Shown here: positions 1 to 48,546 of the stretch, in pieces
How the letters are laid out: each line of letters begins with the position of its first letter
Numbering within the stretch: position 1 is the first letter of the stretch
DNA from: an uncultured Schlesneria sp.
GTDB lineage: Bacteria > Planctomycetota > Planctomycetia > Planctomycetales > Planctomycetaceae
Length of the DNA stretch: 48,546 nucleotides
Assembly (NCBI GenBank): GCA_903840265.1
Contig: CAIMFH010000056.1
Span: 1-48,546, forward strand
Direction: 5' to 3'
Made by a program: the position numbers and the translations under genes
Notes under the pieces: model-generated
Told to the model about the DNA's origin: nothing
Databases searched by the model: none
Seen by the model: the letters and a program-made list of their open reading frames with translations, nothing else

Positions 1-213
1 GACCATTCCCTTCGCACCCCATTCGGCGATAAAGAATCGGGCCACGGGGTTTGCTTCAATGAAGACACCGCCGCTCTGACTGAGCAGGATGTACGTCATG
101 AACAGGTCCAGACTACTTACAACGACGTACAGCAGTGTCTCCTGCTGCACCATCGCGGTGCCCAGAATGTCCCGAATGGTCACGGGATTTTGAGAACTTG
201 GTTGACGAGCCAT
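1..213 (-). CDS. Partial membrane protein, DUF5658-like (C-terminus beyond window)
   Basis: The minus-strand frame is open from the ATG at 213 to the window edge and gives 71 N-terminal residues, so the gene is cut off at its 3' end. A GAAGGA Shine-Dalgarno lies about 10 nt before the ATG. After a short polar N-terminus there is a hydrophobic stretch at about residues 27-45, then a short loop with GGVFIEANPVARFF. An Asp inside the first helix followed by a Gly...Glu-x-Asn-Pro loop resembles small DUF5658-type membrane proteins, which have no known function. The family call is tentative because only the start is visible. It reads in the same direction as the isomerase gene just upstream (36 bp gap), so the two may be co-transcribed. 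Confidence 0.55.
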   Translation of the reverse strand, partial: MARQPSSQNPVTIRDILGTAMVQQETLLYVVVSSLDLFMTYILLSQSGGVFIEANPVARFFIAEWGAKGMV

Positions 214-249
214 CCAGGCAGATCCTTCAGCAGTCGAACACGATCGAAG

Positions 250-1194
250 TCATGCCGCGATCAGTTCTCGGAGGCTCTTCAGGTATGGTGGGATGGCGTC
301 CAGTGGTTCTTCTTTCGCCTCGTACTCCAATACCAGAAAGCCGCGGTAGTTGGCTTCCTTCAGAATCTTGACGACGCGAGCCAGATCGGCGGGTTCCTTC
401 TTGCCACTCGGACTCATTTCCACCTTGATTTGAGCATTTACGGCGTACGGTGCGATCTTCTCTAGGTCTGCATAAGGATCGGCCGTACTGAAATTGCCCC
501 CATCAAAATTGACGCCAAACCAAGGCGAAGATTTGACTCCTTCAATGATTTTCAGCATCTGCGCGGGTGTCGCTGTGATGCCGCCGTGATTTTCGAGTGC
601 CAGACTCACCCCTTTGGTCGCGGCATATTCCAACGACTGATTGATACCCGCGATGCACCGTTCGCGAGCGATTTCTTCCGTTTCTCCTTTGGGAACATAG
701 CCGGCGAAGATCCGAATGGCGGGAGCTCCCAAGGCCGCGGAATAGTCGATCCAATCGCGGCACATTTTCAGATTGCGTTCACGGGCCTCACCCTCGGGTA
801 AACAGAAGTCATTGCCGATCGCAGTTCCTGAAATATCGAGCCCCAGGCGAAAGGAGCGTTCCTTCAGACTCATCAGATATTCGTTGGTGATCTCTTTCGG
901 AAAGTAGTATGCCGTCAGTTCGCACCCGTCCAGATCTTGTTCCGCGCAGAAGTCGATGAACTTTTCCAATGAGAACTTGGCGTCACTCAATTGATCGGGC
1001 GTCCAGTTTTTCGGCAAGACGCGATTGAACGAGTACGCGGCAAGGCTCAGTTTCATATGCGACTTGCCATTTCGTTGTGGCGGGGTCGCGGCCAGCATTG
1101 GGCGACCGCCAAACAAAGCAGAGGCGGCAGTGGCGACGCCGAATCGAAGAGCATCGCGTCGCGAAATCAGCAGGTCGGCCAAATTGTGAACCAT
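250..1194 (-). CDS. Tat-exported sugar phosphate isomerase/epimerase (xylose isomerase-like TIM barrel)
   Basis: This 314-residue protein belongs to the AP-endonuclease-2/xylose-isomerase-like TIM-barrel family (PF01261), common in planctomycete carbohydrate loci. The substrate cannot be read from the sequence. The N-terminus carries a twin-arginine signal (SRRDALRFG, Arg12-Arg13) and a hydrophobic Ala-rich stretch ending at PMLA, so Tat export is likely. Likely metal-binding strands are LALENHGG, GVNFDGGNF and VLEYE. The frame stays open further upstream, but the ATG at 1194 puts the Tat motif at the N-terminus and was chosen. The gene is divergent from the ABC ATPase. Family is confident; exact reaction is unknown. 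Confidence 0.85.
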   Translation of the reverse strand: MVHNLADLLISRRDALRFGVATAASALFGGRPMLAATPPQRNGKSHMKLSLAAYSFNRVLPKNWTPDQLSDAKFSLEKFIDFCAEQDLDGCELTAYYFPKEITNEYLMSLKERSFRLGLDISGTAIGNDFCLPEGEARERNLKMCRDWIDYSAALGAPAIRIFAGYVPKGETEEIARERCIAGINQSLEYAATKGVSLALENHGGITATPAQMLKIIEGVKSSPWFGVNFDGGNFSTADPYADLEKIAPYAVNAQIKVEMSPSGKKEPADLARVVKILKEANYRGFLVLEYEAKEEPLDAIPPYLKSLRELIAA

Positions 1195-1310
1195 GACAGG
1201 TGCCCTTATCATGAGGTGGACGAATATCGTGCTTCGCTTATTCTGCCCAGATCGGCCATGGCCCGATAGCGATACCGTTCTGAACTGTGATCGGAAACCC
1301 GGAGTCCGTG

Positions 1311-1991
1311 ATGCCAGCGACGTTAGAGGTTCGACAACTGAATAAGGAATACACGACCGCCGAAGGGCCACTCTCGATCCTGCGCGATCTTGACCTGACA
1401 ATGGAGCGTGGCGAGGCCATTGCTATTACAGGGCCCTCTGGGAGCGGTAAAAGCACTTTCCTGTACGTGATTGGGGCGCTGGATGCTCCCACTTCCGGCG
1501 GCATTTCCCTCGACGGACGCAATCCATTTACCCTGACTTCGGCCCAGCAAGCGGAATTCCGAAATCGGCAGATCGGGTTCGTGTTCCAGGATCATCACCT
1601 GCTGCCTCAGTGTACGGTCCTGGAAAATGTGTTGATCCCCACCTTGCCCGCCAAAGAGGCTACTTCCGACGCGGAATCGCGTGCGAGGAAGTTGCTCGAA
1701 CGAGTCGGCTTGGCAGGACGTATCAATCACCGGCCAGCCCAACTCTCTGGGGGAGAACGTCAACGAGTCGCCGTTTGTCGAGCCCTGATCAATCAGCCGA
1801 TCTTGCTCTTGGCAGATGAACCTACGGGAAACCTGGATCGAGCAACCGCCGAAAGCGTTGGCACGTTGCTGTTGGAATTGAATCGTGAGTTCAACACGCT
1901 GCTCGTTTGTGTCACTCACAGTGCGGAACTCGCCAGTCGCTTTCCGAAACACTGTGAACTGCGTGATGGCAAGCTGGAAACCATGGCGTGA
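1311..1991 (+). CDS. ABC transporter ATP-binding protein, LolD/MacB type
   Basis: A 226-residue ATPase with every ABC motif: Walker A GPSGSGKST, Q-loop FVFQDHHLLP, signature LSGGERQRVA, Walker B ILLLADEPTGNLD and an H-loop VTHS. The EPTGNLD form and the HHLLP Q-loop are typical of the LolD/MacB/FtsE class, which drives lipoprotein release or MacB-like extrusion rather than import. The ATG at 1311 has GGAG six bases upstream; the GTG at 1287 in the same frame has no such site and was rejected. No FtsX/LolC-type permease lies beside it: the flanking genes are an isomerase and hemG on the other strand. Its membrane partner must be encoded elsewhere. The 3' end converges on hemG with a 16-bp gap. 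Confidence 0.9.
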   Translation: MPATLEVRQLNKEYTTAEGPLSILRDLDLTMERGEAIAITGPSGSGKSTFLYVIGALDAPTSGGISLDGRNPFTLTSAQQAEFRNRQIGFVFQDHHLLPQCTVLENVLIPTLPAKEATSDAESRARKLLERVGLAGRINHRPAQLSGGERQRVAVCRALINQPILLLADEPTGNLDRATAESVGTLLLELNREFNTLLVCVTHSAELASRFPKHCELRDGKLETMA

Positions 1992-2007
1992 TTCTGGTGT
2001 CGTCGAG

Positions 2008-3465
2008 CTAAGTGCGTTCTGCATCTCTACCAGACCTGAATATGGTCTCCGCGGCGGCTTCGCCACTGACGATTGAATCGGGGATACCGACGCCACGAAA
2101 GGCGTTCCCCGCCAAGGCGAGTCCCGGGTGAGTCGCCGTCAGAGATTCGAGCCGGTTCACTCGATCAAGGTGACCGACGTGATATTGCGGCATCGCACGC
2201 GGATAACGAACCACAAGTTCGATCTCTGGCGGGCCTTGAATGCCGAAGATGTCTGCCAACTCGTCGCGGACAATCCGCTTCAAAGATGCATCTTCATAGT
2301 CATTCAATTCTGGCTGCATCGCTCCGCCGACAAAGGTGCGCATCAGCACAGAGCCCGCAGGAGCTCGCTCCGGAAACTTGCGACTTGAAAATGAAGTCGC
2401 CAGGATTCGCCGCCGTTCGCGGTGCGGGACGACCAGACCGAACGAATTCAACGGATGGCGAACATTCGCCAACTTATGCGCGGTAACGATGATCGCGCTG
2501 GAGGCATATTCAATTTGATTGAGTTCCGACGAAAGCGCTGGATCCAGTTCCCCGAGCAACTTCGCCGCCTGGTGCGCCGTCGTTGCGACCACGACAGCAT
2601 CAAATAGCTCCTGCGTTCCATTCGCGAGCACAACGCTGTAGCCAGCCGACGAGCCGACTTGGCTCAGTGAATGGATTCGCATACCTGTTCGAACATTGCA
2701 GCCAAGATTAGCCTGTGTTCGTAAGGCGGCAAGAAGTTCCTCCATCCCACCGGCGAACCCCGCGAATAATCCATATCGAGCACCGCCGGAAGTTGTATCC
2801 GATGCCATCGCGCGCTTCGATTTCTTTTCTTTCCGCGAAGCACGAATCAGGCTGCCATACGCGCGCTCCATGTCAAGGAAACGGGGCATTGTCGCGGCAA
2901 GGCTGAGCTTTTCAGGGTCAGAAGTGTAGATCCCTCCGACTAAAGGCTGCACCAGTCGATCGAGTGTTTCGCGTCCAAATCGGCGTCTCACGAAATCCGC
3001 GAGGCTTTCGTCGGCCACATCGCCGGGAGGAACGAAATACTCCATGAGCATTCGCAGCTTGCCCCACGGAGACAGGATCGGCGTCGTCAGAATTGGCCAG
3101 ATCGCAGATGGACTGAGGAGCTGGAATCCCTCGGGTACAGGAACCGGACGTCCATCGAAGAGAACGTGAACTCCCCTGTAACGCGTATCAGTCGCCACGA
3201 GGCGGCTTTCGAGCCCCAGTCTTTTGCAGAGGCCAATCGCTCCGGGCTTGTTCGTCAGAAAACTATCGGCTCCCGTATCAACCAAGTAGTCGTCGATCCG
3301 CTGAGTCCCGATAATCCCGCCGAGACGTGGGCTGGCCTCGAACAATGTGATTTCAAGAGGCGGCAACTGTCCTGCAGAAAGCTCGATCAGGCGATGAGCG
3401 GCTGCTAATCCCGACAGGCCGCCACCGATGATGGCAATTCGCCGACCTTTGACAGGGTTCGTCAT
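2008..3465 (-). CDS. hemG: Protoporphyrinogen oxidase (HemG/HemY type, FAD-dependent)
   Basis: This 485-residue flavoprotein oxidises protoporphyrinogen IX (or coproporphyrinogen III in the coproporphyrin branch) late in haem synthesis. The N-terminal Rossmann motif is IAIIGGGLSGLAAAHR (Gly14-Gly19). A conserved region DTGADSFLTNKPGA follows, and the C-terminal FAD-contacting segment is LAGNAFRGVGIPDSI. Length fits the HemY-type oxygen-dependent enzyme, not the short flavodoxin-like HemG of E. coli. The start lies 41 bp after hemE on the same strand, consistent with a hemE-hemG operon. Which porphyrinogen is preferred cannot be told from sequence. Confidence 0.92.
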   Translation of the reverse strand: MTNPVKGRRIAIIGGGLSGLAAAHRLIELSAGQLPPLEITLFEASPRLGGIIGTQRIDDYLVDTGADSFLTNKPGAIGLCKRLGLESRLVATDTRYRGVHVLFDGRPVPVPEGFQLLSPSAIWPILTTPILSPWGKLRMLMEYFVPPGDVADESLADFVRRRFGRETLDRLVQPLVGGIYTSDPEKLSLAATMPRFLDMERAYGSLIRASRKEKKSKRAMASDTTSGGARYGLFAGFAGGMEELLAALRTQANLGCNVRTGMRIHSLSQVGSSAGYSVVLANGTQELFDAVVVATTAHQAAKLLGELDPALSSELNQIEYASSAIIVTAHKLANVRHPLNSFGLVVPHRERRRILATSFSSRKFPERAPAGSVLMRTFVGGAMQPELNDYEDASLKRIVRDELADIFGIQGPPEIELVVRYPRAMPQYHVGHLDRVNRLESLTATHPGLALAGNAFRGVGIPDSIVSGEAAAETIFRSGRDAERT

Positions 3466-3506
3466 CGCAAGCTACCTGGACCTTAAATGCCGGTCATGAG
3501 TACACG

Positions 3507-4550
3507 TCACTTCTGGCCCATTTCGTGGACCATCTCGACCAAGGCTTTCACATTGTCCGGCGGAACCTCCGGAAAGACCCCATGTCCCAAGTTGAAGATG
3601 TGCCCAGGTCGCCCTTCGGTGGCGTCAAGCACAGCTTTCGCCCGAGATCGCAATGTTGGCAAGTCTGCCATCAGTGACACAGGATCAAGGTTTCCCTGAA
3701 CGGCGACATCGTGACCGACCGTTCGCCATCCATCGGCCAAGTCCACTCGCCAATCCAAGCCGAACACGTTTCCACCCGCCTCGCGAAGCAACGGCAACAG
3801 CGCGGGATTACCCGTCAGGAAGTTGATCACAGGTGCGTCAGGGCGAATTCCTGCGACAACCTGTTTTGTGAAGGGCAGCACGTAGCGACGATAGTCGGCG
3901 GGAGACAAACAACCGGCCCAGCTATCGAAAAGTTGAATGGCCTGACAGCCCGCGTCGACCTGGGCATTGATGTAACGGACCAGGCTGCGAACCAGGCGCT
4001 CCATTAAGGTGCGCCAAGCTCCTTCATCGCAGTACATCATCCGTTTGGTCGAGAGATAATTCTTCGACCCGCCACCTTCGATGACATACGACGCCAGTGT
4101 GAACGGTGCTCCCGCGAACCCCAGCAGCGGAATATCGGCTGGCAAATCACGTCGAATCAGCTTCACGGCGTCGAACACGAACTGCAGCGAATCGACCGTT
4201 TCCAACTCGTGAAATCGATCGACATCGGCCGCGGTGCGGATCGGATTGTGAATGACAGGCCCTTCACCCTTGGCATATTCCAAGTCGATGCCCATCGGTT
4301 CCAGCATCGGCAATAGGTCTGCAAACAGAATCGCCGCGTCGACGCCAAGGACTCTTTGGGCAGTCAGAGTGACTTCCGCGGCCAGTTCCGGCCGTTTGCA
4401 CAACTCGATAAACGTGACCTTGCTGCGAACGGCCATATACTCGGGCAGATACCGTCCCGCTTGGCGCATGATCCAAATGGGCGTGGTGTCTGTCGGTTCG
4501 CGGCGGGCGGCTTTAAGCAGTCGACAATTTTGCAGGGCGGGTGTCAGCAT
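3507..4550 (-). CDS. hemE: Uroporphyrinogen decarboxylase
   Basis: A 347-residue cytosolic enzyme that removes four acetate carboxyls from uroporphyrinogen III to give coproporphyrinogen III. The diagnostic N-terminal signature [15 protein letters not shown] supplies the two substrate-binding arginines (Arg29, Arg33). [11 protein letters not shown] carries the conserved Asp, and [11 protein letters not shown] and [10 protein letters not shown] are further family blocks. Length is normal. A GGAG sits five bases before the ATG. It is followed by hemG and preceded by the sigma-54 activator on the same strand, so the haem genes may be read from a longer rsmD-regulator-hemE-hemG transcript. Confidence 0.97.
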
Positions 4551-4638
4551 GGGGGCTCCGGAGTGAAATCGAATTGTAGCCGTGACGTTCCCCGGCGAGT
4601 AGCGAGCCTGATTTGATCAAGGTGGCGGTCGCGAAGAA

Positions 4639-6750
4639 TCATTCGGGCAATTCGCCAGCGAGCATTTCGGCGTCCTCGTCTTGCCCCGCTTCGCTCATTC
4701 CCAACTGACGCATCTTGCGATACAGATTGGATCGATGTAACCCCAGCAACCGAGCCGCTTCGCTCATATTGTTACGAACGCGACGAATTCCTCGCCTGAT
4801 GAAGTCCTGCTGGAACTGGTTCGTTGCTTCACTTAGCCCCAGATCCAGCGAAGGTTCATGCGACCGATTCTGATCGGGACTGAGAATGAAGGCTAAATCA
4901 TCTGCGGCGACAACATCGTTCGGAGCCAGAAAGGCAACGCGTTCCATCAGGTTGCGCAACTCTCGCACGTTCCCTGGCCAGGTGTGCGCCTGCATCCGCT
5001 TTCGGGCATCTGCGGATAGTTCCAGCTTTGGACGCCGGGCCTGGATCGCGAATCCATTCAGGAAGTGCTCCGCCAGCGCCAGGATATCTTCGGGACGGTC
5101 ACGTAGTGGCGGCAGATCCAACGTAACGACATTCAACCGGAAGTAGAGATCTTCGCGAAATTTCCGAGCTCGCACCGCTTCGGCCAGATGGGCGTTTGTG
5201 GCAGCGATGACTCGAGCATTGATCGGAATCGCCTGCGAACCGCCAACGCGTGTGATGACTTTTTGCTCCAACACCCGCAGCAGTTTAGCCTGCCCACCGA
5301 GACTCATGTCTCCAATTTCGTCGAGGAAGATCGTCCCTCCTTCGGCCACTTCGAACTTGCCGCGATGCATTTCCCGTGCGTCGGTGAAGGCCCCTTTTTC
5401 GTGACCAAACAGCTCACTCTCGAGCAGTGTCTCAGTCAGTGCGGCACAATTCACCGCAATGAAAGGGCGGTCTGCTCGCGGACCTTGAAAGTGCAAAGTC
5501 TGAGCAACGACTTCCTTGCCGGTGCCGCTTTCGCCAAGGATCAAGACGGGCAAATCGGTTGCTGCCAGCCGACGAATCGTGCTGCGCATCGCCTGCATCG
5601 CAGGACTTTCGCCGATCAGCGAGACCCCCTTAGTCAGTTGTTCTGTTAACTGGCGATGCGAGCGAAGAAGCGATTCGCGTTCCCGCGTATTCTTGAGAGC
5701 AATCGCGACCTGGATCGACAGGTCATCCAGCGTCGTTTCGTCGTCGGCGGTGAAAGTGCCGTCGTTTTTGTTGATGACTTCGAAAGCACCCAGCAACTTG
5801 TGCTCGCCATCGAATAGGGGAGCACAAAGCAAATTTCGGGTCTTATAGCCGCTCGCCACATCCACCTTCCGGCTGAATCTGGCATCGTGATAGGCGTCAT
5901 CCACACGCAATAATTTCGCGGAGTGAATCACCTCGCCGACGATGCCAGTGCGATCCGAAAAACGCAGCGAATTCCCTTCCACCCCCAGCGCAGGACAGGC
6001 AACGACTTCTTGATGTTCGCGATCCCAGAGGAAAATGCTGGCTCGGTCGCATCGCAAAATTCGCACGGCTTCGCGCGCGATCAGTTCCAATAGCGGCTCG
6101 GTTTCTTGAACCGTAGAGAGCTTCAAGGAGACTTTCAAAATCCCACGCAGACATTCAATTCGATGGTCCGCGCGACCTCGATCCGAGAGGATGTCCAGGC
6201 AGGACCCTAATGTCCGCGCGATTCCGACTGTGAGCGGGAGGATCTCCGCGGAAAGGTGCCGCCCCACGAATGTCAGGACTCGACCGCCGCTCAGCTTCGT
6301 TCGGACGGGTACGGCGATCAGTGTGCCAACCGCGGGGCCTTCGAGAGTTGTGGCGACTCCGCTATCCCGATCCAGCACATCAGCGAGGAGATCGCGCGGA
6401 ATATCCGCGCTGTTCCAGCGACCGGACTGAACCGTGACAACCCAGTTGGGGGCTCGGTCAAACAGGCCAACGCCGCTGGCACCGAGTTCACCACAGATGT
6501 CTGCGAGTTGCTGTCGAAGAAAATCTTCCTCCACGGAAGCAACGGCGACAGATTCGATCAGCCGCTCGATGATTCCGATCATCTGCGGAGCGTCGGAGAC
6601 GGGAAACTGGTGACTGACTTCCGACCACGCAATCCATCGGGCGGCCACGGGAATCTCACTTTCGCAGAAAACGGCACTTACGGGATTTCCTACGGAAATC
6701 CGAATCAACTTCGCTCCTGCCGTATTGTTGACACGAAACGGCGGAAACAT
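4639..6750 (-). CDS. Sigma-54-dependent transcriptional activator, GAF-AAA+-Fis
   Basis: An NtrC-class enhancer-binding protein of 703 residues from the ATG at 6750. A GTG at 6810 would add 20 residues; neither start has a clear Shine-Dalgarno. The N-terminal third is a poorly conserved sensor region, followed by a GAF domain (about residues 200-355). The AAA+ domain (about 380-605) has Walker A GESGTGKE, Walker B GGTIFLDEIGD and the arginine-rich FREDLYFRLNVV block. The sigma-54 contact loop reads GAFTDA rather than the usual GAFTGA. A Fis-type helix-turn-helix (LLGLHRSNLYRKMRQLGM) is near the C-terminus. It lies between rsmD and hemE on one strand. The ligand of the GAF domain and the target promoters are unknown. 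Confidence 0.9.
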   Translation of the reverse strand: MFPPFRVNNTAGAKLIRISVGNPVSAVFCESEIPVAARWIAWSEVSHQFPVSDAPQMIGIIERLIESVAVASVEEDFLRQQLADICGELGASGVGLFDRAPNWVVTVQSGRWNSADIPRDLLADVLDRDSGVATTLEGPAVGTLIAVPVRTKLSGGRVLTFVGRHLSAEILPLTVGIARTLGSCLDILSDRGRADHRIECLRGILKVSLKLSTVQETEPLLELIAREAVRILRCDRASIFLWDREHQEVVACPALGVEGNSLRFSDRTGIVGEVIHSAKLLRVDDAYHDARFSRKVDVASGYKTRNLLCAPLFDGEHKLLGAFEVINKNDGTFTADDETTLDDLSIQVAIALKNTRERESLLRSHRQLTEQLTKGVSLIGESPAMQAMRSTIRRLAATDLPVLILGESGTGKEVVAQTLHFQGPRADRPFIAVNCAALTETLLESELFGHEKGAFTDAREMHRGKFEVAEGGTIFLDEIGDMSLGGQAKLLRVLEQKVITRVGGSQAIPINARVIAATNAHLAEAVRARKFREDLYFRLNVVTLDLPPLRDRPEDILALAEHFLNGFAIQARRPKLELSADARKRMQAHTWPGNVRELRNLMERVAFLAPNDVVAADDLAFILSPDQNRSHEPSLDLGLSEATNQFQQDFIRRGIRRVRNNMSEAARLLGLHRSNLYRKMRQLGMSEAGQDEDAEMLAGELPE

Positions 6751-6833
6751 GCGTCGAAATGATACCGCTTCGCGACAAGTTTTCCAGAGACTGACGACAG
6801 ACGAGGGCACAGATGTCGTCTAATGGATTTGAA

Positions 6834-7499
6834 TTAGCCTTGAACTTCGCCTTCTTCAGTGACCGGCTGGTCATCTGAATCCGCATCCAACTCGGGCTCG
6901 GGCGGTAGCTCTTCGGTAGCGATCGACTCTTTGCGCAACAAATGCATATCCATCCCACCCGAATTCAAAACGCGGAACGGAACCCAATTCTCGGGCAGAT
7001 CAAACTCACTTTCTGTCGGCGTCCGCAGCACCATCAGGGCGTTGGGAGTCGTCAGATCATCCTTCGTCAAACGAAGTAGGGATCGATAAAGGGGGGATCC
7101 GCGCTTCAACTTCTTAATCATGGCGTAGGGGGGATCAAAGAACACGACATCATACGGAAACCATCCGGCATCGCCCTGTGCCTTGAACGAGCAGCGAAGG
7201 CAGTCGACTCGCCAGCACAGCGTTTTTTCCGTTACCTGAAGTGCGGTCGCGTTTTGAATCAGGAGCTCGTGAGCTCGATGGTCCTGCTCGCAGCAGACGA
7301 CGCTCTTCGCTCCTCGGCTCAACGCTTCGAATCCCAACGATCCGGTCCCCGAGTACACATCCAAGACCCGCTTTCCGGGCAGAAGGTCTCGAATATGATC
7401 GAACAGCTTCACCTTCGCACGATCAGTGATCGGACGCGTATTTTGCCCAGGATTTGCCAGCAGCTTTCGCCGCCGTAGATCACCCGCTACGATTCTCAT
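6834..7499 (-). CDS. rsmD: 16S rRNA (guanine(966)-N(2))-methyltransferase
   Basis: A 221-residue SAM-dependent enzyme that methylates N2 of G966 in 16S rRNA. It begins with the family start MRIVAGDLRRRKL and has TRPITDRAKVKLFD, the SAM-binding motif LDVYSGTGSLGFEALSRGA (residues 46-64) and the catalytic DPPY at 122-125. The last 20 or so residues are an acidic tail (PPEPELDADSDD) beyond the usual end of the family and may be lineage-specific. It is divergent from truD, another RNA-modifying enzyme, across 142 bp, and heads the minus-strand run that continues into the sigma-54 activator. Confidence 0.93.
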   Translation of the reverse strand: MRIVAGDLRRRKLLANPGQNTRPITDRAKVKLFDHIRDLLPGKRVLDVYSGTGSLGFEALSRGAKSVVCCEQDHRAHELLIQNATALQVTEKTLCWRVDCLRCSFKAQGDAGWFPYDVVFFDPPYAMIKKLKRGSPLYRSLLRLTKDDLTTPNALMVLRTPTESEFDLPENWVPFRVLNSGGMDMHLLRKESIATEELPPEPELDADSDDQPVTEEGEVQG

Positions 7500-7641
7500 T
7501 CCACCGCCTGTACTGCCAAAGTCAGTCGCGTCCGGGCTATTTGCTGCCCCGCGAAATGCGACAATCCAAGTCGACAGCGTAGAGCGTCCCTGCCGAGACC
7601 GTCAAGGACGTAGCGACTTTCAGAAGATTTGCCCGCCGGAA

Positions 7642-8802
7642 ATGAGAATTGTGATGAGTGATACGATGAGTGATACTTCGTCTGAATCCGTACCAAATGA
7701 GACACAAAACGCAGAGCCATCCGCATTCACACTGCCCTATTTGACGGTGGATCTGCCGGGCATTGGTGGTCGTTGGAAAGATGAACCGGAAGACTTTGTC
7801 GTCGAAGAGATTCCCGCCTATGAACCTGCGGGGGCTGGCGAACATCTGTTCCTCTGGATAGAAAAACGTGACGTTTCCGCGAAGGATCTCGTCCATCATG
7901 TCGGCCGCACATTGCGCTGTTCGCCGCGGGACATCGGCGTTGCCGGCTTGAAAGATCGCCGCGCAATCACGCGGCAATACATCTCCGTCCCAGCTAAGTT
8001 GGCTGCAGAAGTCCCTCAGATCGACACGGACAAGATCAAAGTACTTCGCTCCGAATTGCATGGAAATAAGCTGCGTACAGGCCATCTTCGCGGGAATCGG
8101 TTCACCATCGTGATTCGCGATGTGGGTGAATCAGCCGCGGAACGAGCCGCCGCAATTCTTCGGCGAATCCAATTGATGGGATTCCCTAACTACTATGGAA
8201 GTCAACGTTTCGGCCATAATCGAGAGACGCTGCGGCTGGGCCTGGACCTGCTGACCGGCCGCAAGAAGTCCAAGGACATTCCGGGAGCCCAGCGTCGGTT
8301 TCTGCTGCGACTTTCGCTTTCCGCGGTTCAATCAGACCTGTTTAACCAAGCGATTGCCGAGCGGATGACGGACGGCCTGCTTCACAAAGTTCTCTCGGGC
8401 GATGTGATGGAAGTCGTTGCGTCAGGCGGGAAGTTCGTCGCGACAGATGTGGCGGCCGAGCAACCACGCTACGACTCGGGCGAGACCGCCGTCACGGGCC
8501 CCATGTTCGGACTGAAAATGCGCGAGCCCACAGGCCAAGCCCAGGAGTTCGAGCAAGACCTGCTGGCTCGCAGTGGTCTGGGTCCCGAGCACTTCTCGAA
8601 GTACCTGAACCTGATGAACGGAACACGCCGATCCTACGTCATTCGTCCGGGTGAACTCGACATTAGCCCGGTGGCAGACGGACTACGATTTCAGTTCACA
8701 CTCCCCAGCGGCGTCTATGCGACGATACTGTTGCGAGAGTTCATGAAGTCGGATGACCTGCCGAGTGTGCCCGAAGCGGAAGATGGTAGCGACGAGGATT
8801 GA
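7642..8802 (+). CDS. truD: tRNA pseudouridine(13) synthase TruD
   Basis: A 386-residue pseudouridine synthase acting on U13 of tRNA. The catalytic motif is GLKDRRAITRQYISV, with the nucleophilic Asp at residue 105. Other TruD blocks are DFVVEEIPAY, FPNYYGSQRFGHN and the TRRSYVIRP region near the C-terminus. The frame is open upstream to 7426, but the first 70 or so codons overlap rsmD and look non-coding. Three nearby ATGs (7642, 7654, 7666) are possible starts, and 7642 was taken as the first. The N-terminal 25 residues are low-complexity. It converges on the sulfatase gene with a 22-bp gap. Confidence 0.92.
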   Translation: MRIVMSDTMSDTSSESVPNETQNAEPSAFTLPYLTVDLPGIGGRWKDEPEDFVVEEIPAYEPAGAGEHLFLWIEKRDVSAKDLVHHVGRTLRCSPRDIGVAGLKDRRAITRQYISVPAKLAAEVPQIDTDKIKVLRSELHGNKLRTGHLRGNRFTIVIRDVGESAAERAAAILRRIQLMGFPNYYGSQRFGHNRETLRLGLDLLTGRKKSKDIPGAQRRFLLRLSLSAVQSDLFNQAIAERMTDGLLHKVLSGDVMEVVASGGKFVATDVAAEQPRYDSGETAVTGPMFGLKMREPTGQAQEFEQDLLARSGLGPEHFSKYLNLMNGTRRSYVIRPGELDISPVADGLRFQFTLPSGVYATILLREFMKSDDLPSVPEAEDGSDED

Positions 8803-8824
8803 GCCCGTCTCCATTTGGAAGAGC

Positions 8825-10993
8825 TCAAGGCTCTCGCAACTCAAGCACAACGCGATCAATTTTGCCCGAAAAAGCGAAGGGGGCTTCGTAGTCCCCAACC
8901 GCCCCGTTTTCGTCGCGCCCCACCTGTAGGCCGTCGGCGGGTTGGGACACCATTGGGCCATCCAGCTTCCCGGAACCGATCACCTTCTTGTTGGCGGTGA
9001 GCACGACAGCTCCCTTGCTCGACAGGGTGGCGGTGATTTCTAACGGAGTAGCCGGGAGTGTCTCTGTCGCAACGACTGTCTCAAGCTTATTGCGGCGCCG
9101 GACGGCGAATGTGAGCTTGTTATCTTTGACATAAAGCGAATATCCGTGGGCAGTTCCGCCGTGGGCCACCAGCACTCCATTGGGGCTTGCTTCACTGATG
9201 ATCGCTGTGATTGAGAGAGGCTTGTTGGCACTTCGAGGTGCTTTGGCGCGTACTAACGTCTCTCCAGACTTCAACTCGAATCGAACCGCAGGGCTGCCGT
9301 CAGTGGAGTCATCGGCGGTCTCGGGCTGACCATACTGCGGCTTCCAGATCCAAGGCAGGACCTTCGCTCGATGCGCCCATGATTCCCACTTGGTAGTCAT
9401 CTCGCGAACCCGTTCTGGATGCTGTGCTGCCAGATCCGACATTTCTGTTCGATCCACTTTCAAATCGTAGAGCTCCCAAGGCGCGGCCGGTCCTTTGGCC
9501 ACCAGTTTCCAGTCGCCAACGCGAATGGCCCGATTCCCTTCGTGTTCCCAGTAGATTGCATCTCGCTCGATTTTTCCGTCCCCAAAGGCGGGCACCAGGC
9601 TGCGACCTTCCAACGGAGTGACCTTTTCGCCAGCATGTTCCTGCGGATACGTGGCCCCGCTGACATCGACGCACGTGGCCATGATGTCGATCAAGTGTCC
9701 CGGCTGATGGCGCAGTTCACCTCGATCGGAAATTCGCTTCGGCCAGTGCGCGATCAAGGGTGTTGAGATTCCCCCTTCATGAACCCAGTGCTTGTACTCT
9801 CGAAATGGCGTATTGCTGACGTTAGCCCAGCCTTCTCCGTAGGCGATATAAGTATCCCGTGGCCCCGGCATGACTTTTCGGCCCGTCAACATCGGCCATC
9901 CATCGCGCGTCTGCTTTGGCTGCACGGGAAGCAACACCTGGTCGGCAGCAATAACAGGCAGAGTTGGCTGTCCACTGCGTTCGACATTGGGTTGACGGCC
10001 GGTATTTTCAGCACATCCGCCATTGTCTTGCAGGAACAGAATCAACGTGTTGTCCAACTGTCCCGATCTTCGCAGTTCCTCAACCAGTTCTCCAATCCCC
10101 CGATCCATGGACTCAACCATCGCGGCATAGACTTCCATGCAACGGGCTTCCCACGCCTGATCTTTGACATCGTCCCAGTCACCTTTGGTCGGGGTGAGCT
10201 TCCACGCGGGATCGATCAACCCGAGTTTGCGTGCCTTAGCAAATCGAGCCTGTCGGATGGCATCGTAGCCCGCATCGTAGCGCCCGCGTTGTTGTTGGAT
10301 GTCTTCCTCGCGAGCATGCATCGGCCAGTGAGCCGCCGTGTACGCCAAATACATAAAGAATGGCTTGCTGGCGTGGTCACGTTGATGCTCGATCACGAAT
10401 CGTCGTGCGTGATCGCTGAGTGCCTGAGTGTAGTAGTACTGCTTGGGTTGATATTCGGGATCAGTCAGCGCCGGAATCATCATATTGTCACGACACAACC
10501 CCGCGGGATCGAAGAACGTCCCCGCACCGACGATTGTGCCGTAGTAGCGATCGAAACCTCGTTGCATGGGCCAATTGTGTTTGGGTCCGTCGGGCTGCGT
10601 ATGCTTAGTGACATGCCACTTGCCGGCCATGTAGTTGCGATACCCAGCGGGACGTAGCGCCTCGGCGATGGTGAGGCATTGGCGGTTCAAATCGCCGCGA
10701 AACCCGTCCTGGCCGCCGTCATTGGTCATGTGCCCGACCCCCGCTTGATGCGGATACAGTCCCGTCAGCAGGGAAGCTCGCGTCGGACAGCAACGAGCCA
10801 TGTTGTAGAACTGCGTAAACCGCAGTCCATCGGAAGCCAATCGATCCAGGTTCGGGGTCGTAATCTCACCCCCGTAACAACCGAGGTCGGAATACCCCAT
10901 GTCATCCGACAGGATGATCACAATATTGGGTTGTTCCGCAGCAAAAATGACGGTTTGAATCAGCAAATAGGCGGCCAGAACTCGGAGCTTCAT
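8825..10993 (-). CDS. Secreted arylsulfatase (type I, formylglycine-dependent)
   Basis: A 722-residue sulfatase with an N-terminal signal peptide (hydrophobic to about residue 19, cleavage near FAAEQ). The metal-binding start IVIILSDDMGYSDLGCYGG and the activation motif CCPTRASLLTG are clear. Cys68 in C-x-P-x-R is the residue converted to formylglycine, which requires a maturase encoded elsewhere. GKWHVTKH and LQDNGG are further family blocks. After the catalytic domain (to about residue 570) comes a C-terminal beta-rich region of about 130 residues ending FSGKIDRVVLEL, resembling a LamG/concanavalin-like module. The substrate is probably a sulfated polysaccharide or sulfate ester, but cannot be specified. 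Longer than simple arylsulfatases because of the extra module. Confidence 0.92.
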   Translation of the reverse strand: MKLRVLAAYLLIQTVIFAAEQPNIVIILSDDMGYSDLGCYGGEITTPNLDRLASDGLRFTQFYNMARCCPTRASLLTGLYPHQAGVGHMTNDGGQDGFRGDLNRQCLTIAEALRPAGYRNYMAGKWHVTKHTQPDGPKHNWPMQRGFDRYYGTIVGAGTFFDPAGLCRDNMMIPALTDPEYQPKQYYYTQALSDHARRFVIEHQRDHASKPFFMYLAYTAAHWPMHAREEDIQQQRGRYDAGYDAIRQARFAKARKLGLIDPAWKLTPTKGDWDDVKDQAWEARCMEVYAAMVESMDRGIGELVEELRRSGQLDNTLILFLQDNGGCAENTGRQPNVERSGQPTLPVIAADQVLLPVQPKQTRDGWPMLTGRKVMPGPRDTYIAYGEGWANVSNTPFREYKHWVHEGGISTPLIAHWPKRISDRGELRHQPGHLIDIMATCVDVSGATYPQEHAGEKVTPLEGRSLVPAFGDGKIERDAIYWEHEGNRAIRVGDWKLVAKGPAAPWELYDLKVDRTEMSDLAAQHPERVREMTTKWESWAHRAKVLPWIWKPQYGQPETADDSTDGSPAVRFELKSGETLVRAKAPRSANKPLSITAIISEASPNGVLVAHGGTAHGYSLYVKDNKLTFAVRRRNKLETVVATETLPATPLEITATLSSKGAVVLTANKKVIGSGKLDGPMVSQPADGLQVGRDENGAVGDYEAPFAFSGKIDRVVLELREP

Positions 10994-11411
10994 AAATATT
11001 CCCGATCAAGTCTAATTTAGATCGACACCATTCTGCCAAATCGCGCTTTCGGCCGCGATGGTGAGAGTGGATAAATTGTAACACCCGTTCAGCCGGAATT
11101 TGGAAGGAGTTGATACTCGCATGCCCATAGGAGTAGGGGCTTTCGAGCTAGCTGATAAACGCGAGGAGCACCTTGTAGTATCGCTTTTTCCGATACTACG
11201 CCTCAGATGTCATAATATTCATCTCTGGTCGTTCCGCTGTCAGACACCCTGTCCAGCTTCGGGTGCCCCTGCTAAAATATGGGATCAGAGGGATCCTGCT
11301 TTTGTGTCGCGAATCGACCTTTGGCGAACCCACTTCAATCTGGTAGAAATGCCAGACTCCATTCGAAGCAATCTCGTTTGCACCATAGTTTTTGTTCAAG
11401 GCTGACAACCG
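10994..11411. other. Intergenic region between divergent sulfatase and aceE (418 bp)
   Basis: No convincing coding sequence: the 101-codon plus-strand frame from 11100 has no family resemblance. The region must hold promoters for the sulfatase (minus) and the pyruvate dehydrogenase operon (plus). The one clear element is a 9-bp perfect hairpin at 11175-11199, listed separately. No convincing -35/-10 pair was found by eye. Confidence 0.6.
11175..11199. promoter_or_regulatory. Perfect 9-bp inverted repeat upstream of aceE
   Basis: GTAGTATCG at 11175-11183 is followed by the 7-nt spacer CTTTTTC and its exact reverse complement at 11191-11199. It lies about 210 bp before aceE. No T-tract follows on the plus strand. 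It could be a DNA operator for a dimeric repressor or an RNA hairpin in the aceE leader; the sequence does not distinguish these. Confidence 0.4.
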
Positions 11412-14159
11412 ATGGCGACCGTCCTTTCCGCTCCCCCCGCCAATCGCCCCGCACCCCCCGCACCTGCCACTACACCTGCTGTGGTCAATGACGAAGTGCC
11501 CGACGTACCGGTCCTTCTTGATCCCGCCGAGGTCGATGAATGGCTGGAGTCCGTCGATGACATCCTGCATCGTCTGGGCCCCGATGCTCTCAGCCAATTA
11601 CTGTCGCGCATTTATTCTCGCGCGCAGGGGCAGGGCGTTCCGATTGTCCCATCACTGACGACGCCCTACGTCAATACGATTCCGACCGAAGCCGAGCCCG
11701 AATTTCCCGGTGACAAAGCGATCGAGCGCAAGATTCGCAGCCTGGTCCGCTGGAACGCGATGGCGATGGTCGTCCGAGCGTATAAGAACTCCAACGTCGG
11801 CGGACATATCGCCACGTTTGCCTCTTCGGCCACGCTGATCGAAACCGGATTCAACCACTTCTTCCATTCGCGAACTGCGGACCACACCGGCGACATGATT
11901 TACTTCCAGGGACATTCGTCACCCGGGATGTATTCACGAGCATTCTTGGAAGGTCGTCTGAGCGAAGAGAACCTCGTCAAGTTCCGTCGCGAACTGCCGC
12001 GCGGGACGGGCCTGTCTTCCTACCCTCACCCTTGGTTGATGCCTGATTTCTGGCAATTCCCCACGGTTTCGATGGGCTTGGGACCGATCTGTTCGATCTA
12101 TCACGCTCGCTTCCTGCGGTACCTTCAGCATCGCAATTTGATCGACACTTCCAAATCGCGCATCTGGGCCTTCCTGGGTGATGGCGAAATCGATGAGCCT
12201 GAATCGCTGGGCGCGATCTCGCTTGCGTCGCGTGAGAAGCTCGACAACCTGACTTGGGTCGTGAACTGCAACTTGCAGCGATTGGACGGTCCTGTACGCG
12301 GTAACGGCAAGATCATTCAGGAACTGGAAGGAATCTTCCGTGGCGCTGGTTGGAACGTGATCAAGCTGGTGTGGGGCGGCGAATGGGACGCCCTGTTCGA
12401 AGCCGACGACACGGGCATCCTCGTGAAGGAACTCGGTGCAGTCGTCGACGGCCAGTTCCAGAAGTACAGCGTCGAAACCGGGGCTTACATCCGTGAAGAC
12501 TTCTTCGGTCGTCATCCAGACCTGTTGAAGCTTGTCGAACACCTGACTGACGAACAGTTGCAGCACCTGCGACGAGGCGGCCACGACCCGATCAAGGTCT
12601 ACGCCGCAATGAAGACGGCAGTCGATTTCAAGGGAGCCCCGACGGTCATCCTGGCACATACAGTCAAAGGCTTCGGACTCGGCCCCGAAGCGGAAGGCCG
12701 AAATACGGCTCACCAGACGAAGGGACTTGCGGAAGACTCTCTCATCATGGTCCGTAACCGCTTTGAACTACCGTTAACCGACGAACAGGCCAAGGCTGCC
12801 GTATTTTATCGACCACCGGCAGACAGCCCGGAGATGAAGTACCTGCATGAGCATCGCAAGGAACTAGGTGGCTATCTGCCAACCCGTGTTCCGACGACTG
12901 AAAAGCTGGTGATTCCTGCCGTCGAACATCTGATCGAAGAAGCTGCTTATTCGTCACGCGAACGATCGACGACGACTGTGCTTTCGGAAACGATGAAGGC
13001 GCTCATTCGCGACAAGAACATTGGCAAGCGAGTCGTCCCGATCATTCCCGACGAAGCTCAGACATTCGGGATGGATGCGTTGTTCTCCCAGTTTGGGATC
13101 TATTCCAGCAAAGGCCAGCTTTACACGCCGGTTGATGCAGGATCAGCCAAAGCCTACAAGGAATCTCTGACGGGCCAGATCCTGATGGAAGGGATCAACG
13201 AAGCAGGGGCGATGTCCTCGTTCGTCGCTGCGGGAACAGCTTATGCCAACGTCGGCATGAACATGATTCCGTTCTACATTTACTATTCGATGTTCGGCTT
13301 CCAACGCGTTGGCGACTTGATCTGGTTGGCTGCGGATTCGCGCTGCAAGGGTTTCCTGTGCGGCGGAACATCGGGTCGCACAACTCTCAACGGTGAAGGC
13401 CTGCAGCACGAAGACGGTCACAGCCAGTTGATGGCCGGAACCGTACCAAACTTGCTCGCTTATGATCCTGCCTATGGCTACGAGCTGTGCGTGATCATTC
13501 ACGATGGCTTGCGACGCATGTATGCCGAAGGCGAAGACATCTTCTACTACCTGTCGGTCTACAACGAAAATTGCATGATGCCGACGATGCCCGCTGGCGT
13601 CGAAGAGGGAATCGTCAAGGGGATGTATCCTCTCGATCCGACGATTCCCGCCAAGAAGCGTGCAACTCGACCTCAGTTGTTCGGTAGCGGCCCGATCCTG
13701 AATGAAGTGGTACGTGCTCAGAAGCTGCTGGCTGATAAATTCGGCGTGGAAGCCGATGTGTGGAGCGTCACCAGTTACAACGAATTGAAGCGAGACGCTC
13801 AATCCGCAAATCGCTGGAATCGTCTGCATCCTGATCAGAAGGCGAAAGTGAGCTACATCGAGCAGGCTTTGGCTGGATTAAAGGGACCATTCATCTCTTC
13901 CAGTGACAACGTGCAACTCGTCGCCGATCAAATCCGGCCGTACGTTCCCGGGACTTACGTGGTCTGCGGAACAGACGGATTCGGCCGCAGCGAGACACGG
14001 GAGGCGTTGCGACGCCACTTCGAAATCGATGCCGAATCGGTGGCGTACTCGACCCTGGTTGCTCTGGCAAAGGATGGAAAATTCGACGCCAAGAAGCTGC
14101 CGCAAGCACTAAAGGACTTGGGGATTGATTCGGAGAAGGTCGACCCCGCACTGGCATGA
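11412..14159 (+). CDS. aceE: Pyruvate dehydrogenase E1 component, homodimeric type
   Basis: A 915-residue ThDP enzyme that decarboxylates pyruvate and acetylates the lipoyl group of E2. It is the long homodimeric (E. coli type) E1, not the alpha/beta heterodimer. The ThDP motif runs from FLGDGEIDEPESLGA (GDGE at 256-259) to NCNLQ (285-289). HSSPGMYSRAFLEGRL and the GHIATFASSA block are typical. The first 35 residues are a Pro/Ala-rich extension not expected in E. coli AceE; they may be a flexible tether to E2. AAGG lies about 10 bases before the ATG. It is first in an aceE-aceF-lpdA run, with 73 bp to aceF. Confidence 0.97.
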   Translation: MATVLSAPPANRPAPPAPATTPAVVNDEVPDVPVLLDPAEVDEWLESVDDILHRLGPDALSQLLSRIYSRAQGQGVPIVPSLTTPYVNTIPTEAEPEFPGDKAIERKIRSLVRWNAMAMVVRAYKNSNVGGHIATFASSATLIETGFNHFFHSRTADHTGDMIYFQGHSSPGMYSRAFLEGRLSEENLVKFRRELPRGTGLSSYPHPWLMPDFWQFPTVSMGLGPICSIYHARFLRYLQHRNLIDTSKSRIWAFLGDGEIDEPESLGAISLASREKLDNLTWVVNCNLQRLDGPVRGNGKIIQELEGIFRGAGWNVIKLVWGGEWDALFEADDTGILVKELGAVVDGQFQKYSVETGAYIREDFFGRHPDLLKLVEHLTDEQLQHLRRGGHDPIKVYAAMKTAVDFKGAPTVILAHTVKGFGLGPEAEGRNTAHQTKGLAEDSLIMVRNRFELPLTDEQAKAAVFYRPPADSPEMKYLHEHRKELGGYLPTRVPTTEKLVIPAVEHLIEEAAYSSRERSTTTVLSETMKALIRDKNIGKRVVPIIPDEAQTFGMDALFSQFGIYSSKGQLYTPVDAGSAKAYKESLTGQILMEGINEAGAMSSFVAAGTAYANVGMNMIPFYIYYSMFGFQRVGDLIWLAADSRCKGFLCGGTSGRTTLNGEGLQHEDGHSQLMAGTVPNLLAYDPAYGYELCVIIHDGLRRMYAEGEDIFYYLSVYNENCMMPTMPAGVEEGIVKGMYPLDPTIPAKKRATRPQLFGSGPILNEVVRAQKLLADKFGVEADVWSVTSYNELKRDAQSANRWNRLHPDQKAKVSYIEQALAGLKGPFISSSDNVQLVADQIRPYVPGTYVVCGTDGFGRSETREALRRHFEIDAESVAYSTLVALAKDGKFDAKKLPQALKDLGIDSEKVDPALA

Positions 14160-14232
14160 CTTGCGGTCCGAGCTGAATCGCAGGCAACTCGTACATCAAC
14201 TATCGAACCACCGAATTCCGAAAGACTGACGA

Positions 14233-15498
14233 ATGGCGATTGAATTCAAAGCCGACTCCCTGGGCGATGGCGTGAAGAGTGGCGATGTCGCTTCGATCAT
14301 GGTCGCCGCAGGTGACACGATCGAAGCTGGCCAGATTGTGATGGAAGTCGAAACGGACAAGGCGGTCCTCCCGATCGAGTGCCCTCATGCCGGGACGGTC
14401 TCTCAAATCCTGGTGAAAAAGGGTCAGACGATTAAGCCCGGCGCTCCATTACTGTCCATCGAACCGAGCGCTGCAACCGCAGCCAGCAAGAACGGCGGCG
14501 CGAAAGCGACTGCCTCCGCGGCCGCTCCCACCGCGACGCCAAAGGCTTCCGCGCCGACGGCCGCTGCTGTTGCGACCCCTCGGGCACCTCTGCCAGAGTC
14601 AAACGGTCGCGATATTCCATTCCCAGCCGGCCCCGCGACGCGACGCTTGGCACGGGAGCTTGGCCTGAATCTTTCGAACATTTCAGGAACTGGTTCCGGC
14701 GGGCGAATCACGCTCGAAGATGTCGCTCGTGCTGCTGCCGGAAGCGGTGGCGGACGCGGTGTTGTCGAGCCGCCGTTGCCAGACTTTTCACAATATGGCC
14801 CGGTCGATCGTCAGGCCTACACGAAGCTGCAGAAGACCGTCGCCACCAACCTCAGCTTGGCGTGGCAGCTCATTCCGCACGTGACTCAGCACGATCTTGC
14901 CGACATCACCGAAACCGAAGCGGCTCGCAAACGATTCGTCGAGACGGCACCGAAGGGTTCGCCCAAGGTCACGATGACGGCCCTGGCGATGAAGGCCGCC
15001 GTCGCGTGTTTGAAGGAATTCCCACAGTTCAACTCCAGCTACGATTCAGCCAAGACCGAAGTCGTGCTGAAGCGGTACTACAATATCGGGGTTGCGGTCG
15101 ATACGCCGAATGGCTTGGTCGTCCCTGTGATTCGCAACGTCGATCAGAAGACCGTCGTGCAGTTGGCTGCGGAACTGACCGAACTGGCAGGCAAGGCTCG
15201 CGATCGCAAGCTGCAAGTCAGCGAAATGCAGGGCGGGACGTTCACGATCACCAATCTGGGTGGTATCGGCGGCACGGCCTTCACCCCGATTGTGAACTAT
15301 CCAGAAGTTGCGATCCTCGGGATGTCACGCTCGCAGAAGCAACTGCAACTCATTGATGGCGAGATCTCTGAACGCATGATGCTGCCGTTGTCGCTGTCCT
15401 ATGATCACCGCGTGGTCAATGGAGCCGATGCGGCGCGCTTCACCGTGAAGCTGGCTAACCTGCTCGCGGATGCCTTTCGGCTGTTGATTGAGTGTTGA
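14233..15498 (+). CDS. aceF: Dihydrolipoyllysine-residue acetyltransferase (PDH E2)
   Basis: A 421-residue E2 core of the pyruvate dehydrogenase complex, transferring acetyl from lipoamide to CoA. It has one N-terminal lipoyl domain (1-78) with the lipoylated lysine in VETDKAV (Lys43), then a long Ala/Pro/Thr linker (about 80-125). A peripheral-subunit-binding domain (about 133-170; ATRRLARELGLNLSNISGTG) follows, then the catalytic domain. The active-site block is SLSYDHRVVNGADAARF: the catalytic His is present, with Asn rather than the more common Asp after VV, as in some gammaproteobacterial E2p enzymes. E. coli AceF has three lipoyl domains; this one has a single domain. Confidence 0.95.
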   Translation: MAIEFKADSLGDGVKSGDVASIMVAAGDTIEAGQIVMEVETDKAVLPIECPHAGTVSQILVKKGQTIKPGAPLLSIEPSAATAASKNGGAKATASAAAPTATPKASAPTAAAVATPRAPLPESNGRDIPFPAGPATRRLARELGLNLSNISGTGSGGRITLEDVARAAAGSGGGRGVVEPPLPDFSQYGPVDRQAYTKLQKTVATNLSLAWQLIPHVTQHDLADITETEAARKRFVETAPKGSPKVTMTALAMKAAVACLKEFPQFNSSYDSAKTEVVLKRYYNIGVAVDTPNGLVVPVIRNVDQKTVVQLAAELTELAGKARDRKLQVSEMQGGTFTITNLGGIGGTAFTPIVNYPEVAILGMSRSQKQLQLIDGEISERMMLPLSLSYDHRVVNGADAARFTVKLANLLADAFRLLIEC

Positions 15499-15656
15499 TC
15501 GAAAGAATCCGTTTTCACACTGATCAAGCCACTCGATTCACGTGCCTCGCGAGACCATTTTGACTAGACTACCGGCCCGTGGTGAGGAACAATTTCCGCA
15601 CCTCGGGCCGTCTTTCATGGCTTCGTACAAAATCCAGAATTAGATCGAACGAAATA

Positions 15657-17075
15657 ATGGCAGACTTGAAGACGCAAGTACTGGTGCTCGGTGGTGGTCC
15701 TGGCGGATATCCCGCGGCGTTTGAAGCAGCCGATCACGGTTTGCAGGTCACATTGGTCGACGAAGGAGCTCAGCCGGGGGGCGTCTGCCTGAACCGCGGC
15801 TGCATTCCCTCAAAGGCGCTGCTGCACATCGCAAAACTGATCAACGAAACCCGCGAGTCGGCCGAGCACGGCCTGTCGTTCGGTGCTCCGAAGATCGATC
15901 TCGCGAAGCTTCGTGAGTGGAAGAATACCAGCGTCGTGGGCAAGTTGACTGGCGGCGTCCGAACGCTGGCTCAGATGCGTGGTGTCAACCTGATCGGAGC
16001 ACGCGGGACGTTCCTCGACGCGAACACTGTCGAGTTGAAGTATCCCGATGGCAAAACGGACAAGCTGACATTTGAGAAGGCGATTATTGCCACTGGTTCG
16101 TCACCTGCAGTGCCTCCAATTTTTCAACTCGGCGATCCACGCGTGATGGACTCGACCGGTGCTTTGGAATTGGCTGATATCCCCGGTTCGTTACTGGTCG
16201 TGGGAGGCGGTTACATCGGCCTTGAGATGGGCACGGTCTACGCTGCTCTGGGCTCAAAGGTCACTGTCGTTGAATTAACAGCCGGGTTGTTGCCAGGTGC
16301 CGACCGCGACCTCGTCCGACCGCTCCAGAAGCGTTTGGAAAAGCAGCTCACAGCGATCCATTTGAACACCAAGGTTGAAGCCCTGAAGGTGACGAAAGCT
16401 GGTATCGAAGCGACCCTCGCTGGTGAGGGTGTGACCCCGAAGCAGACCTTTGATCGCGTGCTGATCTCCATCGGCCGACGCCCCAATAACAAGGGATTCG
16501 GCTTGGAAAACACTGGCGTGCAATTGGACGAAAAGGGATTCATCAAGGTCGATCGGCAACGTCGGACAAATGTCCCGCATATTCTGGCCATCGGCGATGT
16601 GGCTGGCGAACCGATGCTGGCTCACAAGGCCACTCGCGAAGCCAAAGTCGCTGCGGAAGTGCTGGCTGGCGGCCCCGCCGAGTTCGACAACATCGCCATT
16701 CCTGCGGTCGTGTTCACCGATCCGGAAATTGCGTGGGTGGGCCTGATGGAGCATGAAGCGGCCGCTCAAAACCGCGAAGTCAAAGTTGTGAAGTTCAACT
16801 GGGGTGCCTCCGGTCGAGCGATCTCGCTGGCCCGCCCTGATGGCCTGACCAAGATGATTGTGGACCCAAAAACCGAACGTATCCTCGGCGTGGGAATCGT
16901 TGGAGTCGGAGCAGGTGAGATGATCGCTGAAGCCGCCTTGGCTGTCGAAACAGCCGCAGTGGCCCGAGACTTGGCAGAAACAATTCACGCTCACCCGACA
17001 CTTAGTGAGACACTCATGGAAGCCGCCGAGAGCGTCTACGGCCAGGCGACTCATTCCTATCGCCCCAAGCGATAG
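15657..17075 (+). CDS. lpdA: Dihydrolipoyl dehydrogenase (E3)
   Basis: A 472-residue FAD enzyme that reoxidises dihydrolipoamide with NAD+. It begins [19 protein letters not shown] (FAD fold). The redox disulfide is [13 protein letters not shown] (Cys44, Cys49). The NAD-binding motif is [12 protein letters not shown], and the active-site His446-Pro447 of the partner subunit is in [13 protein letters not shown]. No lipoyl domain is fused to it. The upstream frame continues to 15579, but the ATG at 15657 gives the normal N-terminus; its Shine-Dalgarno is weak. It follows aceF by 158 bp, so the three genes probably form one pdh operon, perhaps with an internal promoter. Confidence 0.96.
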
Positions 17076-17096
17076 TCTCTTAAATCTGCGTCCCAC

Positions 17097-17135
17097 TGTG
17101 CAATCTGCGGTTCAGTCTCATCCGCAGATTGCACA
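17097..17135. terminator. 14-bp perfect inverted repeat between convergent lpdA and fuconate dehydratase
   Basis: TGTGCAATCTGCGG (17097-17110) and its exact complement at 17122-17135 enclose an 11-nt loop. It sits between two converging genes, as a bidirectional terminator would, but no proper T-tract follows on either strand. The right arm runs into three 9-nt CAGATT units (17122-17148), so it may instead be an intergenic repeat element. Confidence 0.5.
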
Positions 17136-17148
17136 GATTCGGCAGATT
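17122..17148. repeat. Three tandem 9-nt CAGATT units
   Basis: CCGCAGATT, GCACAGATT and CGGCAGATT follow one another exactly, each three variable bases plus CAGATT. The opposite arm of the neighbouring hairpin holds the inverse form AATCTGCG twice (17083-17090 and 17102-17109). A similar triplet occurs at 26814-26840. Confidence 0.6.
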
Positions 17149-17162
17149 AAATGCATGTGACT

Positions 17163-18461
17163 TCAAGCCCAAGCTGCGCCGCCTGGGAACTCATACGTGG
17201 CAATCGATTCCGGCAGCATCGTGATGCTGTATCCCGGCGCGGTTGGCGGCATGTACTTGCCGTTGTTCATCACGATCGGATCGATGAAGTGTTCATGCAG
17301 ATGTCCGGCATATTCGCAGAGACGGTCATCCAGTGATCCACTGACGCTGACGTAGTCGATCATCGCCAGATGCTGGACGTATTCGCAGAGACCGACGCCA
17401 CCCGCGTGCGGACAAACCGGGATCCCAAACTTCGCCGCGAGTAGTAGCACCGACAAGACTTCATTGACGCCACCTAGCCGGCAGCTATCGATCTGCAGGA
17501 CACCGATTGCGTTGGCCTGCAAAAACTGCTTGAACATAATGCGGTTCGCACAATGTTCGCCGGTGGCGACTTGAATCGGTGCCACGGCCTTGGCGATCGC
17601 AGCATGGCCCAAAATATCGTCCGGATTGGTCGGCTCTTCGATAAACCAGGGCTTGAACTGAGCCAGTTCGCGGACCCATTCGATCGCGACAGGGACATCC
17701 CAAACCTGATTGGCATCAATCATCAACCGACGATCCCAACCAATTTCCTCGCGGATGATGCGGCACCGGCGAATATCATCCTGCAGATCGCGTCCCACCT
17801 TGATCTTGAAGACGTTCCATCCTTGCGCCAGGCATTCGCGACAGAGTTTACGCAGCTTGTCATCGTCATAGCCGAGCCAGCCCGCTGAAGTCGTGTAGGC
17901 AGGATATCCGTGCTGTTCGAGATGCTTGATCCGGCTCGCTTTTGTCGGCTCCACTCGCCGCAGGAGAGCGATCGCCGTGTCGGGCGTCAGCACGTCGGTC
18001 AGGTAGCGAAAGTCGACGCAGGCGACGAACTGTTCGGGCGTGAAGTCAGCCACTAATCGCCAGAGTGGCTTTCGATCGACCTTAGCCCACAGATCCCAGA
18101 CAGCATTCACAACAGCAGCGGTGGCGAGATGGATCGCTCCTTTTTCGGGGCCAATCCAACGTAGTTGGCTATCACCGGTGATGTGACGCCAGAAACCGGC
18201 CATGTCTCGCGTGAAGGACTCCAGTGTCCGACCCACAACGAGCGGCGCGAGCGCCTGAATCGCCAGGCAACAGACTTCTGTTCCGCGACCAATCGTGAAC
18301 GTCATCCCGTGGCCGGCCAGTTCGTCCGGGTGATCGGTCTTCAGGATCACATAAGCCGCGGAATAGTCCGGATCTGGATTCATCGCATCTGAGCCATCCA
18401 GCATGCGTGAAGTCGGAAACCGGATGTCGTGAACAGTCAGGCCGGTGATCGTCGTCGCCAT
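17163..18461 (-). CDS. fucD: L-fuconate dehydratase, enolase superfamily
   Basis: This 432-residue protein matches the FucD branch of the mandelate racemase/enolase superfamily, which dehydrates L-fuconate to 2-keto-3-deoxy-L-fuconate in the non-phosphorylating fucose pathway. The catalytic lysines are in VFKIKVG (Lys219 and Lys221). Metal ligands are Asp249 in MIDANQVWD, Glu275 in WFIEEPTNPDD and Glu302 in ATGEH. The general-acid/base His is in CPHAGGVGLCEY. These positions track closely with the Xanthomonas FucD as I remember it. The TTG start six codons upstream was rejected for the ATG at 18461. A hairpin terminator separates it from the upstream gene. No other fucose genes are in the window. 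Confidence 0.85.
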   Translation of the reverse strand: MATTITGLTVHDIRFPTSRMLDGSDAMNPDPDYSAAYVILKTDHPDELAGHGMTFTIGRGTEVCCLAIQALAPLVVGRTLESFTRDMAGFWRHITGDSQLRWIGPEKGAIHLATAAVVNAVWDLWAKVDRKPLWRLVADFTPEQFVACVDFRYLTDVLTPDTAIALLRRVEPTKASRIKHLEQHGYPAYTTSAGWLGYDDDKLRKLCRECLAQGWNVFKIKVGRDLQDDIRRCRIIREEIGWDRRLMIDANQVWDVPVAIEWVRELAQFKPWFIEEPTNPDDILGHAAIAKAVAPIQVATGEHCANRIMFKQFLQANAIGVLQIDSCRLGGVNEVLSVLLLAAKFGIPVCPHAGGVGLCEYVQHLAMIDYVSVSGSLDDRLCEYAGHLHEHFIDPIVMNNGKYMPPTAPGYSITMLPESIATYEFPGGAAWA

Positions 18462-18484
18462 ATGAGATTGCCCTATCAATGGAG

Positions 18485-18514
18485 AAAGCCCGGCACATCG
18501 CGGAGCCGGGCTTT
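18485..18514 (-). terminator. Hairpin terminator upstream of fuconate dehydratase
   Basis: AAAGCCCGGC at 18485-18494 and GCCGGGCTTT at 18505-18514 form a 10-bp GC-rich stem with a 10-nt loop. On the minus strand it lies about 20 bp after the PH-domain gene's stop codon and ends in CTTTCTCC, so it probably terminates that transcript before the fuconate dehydratase gene. Confidence 0.65.
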
Positions 18515-18533
18515 AGAAATCAGTGAGACCTGC

Positions 18534-19046
18534 CTATTTGCGAGCTTGAATCCGGGCAAGCGAGCTGGCGACCATACCACGGGCGTCGCGCGTTTCCAGA
18601 ATGACTTGTCGAAAGCGATCCGGATAGGGGATACCGCGGATCAGCATCAGGGTATCTCCGCCGGCATTTGTCAGTCGAATGTCGCCGGTGCTATAGAATG
18701 TTTGTCGCGAATCAGGATCGATCGACACATCGGCGATCTGAGCGAGCGGGACAGAGTCCAACAACCGGATGCCCAGCGAGCTGACGCGATTCACCGCACG
18801 GTTCGTCACCGTATAGCGTGACCCAAACACCTTCAGCAGCAGGTAGACTGCGACACCGATAGGTGCCGTGGGGAGCGCCAAGACATTGGAAGCCTTGATG
18901 CCCCAGATCTTGACGGGAACGCATTCGTAAAGCCGATTCAGGAAGTCGCCAATCGCCGTACAGGCGATCGACGGATACATTTCTTCGACAATCGATTCAA
19001 ACTGAGGGCTGACGCCCGAAATCGCCTGAACTTTTTTCGTCAACAT
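18534..19046 (-). CDS. PH domain-containing membrane protein
   Basis: A 170-residue protein from the ATG at 19046, which is preceded by GCGGAAG. An ATG at 19136 would add 30 residues but has no clear ribosome site. The N-terminal part includes YPSIACTAIGDFLNRLYE. A hydrophobic segment (about residues 54-70, APIGVAVYLLLKVFG) precedes SRYTVTNRAVNRVSSLG, and the rest reads like a bacterial PH domain (SVPLAQIADVSIDPDS, GDIRLTNAGGDTLMLI, GIPYPDRFRQVI). Such membrane-anchored bPH proteins are widespread and mostly uncharacterised. Family assignment is by pattern only. Confidence 0.65.
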   Translation of the reverse strand: MLTKKVQAISGVSPQFESIVEEMYPSIACTAIGDFLNRLYECVPVKIWGIKASNVLALPTAPIGVAVYLLLKVFGSRYTVTNRAVNRVSSLGIRLLDSVPLAQIADVSIDPDSRQTFYSTGDIRLTNAGGDTLMLIRGIPYPDRFRQVILETRDARGMVASSLARIQARK

Positions 19047-19152
19047 GGCTTCCGCTTCGAATCCATTTCGGAAATGGGACCGCTTGAACGAGAGAAACGA
19101 TAGCCAAAGCGGGGTCAGAACTCCAGCGAACGGCATGATGACTCGGTTGCTT

Positions 19153-19830
19153 CTACTTGGATACTGGGTCAGGAAAACTGACTTTGTTGGAATCTACTGC
19201 ATCAGGTGCCAACAGGCAGGCGGACGCCACACACCATCCAACTATCGCACCAGCAAAAACATCGCTGGGATAGTGCGCGGAAACCTGGACCCGCTGCATT
19301 CCCACCAGAATTGCGAGCAGCGTGAAATACCAGCGGCCGCGAGGGTAATAGGCGCTCAGCATCATCGCCAAGCCAACGGCTGTCGCTGAGTGGGCAGACG
19401 GGAAACTTTGCAGATCATTTCCGCCATTTCCGGACCACCAGCCACCAAAAGTGGCCCAAACGGTCTCAGGAAAAGCCGTCAGTCCACGAGGTCGATACCG
19501 GATGACCAGCAGCTTGAGGAGGCTTGCTGTCAGTCCCGCTCCCAATGATCCGCCTAACAACTGCAGAGCCGAGCGACGCCGCGCAACATCCAGAATCAGG
19601 ACGCCGATCACGATCAGTGTTGCGCCGACACCGTGGCCAAACGTTTCCACGTTCTCAAGTAGTTCGGCGAACCAGCGAGGATGCTTCCCCTCTTTGGCGT
19701 ATCCAGCAATCGGAACATCGATCGCGAGTGACACCAAGACGGCAAGCAGCATGACGATCGGAAACGGATGCCAAAACGTTCGACGCCGCGGGGGAATCGA
19801 TGCCGCGAACTCAGGTTTTGACATCGTCAT
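19153..19830 (-). CDS. PAP2-superfamily phosphatase (membrane)
   Basis: A 225-residue integral membrane phosphatase of the PAP2/phosphatidic acid phosphatase type 2 superfamily. The three signature motifs are present: KLLVIRYRPR (106-115), PSAHS (144-148) and RVQVSAHYPSD (Arg180, His186, Asp190). Several hydrophobic segments surround them. Members dephosphorylate lipid phosphates such as undecaprenyl pyrophosphate, phosphatidate or phosphatidylglycerol phosphate; which one applies here cannot be told. GGAG lies 11 bases before the ATG at 19830. Confidence 0.9.
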   Translation of the reverse strand: MTMSKPEFAASIPPRRRTFWHPFPIVMLLAVLVSLAIDVPIAGYAKEGKHPRWFAELLENVETFGHGVGATLIVIGVLILDVARRRSALQLLGGSLGAGLTASLLKLLVIRYRPRGLTAFPETVWATFGGWWSGNGGNDLQSFPSAHSATAVGLAMMLSAYYPRGRWYFTLLAILVGMQRVQVSAHYPSDVFAGAIVGWCVASACLLAPDAVDSNKVSFPDPVSK

Positions 19831-20100
19831 TCGTCGAAATTCTCCACTTGATGAAAGTGAGCTACTACGAGGCTCCGCACCTGGAGTTTAGTCGCCGGGA
19901 CCACGATGTCACAGGCTAACCTGCCCCTAGTGTTAAACTGGGATGTTTGGCAACCTGCCTGCAGGGGTCGGCGAGGAAACTTGTCTGCCGTCCCGGCGGA
20001 GTCCGATTGTAATGGCTACGGAAACAAACGGACTTTTTCCGACAATACCACCGGCCGGATCCGCCGAACGAGGCGACTGGTCGAAGCGCTGGAGCGAGCC

Positions 20101-20487
20101 ATGCCCGATCCTCACATGATGGAAGTTTTGGACCACGCTGCCCACGAGCTATTAATGTGGGTCGGCTTCGGCACTTTGGTCGGGCTGTCAGCCAAAGCGA
20201 TCATGCCTGGCCGCGATCCTGGGGGAGCCGTCGGCACTCTGCTGATGGGGATCGCCGGTAGCCTAATCGGCTGCGGTGTACTACTGCTGTTTGACACCGG
20301 TTTCCGCGTCACACCGATTAGCCCTTTGGGATTTGCTGCTGGAACGGGCGGTGCGTTCCTGTTGCTGCTGTTCTTCCGCATTCTGTCGAATTCGTACATC
20401 GTTGAAGCCGTCGACGGAAAGACAAATGCGACTGGAGCCGCAGCGGTGACAACGTATTATCGACGACGCGGTCGCCGCGCTGCGTGA
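20101..20487 (+). CDS. GlsB/YeaQ/YmgE-like small membrane protein
   Basis: A 128-residue protein with three hydrophobic segments (about residues 15-32, 43-65, 73-95). The Gly-rich pattern GFGTLVGLSAKAIMPGRDPGG followed by GTLLMGIAGSLIGCGV is typical of the GlsB/YeaQ/YmgE (transglycosylase-associated) family, often stress-induced, with no defined activity. The family is usually about 80-90 residues; here a basic C-terminal tail (YYRRRGRRAA) is added. GGAG six bases before the ATG at 20101 fixes the start, although the frame is open from 19906. It converges on the next gene with a 13-bp gap. Confidence 0.75.
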   Translation: MPDPHMMEVLDHAAHELLMWVGFGTLVGLSAKAIMPGRDPGGAVGTLLMGIAGSLIGCGVLLLFDTGFRVTPISPLGFAAGTGGAFLLLLFFRILSNSYIVEAVDGKTNATGAAAVTTYYRRRGRRAA

Positions 20488-20500
20488 TCGAACCGCCGCG

Positions 20501-21511
20501 CTACTTGGTCAGTTTCCAGCCCTCGGGAGTCACAGCCAGAACTGTGGCTCCCTTGTGGCGATCATAGACCGCGTGCATTTCATCGAGCGAATCGAAATAG
20601 CCGACGATGAATGCCGCGCTGAATGATTCTCCCGGCCCAATCGGACGCTCGCCGAATTCTTCGATGAAGCAGACGTATCCGCGCTGGTGGCACCACGCCT
20701 CGGACACGATGCTGGGATCGAGCGTCATCCCCGCCAGCCACGGGCCTGCTTTTCCAGTCTGTGTGTCACGGATGTGATAGCCGCGAATCATTCGTTCAGG
20801 CACGCCATCTCGATCGCGACGGTAGTTCAGCTTTTGATCCGGAGCGAAGCTTGTCGTGAATTCCGTCGAAGGAATGCGACCTTTGTAGCTCAGGTAGACT
20901 TCTTCAAAGCTATCGCCATTCTTGTGTTTGATGTGACCTGGCATATCGATGCGCAGGAACATCGCATCACTTCCGTTGACGGCTTCGATCTTTTGCATCG
21001 AGATGAAGTAACGCTGTCCCACCGGAAAGACCAGAACCTGAGTCCACTTCGATCCTGTCTTCTTTCCGGGTGCTGCCGTGCGGTATTGAAATGACTGCCG
21101 GATCGCGACGAAATCCTTCCCGCGAAGGATTTCGGGATGCAGTTCCTTCGCCTGAGTGCAAATCTGTGGTCCTTCGATGCTGCGTTTCGGGGTATTGCCG
21201 TGATATTCATTGCCAAACTTGTAGACCATCTCGGCAGGCAACTGGTCTCGATAGGCTTCATCACTCCCTGGCTCCATGATCCAGTCGGCGATATCCAACC
21301 CAAATCCTAGATCCTTCGCCCCGGTCTTCTTGTCGATGAAGGATTGAGCCTTCACACCTGTTACATAGCCCTTCTTGCGGATCGCCGCTTCTAGTTCAGG
21401 CGTCGAGATACGGATCTCATCCTCGGCTTCGGTGACTGTGTAGTCTTCAGCGAAGGCGAACGGATTCGATATGGTGCACAACACGAGCGATAGCAGAATT
21501 CTCGACAGCAT
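20501..21511 (-). CDS. Secreted protein of unknown function
   Basis: A 336-residue protein with a clear signal peptide (MLSRILLSLVLCTISNPFAFA, cleaved near residue 21). I do not recognise a characterised family. The mature part is rich in beta-prone segments: RISTPELEAAIRKKGYVTG, VLVFPVGQRYFISMQKIEA, DAMFLRIDMPGHIKHK, GPWLAGMTLDPSIVSEAW. It resembles a sugar-enzyme or galactose-mutarotase-like sandwich only loosely. GAGG lies eight bases before the ATG. It is 35 bp downstream of the sodium symporter gene, so it may be a periplasmic partner in uptake or processing of the same compound; that is inference. Confidence 0.7.
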   Translation of the reverse strand: MLSRILLSLVLCTISNPFAFAEDYTVTEAEDEIRISTPELEAAIRKKGYVTGVKAQSFIDKKTGAKDLGFGLDIADWIMEPGSDEAYRDQLPAEMVYKFGNEYHGNTPKRSIEGPQICTQAKELHPEILRGKDFVAIRQSFQYRTAAPGKKTGSKWTQVLVFPVGQRYFISMQKIEAVNGSDAMFLRIDMPGHIKHKNGDSFEEVYLSYKGRIPSTEFTTSFAPDQKLNYRRDRDGVPERMIRGYHIRDTQTGKAGPWLAGMTLDPSIVSEAWCHQRGYVCFIEEFGERPIGPGESFSAAFIVGYFDSLDEMHAVYDRHKGATVLAVTPEGWKLTK

Positions 21512-21546
21512 GTTTGCGTCCTCAGAGGGTGAGCTTCGTCAAGTTG

Positions 21547-23316
21547 TCAGGCAGAGGCAGGGCGGACATCGAAGAATCGCTTGACCAGTTCGGGAGCCAG
21601 CGGTGGTGAGGCCAAACTTCCCACGATGCCGCCGAAGATTGAGGCCAGCAGCCCCCAAATGATGGGGTCGACACCAAGGATGTAGTAGGGACGAAACAAA
21701 CCTGCCGCACCGATCATGGGATCCTTGCCGAGGATACCGATGATGGTGTTCGCCAATTCAGCGGAGGGATTCGCCGTGGCCCAGTTTTGAGCCCAGCCGC
21801 ACGAATAGATCGCAAAATAGACCAGAAATCCCCCGAGCATCCCGCTCAATGCCCCGGTCGCCGTCGCTCTGCGCCAGTAGCAGGCCATAATCACGGGGGC
21901 AATAAATGTTGCGGCTCCGGCAGACCCGCTCAGGACCACCAACGCCTGCAGATACTGAGGGGGATTCAAATTGGCAAGCACGGCGATCAGGCCCACGGCC
22001 ACCATCGATACCGTGGTCGCTCGACGCAATTGGGCTTCCGTCGCGTTTGGGTTGATCAACTTCGCATAAATGTCTTCGACCAACCCGGACGCAATGACCA
22101 ACACAAAGCAACTGACGGACGCCATGATCGCACCGAAGGGAGCGGCCAGGATCAACCCGCTGACGAACTCACCCGTGTGGTAGGGAAAATCTCGGGTGAC
22201 CAGCAGCGACAGTTGCGGAATCACTTCATCGGAACGTTTGCCGAGATCCGGCAACAAGGATCTGGCGGCAATGCAGGTCATGACCAGTGGAATGTAGATC
22301 AGGCAATTATAGACGCTGAGCAGGAAGATCGATTTACGCATGACCTCGGTGTTTTGAGCCGCCATGACTCGTACCATGCTGGCGGGAGAGGCGAATCCGG
22401 CGAAGACCCAGACGAAGAACATCGACAGTGCCAGACCCGGCGTCAGAAATTCGCGACCCGCCGTGCTGTAACCGGGACCCATCGCGATGTCTGACGACGT
22501 CGCCGCAATGGCGGCTCGTGACGCCTGCTCCATGCCGCCTGCCATCGGAACGGCCAGGCAGACGAGCAACATCACACCGATAACCATCATCACGCTTTGA
22601 AACAAGTCGGTCCAAACCGACGCCAGAAATCCGCCGATCAGTGTGTACCCAACGACCGTGATCGAAAAGACAACGAGTCCGATGTAGTACTTCGGACTGA
22701 GCGGCAGGCGTTCTCGCAAGGCCTGTTTCCAAGTCCGGCTCGTGGTCTCGACGGATTCTCCGGTCGCAGTAGCATCCTTGGCAATAGGCGTATCGTAGTC
22801 CTCGGACAAGGCGAGAATGCCGCTTCCGGGCCACGCATGCTGCATAATTGTCGCCCCCGCTTTGAATTGGGCGAACATGGTGAACGACAGAAAGAGCATG
22901 ATCAGAATGGACGCCAGAAGCCCCACGCGAGAATCGTCGAATCGGACTCGCAATAGGTCTGGCACAGTGACCGCGTTCGTTTGACGACTCAGTTGCGCCA
23001 GTCGCTTTCCCACCACGGCAAAGCCTGTCAGTGGGACCACCATGTAGCTGCCGATCCAAACCGCGACGATCCAGCCGAAGCTGTAGACCAGCGAGGGGAA
23101 ACCCATGAATGTTCCACCGCTTTGAACAGTGGCGGTCAGGGCGAGCGTCCAGGCTCCCAGGCCGCGATTGCCCAGGAAAAACCCCTGCATGAAATCCTGC
23201 TTTTCCATCGCTTTCTGGGCCAGTGTCCCCAGCCAGACCGAAGCCGCGATGAAAATCAGCAGTGCCGCCAGAACGCCATAGCCCGGCGTTGGAACCTCGG
23301 TAACAGCAAGAAGCAT
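21547..23316 (-). CDS. Sodium:solute symporter (SSS family)
   Basis: A 589-residue integral membrane symporter of the SSS/SSF family with about 13 predicted transmembrane segments. The N-terminal region MEKQDFMQGFFLGNRGLGAW and TATVQSGGTFMGFPSLVYSFGW match the sodium-site helices of the family, and FFVWVFAGFASPASMVR follows mid-protein. The start is the ATG at 23316, preceded by AGAGG with five-base spacing; the upstream TTG in the same frame was rejected. A small YhdT-like protein is encoded 68 bp upstream, as yhdT precedes panF in E. coli, so pantothenate or another organic anion is possible but not proven. A secreted protein follows 35 bp downstream. Confidence 0.9.
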   Translation of the reverse strand: MLLAVTEVPTPGYGVLAALLIFIAASVWLGTLAQKAMEKQDFMQGFFLGNRGLGAWTLALTATVQSGGTFMGFPSLVYSFGWIVAVWIGSYMVVPLTGFAVVGKRLAQLSRQTNAVTVPDLLRVRFDDSRVGLLASILIMLFLSFTMFAQFKAGATIMQHAWPGSGILALSEDYDTPIAKDATATGESVETTSRTWKQALRERLPLSPKYYIGLVVFSITVVGYTLIGGFLASVWTDLFQSVMMVIGVMLLVCLAVPMAGGMEQASRAAIAATSSDIAMGPGYSTAGREFLTPGLALSMFFVWVFAGFASPASMVRVMAAQNTEVMRKSIFLLSVYNCLIYIPLVMTCIAARSLLPDLGKRSDEVIPQLSLLVTRDFPYHTGEFVSGLILAAPFGAIMASVSCFVLVIASGLVEDIYAKLINPNATEAQLRRATTVSMVAVGLIAVLANLNPPQYLQALVVLSGSAGAATFIAPVIMACYWRRATATGALSGMLGGFLVYFAIYSCGWAQNWATANPSAELANTIIGILGKDPMIGAAGLFRPYYILGVDPIIWGLLASIFGGIVGSLASPPLAPELVKRFFDVRPASA

Positions 23317-23384
23317 CAGGACCTCTATTGTCTCGGTGTCAGCAACCAAGCCTTAGTTGTTGTCGCATCGCATCCGTGTTGCGA

Positions 23385-23648
23385 TCAGTTCTCCAGGTCA
23401 GCGTCCTTCATAAAGCAAAACGCAAAGAGACCAGAAATGACCGTGCAGACGCCCCAGGGAACAACGATTCCCCAGAAAATCCAATCGGGGAATCCCAGGA
23501 CAAACGTCAGGGTCTTCGGGTCACGGCCATACCCGTAGAGACAGCAGTACCCCACACAATAGACAGTGGTGAGCAACCAAATCAGCAGCGCCGCAACGGC
23601 TTCACGTCGTGCGGGAGCCAGCAAAGGATGTTCGTTCGGTGCTGCCAT
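23385..23648 (-). CDS. YhdT/DUF997-like small membrane protein
   Basis: An 87-residue protein with two hydrophobic helices (about residues 18-38 and 55-80) and a central GYGRDPKTLTFVLGFPDWIFWG loop in which Pro and Trp precede the second helix. This layout matches DUF997/YhdT proteins, encoded next to sodium symporters such as PanF and thought to be accessory subunits. GAGAGG lies eight bases before the ATG. It is the first gene of the YhdT-symporter-secreted protein run. Confidence 0.75.
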   Translation of the reverse strand: MAAPNEHPLLAPARREAVAALLIWLLTTVYCVGYCCLYGYGRDPKTLTFVLGFPDWIFWGIVVPWGVCTVISGLFAFCFMKDADLEN

Positions 23649-23904
23649 GCAAGAGACCTCTCGACGAACGGCAATGTGTCTGCAACAGTTGTCGCATCAA
23701 CATGGTCGAGTCTGTCGAGAAGGTCAACCGTTCCGAGGTGCAAACTCGTCTCTTTAACGGTGATCCGCAACTGGCGAAGGACTACAGACCAAAAGAGAGG
23801 GCGAGGAAGTCTTTGGCCACGGATTGAATACGGACTTGAAAGGAAGAATTGTGCTCTGTGATGTCGCTCGCCGCGACGATTTCCAATGGATTTGGATACG
23901 CTAC

Positions 23905-24744
23905 TCAGCTCTCGACGGACTTCGCTCGATCGCTCAAACCAGCCGCCCGCTGCTTTCGACTAGCGAGCCAATGCGCGGCGATTTCCCACGCAGGAGGCAA
24001 TAGCGAGAGGCCAACGATGGCAACCATGACCAACTCGAAATTCTCTTTCACGATGGGCCAGGTTCCAAACCAGTATCCCAAGGGTACGAAGATCAGCACC
24101 CACAGAATGCCGCCGACCACGTTGTAGACCAGAAACAAACGGTAGTTCATCGATCCCATACCGGCCACAAACGGTGCAAACGTGCGGATGATCGGGACAA
24201 ATCGTGCCAGGATGATCGTCTTGCCGCCGTACTTCTCGAAGAAACGGTGAGTCTTCTCGAGATGACCTTTTTTCAGGAACGGGATCTTGCCGCTGAAAGC
24301 ATGCTCGCCAAACCAATGTCCCATCCAATAGTTGACTGTATCTCCCGCGATAGCTGCGACAATCAGCAGCGGCAGCAACCATTCGATCCGTAGTGATCGG
24401 TCTGCCGCAAAGGCGCCGGCGGCAAACAACAGGGAATCTCCCGGTAGAAACGGGGTCACCACCAGGCCGGTTTCGCAGAAGATGACGCCAAACAGAATCA
24501 GATGTGACCAGACACCATACTGAGTGACAATCTTCTTCAATTCGTCATCGAGGTGCAGCAGAAAATCGAAGGTCCAGCGCAGGAACTCCACCAGATTGAA
24601 GCCTTGATTGGCGGCCTCGACGCCATCGCCAGCTGCCAAAATCCCAAATGGCATCGCCGAAGCGAAAGGGAGTGGGTTCACGAAAAGGCCGAAGATCAGT
24701 TGGATTGCGTCCGTTGCGACCGATTCCAATCCGCTTGAAAGCAT
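23905..24744 (-). CDS. DedA family membrane protein
   Basis: A 279-residue DedA/SNARE-associated (VTT domain) protein. Family blocks are clear: FCETGLVVTPFLPGDSLLF, AIAGDTVNYWMGHWFG, LARFVPIIRTFAPFVAGMG and YNVVGGILWVLIFVPLGYWFG. DedA proteins are inner-membrane lipid scramblases or transporters that support envelope integrity and proton-motive-force homeostasis; some recycle undecaprenyl phosphate. The N-terminal 60 or so residues before the DedA core are longer than in E. coli homologues and moderately hydrophobic. The ATG at 24744 is used; a GTG two codons upstream is possible. Confidence 0.9.
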   Translation of the reverse strand: MLSSGLESVATDAIQLIFGLFVNPLPFASAMPFGILAAGDGVEAANQGFNLVEFLRWTFDFLLHLDDELKKIVTQYGVWSHLILFGVIFCETGLVVTPFLPGDSLLFAAGAFAADRSLRIEWLLPLLIVAAIAGDTVNYWMGHWFGEHAFSGKIPFLKKGHLEKTHRFFEKYGGKTIILARFVPIIRTFAPFVAGMGSMNYRLFLVYNVVGGILWVLIFVPLGYWFGTWPIVKENFELVMVAIVGLSLLPPAWEIAAHWLASRKQRAAGLSDRAKSVES

Positions 24745-24907
24745 GTCCACGTCTCGTCCTTGAAAACCTGATTACGCTGTTGGCAAATTGAATCCATCGT
24801 CCGTGACCCCCTCAATTCTCTCCTGAGAGGCGGGGGCGGCCAACATCATACCGAACAGGTCGCCTCCTGTATCCTTCAAAACGACGAACTAGTCACCGAC
24901 CTTTGAT

Positions 24908-26644
24908 CTATGCGGGCTTTGTCACAACGGCAGGTGCCGATCGCAGTTTGTTGATTTCGTTGACTAGTTTGGGAACTTCGACGATCGACGAAACGACAGC
25001 GGCAGTCAGGAAGAAAATGCCACCCACAACCAGCATTCCGCGACGGGCCACACTCGGCCGCAACTCGGCGGGTAATAGGACAGTATTGATCACCGCAACA
25101 TGCAGGCTGCTGAATCCCAAGGCGTAGTTGTACATCATCCCCGAGAAGATCAGCAGTACGTCCCCTTTGACAAAGGTCAGCATGATCAGCCCCAGGACCG
25201 CGTAAATACAAAGCACCGCGAAGTAGAGCTTGCCGATGTGCTTTGTGTCCCAGTTGCGTAAAAACGGTAGTGCCGTCCAGCAAACATCGACCCACCGTCT
25301 GAGGACTCCATCAGCGGTCGATGCCATACTGGTTGCCAGGACCAGGAAGCCGCAGAACAGAGTCATGCACCAGAAGACGTAGTTCAATGTTGGTCGACGC
25401 ACCTGTGGGGTGCCGCCGTCTGTTGATTCGATCGTTGTGACGGGACCACCGACGGCATTGCCAACGCCCTCGGCCGTCATTGCCGCGGCTTGGTACTTAT
25501 CCTTCAGCTCTGTGCCGCGCGGCAAGAATTGAACAGACAGCATGCTGGGCAGTGCCAATCCCAGGAAACAGGCGGGCATCCACAGCCAGAACTGTTCGCG
25601 TTCGATGTGCCTGACCCATTTGCCCCACCGAACCATGGAATCTTGCGTGACCTTGAACACCATCCCGACGTGCGAAAGCTCAATGGCATGACCACCGACG
25701 ATGCTCGGAATAGCTCCGACATGACGCCCCATCCCCCAACCTTGCTCGCGCGTGAAGTTGCTGATGGGGGTATTTGTCAAGCCACCGTTCCCCGAGATGG
25801 CGATCATCGAAACCAGAATGCCGATCATCGACAGATCGAACTTAGGCAACAATCGCCCCTGGCCCCAACTGGTCGCAATGTTTTCGAGCTTCGGAACATG
25901 CTTCGCTTCGCCCGGATCCTGAACCCCGTTTGCGTTGATGTCTTCATCGGCAATCACGGGCACAGTCCCAAATTTGACGAATCCCGAAGAGATCTCCATC
26001 CAGGTGGATGCTTTGGAGTAGAAGACTGCGAGAAAAATCAAAAACCCCATGACCACGACAAGCTTGAAGGTCATGATCACCTTCAGCGAGTTATAGACCT
26101 TGCCACCAATCGTGAGTGGCAGCAAGAGTGCCAAGAAGATCACACACGACAACACCGATAGCAGGAAACCATCCGTCGCAGGGATCGGTAAGCGCCCCAA
26201 ATAGAGTGCCGCCGCCGGAATCGCCGCATTCGACGCGAGATAGGGCAGGAATGATCCGCAGTCCAGCACAAGGTAAATCGCCAGCCAGAACATCGGTCCG
26301 GGCAGCGTTCGAAACTTACCAGTAAAGATCGGCTCGCCTGTGTACAGCGTGTACCGGCTGATCTCGATGTTGTAGATCACCTGCCCGAGAATGCTGAGCG
26401 TTGACAGCCACAGCAGCGCCCCACCATATCTCGCCGTAACCAATGGTCCTGTCAACCATTCACCGCCACCAATCGCGGCCGCGGCCATGACCATGCTGGG
26501 GCCAATTAAGGCGGTCCAGTTCCGCAGCCTGAAGACCGGAGCATCAGGCAATTCTCCCCCATCCCACTGCGGCATCTGCTGCGAACCGGGATGCGGAGGG
26601 ACAAAGTCCGTAGATGTGGCGGATGGCGAGGGCGTGTCCGTCAT
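24908..26644 (-). CDS. Nramp-like divalent metal ion transporter
   Basis: A 578-residue membrane protein related to the Nramp family. The first helix block LIGPSMVMAAAAIGGGEWLTG replaces the classical DPGN motif, as in the Nramp-related branch common in planctomycetes. VIYNIEISRYTLYTGEPIF and FLPYLASNAAIPAAALY follow, with about 11 hydrophobic segments. An extended polar loop near residues 230-270 contains DEDINANGVQDPGE, a Ca-binding-like Asp-rich stretch. The metal specificity is unknown because the usual metal-site residues differ. The ATG at 26644 gives a conventional N-terminus; the frame is open to 26728. Confidence 0.8.
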   Translation of the reverse strand: MTDTPSPSATSTDFVPPHPGSQQMPQWDGGELPDAPVFRLRNWTALIGPSMVMAAAAIGGGEWLTGPLVTARYGGALLWLSTLSILGQVIYNIEISRYTLYTGEPIFTGKFRTLPGPMFWLAIYLVLDCGSFLPYLASNAAIPAAALYLGRLPIPATDGFLLSVLSCVIFLALLLPLTIGGKVYNSLKVIMTFKLVVVMGFLIFLAVFYSKASTWMEISSGFVKFGTVPVIADEDINANGVQDPGEAKHVPKLENIATSWGQGRLLPKFDLSMIGILVSMIAISGNGGLTNTPISNFTREQGWGMGRHVGAIPSIVGGHAIELSHVGMVFKVTQDSMVRWGKWVRHIEREQFWLWMPACFLGLALPSMLSVQFLPRGTELKDKYQAAAMTAEGVGNAVGGPVTTIESTDGGTPQVRRPTLNYVFWCMTLFCGFLVLATSMASTADGVLRRWVDVCWTALPFLRNWDTKHIGKLYFAVLCIYAVLGLIMLTFVKGDVLLIFSGMMYNYALGFSSLHVAVINTVLLPAELRPSVARRGMLVVGGIFFLTAAVVSSIVEVPKLVNEINKLRSAPAVVTKPA

Positions 26645-26813
26645 GAGTTGCTCGTTCAAGTTGTGGCAGCATCGTCGGGAGAGGTCCGCCGTGGAGGCTC
26701 GGCGGAACGAATCAGAGATGGTAGTCACAGACCTAGCAGGATGCGAGCATCAGCCAAGACGAATTCGTTTCGATGACGAACTGTCGAGAAGTTCGGTTTG
26801 CGTCGACGCTTCA

Positions 26814-26840
26814 AGCAGATTAAGCAGATTTGGCAAATTG
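26814..26840. repeat. Three tandem 9-nt CAGATT-type units
   Basis: AGCAGATTA, AGCAGATTT and the degenerate GGCAAATTG are adjacent, just past the 3' end of the LptD-like gene. Phase and core match the triplet at 17122-17148. Confidence 0.5.
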
Positions 26841-26850
26841 TTTCGCGCGA

Positions 26851-29800
26851 TTAGCGCTGCGCGGGATTCTGGATGAGCGACCCCAGTTGCGTGGTCGAAC
26901 CGGCGCGGCCGAGCTTTGGTTCAATCGAGAAGATGAAGCCAGCGTTGTTCTTGCTCCAATCGTAGTTTGCTCCGAGGTGGAAAAGCATCCATTCGCCGAC
27001 GCGGGTGATGGTCATCGATTGACCACGGCTTTGACCCGCCGCAATGTCGTAGGAGGCGCTCATGGTTGAGACCCACTTGGGACTCATCGTGTAACTGTAG
27101 CTGCCAGTCAGGATTTGGCTGTCCAGAGTAGCCCCCTTGATCTGCTGCACTCCGACATATGCGCTACCTCGGAAGCTGCGTTGACTCATCACACCGATGT
27201 TCCACCACTGCTGGCCACCTTGGAAGAAGTCATACATCGAATCCGCGATGACTGACGTGCGGTCGCCCACGTTCCAGACATAGTGCCCACTGAACAGGCC
27301 AAAATTCTGACCGAAGTTGTCTCGATTCGGGTTTGGGTAATAGGAGATTCCCAGATCGAGCAACATCCAGTCCTTGATACGCTGTTTGTCAGGTGGGCCA
27401 ACTTTCGTTTGCAGACGTTGACTGATGCCCAACCGCAGTGCCTGTTGAGTGTCAACGAGTTCGTTGTAAGGTGCACTGACGCTGGTCGCAGATTGCGAAC
27501 GAACGGCATAGAACCGCGGATCGAACTGCGGAGGCAATGTTCCATTGAACGTATTGGTGATGAACCGTTCGCGGAAGCGTTCTTGGGCATTGTCTTCGAA
27601 CTGATTCCACTGCGGAATCTCGTCCAGACTGCGACTAGCCTGGGCATACCCATAGTCGGCATCCAGCGTCACTTTGTGGGCGAGGCCGTTCAAATTCAGA
27701 ATATCACTCTGGATGTGAGGGAAAGTTTTCCAGAACTGCAGACTAGCGCGGACGCCGCCACGCCCATAAAGCCTGTCAATCGATTGATTGGTGAAGCTGT
27801 CGCTCCAATACGCCGCTTCGCCCAACGCATAGGGTGACACTTTTAGCGGCCCCAGATTGAATGGAGCATCCAATTCGTGACGGGTCATCGTCACCATGCC
27901 ATTGGCATCTGTGTAGTAGGCAAGCGGGGTAAATGTGTCTTGCGGATTCGTCGGAGCCGTTGCCTGGTTGAGTGCCGCGTAGGCCAGCGAGGTGTGTTGA
28001 CTCCAATTGATGTAGTCGCCCAGCAGTGGAACACCCAGAGAATTTAAATCACCACGCGGCAACCAGGCGGTATTGTTTTCAAAGTAGTTCACGGTTGGCT
28101 GAACCAGCAACGACCAGGTCCAGTTATCCGCTGGCTTCTGTCGCAGGTACGCCATGACATCCAGGTCTTTACCTGTGTCGAAATCCTTTTCAAAGAAGCT
28201 TTCGCGGACGTTTCGGTCCGACGCCACTCCGATTTCCGTCAACAACTTCATATTGTAAGCGTCGAAGTTATGAGTGTGATTCCACTCAAAAATTCCTCGA
28301 TTTTCGCTTTCTGGCACCAAGGCTCGACGGTCAAGACCCAGGTTGTCGACGCCACCATCATGGACGTAGTACTTGATTCCTCCGCCTGAATACCGATTCC
28401 CCCACGGGTCGACTCCAGAGTATTTCCCACTGGCGCCGATTGCAGGACCGCGGTAGCTCAAATAATCCACCAGCAAGTTCAAGTTTGAGCTCATACCCTC
28501 GGGTCGCTGCAATCCAAACAGAGCGTAGGCGTCCCACTTTGATCGGATCTGCGTTCCGAAGATGCGATCTTGGCCAACCTGTAAGCCCGTCAAGGGCACA
28601 CCAGGATCCTCAATGGGGGTTGAGACCCGCGGTATGTAAGCGAGCGGAATGTCCCCTGCTATAAACTGTGTTCCCTGCGCAGTCACCCAATAGGATTCTC
28701 GGGGAATGAGCTGACCGGTTGTCGGATCGACCTGTGTGCCACTCCCCGTTGGTCGAGGCTCGAGATAAAGATCATTCGCCTGAACGCGATATCCCGGATA
28801 CCCCAGTTCACTGGTGGTGAACCAGGCATTCTGAGCGTGGTACGATTTCAAGGAGTCCTGGCGAATCGTTTGCGCACGAATGCGAAAAGTGACATCGCGT
28901 GACGGAATGTAGGTCTGCAGATCAGCATCGAGTATCAGTGCTCGGTTCTCTCGAGCATCGTAGAACGCACGCGTAGCCCGGATGACGTTGTTAACCTCCA
29001 CGCCACCCAGTTGTGGCAGCAGTGATTGCCGTCTGATAACGATGTTTCCTTCAAGGTAGAGTTGGAAAGATTGCTCAGGACGTTGCAACATCTCGGGTGA
29101 GAACTGCCCCGACTCCGAAGCTTCCGTCCAGATGATCACGCGATCGGCACTCAGGTCGATCGCCCCACTTCCATCCTGTCCCCCGACCGTCATTCCGTCG
29201 ACCACGACATTGACTCCACCGGTGATCAGAGTGACCTGCTCGGGTGGCGTCGTCTTGTACGACATCTCGCTTTGAATACTGAATGGCATCGCAATACTGC
29301 GCGGAGAGACGCGGACTCGTCTCAAACCGGCCTGTGGTTCAAGCGGTACGTTTCTCCAACTTGGGTCCACGTCGATGGGCGCCGGGACCGTCAATTGAGT
29401 CTGGCGCAAAGTCGTTCGTGTGGGGCTTCCCGTTCGATCCACCGCACGGCGGTAGAGCGGATCATCTTTGCCGGGACGATTGGGAACACGACCTTTGACC
29501 GAGAGCGACATTCCTCGATTCGATGCCAGATCAACCCAAAGCGACTGCTCGCTTCGGGTCTCGGTTGGCCCTTGCAGTTCAACACCATCTTCGAGGTACA
29601 CCGTCACATGGCTTCGTCGATCACTGCGCGATCCACGACTGTGCGCCCAAACAACCATGCTGTTGGAAGTGTAAACCTGGTCACCCTGCACGACCCGACA
29701 TGATCCTCGGAAGAGGGCAATCGTAGTCCCCTCTTCGGTCCACTCTTGCGACCAATCGGCGGAAAGTTGGATCGGGGCATCGGCAACGGCAGGCGATTCC

Positions 29801-29943
29801 TGAGCAATCCCATAGATGCGCGGGGATACCGTCGCCACTGCGACCGCGAAAATCGCGGTACAGCACGCAACCAACCATCCGGTTCGCAACTGGATTTGAC
29901 AGCCCCGCACGGGCGCTCCCGAGTGTGTTGAGTCCGAAGTCAA
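26851..29943 (-). CDS. LptD-like (OstA) outer-membrane assembly protein
   Basis: A 1,030-residue envelope protein with a hydrophobic N-terminal segment (about residues 23-45), then an OstA/LptA-like jellyroll (about 60-150: TTIALFRGSCRVVQGDQVY and TVYLEDGVELQGPTE). A second OstA-like stretch lies around 225-340. The C-terminal 500 or so residues have alternating aromatic/polar strands typical of a beta-barrel (LNLLVDYLSYRGPAIGASG, TGSYSYTMSPKWVSTMSASY). This layout fits LptD, which inserts LPS into the outer membrane. It is longer than E. coli LptD (about 780 residues). The last residues (QNPAQR) are not the usual C-terminal aromatic. A strong promoter lies 126 bp upstream. Confidence 0.8.
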   Translation of the reverse strand: MTSDSTHSGAPVRGCQIQLRTGWLVACCTAIFAVAVATVSPRIYGIAQESPAVADAPIQLSADWSQEWTEEGTTIALFRGSCRVVQGDQVYTSNSMVVWAHSRGSRSDRRSHVTVYLEDGVELQGPTETRSEQSLWVDLASNRGMSLSVKGRVPNRPGKDDPLYRRAVDRTGSPTRTTLRQTQLTVPAPIDVDPSWRNVPLEPQAGLRRVRVSPRSIAMPFSIQSEMSYKTTPPEQVTLITGGVNVVVDGMTVGGQDGSGAIDLSADRVIIWTEASESGQFSPEMLQRPEQSFQLYLEGNIVIRRQSLLPQLGGVEVNNVIRATRAFYDARENRALILDADLQTYIPSRDVTFRIRAQTIRQDSLKSYHAQNAWFTTSELGYPGYRVQANDLYLEPRPTGSGTQVDPTTGQLIPRESYWVTAQGTQFIAGDIPLAYIPRVSTPIEDPGVPLTGLQVGQDRIFGTQIRSKWDAYALFGLQRPEGMSSNLNLLVDYLSYRGPAIGASGKYSGVDPWGNRYSGGGIKYYVHDGGVDNLGLDRRALVPESENRGIFEWNHTHNFDAYNMKLLTEIGVASDRNVRESFFEKDFDTGKDLDVMAYLRQKPADNWTWSLLVQPTVNYFENNTAWLPRGDLNSLGVPLLGDYINWSQHTSLAYAALNQATAPTNPQDTFTPLAYYTDANGMVTMTRHELDAPFNLGPLKVSPYALGEAAYWSDSFTNQSIDRLYGRGGVRASLQFWKTFPHIQSDILNLNGLAHKVTLDADYGYAQASRSLDEIPQWNQFEDNAQERFRERFITNTFNGTLPPQFDPRFYAVRSQSATSVSAPYNELVDTQQALRLGISQRLQTKVGPPDKQRIKDWMLLDLGISYYPNPNRDNFGQNFGLFSGHYVWNVGDRTSVIADSMYDFFQGGQQWWNIGVMSQRSFRGSAYVGVQQIKGATLDSQILTGSYSYTMSPKWVSTMSASYDIAAGQSRGQSMTITRVGEWMLFHLGANYDWSKNNAGFIFSIEPKLGRAGSTTQLGSLIQNPAQR

Positions 29944-30068
29944 CCGTCCTTGGTGAATCTGGCCTCAGCCACGCGTTGGCTTACGCTTCCGAATGCCTTT
30001 CACGATCCGCTCCGCGCATCATGTAAGGCAACCAACTCGTGACAGAACCCCGGTAGAAATGGGCTGGG

Positions 30069-30098
30069 AGTATATGGCAGCCCGTTTTCCAGTGTCAA
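30069..30098 (-). promoter_or_regulatory. Sigma-70 promoter for the LptD-like gene
   Basis: On the minus strand TTGACA (30098-30093) and TATACT (30074-30069) are separated by exactly 18 bp. The -35 is perfect and the -10 is five of six. It points towards the LptD-like start at 29943, implying a 5' leader of about 120 nt. Confidence 0.65.
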
Positions 30099-30151
30099 TT
30101 TGGGTTTACGGCAAGAAGCAGTCAAGTTTTCGGGACCAGTGAGAGTGAATT

Positions 30152-30164
30152 CGTTAACTTAACG
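30152..30164. promoter_or_regulatory. 13-nt palindrome CGTTAACTTAACG
   Basis: Six-base arms CGTTAA and TTAACG flank a single C. It lies about 55 bp upstream of the -35 of the minus-strand promoter and 420 bp before the DUF2752 start. An operator is possible but unsupported by a known motif. Confidence 0.3.
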
Positions 30165-30581
30165 TAACCCTTCCCACAGTTCCGAGTTCCCGCGATTCGA
30201 CACAGACTTGCTGTGCAACAGGAATGACACAACCATCTATTAAATAAGCAGTTACAGCACATCCGCAATCACAAACACAGTTCAAAATCAACACAACATA
30301 AAGCATTACTCATAAATGACTTATGGACGCTATTGATTCGCATCCCTTCCGCAATCAGGTGCAAGACGGCGTTTCCAATCCATGTCGCGTCATCGCATTT
30401 CTTCAGATTGCGAAGAATAACGCATCGGGTTGCGGCGACTGATCGGCAGTTCTCGCCGTGGATTTCTGATCATCCCCTGTTTTCGGTGCGAATCAGGGCG
30501 GCGATTGCTAGATTCATCACGCACGATATTGATGCCATTGCTTCAGCCAACTATCACTCTGCCTCTCCTAGACCCTTTTTT

Positions 30582-31028
30582 ATGATTCGGTTCCGACACA
30601 CTGATGGGGCTCCCATCGGAAACTTGGCGCGCACACTCCTGTTAGCGTGGGCGATGTTTCTGATCAGCGGATTTGCTTTGGCCTGGTCCCTAAAACCAGA
30701 CCCGCGCGGATTCGGGACGCATCAGCAAATCGGGTTGCCCGAATGTTCGATTCGATTGCTATTTTCGCGACCGTGTCCCGGTTGCGGAATGACGACTAGT
30801 TTTTCGCATTTCGTTCGCGGAGAGTTTGTTGAAGCGGGCCAGACCAACATCGCTGGTCTGCTGCTGGCAACGCTGTGCGTCTTGATGATCCCCTGGAGTC
30901 TGTACAGTGCCATCCGTGGCACGACGTGGTTAGTCGAAGAACCGATGATGCTCTTGACCGTGTTGATCGTGGTCATTGGCAGCATCGCGCTTGTTTCATG
31001 GCTGTTGGCTATTTGGCGCAACGCTTAG
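30582..31028 (+). CDS. DUF2752 membrane protein
   Basis: A 148-residue protein with three hydrophobic segments (about 15-36, 92-110, 122-144). The short cysteine block CPGCGMTTSFSHFVRGE (65-81) followed by a helix is diagnostic of DUF2752 (PF10825), of unknown function. Two cysteines in CPGC could form a disulfide or bind metal, but this is not shown. No Shine-Dalgarno precedes the ATG at 30582, so the start is provisional. It is followed after 67 bp by the first of two paralogous lipoproteins on the same strand. Confidence 0.8.
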   Translation: MIRFRHTDGAPIGNLARTLLLAWAMFLISGFALAWSLKPDPRGFGTHQQIGLPECSIRLLFSRPCPGCGMTTSFSHFVRGEFVEAGQTNIAGLLLATLCVLMIPWSLYSAIRGTTWLVEEPMMLLTVLIVVIGSIALVSWLLAIWRNA

Positions 31029-31054
31029 TTGAGTTGTTGCCTGGTTGAGTTCGG

Positions 31055-31093
31055 CGTCGCCAAGGATGGCGATGTATCCGGCGAAGGATCGCC
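31055..31093 (+). promoter_or_regulatory. Two tandem AGGA-tetraloop hairpins before the lipoprotein gene (candidate CsrA operator)
   Basis: Hairpin 1 (31055-31074) has stem CGTCGCCA/TGGCGATG (one G-U pair) around an AGGA tetraloop; its core CAAGGATG fits the CsrA binding consensus (CARGGAUG). Hairpin 2 (31080-31093) has stem GGCGA/TCGCC around another AGGA tetraloop, which is also the Shine-Dalgarno seven bases before the ATG at 31096. The two GGA triplets are 22 nt apart, within the distance one CsrA dimer can bridge. Binding would block initiation. Confidence 0.5.
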
Positions 31094-31095
31094 CT

Positions 31096-31791
31096 ATGTC
31101 CAAAGAAACATCTCCGTCGCTTGTTTCCCGCCGCCTGGTCATCAAGGCTGTCGGTATCGGGCTCTGTACAGCCGTCGCCTCGTCACTACCCGGCTGTTCG
31201 CTGGGTGTGATGTTTGGAAAGATGGTGATGGGTGAACCGCTCACCCCCGCCGACTTCAAAATTATGACAAAGGAAGATCTCACCAAGGGCAAATACACCG
31301 TCCTGGTCGTTTGCTCGGCCCCCGAGTCTATCGACTCAGAGCATTCGACATTGGCCTACGATGTCATTGATGGTGTGACCCGGCGAATGAAATTGCATGG
31401 GGTCAAAGTGGTCAATCCAGACCTGGTCGCCAGTTGGATCGATGATCATGGCGGGGTGGGCAGTGATCCTCAGGAACTGGCGAACGAATTCGAGCCGGAC
31501 TACATCGCTTTCATCGAAGTCCAATCGTTCAGTTATCGAGAACCAAACAGCCCCAAATTGATGCGCGGCCAGGCGTCCGGCTATGTCCGTGCGTTCTCTG
31601 TCAGCGAAATCAACGGGCATAAAAAAGTGACCAACGTGTTTATTTCGGAGTTCAAGTCGACCTACCCGAAGCACACTCCGGTTTCGGAGCAAGGTAAGTC
31701 GTCGATGATATTCCAGAAGGAATACATGGATCGCTTCTGCGACATGCTGGGCGAGAAATTCTACGACCATCGGCCCGGATCGGACATTTAA
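31096..31791 (+). CDS. Lipoprotein of unknown function, first of a tandem pair
   Basis: A 231-residue protein starting at the ATG at 31096. Its N-terminus has a possible twin-arginine (SRRLVIKAVG) and a lipobox SSLPGC with the acylated Cys34, so it is an envelope lipoprotein. The mature part has no family I recognise. Motifs shared with the next gene are a beta strand VLVVCSAPES, a block VKVVNPDLVASWIDD, an acidic hydrophobic strand YIAFIEVQSFSY, MRGQASGYVRAFS and a C-terminal STYPKHTPVSE. The gene probably arose by tandem duplication with its neighbour 53 bp downstream. A resemblance to small outer-membrane lipoprotein activators is only structural guesswork. Its start is buried in the AGGA-hairpin leader. 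Confidence 0.75.
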   Translation: MSKETSPSLVSRRLVIKAVGIGLCTAVASSLPGCSLGVMFGKMVMGEPLTPADFKIMTKEDLTKGKYTVLVVCSAPESIDSEHSTLAYDVIDGVTRRMKLHGVKVVNPDLVASWIDDHGGVGSDPQELANEFEPDYIAFIEVQSFSYREPNSPKLMRGQASGYVRAFSVSEINGHKKVTNVFISEFKSTYPKHTPVSEQGKSSMIFQKEYMDRFCDMLGEKFYDHRPGSDI

Positions 31792-31844
31792 CCCCAAAAC
31801 CGTGGCGAAGTGTTCACGATCAGAATTGCCACAGGAAAGTCGCT

Positions 31845-32528
31845 ATGTCCAAGAGTTCCGCAAATCGCCTGGTCCAGAGCAAGTGGGTCTTGATCTTTGG
31901 CGGCCTGACCTGGTGCATCCTATTCAGCGGATGCCGCGTTGGCCTGCTGCTGGGTCTCCTCATCGCGGGTCCACCGACTGTTGAACCAGAATTCGACAGG
32001 CAGACCAAAGAATCAATGACGGACAAGGATGTCACCGTCGCCGTAGTCTGTTTCGCGCCAACGGAAGTGCGATACAGTTTCGACAACATCGATCACGAAC
32101 TCGCCAAATACGTCGCGTTTCGTCTCGCAGAGCACAAGATTTCGATCGTTCCGCCAGACCATATTCACGCCTGGCTGGAAGAGAACAAAGATTGGGATAA
32201 ACCTGAGGAAATCGGAGCCGCCTTCAAGTCGACCTACGTGATCTATGTCGATCTCAATGAATTCTCATTGTTTGAAGAGGGAAGCACATCACTGTACCGC
32301 GGTCGCTCCGAAGCGGTCGTCAGCGCCTGGAAGATGGACGACGATGGAACTGCCGAGAAGATCTTCAGTATGGAAAAGATCTCGAAGTTCCCGCAGCAGC
32401 AGCCAGTGAGCGCTGCTGAGGACACCTATCCAAACTTCAAGGGCCGCTATCTGTCGCGACTTAGCAACGAAATCGGTCGGTTCTTCTACGAGTACTATCT
32501 GTCCGACGAAATCGGAGCCGGGAACTGA
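31845..32528 (+). CDS. Lipoprotein of unknown function, paralogue of the preceding gene
   Basis: A 227-residue protein with lipobox LFSGC (Cys30) after one hydrophobic signal segment. It aligns with the preceding protein over almost its whole mature length: VAVVCFAPTEV against VLVVCSAPES, ISIVPPDHIHAWLEE against VKVVNPDLVASWIDD, YVIYVDLNEFSLFE against YIAFIEVQSFSY, and YRGRSEAVVSAWK against MRGQASGYVRAFS. Unlike its partner it lacks the twin-arginine and is more acidic. AGGAAAG lies five bases before the ATG at 31845. Function is unknown; the two are presumably co-transcribed with the DUF2752 gene. Confidence 0.75.
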   Translation: MSKSSANRLVQSKWVLIFGGLTWCILFSGCRVGLLLGLLIAGPPTVEPEFDRQTKESMTDKDVTVAVVCFAPTEVRYSFDNIDHELAKYVAFRLAEHKISIVPPDHIHAWLEENKDWDKPEEIGAAFKSTYVIYVDLNEFSLFEEGSTSLYRGRSEAVVSAWKMDDDGTAEKIFSMEKISKFPQQQPVSAAEDTYPNFKGRYLSRLSNEIGRFFYEYYLSDEIGAGN

Positions 32529-32561
32529 TCCCCAGTTGAACGCGGAGTTGTATGTCGAACT

Positions 32562-35500
32562 CTATACTTCTTGTGCGGGTTCGATTTGCGGTTCCGTTGT
32601 CGTCTCGGAAACGTCGACGGTCACTGCCATGGCCGCATCGGAATTTGGTACTGCCGAAACGTCAGTGACGGCGACTACCGCAGGCGCAGCAGCGGCAGCG
32701 GCCTCAACTGGCTTGAACAATTGTGACCAGGAGCGATGGAATTCGACTCCGGACAATAGCGAAGCCAATCCGCAGGCGCCTGCCTTCCACATTTGGAATT
32801 CGCTTCCGAAAAGGGGGCGGGCGAAAAACCAGGTCATGGCAATCGTGGAAGCCCCCAGCAAGATCCCCTTGGCAATCGTGGCATTTCGCAATTGTTGCAG
32901 AGAATGTCTCGCGAGAGCCGAGCGTGCCGACATGTGAGCCACTTTGCGGAACGATTGCAGATTCTCTCGAACCGCCTGCTTGTCCTGCTTGTGCTTCGGT
33001 TCAGCCATCAAATGGGAACGATCCGGCTCTGCGGGGAGCGAAAACGAAACGGCATCCTCGACTGGTGGAGTTGGCACAAGCACCTTGTTCACAATCAGCG
33101 GCTTCGCTTCGTCGCCTCGGCTTCGAGCCAATAGGCGCGCCATAAACTCATCAACCGAATCTTGAATATTCGAATTGGTCTCAGATGGCGTTTCTTCGCC
33201 CTTCGCCGCAAGGTCATCGACCATCGCTGCTAATTCTTCGCCCGCTACCTGAACAGTCTCCTGCGCCGACTCAGTGCTGGTCTGGTCCACGTCCACAGTG
33301 GGGAGATCGAACAGCATCGCCAACTTCGACCGTAAGTCGTCGCCGGCCTCAGTCACAACGACCGGTTTCTGTTCCGGCTCAGTCGAATCCGCCTTCAAAG
33401 CTTCCGTCACCCAGTTCGGCTGTTCGACTTTGAAAGCCTCATTCGCAATGGCAGTTTTAGCCGGCGCATTCTCAACCCACCACGACGGCAACGCCCCCGC
33501 GGTTGGAGTCGAAGCGATCTCCTCGACGGGAACACCGAACTCGCGATTGACGACCTCCATCGTTTCGTCGGCACTCAAATCCTGCTCAATAGTGAGACCG
33601 ACGAGACGCGTCGGAGAAGCAGCAACTTCACTCGCCTCCGTCGTAACAACATTTCGCGCCGGCGGGACCGCGATACTGCTGGCCGATGGACGATCAATCG
33701 ACTTCGCAGGGGGCGCAATTGGAATTGATGGTGTTGGGACGAACGACGCCCAAGGATCGATACCGGTCGGCGGAGGTGGAAAGTCCGCTGTTGGCGCTGC
33801 GGAGACCGGATCCTCGGTGCCGAGCTCGAAACCCGTTAAGTCGCCCCAGATGTTCTGGTGTTCGACGTGCGAAATACTTTCAAAGCTCGGATCGCTCCGC
33901 TCTGCCGTTGCCGGACTGGAATCAGCAGAGAAGGAGGCGGGTTGCTCCTCAATCTCGGCGAGCGTCGACTCGAATGGATGAGGAACCTCCAAGCGGTCCA
34001 AATTTGCATCCCGCGCTGCGTCAATCAAAGCAGATAAGGGCAGCGGCGGAGGAAGCGGGATTTCTGAAGCAACAATGTCGGAAGGGCCACTCGTCAACGG
34101 CACACATGCCGACCAGGGATCGAAAGTATCGTAGCGAGATTGGCTTACTTCAGCGTCGGCGACCTCATTCGCGTTCGAAGTGATAACCTGATCGAGCGAT
34201 GCGATGTCGAAGAGGGCCTCCTGCGTAACCTCGGTTGGCGGCGGTGCAATCTGCGCCGGCTGTTCGCTAACAATCGACGGTTCGTCCGTTGCAGCGACAA
34301 GGCTACTTCGATTCGCAAACGAGAACTCTAGTTGCTGGCAGCGATCGAGGAGGGCGTCGCGTTCTCGTAAAACCGTGGCGACATCGGTTCGTGCTGTCTC
34401 GGCCTGCAACTGCTCTCGCTCAAAAGCCGTTTGCCGTTGCTCGAATCCGACCTTCAACAACGCAAATTCTTCGCGTTCAATTCTCAGTCGTTCGCGTTCT
34501 GCTTCGAGTGTCGAGTAAAGCGACGCTCGACGTTTGCTATCTTGCTCGACTCGTCTGATCTGCTCCGAGCGTTCGGCCAAGACGAGTTGTCGTTCGTGCT
34601 CCAACTGCTGCAACGAGGTATTGAGTTCTGCTCGCTTGAGATCTAGTTCTCGTCTGGCGGCATCGAATTGGCGTCGTTGTTCTGCGACCTCCAACTGGTG
34701 CTGATGCCGCTGAGCTTCAAACCGATTTTTGAGAGCCAGGATCTCCGCCCGTTCGTTTGCCTGGCTTGCCTGATCCGCGCCGAAGTCCTTCCGATTCTGA
34801 TCGTGGACGACTTGAGCTCGTTGGAGTTCTGACCGTGTCAACGACAATCGGTCCGCTTCCGCCTGCAATGCCTCGCGCTGCCGATTGATCGAATCCGTTT
34901 GGTTCGCAACGTCACCTGCCATGCGTTGGTAGGCGAGTTCCCACTCATTCCAGACAGCCAGATGCTGGGCATGCTCTTCGGCGAGGCTACAGCGAGTCGA
35001 TTCCGCAATGTCCGCGATTCGCTTGGCTTCGCCTATCAATTGCTGCTGTCGCGCATCGAGGTGTGCTTCTTGCGTCGCCACCCGCACCGTTCGTTCCTGC
35101 AGGTGCTCCGTATCGACCGCAACTTGCTCGACCCGGCGTAGCAACTCTTGTTCACGGGCTTGCAGAGACTGCGCCCACAAGTTGGCATCTGCCGCCAATG
35201 TTTCGACTGATTGACTTACCGGCGCATGGTTTAGCTCTAGTTCAGCCAATCGCTGCTGAATTTCACCCAACCGATCATCAAGCGAAACACTGGTGATGCC
35301 CCGCGGATTCTCGAAGGCTCTCGTCGAGGCCATATCCGAGCGATTCCCTTGATGATCGATCGCATGGGCACTCAGCGGCGGCACTTCAATAACCGCAAAG
35401 ACGGCATCCGTCTGCGAATTTCGCCCGTCATTTTGAGCGTTGGCGTCCCCGCTCACCGGTATCTGCTCAGAATCCGGCGTCGAGGGGACAGGCAGGTCGA

Positions 35501-35876
35501 CGCGATGAACTTGCGCGCCAGCGTCCGACTTAACGGGCTCGAAGGCAGCAATTTCGTCCTTCGTGGCGGATCGAACTCGAAAAGTCACGGGACCAATACT
35601 CAGACGATCGCCTGAGCGCAATGCCATTTCGGCGATCGGGCTGTCATTCACCCAGCTTCGCGAGTCCATCGACTTCACAATCGTGCGATTCTCACCCACC
35701 ATCACGATCGCATGTCGCGACGCGATCCCGGCAAAGCTAAGGCGAATGTCGCAGTCGTCAGCGCTGCCAATCAAATGGCGACCGGGCACCAAGGCAATGG
35801 GAAACAGGCCGCAGTGGCTGGGCGGTTCCAGCACGAGTGGTGCAGTAAAGTTCAGCGAGCGACGTGTGGAAATCAT
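32562..35876 (-). CDS. FHA domain, coiled-coil and C-terminal membrane-segment protein
   Basis: A very large protein (1,104 residues from the ATG at 35876; the frame is open 59 codons further). The FHA domain is at about residues 20-103, with GRHLIGSADDCDIRLS, SRHAIVMV and the SWVNDSP loop; FHA domains bind phosphothreonine. A long Glu/Gln/Arg-rich coiled coil spans roughly residues 200-525 (many heptad-like stretches such as LAELELNH and EQELLRRVEQVAVD). A long low-complexity linker (Pro/Thr/Ser/Glu) follows to about residue 950. Near the C-terminus two hydrophobic segments lie around residues 1000-1047. The C-terminal Ala/Pro/Thr tail looks disordered. No known protein with this full layout comes to mind; a signalling scaffold is possible. 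Confidence 0.75.
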   Translation of the reverse strand: MISTRRSLNFTAPLVLEPPSHCGLFPIALVPGRHLIGSADDCDIRLSFAGIASRHAIVMVGENRTIVKSMDSRSWVNDSPIAEMALRSGDRLSIGPVTFRVRSATKDEIAAFEPVKSDAGAQVHRVDLPVPSTPDSEQIPVSGDANAQNDGRNSQTDAVFAVIEVPPLSAHAIDHQGNRSDMASTRAFENPRGITSVSLDDRLGEIQQRLAELELNHAPVSQSVETLAADANLWAQSLQAREQELLRRVEQVAVDTEHLQERTVRVATQEAHLDARQQQLIGEAKRIADIAESTRCSLAEEHAQHLAVWNEWELAYQRMAGDVANQTDSINRQREALQAEADRLSLTRSELQRAQVVHDQNRKDFGADQASQANERAEILALKNRFEAQRHQHQLEVAEQRRQFDAARRELDLKRAELNTSLQQLEHERQLVLAERSEQIRRVEQDSKRRASLYSTLEAERERLRIEREEFALLKVGFEQRQTAFEREQLQAETARTDVATVLRERDALLDRCQQLEFSFANRSSLVAATDEPSIVSEQPAQIAPPPTEVTQEALFDIASLDQVITSNANEVADAEVSQSRYDTFDPWSACVPLTSGPSDIVASEIPLPPPLPLSALIDAARDANLDRLEVPHPFESTLAEIEEQPASFSADSSPATAERSDPSFESISHVEHQNIWGDLTGFELGTEDPVSAAPTADFPPPPTGIDPWASFVPTPSIPIAPPAKSIDRPSASSIAVPPARNVVTTEASEVAASPTRLVGLTIEQDLSADETMEVVNREFGVPVEEIASTPTAGALPSWWVENAPAKTAIANEAFKVEQPNWVTEALKADSTEPEQKPVVVTEAGDDLRSKLAMLFDLPTVDVDQTSTESAQETVQVAGEELAAMVDDLAAKGEETPSETNSNIQDSVDEFMARLLARSRGDEAKPLIVNKVLVPTPPVEDAVSFSLPAEPDRSHLMAEPKHKQDKQAVRENLQSFRKVAHMSARSALARHSLQQLRNATIAKGILLGASTIAMTWFFARPLFGSEFQMWKAGACGLASLLSGVEFHRSWSQLFKPVEAAAAAAPAVVAVTDVSAVPNSDAAMAVTVDVSETTTEPQIEPAQEV

Positions 35877-36200
35877 AGTGCGAGCGTCATCCGGCCAGTA
35901 GTTCCCGGCAGGCCTCCTTGCCGCTTCGATTCTCAACACATCAACAGTATCGGATTGAGAAACAAGGGAGCAATAACCCCTATCTCGGCAAATACCGTGA
36001 GGAATCCGTATGGTCAAAATCGGTCGCCGGATGGTGCCAACATTTGCCAACAATGGCTCCCGGTAGTCCCGAAACCACTGAGCTGGAAGAAGACTTCGAT
36101 TCTAACGGCTGTTCCAAACAGACCGTTTCTGCCGACTTGCCCGTGCAGGCTCGGCGGGCGACGCGAATTCGGTATGCCAGGATGTTGACAAGGGAACCCG
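35877..36200. other. Intergenic region before the FHA gene (324 bp)
   Basis: Both flanking genes read on the minus strand. No coding signal, although the FHA frame runs on to 36053 with no conserved content. On the minus strand an AAGGAGG sequence lies about 34 bases before the FHA ATG with no in-frame start near it, and a TGTTGGC direct repeat occurs at about 36036-36052. No clear promoter was found by eye. Confidence 0.5.
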
Positions 36201-37040
36201 TCACAACCACAGCTTGAATCGATCGCGCAGTTCAGGCGGCAGCCGCTTCATCACGGCTTTCTCGATCTGATTTGTCGGATATCGGGTACTGAAATGCATT
36301 GCGATGATCTTCTCATTGTGGAACTTGTCAGCCCGTTCCAAAAAGTCATCCAAGTGCATGTGCCCGTACTTGTGAATCTTTTCGCGCCGATGGTCAGGAC
36401 GAAAGAACGTCATCTCGATGATCAGAATCTTGGCATCGAACACAAGAGGATAAGCGTCTAATCCCGCCGGCGACGTGTCGCCCGTATAGCAAATCAACGG
36501 CGTTCGAAGTTCGTGCGTCACTTCGGTCCCGGACAGTCGCAACTCGCGAATCTGATCACCGTTCAGGCTTTGATACTCAGGCTTCAACTTCCGCCGACGC
36601 TGCCAGATCAAGTAGCCGACTGAAGGGACGGTATGCGTTGTCGCAAAGACAGTGACAACGTGCTCGCGCGACAGTTCAATTTCCTGTCCGTGCTTGACCG
36701 GCACCAGATTGCAGACCATTCGCCCGCGATCCAGCTTCTGCCAGGCCTTCAACATCTTCTCGGTCGGTTCGACGACTTCTTCAGGAAGATAGATCGTCGG
36801 CGGCTCCATTTTCATCATACGACGGCGGGCCACGTAGACCGGCAACGATGCCATATGATCCAGATGAGAATGGGTCACCAGGAACGTGGGAACACCGATG
36901 AAATCCCAGGGACTGCCCCCCAGATCGAAACCGATCTTCAGTTCGGGGATTCGCCAATAGCTTTGGACAGCGGCGCGCGAATAGCCTTCGATCGTCAAGC
37001 CACCATGCTGATACGAGAGGACGGGAAGGTTTTCGAGCAT
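36201..37040 (-). CDS. Ribonuclease Z-like metallo-beta-lactamase fold hydrolase
   Basis: A 279-residue MBL-fold protein with the binuclear zinc motifs THSHLDH, TGDT, HMHLDD and the terminal HFSTRY. The RNase Z-type arrangement ([13 protein letters not shown] start, [14 protein letters not shown] and the [11 protein letters not shown] block) suggests a tRNase Z-related or other phosphodiesterase. The exact substrate is not provable. The ATG at 37040 was used; a TTG 12 codons upstream is possible but less likely. It follows the Gfo/Idh gene on the minus strand across 81 bp holding a weak hairpin. Confidence 0.85.
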
Positions 37041-37076
37041 GAGGGCTGCGACCACTAAAGAATCTTCAAATGCCAA

Positions 37077-37092
37077 CCGGCACGAGCGCCGG
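37077..37092 (-). terminator. Weak hairpin after the Gfo/Idh gene
   Basis: CCGGC and GCCGG form a 5-bp stem with a 6-nt loop about 30 bp past the Gfo/Idh stop codon on the minus strand. A short T-containing stretch follows. Weak support as a terminator. Confidence 0.3.
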
Positions 37093-37121
37093 CAATTAAT
37101 CTGGCCGCGTGACGAGACGGA

Positions 37122-38198
37122 TTAAACTCGGACCGCCTTGCCAGAAGCGATGCTTTTTGCCTCGGCGTGACACATCTTTAATGCGTCGCGAGCAATCTCC
37201 GCCGACAGCAGCCTCGGAACCTCCCCGGATTTCACGGCGTCGACGGCCATCTGCAATTCGGACGTGAACGCCGCACACCACTCTGTCCCACCCTTTAATT
37301 TCGGCTGCTTCGCTTTGCCATTCGCAACGACCGTCAATGGTCGATCCGCACACCAGTCGCCGGCAAGGGTCCCCGCACCGTAAATCAGCGTCGCCTGCTC
37401 GAGGTAGATCTCGAATCCGTGCGCAAAAGCCAATCCTTCGGCGGCAATCCCGCCACTGACGGCACTCACGGCGATTGACGCATCATCATAGACATATTGA
37501 GTATGCACATGGTTCACGCAACCTTCTTCCAGAATCCCCCGCGAAAAGACTTGCTGAGGAACCCCGCACGCCAAGCTGATGAAGTGATTGTCGTGAATAT
37601 GCAGATCGATTCCCCACCCGCCCAGCTTTCGATAGTCGGACATGTCGCCTGACCATTTGGGGGCGGAGATCACCCGACGAAAATGAGCCGCACGAAACTT
37701 ACCGTACTTTTCCGAGGCAATGGTTTCAGCCGCAAACTTGAACTCGGGGAAGAAAGGCAAAACGTGGGCCACCATCAACAGGCGTCCGGTCTTTTTCGCG
37801 ACCGCGAGCATTCGATCGGCCGACTTCGGATCGAGTGCGATCGGCTTTTCAACCACGACGTGTTTTCCGGCCTCAAGAGCGTCGATCGCGACTTGTTCGT
37901 GTCGATCGTTAGGAAGGCAAATATCAATCAGATCAATATCGGGATCCTTGATCATCTCCCGATAGTTGTCATAGGCACCGATGTCGGTCAGATCGAGTTC
38001 GATCCCACGTGGTCCGAAGTTGCCCTGAATCGACCGCCAGTCGCCAATCAACTTTTCAGGACTGCGCGCGCAGATCGTGGTGACTCCGCCACCTTTGAGC
38101 TTCGATCCAGTGATCCGCCCCGCATCCGTGAACTTGGTAGCCCCAGAGAAATGGGTCCATCCCATGAAGCCCAGCCCAACGATTCCGATTCGCACCAC
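37122..38198 (-). CDS. Gfo/Idh/MocA family oxidoreductase
   Basis: A 358-residue NAD(P)-dependent dehydrogenase of the Gfo/Idh/MocA superfamily, very abundant in planctomycetes and acting on sugars, inositols or related polyols. The Rossmann motif is IGIVGLGFMGWTH, with IDLIDICLPNDRHEQVAIDALEAG-type spacing and the catalytic block KHVVVEKPIALD, where the EKP lysine is the usual one. GGWGIDLHIHDNHF carries the substrate-site His residues. The start is a GTG at 38198 with a strong GGAGG nine bases upstream. The substrate is not predictable. Confidence 0.9.
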   Translation of the reverse strand: MVRIGIVGLGFMGWTHFSGATKFTDAGRITGSKLKGGGVTTICARSPEKLIGDWRSIQGNFGPRGIELDLTDIGAYDNYREMIKDPDIDLIDICLPNDRHEQVAIDALEAGKHVVVEKPIALDPKSADRMLAVAKKTGRLLMVAHVLPFFPEFKFAAETIASEKYGKFRAAHFRRVISAPKWSGDMSDYRKLGGWGIDLHIHDNHFISLACGVPQQVFSRGILEEGCVNHVHTQYVYDDASIAVSAVSGGIAAEGLAFAHGFEIYLEQATLIYGAGTLAGDWCADRPLTVVANGKAKQPKLKGGTEWCAAFTSELQMAVDAVKSGEVPRLLSAEIARDALKMCHAEAKSIASGKAVRV

Positions 38199-38580
38199 GT
38201 TCCAGATCCTCCGCCACTCAAAACCCGAGATTTCGCTTGAAAATCGGGACGTAGCATCAGGCTGAACGACTGGAAAGTCAAGCTGCGACGGGAGTTTAGG
38301 TGTTCACCGCAGGTCGATAACCTCTTCGGGCTCTCCCAGCCATCAGTCGCACTCCGCCATGCCTATTTTAGAGGCACCGAGCTTCGCCTGCTTTTTAAGC
38401 ACAGAGAATCAACCGGTGAATAGCAATGCGAAGCATCGCCGTTACCGACCAAGCAAAAACAACTTACAACGTCCTGCTCCCCATGCCAGCAAATCACTCA
38501 ATCAGCGGCGATTGCAACCAAACGCTCCACGCGACGACCTGAACGAAAATTCCAACAGCAACGATTTGCACTAGATTTCC

Positions 38581-38605
38581 CAGAAGGAAAGATGTTATCC
38601 TTCTG
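38581..38605 (+). promoter_or_regulatory. Perfect 8-bp hairpin in csrA upstream region
   Basis: CAGAAGGA (38581-38588) and TCCTTCTG (38598-38605) enclose the 9-nt loop AAGATGTTA. No T-tract follows. The strand also encodes a 4-codon mini-frame (ATG at 38592) whose Shine-Dalgarno and start would be inside the hairpin. Confidence 0.4.
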
Positions 38606-38659
38606 ACTACGTCGTCTGGTTGATAACACTGTTCGCATGGTGTTCATTTGGTGATGAGC

Positions 38660-38676
38660 TGCTGATCGGATCAGCA
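38660..38676. promoter_or_regulatory. 17-nt palindrome TGCTGATC-G-GATCAGCA
   Basis: Eight-base perfect arms flank one G, about 80 bp upstream of csrA. The geometry is that of a dimeric repressor operator. No assigned regulator. Confidence 0.4.
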
Positions 38677-38719
38677 AGTCAATCTTCAGATCGTCGCGAG
38701 TGATGGCTGCGTGCAATAA

Positions 38720-38729
38720 ACAGGGATGC
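38720..38729 (+). promoter_or_regulatory. CsrA-like binding site in the csrA leader
   Basis: ACAGGGATGC matches nine of the last ten positions of the CsrA SELEX consensus RUACARGGAUGU. It lies 27 nt before the csrA ATG and 12 nt before the GAAAGGGG ribosome site, with only a weak 3-bp stem around it. Autoregulation of csrA is known in other bacteria. Confidence 0.45.
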
Positions 38730-38756
38730 TTGTAGGACCATGAAAGGGGTGGCCGC

Positions 38757-38960
38757 ATGCTGGTACTTTCTCGGAAACCTGGTGAGAAGATTCTGATTGG
38801 CGAGGATGTCACGGTCACGATCGTTCGCATTGGGCCAAACACCGTACGCATCGGTATCGAAGCTCCTCGCACGATGAATATCGTTCGCGAAGAGTTATGC
38901 GAACCTGCGGGACACTGTGAACGAGTCATTGAAGTCCATACGGACGAAGAACTGGCATAA
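38757..38960 (+). CDS. csrA: Carbon storage regulator CsrA (translational regulator)
   Basis: A 67-residue RNA-binding dimer that blocks or stabilises mRNAs at GGA motifs. The family start MLVLSRKPGEKILIGEDV and IVRIGPNTVRIGIEAPRTMNIVREEL are unmistakable, including the conserved Arg44 region (IVREEL) needed for RNA binding. The tail (EPAGHCERVIEVHTDEELA) is acidic. AAAGGGG is seven bases before the ATG. It stands alone; no fliW or flagellar gene is adjacent in the window. A rho-independent terminator follows. Confidence 0.97.
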   Translation: MLVLSRKPGEKILIGEDVTVTIVRIGPNTVRIGIEAPRTMNIVREELCEPAGHCERVIEVHTDEELA

Positions 38961-38989
38961 CCAGTCCTTCGAACCGCGATACGAATTTC

Positions 38990-39028
38990 AACGGCGACGC
39001 TAGCCATGGCGTCGCCGTTTCTTTTTTG
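38990..39028 (+). terminator. Rho-independent terminator of csrA
   Basis: AACGGCGACGC (38990-39000) pairs perfectly with GCGTCGCCGTT (39009-39019) around an 8-nt loop, followed by TCTTTTTTG. This is a textbook terminator 29 bp after the csrA stop. Confidence 0.9.
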
Positions 39029-39135
39029 AACCCTTTAATTCAGCGAACAGCCAGCCCGAACATTGAGGCGGCGATTCTTGATGGGTTACAATCCCGTTCT
39101 GGCCGACAGATCGACATTCGTACCGGGGACCTGCC

Positions 39136-40518
39136 ATGCTTGACCTGACTGGTCGCGGAACAGCTCATACCTGCAACGGGATGACCCGCCGCGATTTTCT
39201 TCAAGTCGGCTCCTTGGGAGCCGCGGGTTTGACGATGGCCGACTTAGCCGCGATGGAAGCCCGCGCCGCCGGGAACAAGCCAGGCAAAAATGACCGCTCG
39301 GTGATCATGATCTTCAACCTGGGTGCTCCCAGCCAACTCGACACCTGGGATCCCAAGCCCGAAGCACCACTGGAGATTCGCGGGCCATTTCGTCCCATCG
39401 CCACCAAGTCACCAGAAATCCAGATCAGCGAGATTTTCCCGAAGCACGCCGAACTGGCAAATCACATCTCGTTCGTCCGAAGCTGCAATCACAACGCCCC
39501 TGCGGTTCATGATGCGGGATGGCAGATGATGCAGACAGGCCGGTTCTTCACTGGCGGATTGAACACGCCTCACGCAGGAAGTGTCGCTGCATACTTGATG
39601 GGGCGTAAGTCCGACCTGCCTCCGTTTGTCGTTCTGCCAGAGTTGATGGGTTCTGGAGGCGGCAATTTGCCAAATGGCCAAGCCGGTGGCTTCTTGGGAA
39701 AGGCGATGGATCCGTTTGCTTTGAACGCCGATCCGTCGAAACCCGACTTTGTCGTCCCCGACCTGTTGCCACCGAAGCAGATCGGCGAAGCAAGACTGGA
39801 CCGACGTCGCAAACTGCGCGATGTTGTTGACGAGACAGTCTCTGGCTTCGAGCAATCAGAGAATGCCCAACTCCTGGATAGCAGTTTTCAATCGGCATTC
39901 CGGATCATCACCAGCCCCCAGGCACGCGAAGCATTTGACCTGAGCAAAGAACCGGCTTCGGTTCGCGAGCGATATGGAATGAACCGCTTTGGCCAGTGCT
40001 GCCTGCTCTCCCGGCGACTCGTCGAAGCAGGAGTGCGATTCGTGACCATCAACACCTTCTTGACGGTGTTCAATGAGGTCACCTGGGACATCCATGGGAC
40101 TGCCCCTTTCACGTCGATCGAAGGGATGAAGAATATCGTTGCCCCCATGTACGATCAGGGGTACAGCGCACTGATCGAAGATCTGGTCCAGCGTGGCCTG
40201 CTGGGCAACACTCTAGTCTGCAATCTCTCCGAATTCGGACGAACCCCGCGGGTCAATCCGGCCGGGGGTCGCGACCACTGGCCGCAATGTTGGTCCGTCT
40301 ACTTCGCTGGCGGAGGAGTAAAGGGTGGCCGAGTGATCGGTCGCAGCGATCCGATCGGCGGTTATCCAGCCGAACGGCCTGTCACACCTCCTGAAATCAT
40401 TGCCACGATCTATCACAGCCTGGGCTTCGATGTCGAAGACACGTTGCCGGGTCCAGCCGGGAGGCCATTCCCGCTCACAGATTCGGGGATGAAGCCGATC
40501 ATGGAACTATTCGCTTAG
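39136..40518 (+). CDS. DUF1501 domain protein with Tat signal
   Basis: A 460-residue protein of the DUF1501 family (PF07394; sulfatase-like fold), almost exclusively found with DUF1549/DUF1553 proteins in planctomycetes. The twin-arginine signal TRRDFLQVGSLGAAGLT (Arg18-Arg19) marks Tat export. IFNLGAPSQLDTWDPKPEAP and NTLVCNLSEFGRTPRVN with AGGRDHWPQCWSVYFAGGG are typical family blocks. Its catalytic role is unknown, though polymer processing is suspected. It precedes the DUF1549/DUF1553 gene by 56 bp; in most planctomycete pairs the order is the reverse. Confidence 0.92.
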   Translation: MLDLTGRGTAHTCNGMTRRDFLQVGSLGAAGLTMADLAAMEARAAGNKPGKNDRSVIMIFNLGAPSQLDTWDPKPEAPLEIRGPFRPIATKSPEIQISEIFPKHAELANHISFVRSCNHNAPAVHDAGWQMMQTGRFFTGGLNTPHAGSVAAYLMGRKSDLPPFVVLPELMGSGGGNLPNGQAGGFLGKAMDPFALNADPSKPDFVVPDLLPPKQIGEARLDRRRKLRDVVDETVSGFEQSENAQLLDSSFQSAFRIITSPQAREAFDLSKEPASVRERYGMNRFGQCCLLSRRLVEAGVRFVTINTFLTVFNEVTWDIHGTAPFTSIEGMKNIVAPMYDQGYSALIEDLVQRGLLGNTLVCNLSEFGRTPRVNPAGGRDHWPQCWSVYFAGGGVKGGRVIGRSDPIGGYPAERPVTPPEIIATIYHSLGFDVEDTLPGPAGRPFPLTDSGMKPIMELFA

Positions 40519-40574
40519 AATTCCCGGCCCACTCCACGAACTCATTGCCCGACTGGTATCTCGCTGGAAGTCTC

Positions 40575-43016
40575 ATGAAATTACTCCTCCGACTCGCGAT
40601 GCTGTCTCTGACGCTGTCCGCGAGCAGTCAAATATCTGCTTCCGAAGGCCTGAACGTACTTCCCGCAAATGTGCATTTGATGGGACCCGAATCGCGACAA
40701 ACGTTGATCGTTGAATCGACCGAGAGCGGTCACGCGACTGGGCAGGTTCGTGAGGTCAAGTTTTCGTCTGACAACGAAAACGTCGCCAAAGTGATCGACA
40801 GCGAGATCATCCCCACCGGAAACGGAGCCGCGACGATTACAGTCACCAGCGGCGGTCAAACAGCCAGCACGAAAGTCACGGTCGAGAAGTTCGATGTTGC
40901 TCAGCAGTGGACCTTTCGCAATCACGTCCAATCGATACTTTCCAAAACGGGGTGCAACTCCGGCGCGTGCCATGGTGCTGCTGCCGGGAAGAACGGATTT
41001 AAACTTTCACTTCGCGGATACGATCCCGAGGCGGACTTTTTTTCCATCACTCGACAGGCGCGCGGACGAAGGGTGGTTCCAGACGATCCGGGACGCAGCC
41101 TGATTCTGACGAAGCCGACCGGAATGATTCCCCATAAGGGAGGTGTCCGTTTCGCGGAAGATTCGCACGAGTTCCATGTGGTCGCGGAATGGCTCGCTCA
41201 AGGCCAACAGGGCCCTGCTGCCAACGATGCCAGGATCACTCATCTCAGGATTCTGCCTGAAAATGCACGCCTTGTCCCTGGCACGGAGCAGCAACTGATT
41301 GTTCAAGCCCATTTCACCGACGGCCACACGGAAGATGTGACTCGCTGGGCGAAATACACATCGACCAACCACACGGTTTGCCAAGTCAACGAGACTGGGG
41401 CCATCAAAGTCACCGGAAGCGGTGAAGGAGCGGTCGTCGCCTGGTATCTGGCTCAAAACGCCACCACCACGATCACGGTCCCCTACATCCAACAAGTTCG
41501 TGCTGAAGCTTTCGCCGAAGCGAGTCGGGCCAATTTCATTGACGAGTTCGTCCTGGAAAAGCTCGCAGCTCTTAATATCCCCCCGTCAGCAAGGTCCGAT
41601 GACAGCGAATTTGTGCGGCGTATTTACCTCGACACGATCGGCATGCTGCCGACGATCGACGAGGCACGAGCATTCCTGGAAGACACAGATCCAGAAAAAC
41701 GCCTGAAGCTGATCGAACAATTGCTGGCGCGACCCGAGTTCGTAGATTACTGGGCGTACCAATGGTCTGATCTGCTCCTCCTGACAGGGAATCGCCTGCG
41801 ACCGCAAGCCGTCAAGTCTTACTACCAATGGATCCGTGAGCGGGTCGCGAACAATGTTCCGTGGGACGAATTTGCCCGAGGCATCATGCTGGCCAGGGGG
41901 AGCACGTTCGATAACGGCGCGGCGAACTTCTATGCGCTGCACCAGGATCCGCAAGACATGGTGGAAACCACGTCGATGGCATTCCTCGGCATGTCCATCC
42001 AATGCGCCCATTGTCACGACCACCCCAATGAGAAATGGACCAACGACGATTACTACGGGATGGTCAGCTTGTTTGCTCGCGTTCGAGGCAAAGGCTGGGG
42101 AGGCGATTTTCGTGGCGGCGATGGAAACCGAGTGATCTTTATCGACGATCAGGGGGAAGTGCTACAACCTCGCACTGGCAAACCTCAACCGCCCAAACCT
42201 CTGGATGGTGAGCCGATCTCATTTGACGGTGTCGAGGATCGTCGCGAGCACCTGACTCGCTGGCTGACATCTCCGCAGAACCCTTACTTCGCTAAAGCGA
42301 TCGTCAATCGCGTCTGGGCCAACTACATGGGGAAAGGACTAGTCGAGAGTATCGATGACATCCGCCAGACGAATCCTGCCAGCAACGAGAAACTGTTCGC
42401 CCACCTGGCCGAGCAACTCGTTGAAAATAACTACGATCTGAAATGGCTAATGAGAACCATCCTGCAGTCAGAGGCCTATCAGCGATCACATCAGACCACG
42501 AAAGAGAATGTCGGCGATCAGCGATTTTATGCTCATGCGTACCCACGACGTCTGAAGGCGGAAGTCCTGCTGGATGCCATCTCTCAAGTGACGGCAAGTC
42601 CCACGTCCTTCAAAGACCAGCCTGCAGGAACGCGCGCCTTACAGTTGCCGGACTCGAGCATCACCTCATATTTTCTTGACGCATTCGGTCGCCCGGAGCG
42701 ACTATTGACATGCACCTGCGAACGCTCTGATGAACCTAGCATGACTCAAGTGCTGCACCTGACGAACGGGAAAACGATTCAGGAAAAGATCGAAGCCAAA
42801 GAAGGGCGCATTACGCAACTTCTTAGCACCGGCGCATCGTCGGCAGAGATCATCGACAGTGCCTACCTGGCCGCACTGTCTCGATATCCCAACGACCTAG
42901 AACGATCGCGACTCTCGGCGATTCTCGACGAAACGGCCGACTCTGAAAAACGTCAGGTCATCGAAGACTTGTTCTGGAGCATCCTGACGTCAAAAGAATT
43001 CTTGTTTCAACATTAG
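40575..43016 (+). CDS. DUF1549/DUF1553 protein with cytochrome-like and Ig-like domains
   Basis: An 813-residue secreted protein with signal peptide to about residue 22 (SASEG). After an Ig-like (Big2-type) region at about 30-105 comes a haem-like motif GCNSGACHG (Cys127, Cys132, His133), a CX4CH rather than CXXCH spacing. A second Ig-like block lies at about 220-300. DUF1549 (about 315-520) includes FVRRIYLDTIGMLPT and a canonical CAHCHDHP (Cys477, Cys480, His481). DUF1553 follows to the end (LTRWLTSPQNPYFAKAIVNR, YPRRLKAEVLLDAISQVT). Together with the DUF1501 protein it is thought to act on exogenous polymers. The ATG at 40575 was chosen; GGAAG precedes it. Confidence 0.9.
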   Translation: MKLLLRLAMLSLTLSASSQISASEGLNVLPANVHLMGPESRQTLIVESTESGHATGQVREVKFSSDNENVAKVIDSEIIPTGNGAATITVTSGGQTASTKVTVEKFDVAQQWTFRNHVQSILSKTGCNSGACHGAAAGKNGFKLSLRGYDPEADFFSITRQARGRRVVPDDPGRSLILTKPTGMIPHKGGVRFAEDSHEFHVVAEWLAQGQQGPAANDARITHLRILPENARLVPGTEQQLIVQAHFTDGHTEDVTRWAKYTSTNHTVCQVNETGAIKVTGSGEGAVVAWYLAQNATTTITVPYIQQVRAEAFAEASRANFIDEFVLEKLAALNIPPSARSDDSEFVRRIYLDTIGMLPTIDEARAFLEDTDPEKRLKLIEQLLARPEFVDYWAYQWSDLLLLTGNRLRPQAVKSYYQWIRERVANNVPWDEFARGIMLARGSTFDNGAANFYALHQDPQDMVETTSMAFLGMSIQCAHCHDHPNEKWTNDDYYGMVSLFARVRGKGWGGDFRGGDGNRVIFIDDQGEVLQPRTGKPQPPKPLDGEPISFDGVEDRREHLTRWLTSPQNPYFAKAIVNRVWANYMGKGLVESIDDIRQTNPASNEKLFAHLAEQLVENNYDLKWLMRTILQSEAYQRSHQTTKENVGDQRFYAHAYPRRLKAEVLLDAISQVTASPTSFKDQPAGTRALQLPDSSITSYFLDAFGRPERLLTCTCERSDEPSMTQVLHLTNGKTIQEKIEAKEGRITQLLSTGASSAEIIDSAYLAALSRYPNDLERSRLSAILDETADSEKRQVIEDLFWSILTSKEFLFQH

Positions 43017-43390
43017 AGCGCATCCCACCTGCCTGTGGCATCCCGCGAGCCAAAACCCACTGAGTCTAACCCATGTTTCGACGCGACACGGAAGTGCGAC
43101 CCGCACTAGTGTTGACGCTCCTGACTGTCGGATCGGTTCACATCGCATCCATAACAAACAGGCTCTTTCGCTCCTGCTTATCCGCTCCGGCAGATTTGGC
43201 CGAAGGCGGGCATTCTACCCCACCCATTCAAAGCGTTTTTTCGTTGCGATCGCGATAACTTGACAATTTGTCGAAACCGTCAAGGCTTGACTTGCCGATG
43301 AATCCTGTGCTTCGGTCGCCTCCCCTCTCATCCTTCCAACCTACGCAGTATGAGATCGGAGAAATCCAAAGGCGATGGCAACGAAGAGAA

Positions 43391-43420
43391 GTGTCGCGAC
43401 GAGTTACGTCATCGCGACAC
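43391..43420. promoter_or_regulatory. 9-bp inverted repeat GTGTCGCGA/TCGCGACAC
   Basis: Perfect 9-bp arms (43391-43399, 43412-43420) with a 12-nt spacer, about 250 bp before the small-peptide start. No T-tract. Operator or RNA structure. Confidence 0.35.
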
Positions 43421-43554
43421 CCCTGATAATGCCAAAGTTGCGGAACTAGGACTTTCGACAATCCTTTGTTGAGTAACATTTTCCGCTTGACGCATTTTTT
43501 GAAGACCTCTAGGATCACCTGCGTGATTGCTGCGGTAACTTAGTTTGAAGAGAT

Positions 43555-43573
43555 CACTCCCCAGTAAGGAGTG
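43555..43573 (+). promoter_or_regulatory. 6-bp hairpin CACTCC/GGAGTG in small-gene leader
   Basis: CACTCC and GGAGTG pair around CCAGTAA, about 95 bp before the start of the 30-residue peptide gene. Short; listed as leader structure only. Confidence 0.25.
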
Positions 43574-43667
43574 TCGCACTTTTGAGTCGCCTCTGCTTTC
43601 GGGTGCCAGAGAGGACGACAGTTCAGGACACCGGTGCCCGATGTTTTTTTCCAAAGGAGCCACGGAT

Positions 43668-43760
43668 ATGGCCGCGAAAAAAGAAGTTGCTGCTAAGAAG
43701 GTCGAAGCCAAGAAGCCTGCTAAGTCTGCAAAGGCTAAGCCAGCTGCGAAGAAGAAGTAA
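43668..43760 (+). CDS. 30-residue Lys/Ala-rich basic peptide (histone H1-like tail)
   Basis: An AAGGAG ribosome site lies eight bases before the ATG at 43668, and a strong terminator lies 26 bp after the stop, so this very short frame is a self-contained gene. The peptide is almost only Lys, Ala, Val, Glu and Pro: 12 of 30 residues are Lys and 10 are Ala. It has AAKK, EAKKPAK and PAAKKK repeats, as in the C-terminal tails of histone H1-like proteins. A nucleoid- or RNA-binding role is the obvious guess. A longer frame starts at 43545 but has no ribosome site. Confidence 0.75.
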   Translation: MAAKKEVAAKKVEAKKPAKSAKAKPAAKKK

Positions 43761-43786
43761 ATCTCATTGAGCGAAAGCTCTTTGAT

Positions 43787-43822
43787 AAACAGGCTGGATC
43801 TCACCCATCCAGCCTGTTTTCA
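43787..43822 (+). terminator. Rho-independent terminator of the small basic peptide gene
   Basis: AAACAGGCTGGAT (43787-43799) pairs perfectly over 13 bp with ATCCAGCCTGTTT (43807-43819) around CTCACCC, followed by TTC. It could also serve the converging DUF2617 gene. Confidence 0.9.
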
Positions 43823-43860
43823 TTCTTTGGCAAGTCTAGCCGAGGGCGCGAGATTAAGTT

Positions 43861-44412
43861 CTAGCGGCCGCGCAATTCAAATAGCGATTGCGTCTTGATC
43901 ACCGTCAGCTGATCCGGAAACGTGTGATAGGCATGCACCACAACACTGTGACGGCAAACTTCGGCTCGGACTAGACTTAACGGGCCTGGACTAAAACGAT
44001 TCGTGCCAGGAATCTCAGCAAATAAGGTCGCCTTCGCCCCGTCCGAAACAAGTTCTTCATGCTGTCGCAGGAAGACCGACAGCGAAAGCTTTTCCAAAGT
44101 GCAACAGACGTCGTAGCGCAGCCCCGACTCAAAATCGACGGCCTCGGCGTGCCAGCCTTTGAATCGGTGCTCGAACAAACGGCCGCGACTGGAATGCGCC
44201 TCGTCTCGATCGGAAATCAATTCCGTCACGACCTGACCGACGGATCGAAAAATCAGAGCATGGCCTGCGGGGATCAACAGCACGTTCAGATCGAGATCCT
44301 GTGCTGCTAACCGAGCCGTCTTGTGAGAACATAAGAGCTCGGGATGCAACTCCCGGCCATAGGCTCGAAAGACGAGGTTCGCAACATCAGGACGAGCGAC
44401 CTTCACGTTCAT
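43861..44412 (-). CDS. DUF2617 family protein
   Basis: A 183-residue protein matching the DUF2617 pattern I remember: NLVFRAYGRELHPELL near the start, LLIPAGHALIFRSVGQVVTELI, SSRGRLFEHRFKGWH, ESGLRYDVCCTLEKLSLSVFLRQHEEL and a final block. No enzymatic motif or membrane segment is visible. It sits 57 bp downstream of the sulfite reductase gene on the same strand, with a hairpin between, so co-regulation with sulfur metabolism is possible but weakly supported. Function is unknown. Confidence 0.7.
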   Translation of the reverse strand: MNVKVARPDVANLVFRAYGRELHPELLCSHKTARLAAQDLDLNVLLIPAGHALIFRSVGQVVTELISDRDEAHSSRGRLFEHRFKGWHAEAVDFESGLRYDVCCTLEKLSLSVFLRQHEELVSDGAKATLFAEIPGTNRFSPGPLSLVRAEVCRHSVVVHAYHTFPDQLTVIKTQSLFELRGR

Positions 44413-44439
44413 GATGCTCTATACGATCTACTGCAATGG

Positions 44440-44464
44440 CTTGTCGGCGGCCCAATCCGACAAG
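44440..44464 (-). terminator. 8-bp hairpin after the sulfite reductase gene
   Basis: CTTGTCGG (44440-44447) and CCGACAAG (44457-44464) are perfectly complementary with a 9-nt loop, five bases past the sulfite reductase stop on the minus strand. There is no strong T-tract, so it may be a terminator, attenuator or 3'-end stabiliser. Confidence 0.45.
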
Positions 44465-44469
44465 GTCCG

Positions 44470-46170
44470 TTACGATGCATGTTGCAGCAGATCTTCTAGT
44501 CCTTTCCGATGACAGAAGTCCCCAAACGACTCACCAGACTGTCGATTTGCTTTGTAGTAGTTCAAGGCAGGCGCGACAGCAGAAGCGACTTCCGCTTCAG
44601 GAATCATATCTTTGTAGATGAAGGCCAGGCGAGTCCCCTGCACATTGCCGCCCAGAAAAATCGTGTACTTCCCGAAGGCCTTACCGACCAAGCCAATATC
44701 CGGCGTGTAGGGTCTCGCGCAACCGTTCGGGCAGCCTGTCATATGAACGGAAATACGATCACTGCCGATTCCAAGCCGCGCCATCTCGACCTCCAGGTGA
44801 TCGATGATCCCTGGCAACGCACGCTCTGACTCGGTAATCGACAATCCGCATGTGGGAAACGCGGGACAGGCGATGGAGTAACGCCGCAGCAGTGTCAGTT
44901 CGTGATCCTGCTTAATTCCATGTTCCGCCAACATCCGGGAAATATCTGCTCGATCAGCCGGATCAATGTCGCACAGAATCACGGACTGCAAAGCGGTCAG
45001 TCGGGTCTCCATCCCATACTTGTTCAGGATGGCGCGCAGTCCCGTTTTGATGCGCAGATCGCCCTCATCCTTGATACGGCCACATTCGATGTTGATCCCC
45101 AGGAACAGCTTTCCGTCACCCTGTTCGAACCAGCCGATATGATCATCGACATCGGTCACTTCGACATCACGCGGAGCTGGCAATGGCTGACCGTAGTATT
45201 CTTCAACCTTCTCCTTGAACCACTCCAAACCGCGATTGTGGATCAAGTACTTCAATCGAGCGATCTTGCGGTCTTCACGATTCCCGAAATCACGCTGCAC
45301 TTTGACAATGGCTTCTGAAACCGCCACGACCTGCTCTGGGCGTACAAATGCCATCGGCTTTGCCAACGCGACGAAGGTCTTCTCCGCAGAGGGAGTCTTT
45401 CCCATCCCGCCACCGACCAGCACGTTGTAGCCGACGACCTGATTGTCCTCGACGATCGCCAGCAGTCCTAAATCATTCGTGTACAGATCAATGCAGTTGT
45501 CCTCGGGCAATGCCAAGGCGATTTTGAATTTTCGTGGTAAGTACAACTTGCCGTAGATCGGTTCTTCCACCGGCTTGAACTCGGCCACATTCGTTCGTTC
45601 GCCGTTGTCGTCGGTCAGCCAAATCTCATGATAGGCCGTCGTCCGCGGCTTCAGGTGCTCAGCCAGCTCGATGGCCAGCGCCTGCATCTGATTATGAGCG
45701 GGGTTGTTCTTGATTGGGGCCGGGCACGCCATCACGTTACGCTTCACATCGCCGCAGGCAGCCAATGTCGTCAGCAGCGTATCATTGATCCCTTGTACAG
45801 CCGCTTTCAGGTTGGACTTGATGACACCATGCAACTGGAAACCTTGCCGAGTGGTTACTCGCAGCGTTCCGTTGCCGTATTTATCGCACAGATCCAGGTG
45901 ATCGAGGAACTGTTTTGTGGTCACCTTTCCGCCGGGAACCGCGGAACGAACCATGAAAATGTACTGCTTCCCTTTGGCAGTCCCATCCTCCTTTTTGTCC
46001 TTGCGATGGTCACGGTCGTCTTGCTGGTAGATTCCGTGCGGTTTGAGCAATTGTTCGGAGTCAGCACAGAATGCCGCCTCTGTCTTCAATTCTTCAGCCA
46101 ACGTACCACGCAATTGGTGGCTGTTTTCCTTCAGAATCTCGATCTTGCTCAGCTTCAATTCCTCAGACAT
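44470..46170 (-). CDS. cysI: Sulfite reductase hemoprotein (nitrite/sulfite reductase family)
   Basis: A 566-residue sirohaem/[4Fe-4S] enzyme of assimilatory sulfite reduction. The cluster cysteines are in CPAFPTC (Cys435, Cys441) and GCPNGC (Cys480, Cys484), with LSITESERALPG between. LRVTTRQGFQLHGV and NVLVGGGMGKTPSAEKTF are typical. Full length for CysI; it could equally be a ferredoxin-dependent sulfite reductase, since no CysJ flavoprotein is adjacent. AGGG sits close to the ATG. The product is soluble and cytosolic. Confidence 0.92.
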   Translation of the reverse strand: MSEELKLSKIEILKENSHQLRGTLAEELKTEAAFCADSEQLLKPHGIYQQDDRDHRKDKKEDGTAKGKQYIFMVRSAVPGGKVTTKQFLDHLDLCDKYGNGTLRVTTRQGFQLHGVIKSNLKAAVQGINDTLLTTLAACGDVKRNVMACPAPIKNNPAHNQMQALAIELAEHLKPRTTAYHEIWLTDDNGERTNVAEFKPVEEPIYGKLYLPRKFKIALALPEDNCIDLYTNDLGLLAIVEDNQVVGYNVLVGGGMGKTPSAEKTFVALAKPMAFVRPEQVVAVSEAIVKVQRDFGNREDRKIARLKYLIHNRGLEWFKEKVEEYYGQPLPAPRDVEVTDVDDHIGWFEQGDGKLFLGINIECGRIKDEGDLRIKTGLRAILNKYGMETRLTALQSVILCDIDPADRADISRMLAEHGIKQDHELTLLRRYSIACPAFPTCGLSITESERALPGIIDHLEVEMARLGIGSDRISVHMTGCPNGCARPYTPDIGLVGKAFGKYTIFLGGNVQGTRLAFIYKDMIPEAEVASAVAPALNYYKANRQSGESFGDFCHRKGLEDLLQHAS

Positions 46171-46437
46171 TTTCCCTCAGGCTCCGCAGTCGAATACATC
46201 ACTGAAATTGGTCGTTTCGCATCCATGTGAAGTATAACCGGACCGCACAGGGAGGTGTAGGTGAAGGACACCGCCCAGGACGAACTCGTTCATCGGGAAT
46301 GCAAACAACTGGCACCAAGAGCGACGCAACTGAATACAGAATAAACAATTGCAAAGAAATGACTAGAGCCGACGTACGAATGAAACGTCGGATTCGATGA
46401 GCAGGACATCTATCCGCGGCCGCGACTGCTGAGTCTA

Positions 46438-46929
46438 TTACTGCGGCACGTCCCGATTTGCAGGTGGCCCCGGCGGTGGACCGAAAACTCGGTTGAGGCC
46501 TGCAGCAAACTCGGCGTTTTCCAGCATGTCGTCGCTATTCTTGTCCCACTCTTTGAACCACACTTGGAACGCCGTATCCCATTCCTCGCTCGACACCAAG
46601 CCATCCTTATCGGCGTCGGCGCTTCTGGCGAGCATCGGTCCCAGAAAATTTCCGGGACCAAACCCGGCAAAAGGACGACCTCCTTGCGGCGCATTGGGCG
46701 GGGGTGGCAAAGCGTCGTTCAGGCCTGCGGCAACTTCGTCATTAGTCAGCGATTTATTCTCATCCTTGTCCCAATCACGGAACCATTTTTTGCCGACATC
46801 CGTGAATTCCACGGCCGACGCCTTCTGATCCTGATTCTGATCGCCCGCCTTGAGAAGGATACCTGCGATGACATTACCGGGACCGAATCCTGGACCGCCG
46901 GGACGCGGGCCACCGGGACCAAAGCCCAT
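46438..46929 (-). CDS. EF-hand protein, apparently the detached C-terminus of the CotH gene
   Basis: This frame has four canonical EF-hand loops: DQNQDQKASAVE, DKDENKSLTNDE, DADKDGLVSSEE and DKNSDDMLENAE, in two pairs with Gly/Pro-rich linkers (GFGPGNFLGPML). It is in the same frame as the CotH gene, directly downstream of that gene's TAG. Reading through the TAG continues with LDGKSKGRAPGMGFGPG, a linker of the kind seen between CotH and EF-hand domains in planctomycete proteins. The ATG at 46929 has only a distant AAAGG, so independent translation is doubtful. It lacks its own signal peptide. Most likely it is one gene broken by a nonsense codon. Confidence 0.75.
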   Translation of the reverse strand: MGFGPGGPRPGGPGFGPGNVIAGILLKAGDQNQDQKASAVEFTDVGKKWFRDWDKDENKSLTNDEVAAGLNDALPPPPNAPQGGRPFAGFGPGNFLGPMLARSADADKDGLVSSEEWDTAFQVWFKEWDKNSDDMLENAEFAAGLNRVFGPPPGPPANRDVPQ

Positions 46930-46962
46930 GCCTGGTGCGCGACCTTTGGACTTGCCATCGAG

Positions 46963-46965
46963 CTA
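46963..46965 (-). other. In-frame amber stop between CotH and EF-hand parts
   Basis: The codon is TAG in the context GCG-TAG-CTC. One C-to-T change from CAG (Gln) would restore a 626-residue protein. See the finding on this locus. Confidence 0.85.
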
Positions 46966-48318
46966 CGCCAAGATCGATTCATGACGCTTGGTCATAAACG
47001 TCTCTAGCGGCGGGGGATTCGCAAACATTCCTGGTCCCGGCCCGCCTCGTGGGCCAGCAGGACGGCTGGCCACCAGCTTCGCGTCCGCCGCAACCAGATC
47101 CTTGATGGCGGCTTGTACAGCAGGCAGACTTGCTCTCGTGGACCCGTTCTCACCGAAGCAGGCGTCCGTCAACTTCCGCAAATGCTCACGATAACTTCGA
47201 TCGAACTCATCCCAAGCCAGCAAACGATCCAACAATTTGTTGCTGCCAACGTGAGGGTGGCTGATACTCAGTTCCTGTAGTTGATCCACCGAGCCAGCCA
47301 GGAAGAAGGCCCCCATCGAGAGATCCATATCCCAAGGGAGAACCATCAGCTTGTTTGATGCCGGTGACAGATACAAATAGTAGTTGTGAACATGAGTCAG
47401 AAAGCTGTCCATGTTGGACAACAGCGTGTTCACAGCCAAGAATCGTGCGAATTCATCAATATCCAGATATGACCCGATTTCGCGTCGAAACGTCTCGTCA
47501 TCGGCTTGATGAACCAGCCGCAGAGCTCCAATGAATCGCCGAGCGTCGCTCTTCTTGACGTTCGTTTTAGGCTCGTACCATTCGTACGCGGTCCAGTCCT
47601 CGCCTTTGTATTCCAGTCCCTGGGTTCCTTCGGGCTTTAACAGCATCCCCTTGGAGGTTTGGAAATGTCGTTTCAAGAATGCCTTGTCGACATCCTCAAC
47701 CATGGTGTACAGGCCCAGCAGTTCGCGATCGCATTCTCCATCAATCGTCAACGAGATTTCCGCGAATGCCGTTCGGGGGGCGGGAACTCCGGCGGCCTGA
47801 AACACAGGGTACGACAAGGCCTGCCGAACATGCGTCGGGTCCATCACGTTGTTGTGCAGGTTCAGTTGCTGCAGCCCATGAAATCGTTGATCTTCGACGA
47901 AGCGATTGAAGTCAATTTTCAGAGGGCGCTTGCGACTGGAGGCGGACATCATGTAGGTGCCGTTCCCTTTGAATCGCACCCCGATGTCCTTGAAGGACTC
48001 GCCATTGAGTTCGATGTCCGCTTTCACGTAGTCGAATTCAAACCCAAAACTGCCTGGCCGGAAGCCTCCTGGTCCTTGCGGTCCCGGTGATCCAGGCGGT
48101 CTACCGAATGAGGGCATGCCACCTCGAGTGGGCTGCATCGCCTTCCAATTGTCGGCCGTCAGATGAAGATGAATCTTCCAGACGCGCGTCAGCCCGAAGA
48201 CACTATCGGAATCACTGGCCGGAAGAAGAGTCTCCGCCCCCTGTGCAGAAACAACTGCCACCAAGGCGAGAAAAAGTGAGCAGCCGATGCCAAGTCGAAG
48301 CAACTGTCGCAAGGTCAT
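46963..48318 (-). CDS. CotH kinase family protein (truncated by in-frame amber)
   Basis: A 451-residue secreted protein to the amber stop, with a signal peptide (hydrophobic to about residue 25, VVSAQG). The CotH domain has IGVRFKGNGTYM, the block RQALSYPVFQAAGVPAPRT, LLGLYTMVEDVDKAFLKRHF and the catalytic Asp motif LPWDMDLSMG. CotH proteins are atypical protein kinases first known from spore coats. In planctomycetes they are usually fused to EF-hands, as here if the TAG is read through. A Gly/Pro-rich loop (about 75-90) is inserted near the N-terminus. The ATG at 48318 gives the signal peptide; the longer frame starting at 48414 was rejected. Confidence 0.85.
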   Translation of the reverse strand: MTLRQLLRLGIGCSLFLALVAVVSAQGAETLLPASDSDSVFGLTRVWKIHLHLTADNWKAMQPTRGGMPSFGRPPGSPGPQGPGGFRPGSFGFEFDYVKADIELNGESFKDIGVRFKGNGTYMMSASSRKRPLKIDFNRFVEDQRFHGLQQLNLHNNVMDPTHVRQALSYPVFQAAGVPAPRTAFAEISLTIDGECDRELLGLYTMVEDVDKAFLKRHFQTSKGMLLKPEGTQGLEYKGEDWTAYEWYEPKTNVKKSDARRFIGALRLVHQADDETFRREIGSYLDIDEFARFLAVNTLLSNMDSFLTHVHNYYLYLSPASNKLMVLPWDMDLSMGAFFLAGSVDQLQELSISHPHVGSNKLLDRLLAWDEFDRSYREHLRKLTDACFGENGSTRASLPAVQAAIKDLVAADAKLVASRPAGPRGGPGPGMFANPPPLETFMTKRHESILA

Positions 48319-48419
48319 GCTCCCACCAGAGTCAATAACGGTGGATCGTCGGCCGTGCCCAGCCATAGGCCTTACACGCCGGACATCTTCCAAGAACGGG
48401 AAGAAAACAGGCAAGAAAT

Positions 48420-48492
<73 letters not shown>

Positions 48493-48546
48493 TAAGCATT
48501 ATTGCTTTGGCACTTGGAGCGATTTAGAGACCAAGAGCCCAAACTA

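Follow-up and report, generated by a model that had tools for sequence, protein, structure and literature searches.

What do two small RNA hairpins do directly in front of a lipoprotein gene in Schlesneria, a budding bacterium of the Planctomycetota? The window analysed here, the whole stretch of 48,546 nucleotides of contig CAIMFH010000056.1, carries them between the first two genes of a cluster in the order DUF2752, lipoprotein 1, lipoprotein 2 (Table 1). CsrA, a global regulator, belongs to a family of gene-silencing proteins, and the initial annotation had proposed that the hairpins place the lipoprotein pair under its control. Examining the leader, its homologues and the csrA genes, we conclude that the two hairpins are probably a CsrA/RsmA-type translational control site at which a CsrA paralogue represses, which suggests that the lipoprotein 1 gene may be switched on and off post-transcriptionally.

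Table 1. Coordinates of the leader hairpins and of the genes discussed (positions in the window)
Feature	Position	Strand	Description
Hairpin 1	31054..31075	+	9-bp stem (two G.U), loop AGGA; ANGGAN hexamer AAGGAU at 31062-31067
Hairpin 2	31080..31093	+	GGCG-AAGGAU-CGCC; Shine-Dalgarno AAGGA (31084-31088) in loop
Lipoprotein 1 (putatively regulated gene)	31096..31791	+	231 aa; lipobox PGC; twin-arginine pair invariant in 11 aligned rows
Lipoprotein 2, paralogue of lipoprotein 1	31845..32528	+	No ANGGAN hairpin in own leader here
DUF2752 gene (PF10825), upstream in cluster	30582..31028	+	
csrA	38757..38960	+	PF02599, E 3.4e-23; L4, R6 and R44 present; one of 12

A published CsrA/RsmE site consists of an ANGGAN loop on a short stem at an initiation site (PMC7652899, PMC4894983), and on high-affinity targets RsmE contacts a hairpin with an ANGGAN hexaloop (PMC7652899). 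The centroid fold of 31040-31110 yields the tandem AGGA hairpins that had been annotated, pairing 31054-31062 with 31067-31075 in hairpin 1 and 31080-31084 with 31089-31093 in hairpin 2, a 5-bp stem whose loop presents the Shine-Dalgarno of the downstream gene. When the closing A-U pair of each is open, both loops become the hexamer AAGGAU (31062-31067 and 31084-31089), with GGA unpaired in each; the initial annotation had noted a match to the CsrA consensus for the first loop core. Hairpin 2 overlaps the Shine-Dalgarno and initiation region, the ATG at 31096 lying 7 nt past AGGA. The GGA triplets, at 31064 and 31086, are 22 nt apart as first reported, within the 10-63 nt that a single dimer is able to bridge (PMC7652899).

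Folding energy has little power to discriminate here. The 71-nt piece 31040-31110 is ordinary by this measure (z -0.89; 41/200 shuffles equally good), and the value for 31056-31095, a piece chosen to fit, is moderately low (z -2.3; 4/200 shuffles). The ordinary value for the longer piece would suit hairpins that arose by chance around a Shine-Dalgarno, as would the frequency of 5-bp GGA-loop hairpins between -120 and +30 of source-genome gene starts (85/561, 15%). What goes beyond chance is the anatomy of the hairpins and their conservation, not the folding energy. The sole Rfam match in the window is a tRNA. The leader (31041-31110) holds two GGA only, AGAGA-type secondary sites being uncounted, and was therefore not assigned to the multi-site CSRA_TARGET class, which in the available text of its description needs at least three sites (PMC4066749). 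An in-frame start at 31072, with loop 1 as its Shine-Dalgarno, was picked by the start caller yet is not conserved, and we rejected it; the equivalent start in genome G012, which has one extra base, reads ATG-TAA.

In 13 of the 15 Schlesneria genomes, the exact 14-mer of hairpin 2, GGCGAAGGATCGCC, precedes the lipoprotein 1 gene, standing 2-5 nt ahead of its ATG. It occurs once per genome save for an additional copy in G011, which is not at the lipoprotein 1 gene and was left out of the counts. Across 12 genomes (omitting G012, a near copy of the source genome G000), ungapped identity averages 30% over the 40 nt upstream and is 100% over the 14-mer block. In G003 the 14-mer differs at its last base and a 4-bp stem is retained; in G010, the smallest genome, two pairs are mismatched and the hairpin is lost. 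Species differ in the reading frame that runs through the 14-mer, which rules out coding constraint on it. The hairpin 2 stem shows no variation inside the genus, so that no compensatory change is seen there and the genus is uninformative on pairing. In Schlesneria the letters of hairpin 2 seem to be constrained beyond pairing, and the invariant stem leaves room for a second reader of the sequence. Such invariance, in excess of what structure alone would need, fits a base-pairing partner or a sequence-reading protein, that is, a small RNA with an anti-Shine-Dalgarno loop or an RNA-binding protein other than CsrA. Against this, 12 of the 13 genomes having the 14-mer contain no second perfect copy or complement of it, and therefore a fully complementary RNA from elsewhere is excluded in these 12, with short seeds remaining.

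For hairpin 1, an exact match exists in the near-identical G012 alone; the upstream hairpins of other species, where there are any, are different. In five further Schlesneria genomes the upstream GGA hairpin stands on a stem of unrelated sequence, examples being CAGACT-GGA-AGTCTG (G011), GCCGTCA-AGGAT-TGACGGC (G007) and CGAGT-CGGAG-ACTCG (G009); the upstream loops of G003, G009 and G011 contain GGA but are not ANGGAN hexaloops. With G012 dropped as a near copy and the mutually similar G001, G002, G005 and G006 kept in the counts, upstream GGA hairpins (stem of at least 6 bp, within 80 nt) were found in 6 of 14 leaders, compared with a mean of 0.32 in dinucleotide shuffles (0/1000). GGA ranks first among the 64 loop triplets, the next triplet reaching 3 of the 14 leaders; the eight leaders lacking such a hairpin of 6 bp include those of the four similar genomes. 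The GGA idea arose by eye on Schlesneria leaders, so this upstream test is not independent, and the tests on 18 leaders, 80 genomes, hexaloops in 41 genera, shuffled flanks and control genes came after it. By rule, a second upstream GGA hairpin is present in 7 of 15 Schlesneria genomes (G000 and G012 included), one of them 70 nt away, as well as in 7 genomes of four other genera, and the rest have none.

Among 18 homologous leaders from outside the genus, 8 have a GGA hairpin with a stem of at least 6 bp, versus 0.95 in shuffles (0/300). Two of the 18 leaders, L098 and L102, come from genomes that also stand, as G061 and G102, in a set of 80 further genomes. In that set, between -120 and +30, GGA came first of 64 triplets with 5-bp stems (26/80) and second to TTC with 6-bp stems (11 vs 15). 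This broad window is less convincing than the start region. Between -45 and +25 of the homologue, ANGGAN hexaloops with stems of 4 bp or more are present in 14 of 41 genera outside Schlesneria (28 of 96 genomes), and the next best of the 64 cores reaches 3 of 41 genera. The 80 genomes, fetched after the hypothesis was formed, alone give 22/80 genomes and 10/29 genera. The start hairpin is absent in the other 27 of the 41 genera, and 12 class-level homologues outside the family, viewed without statistics, offered no clear counterpart of it. At source-genome gene starts the same hairpin is found in 9 of 561, and with 5-bp stems the comparison is 9/41 genera vs 1/561. The score was 0/41 genera at five coding positions of the lipoprotein 1 gene, 0 or 1 of 41 at four upstream positions, and 0/27 for each of two neighbouring control genes, a hydrolase and an oxidoreductase. 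These control genes were scored from -45 to +20, a limit at which the homologues likewise give 14/41 outside the genus, and start codons were set by the same Shine-Dalgarno-favouring rule for homologues and controls.

Pairing was then assessed blind to the stem. Of the 75 ANGGAN near the start outside the genus, 40% are flanked by a stem of 4 bp or more; the corresponding figures are 0.9% for the remaining hexamers of those leaders and 4.1% for 220 ANGGAN at control gene starts. When right flanks were shuffled 2000 times among 64 distinct instances, paired sites averaged 2.1 and never exceeded 8, against 26 in the real leaders, and therefore the stems change while pairing and loop stay, as expected if pairing rather than letters is conserved. 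The start hairpin is thus under selection as an RNA hairpin. Homologous leaders do keep stems and GGA loops, the check proposed with the initial annotation (13/15 in the genus, 6/14 upstream, 14/41 genera, controls 0/27). Chance origin is refuted by the conservation of the 14-mer together with the flank shuffle and the control genes, and it also runs against the upstream count, the number of genera and the empty coding positions, leaving it a negligible probability. Because stems vary freely in other genera with ANGGAN kept, recognition of the loop plus the hairpin is indicated, and we consider it unlikely that another RNA-binding protein or a small RNA binds these hairpins instead of CsrA.

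The place of the loop relative to the start signals differs between genera. In six of them it precedes the AUG and mostly covers the Shine-Dalgarno, as in UGCC-AAGGAU-GGCA (g56) and GGUG-AAGGAC-CACC (g5), and in nine, going by predicted start codons, the loop begins with the AUG itself, examples being GGCG-AUGGAU-CGCC and CGUC-AUGGAU-GACG; g65 falls in both groups. This bears on whether the hairpin could be a cis-acting Shine-Dalgarno device, such as a standby site, a thermosensor or mRNA protection, that works with no trans factor. The Shine-Dalgarno in the loop and the moderate stability of hairpin 2 (-7.3 kcal/mol) would suit such a device, but the nine genera with AUG rather than Shine-Dalgarno in the loop nevertheless keep ANGGAN, a standby or accessibility device would need no A and GGA at fixed places, and upstream GGA hairpins without a start signal recur too; we regard it as quite improbable. 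Even less probable is a DNA operator, the palindrome GGCGA-N4-TCGCC bound by a transcription factor. Its arms do not vary among 13 of the 15 Schlesneria genomes, but the centre there is always AAGGAT, the arms at this place are unrelated in other genera, and the position tracks the start codon within the genus (1-5 nt), as a translational signal would. In the two g5 sister genomes L174 (G095) and L171 (G120), an upstream hairpin GGCGAGC-..-GCTCGC is common to both, and the loop GGA of G120 is CGA in G095, a natural loop mutant.

The source genome has 12 csrA genes, and L4, R6 and R44 are present in all eight of the 12 paralogues that were read. Two of these residues, L4 and R44, are critical in RsmE (PMC7652899), and CsrA proteins having both are therefore encoded in the genome. 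All 150 genomes of the family have csrA, in 3-17 copies each; because of this, the hairpin cannot be correlated with presence or absence of csrA, nor can the 27 of 41 genera without it be linked to csrA loss. The csrA gene that had been pointed out 7.7 kb from the lipoprotein 1 start is real, but its linkage is weak evidence because it is one of 12 and csrA lies that close in just 4 of 15 Schlesneria genomes, several of whose assemblies have short contigs; we dropped it as an argument. No FliW was found in the source genome by a search whose controls were positive in B. subtilis and T. maritima. A scan of 837 kb (~11%) of this genome revealed no CsrB-like sponge, sought as a 250-nt stretch with at least four ANGGAN hairpins.

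The same scan returned 94 ANGGAN hairpins whose stems have 4 bp or more, and three tandem pairs 14-63 nt apart, the window's pair among them. Of the other two pairs, one lies 63 nt before a called gene (L092, reverse strand, 18728) and one near no called gene. A single hairpin, ATCG-AAGGAT-TGAT, sits at a gene start at L055:11164, and GCGCA-ATGGAT-TGCGC precedes another lipoprotein-like protein (L084, reverse strand, 6701). The gene starts at L092, L055 and L084 are candidates for the same regulon.

Returning to CsrA-type control, we infer CsrA as the binder, repression as its effect and one of the paralogues as the acting protein. The two unpaired AAGGAU hexaloops would serve as the two contact points of one CsrA dimer. 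A paralogue on loop 2 would cover the Shine-Dalgarno, so that the 30S ribosome could not start on the lipoprotein gene, and loop 1, 22 nt upstream, would raise affinity by bridging. Once CsrA is titrated or scarce, hairpin 2 would offer the Shine-Dalgarno in its loop and the gene could be translated. A broader picture, possible but rather doubtful, is that CsrA control of the lipoprotein cluster is ancient in Planctomycetaceae and continually rebuilt: stems would turn over, ANGGAN would move between Shine-Dalgarno and start codon, AUGGAY would be a merged start and repression signal in nine genera, and the paralogues would share out the sites with neither FliW nor a classical sponge RNA involved.

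For the pair of lipoprotein genes, the proposed Csr control is supported for the leader of the first gene, as judged from sequence comparison, and not for the second within Schlesneria, where none of 14 lipoprotein 2 leaders contains an ANGGAN hairpin of 4 bp or more. Elsewhere, an ANGGAN hairpin is present in the lipoprotein 2 leader of 15 of 80 genomes and 5 of 29 genera, including UGUG-AAGGAU-CACA before the AUG in 10 of 10 genomes of g56; at 5 bp, GGA does not lead in these leaders (1/29 genera; AAA 2). In G009 (L013), a long near-perfect inverted repeat resembling a mobile or REP-type palindrome lies between both lipoprotein genes. Lipoprotein 1 matched no Pfam family at E 1 and no solved relative by sequence (best E 0.12). 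Its structural model, of low confidence (mean pLDDT 60.7), resembles PelC, GNA1162 and FlgT (TM to query 0.33-0.43) and also LptE, and the likeness to the first three may serve as a lead only. The invariant RR ahead of its lipobox, seen in 11 aligned rows, is as in Tat signal peptides. Of 111 loci, 75 have a frame with a C-x-x-C-G-x-T motif upstream of lipoprotein 1.

In the available text of PMC4894983, the CsrA regulon outside Gammaproteobacteria is called unclear. csrA is enriched in the sigma-54 regulon of Planctomycetia, and the available text of that report gives no target (PMC12316311). Our literature search found no paper describing a Csr target in planctomycetes, in line with the initial annotation, which knew of none. 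Elements of this kind are already known. What did not appear in the search, and is new to us, is the phylum, the target and a loop that has shifted repeatedly between the start codon and the Shine-Dalgarno. The locus is thus a named, deeply conserved candidate CsrA target, with natural mutants at hand in G010 and in G095 (loop GGA to CGA), in a family whose 3-17 csrA copies per genome allow division of labour among paralogues to be tested.

Among known systems, the Bacillus subtilis hag leader has CsrA sites, one of them over the Shine-Dalgarno, and in this it is like the Schlesneria leader; it differs in belonging to another phylum, to a flagellin gene and to a partner switch with FliW. The CsrA-repressed flaA leader of Campylobacter jejuni resembles the window in having two adjacent ANGGA stem-loops, the second over the ribosome-binding site, with the GGA 21 nt apart there and 22 nt apart here (PMC4894983). 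Its stems show compensatory changes and, as far as the available text describes, it is protected at the two GGA only (PMC4894983). Unlike the window, with its lipoprotein gene in a genome where no FliW was found, flaA is a flagellin gene with FliW as antagonist (PMC4894983). A further comparison is with RsmZ stem-loop 2 and the NMR ligands of RsmE. RsmZ differs in being a sponge RNA, whereas the Schlesneria site is in an mRNA leader (PMC4066749, PMC7652899). The core of RsmZ stem-loop 2, CCCCGAAGGAUCGGGG, a positive control for RsmA binding, is identical to window positions 31082-31091, CGAAGGATCG (PMC4066749), and the ten letters CGAAGGAUCG, a hexaloop AAGGAU closed by G-C, are common to hairpin 2 and to RsmZ-2 (PMC4066749, PMC7652899).
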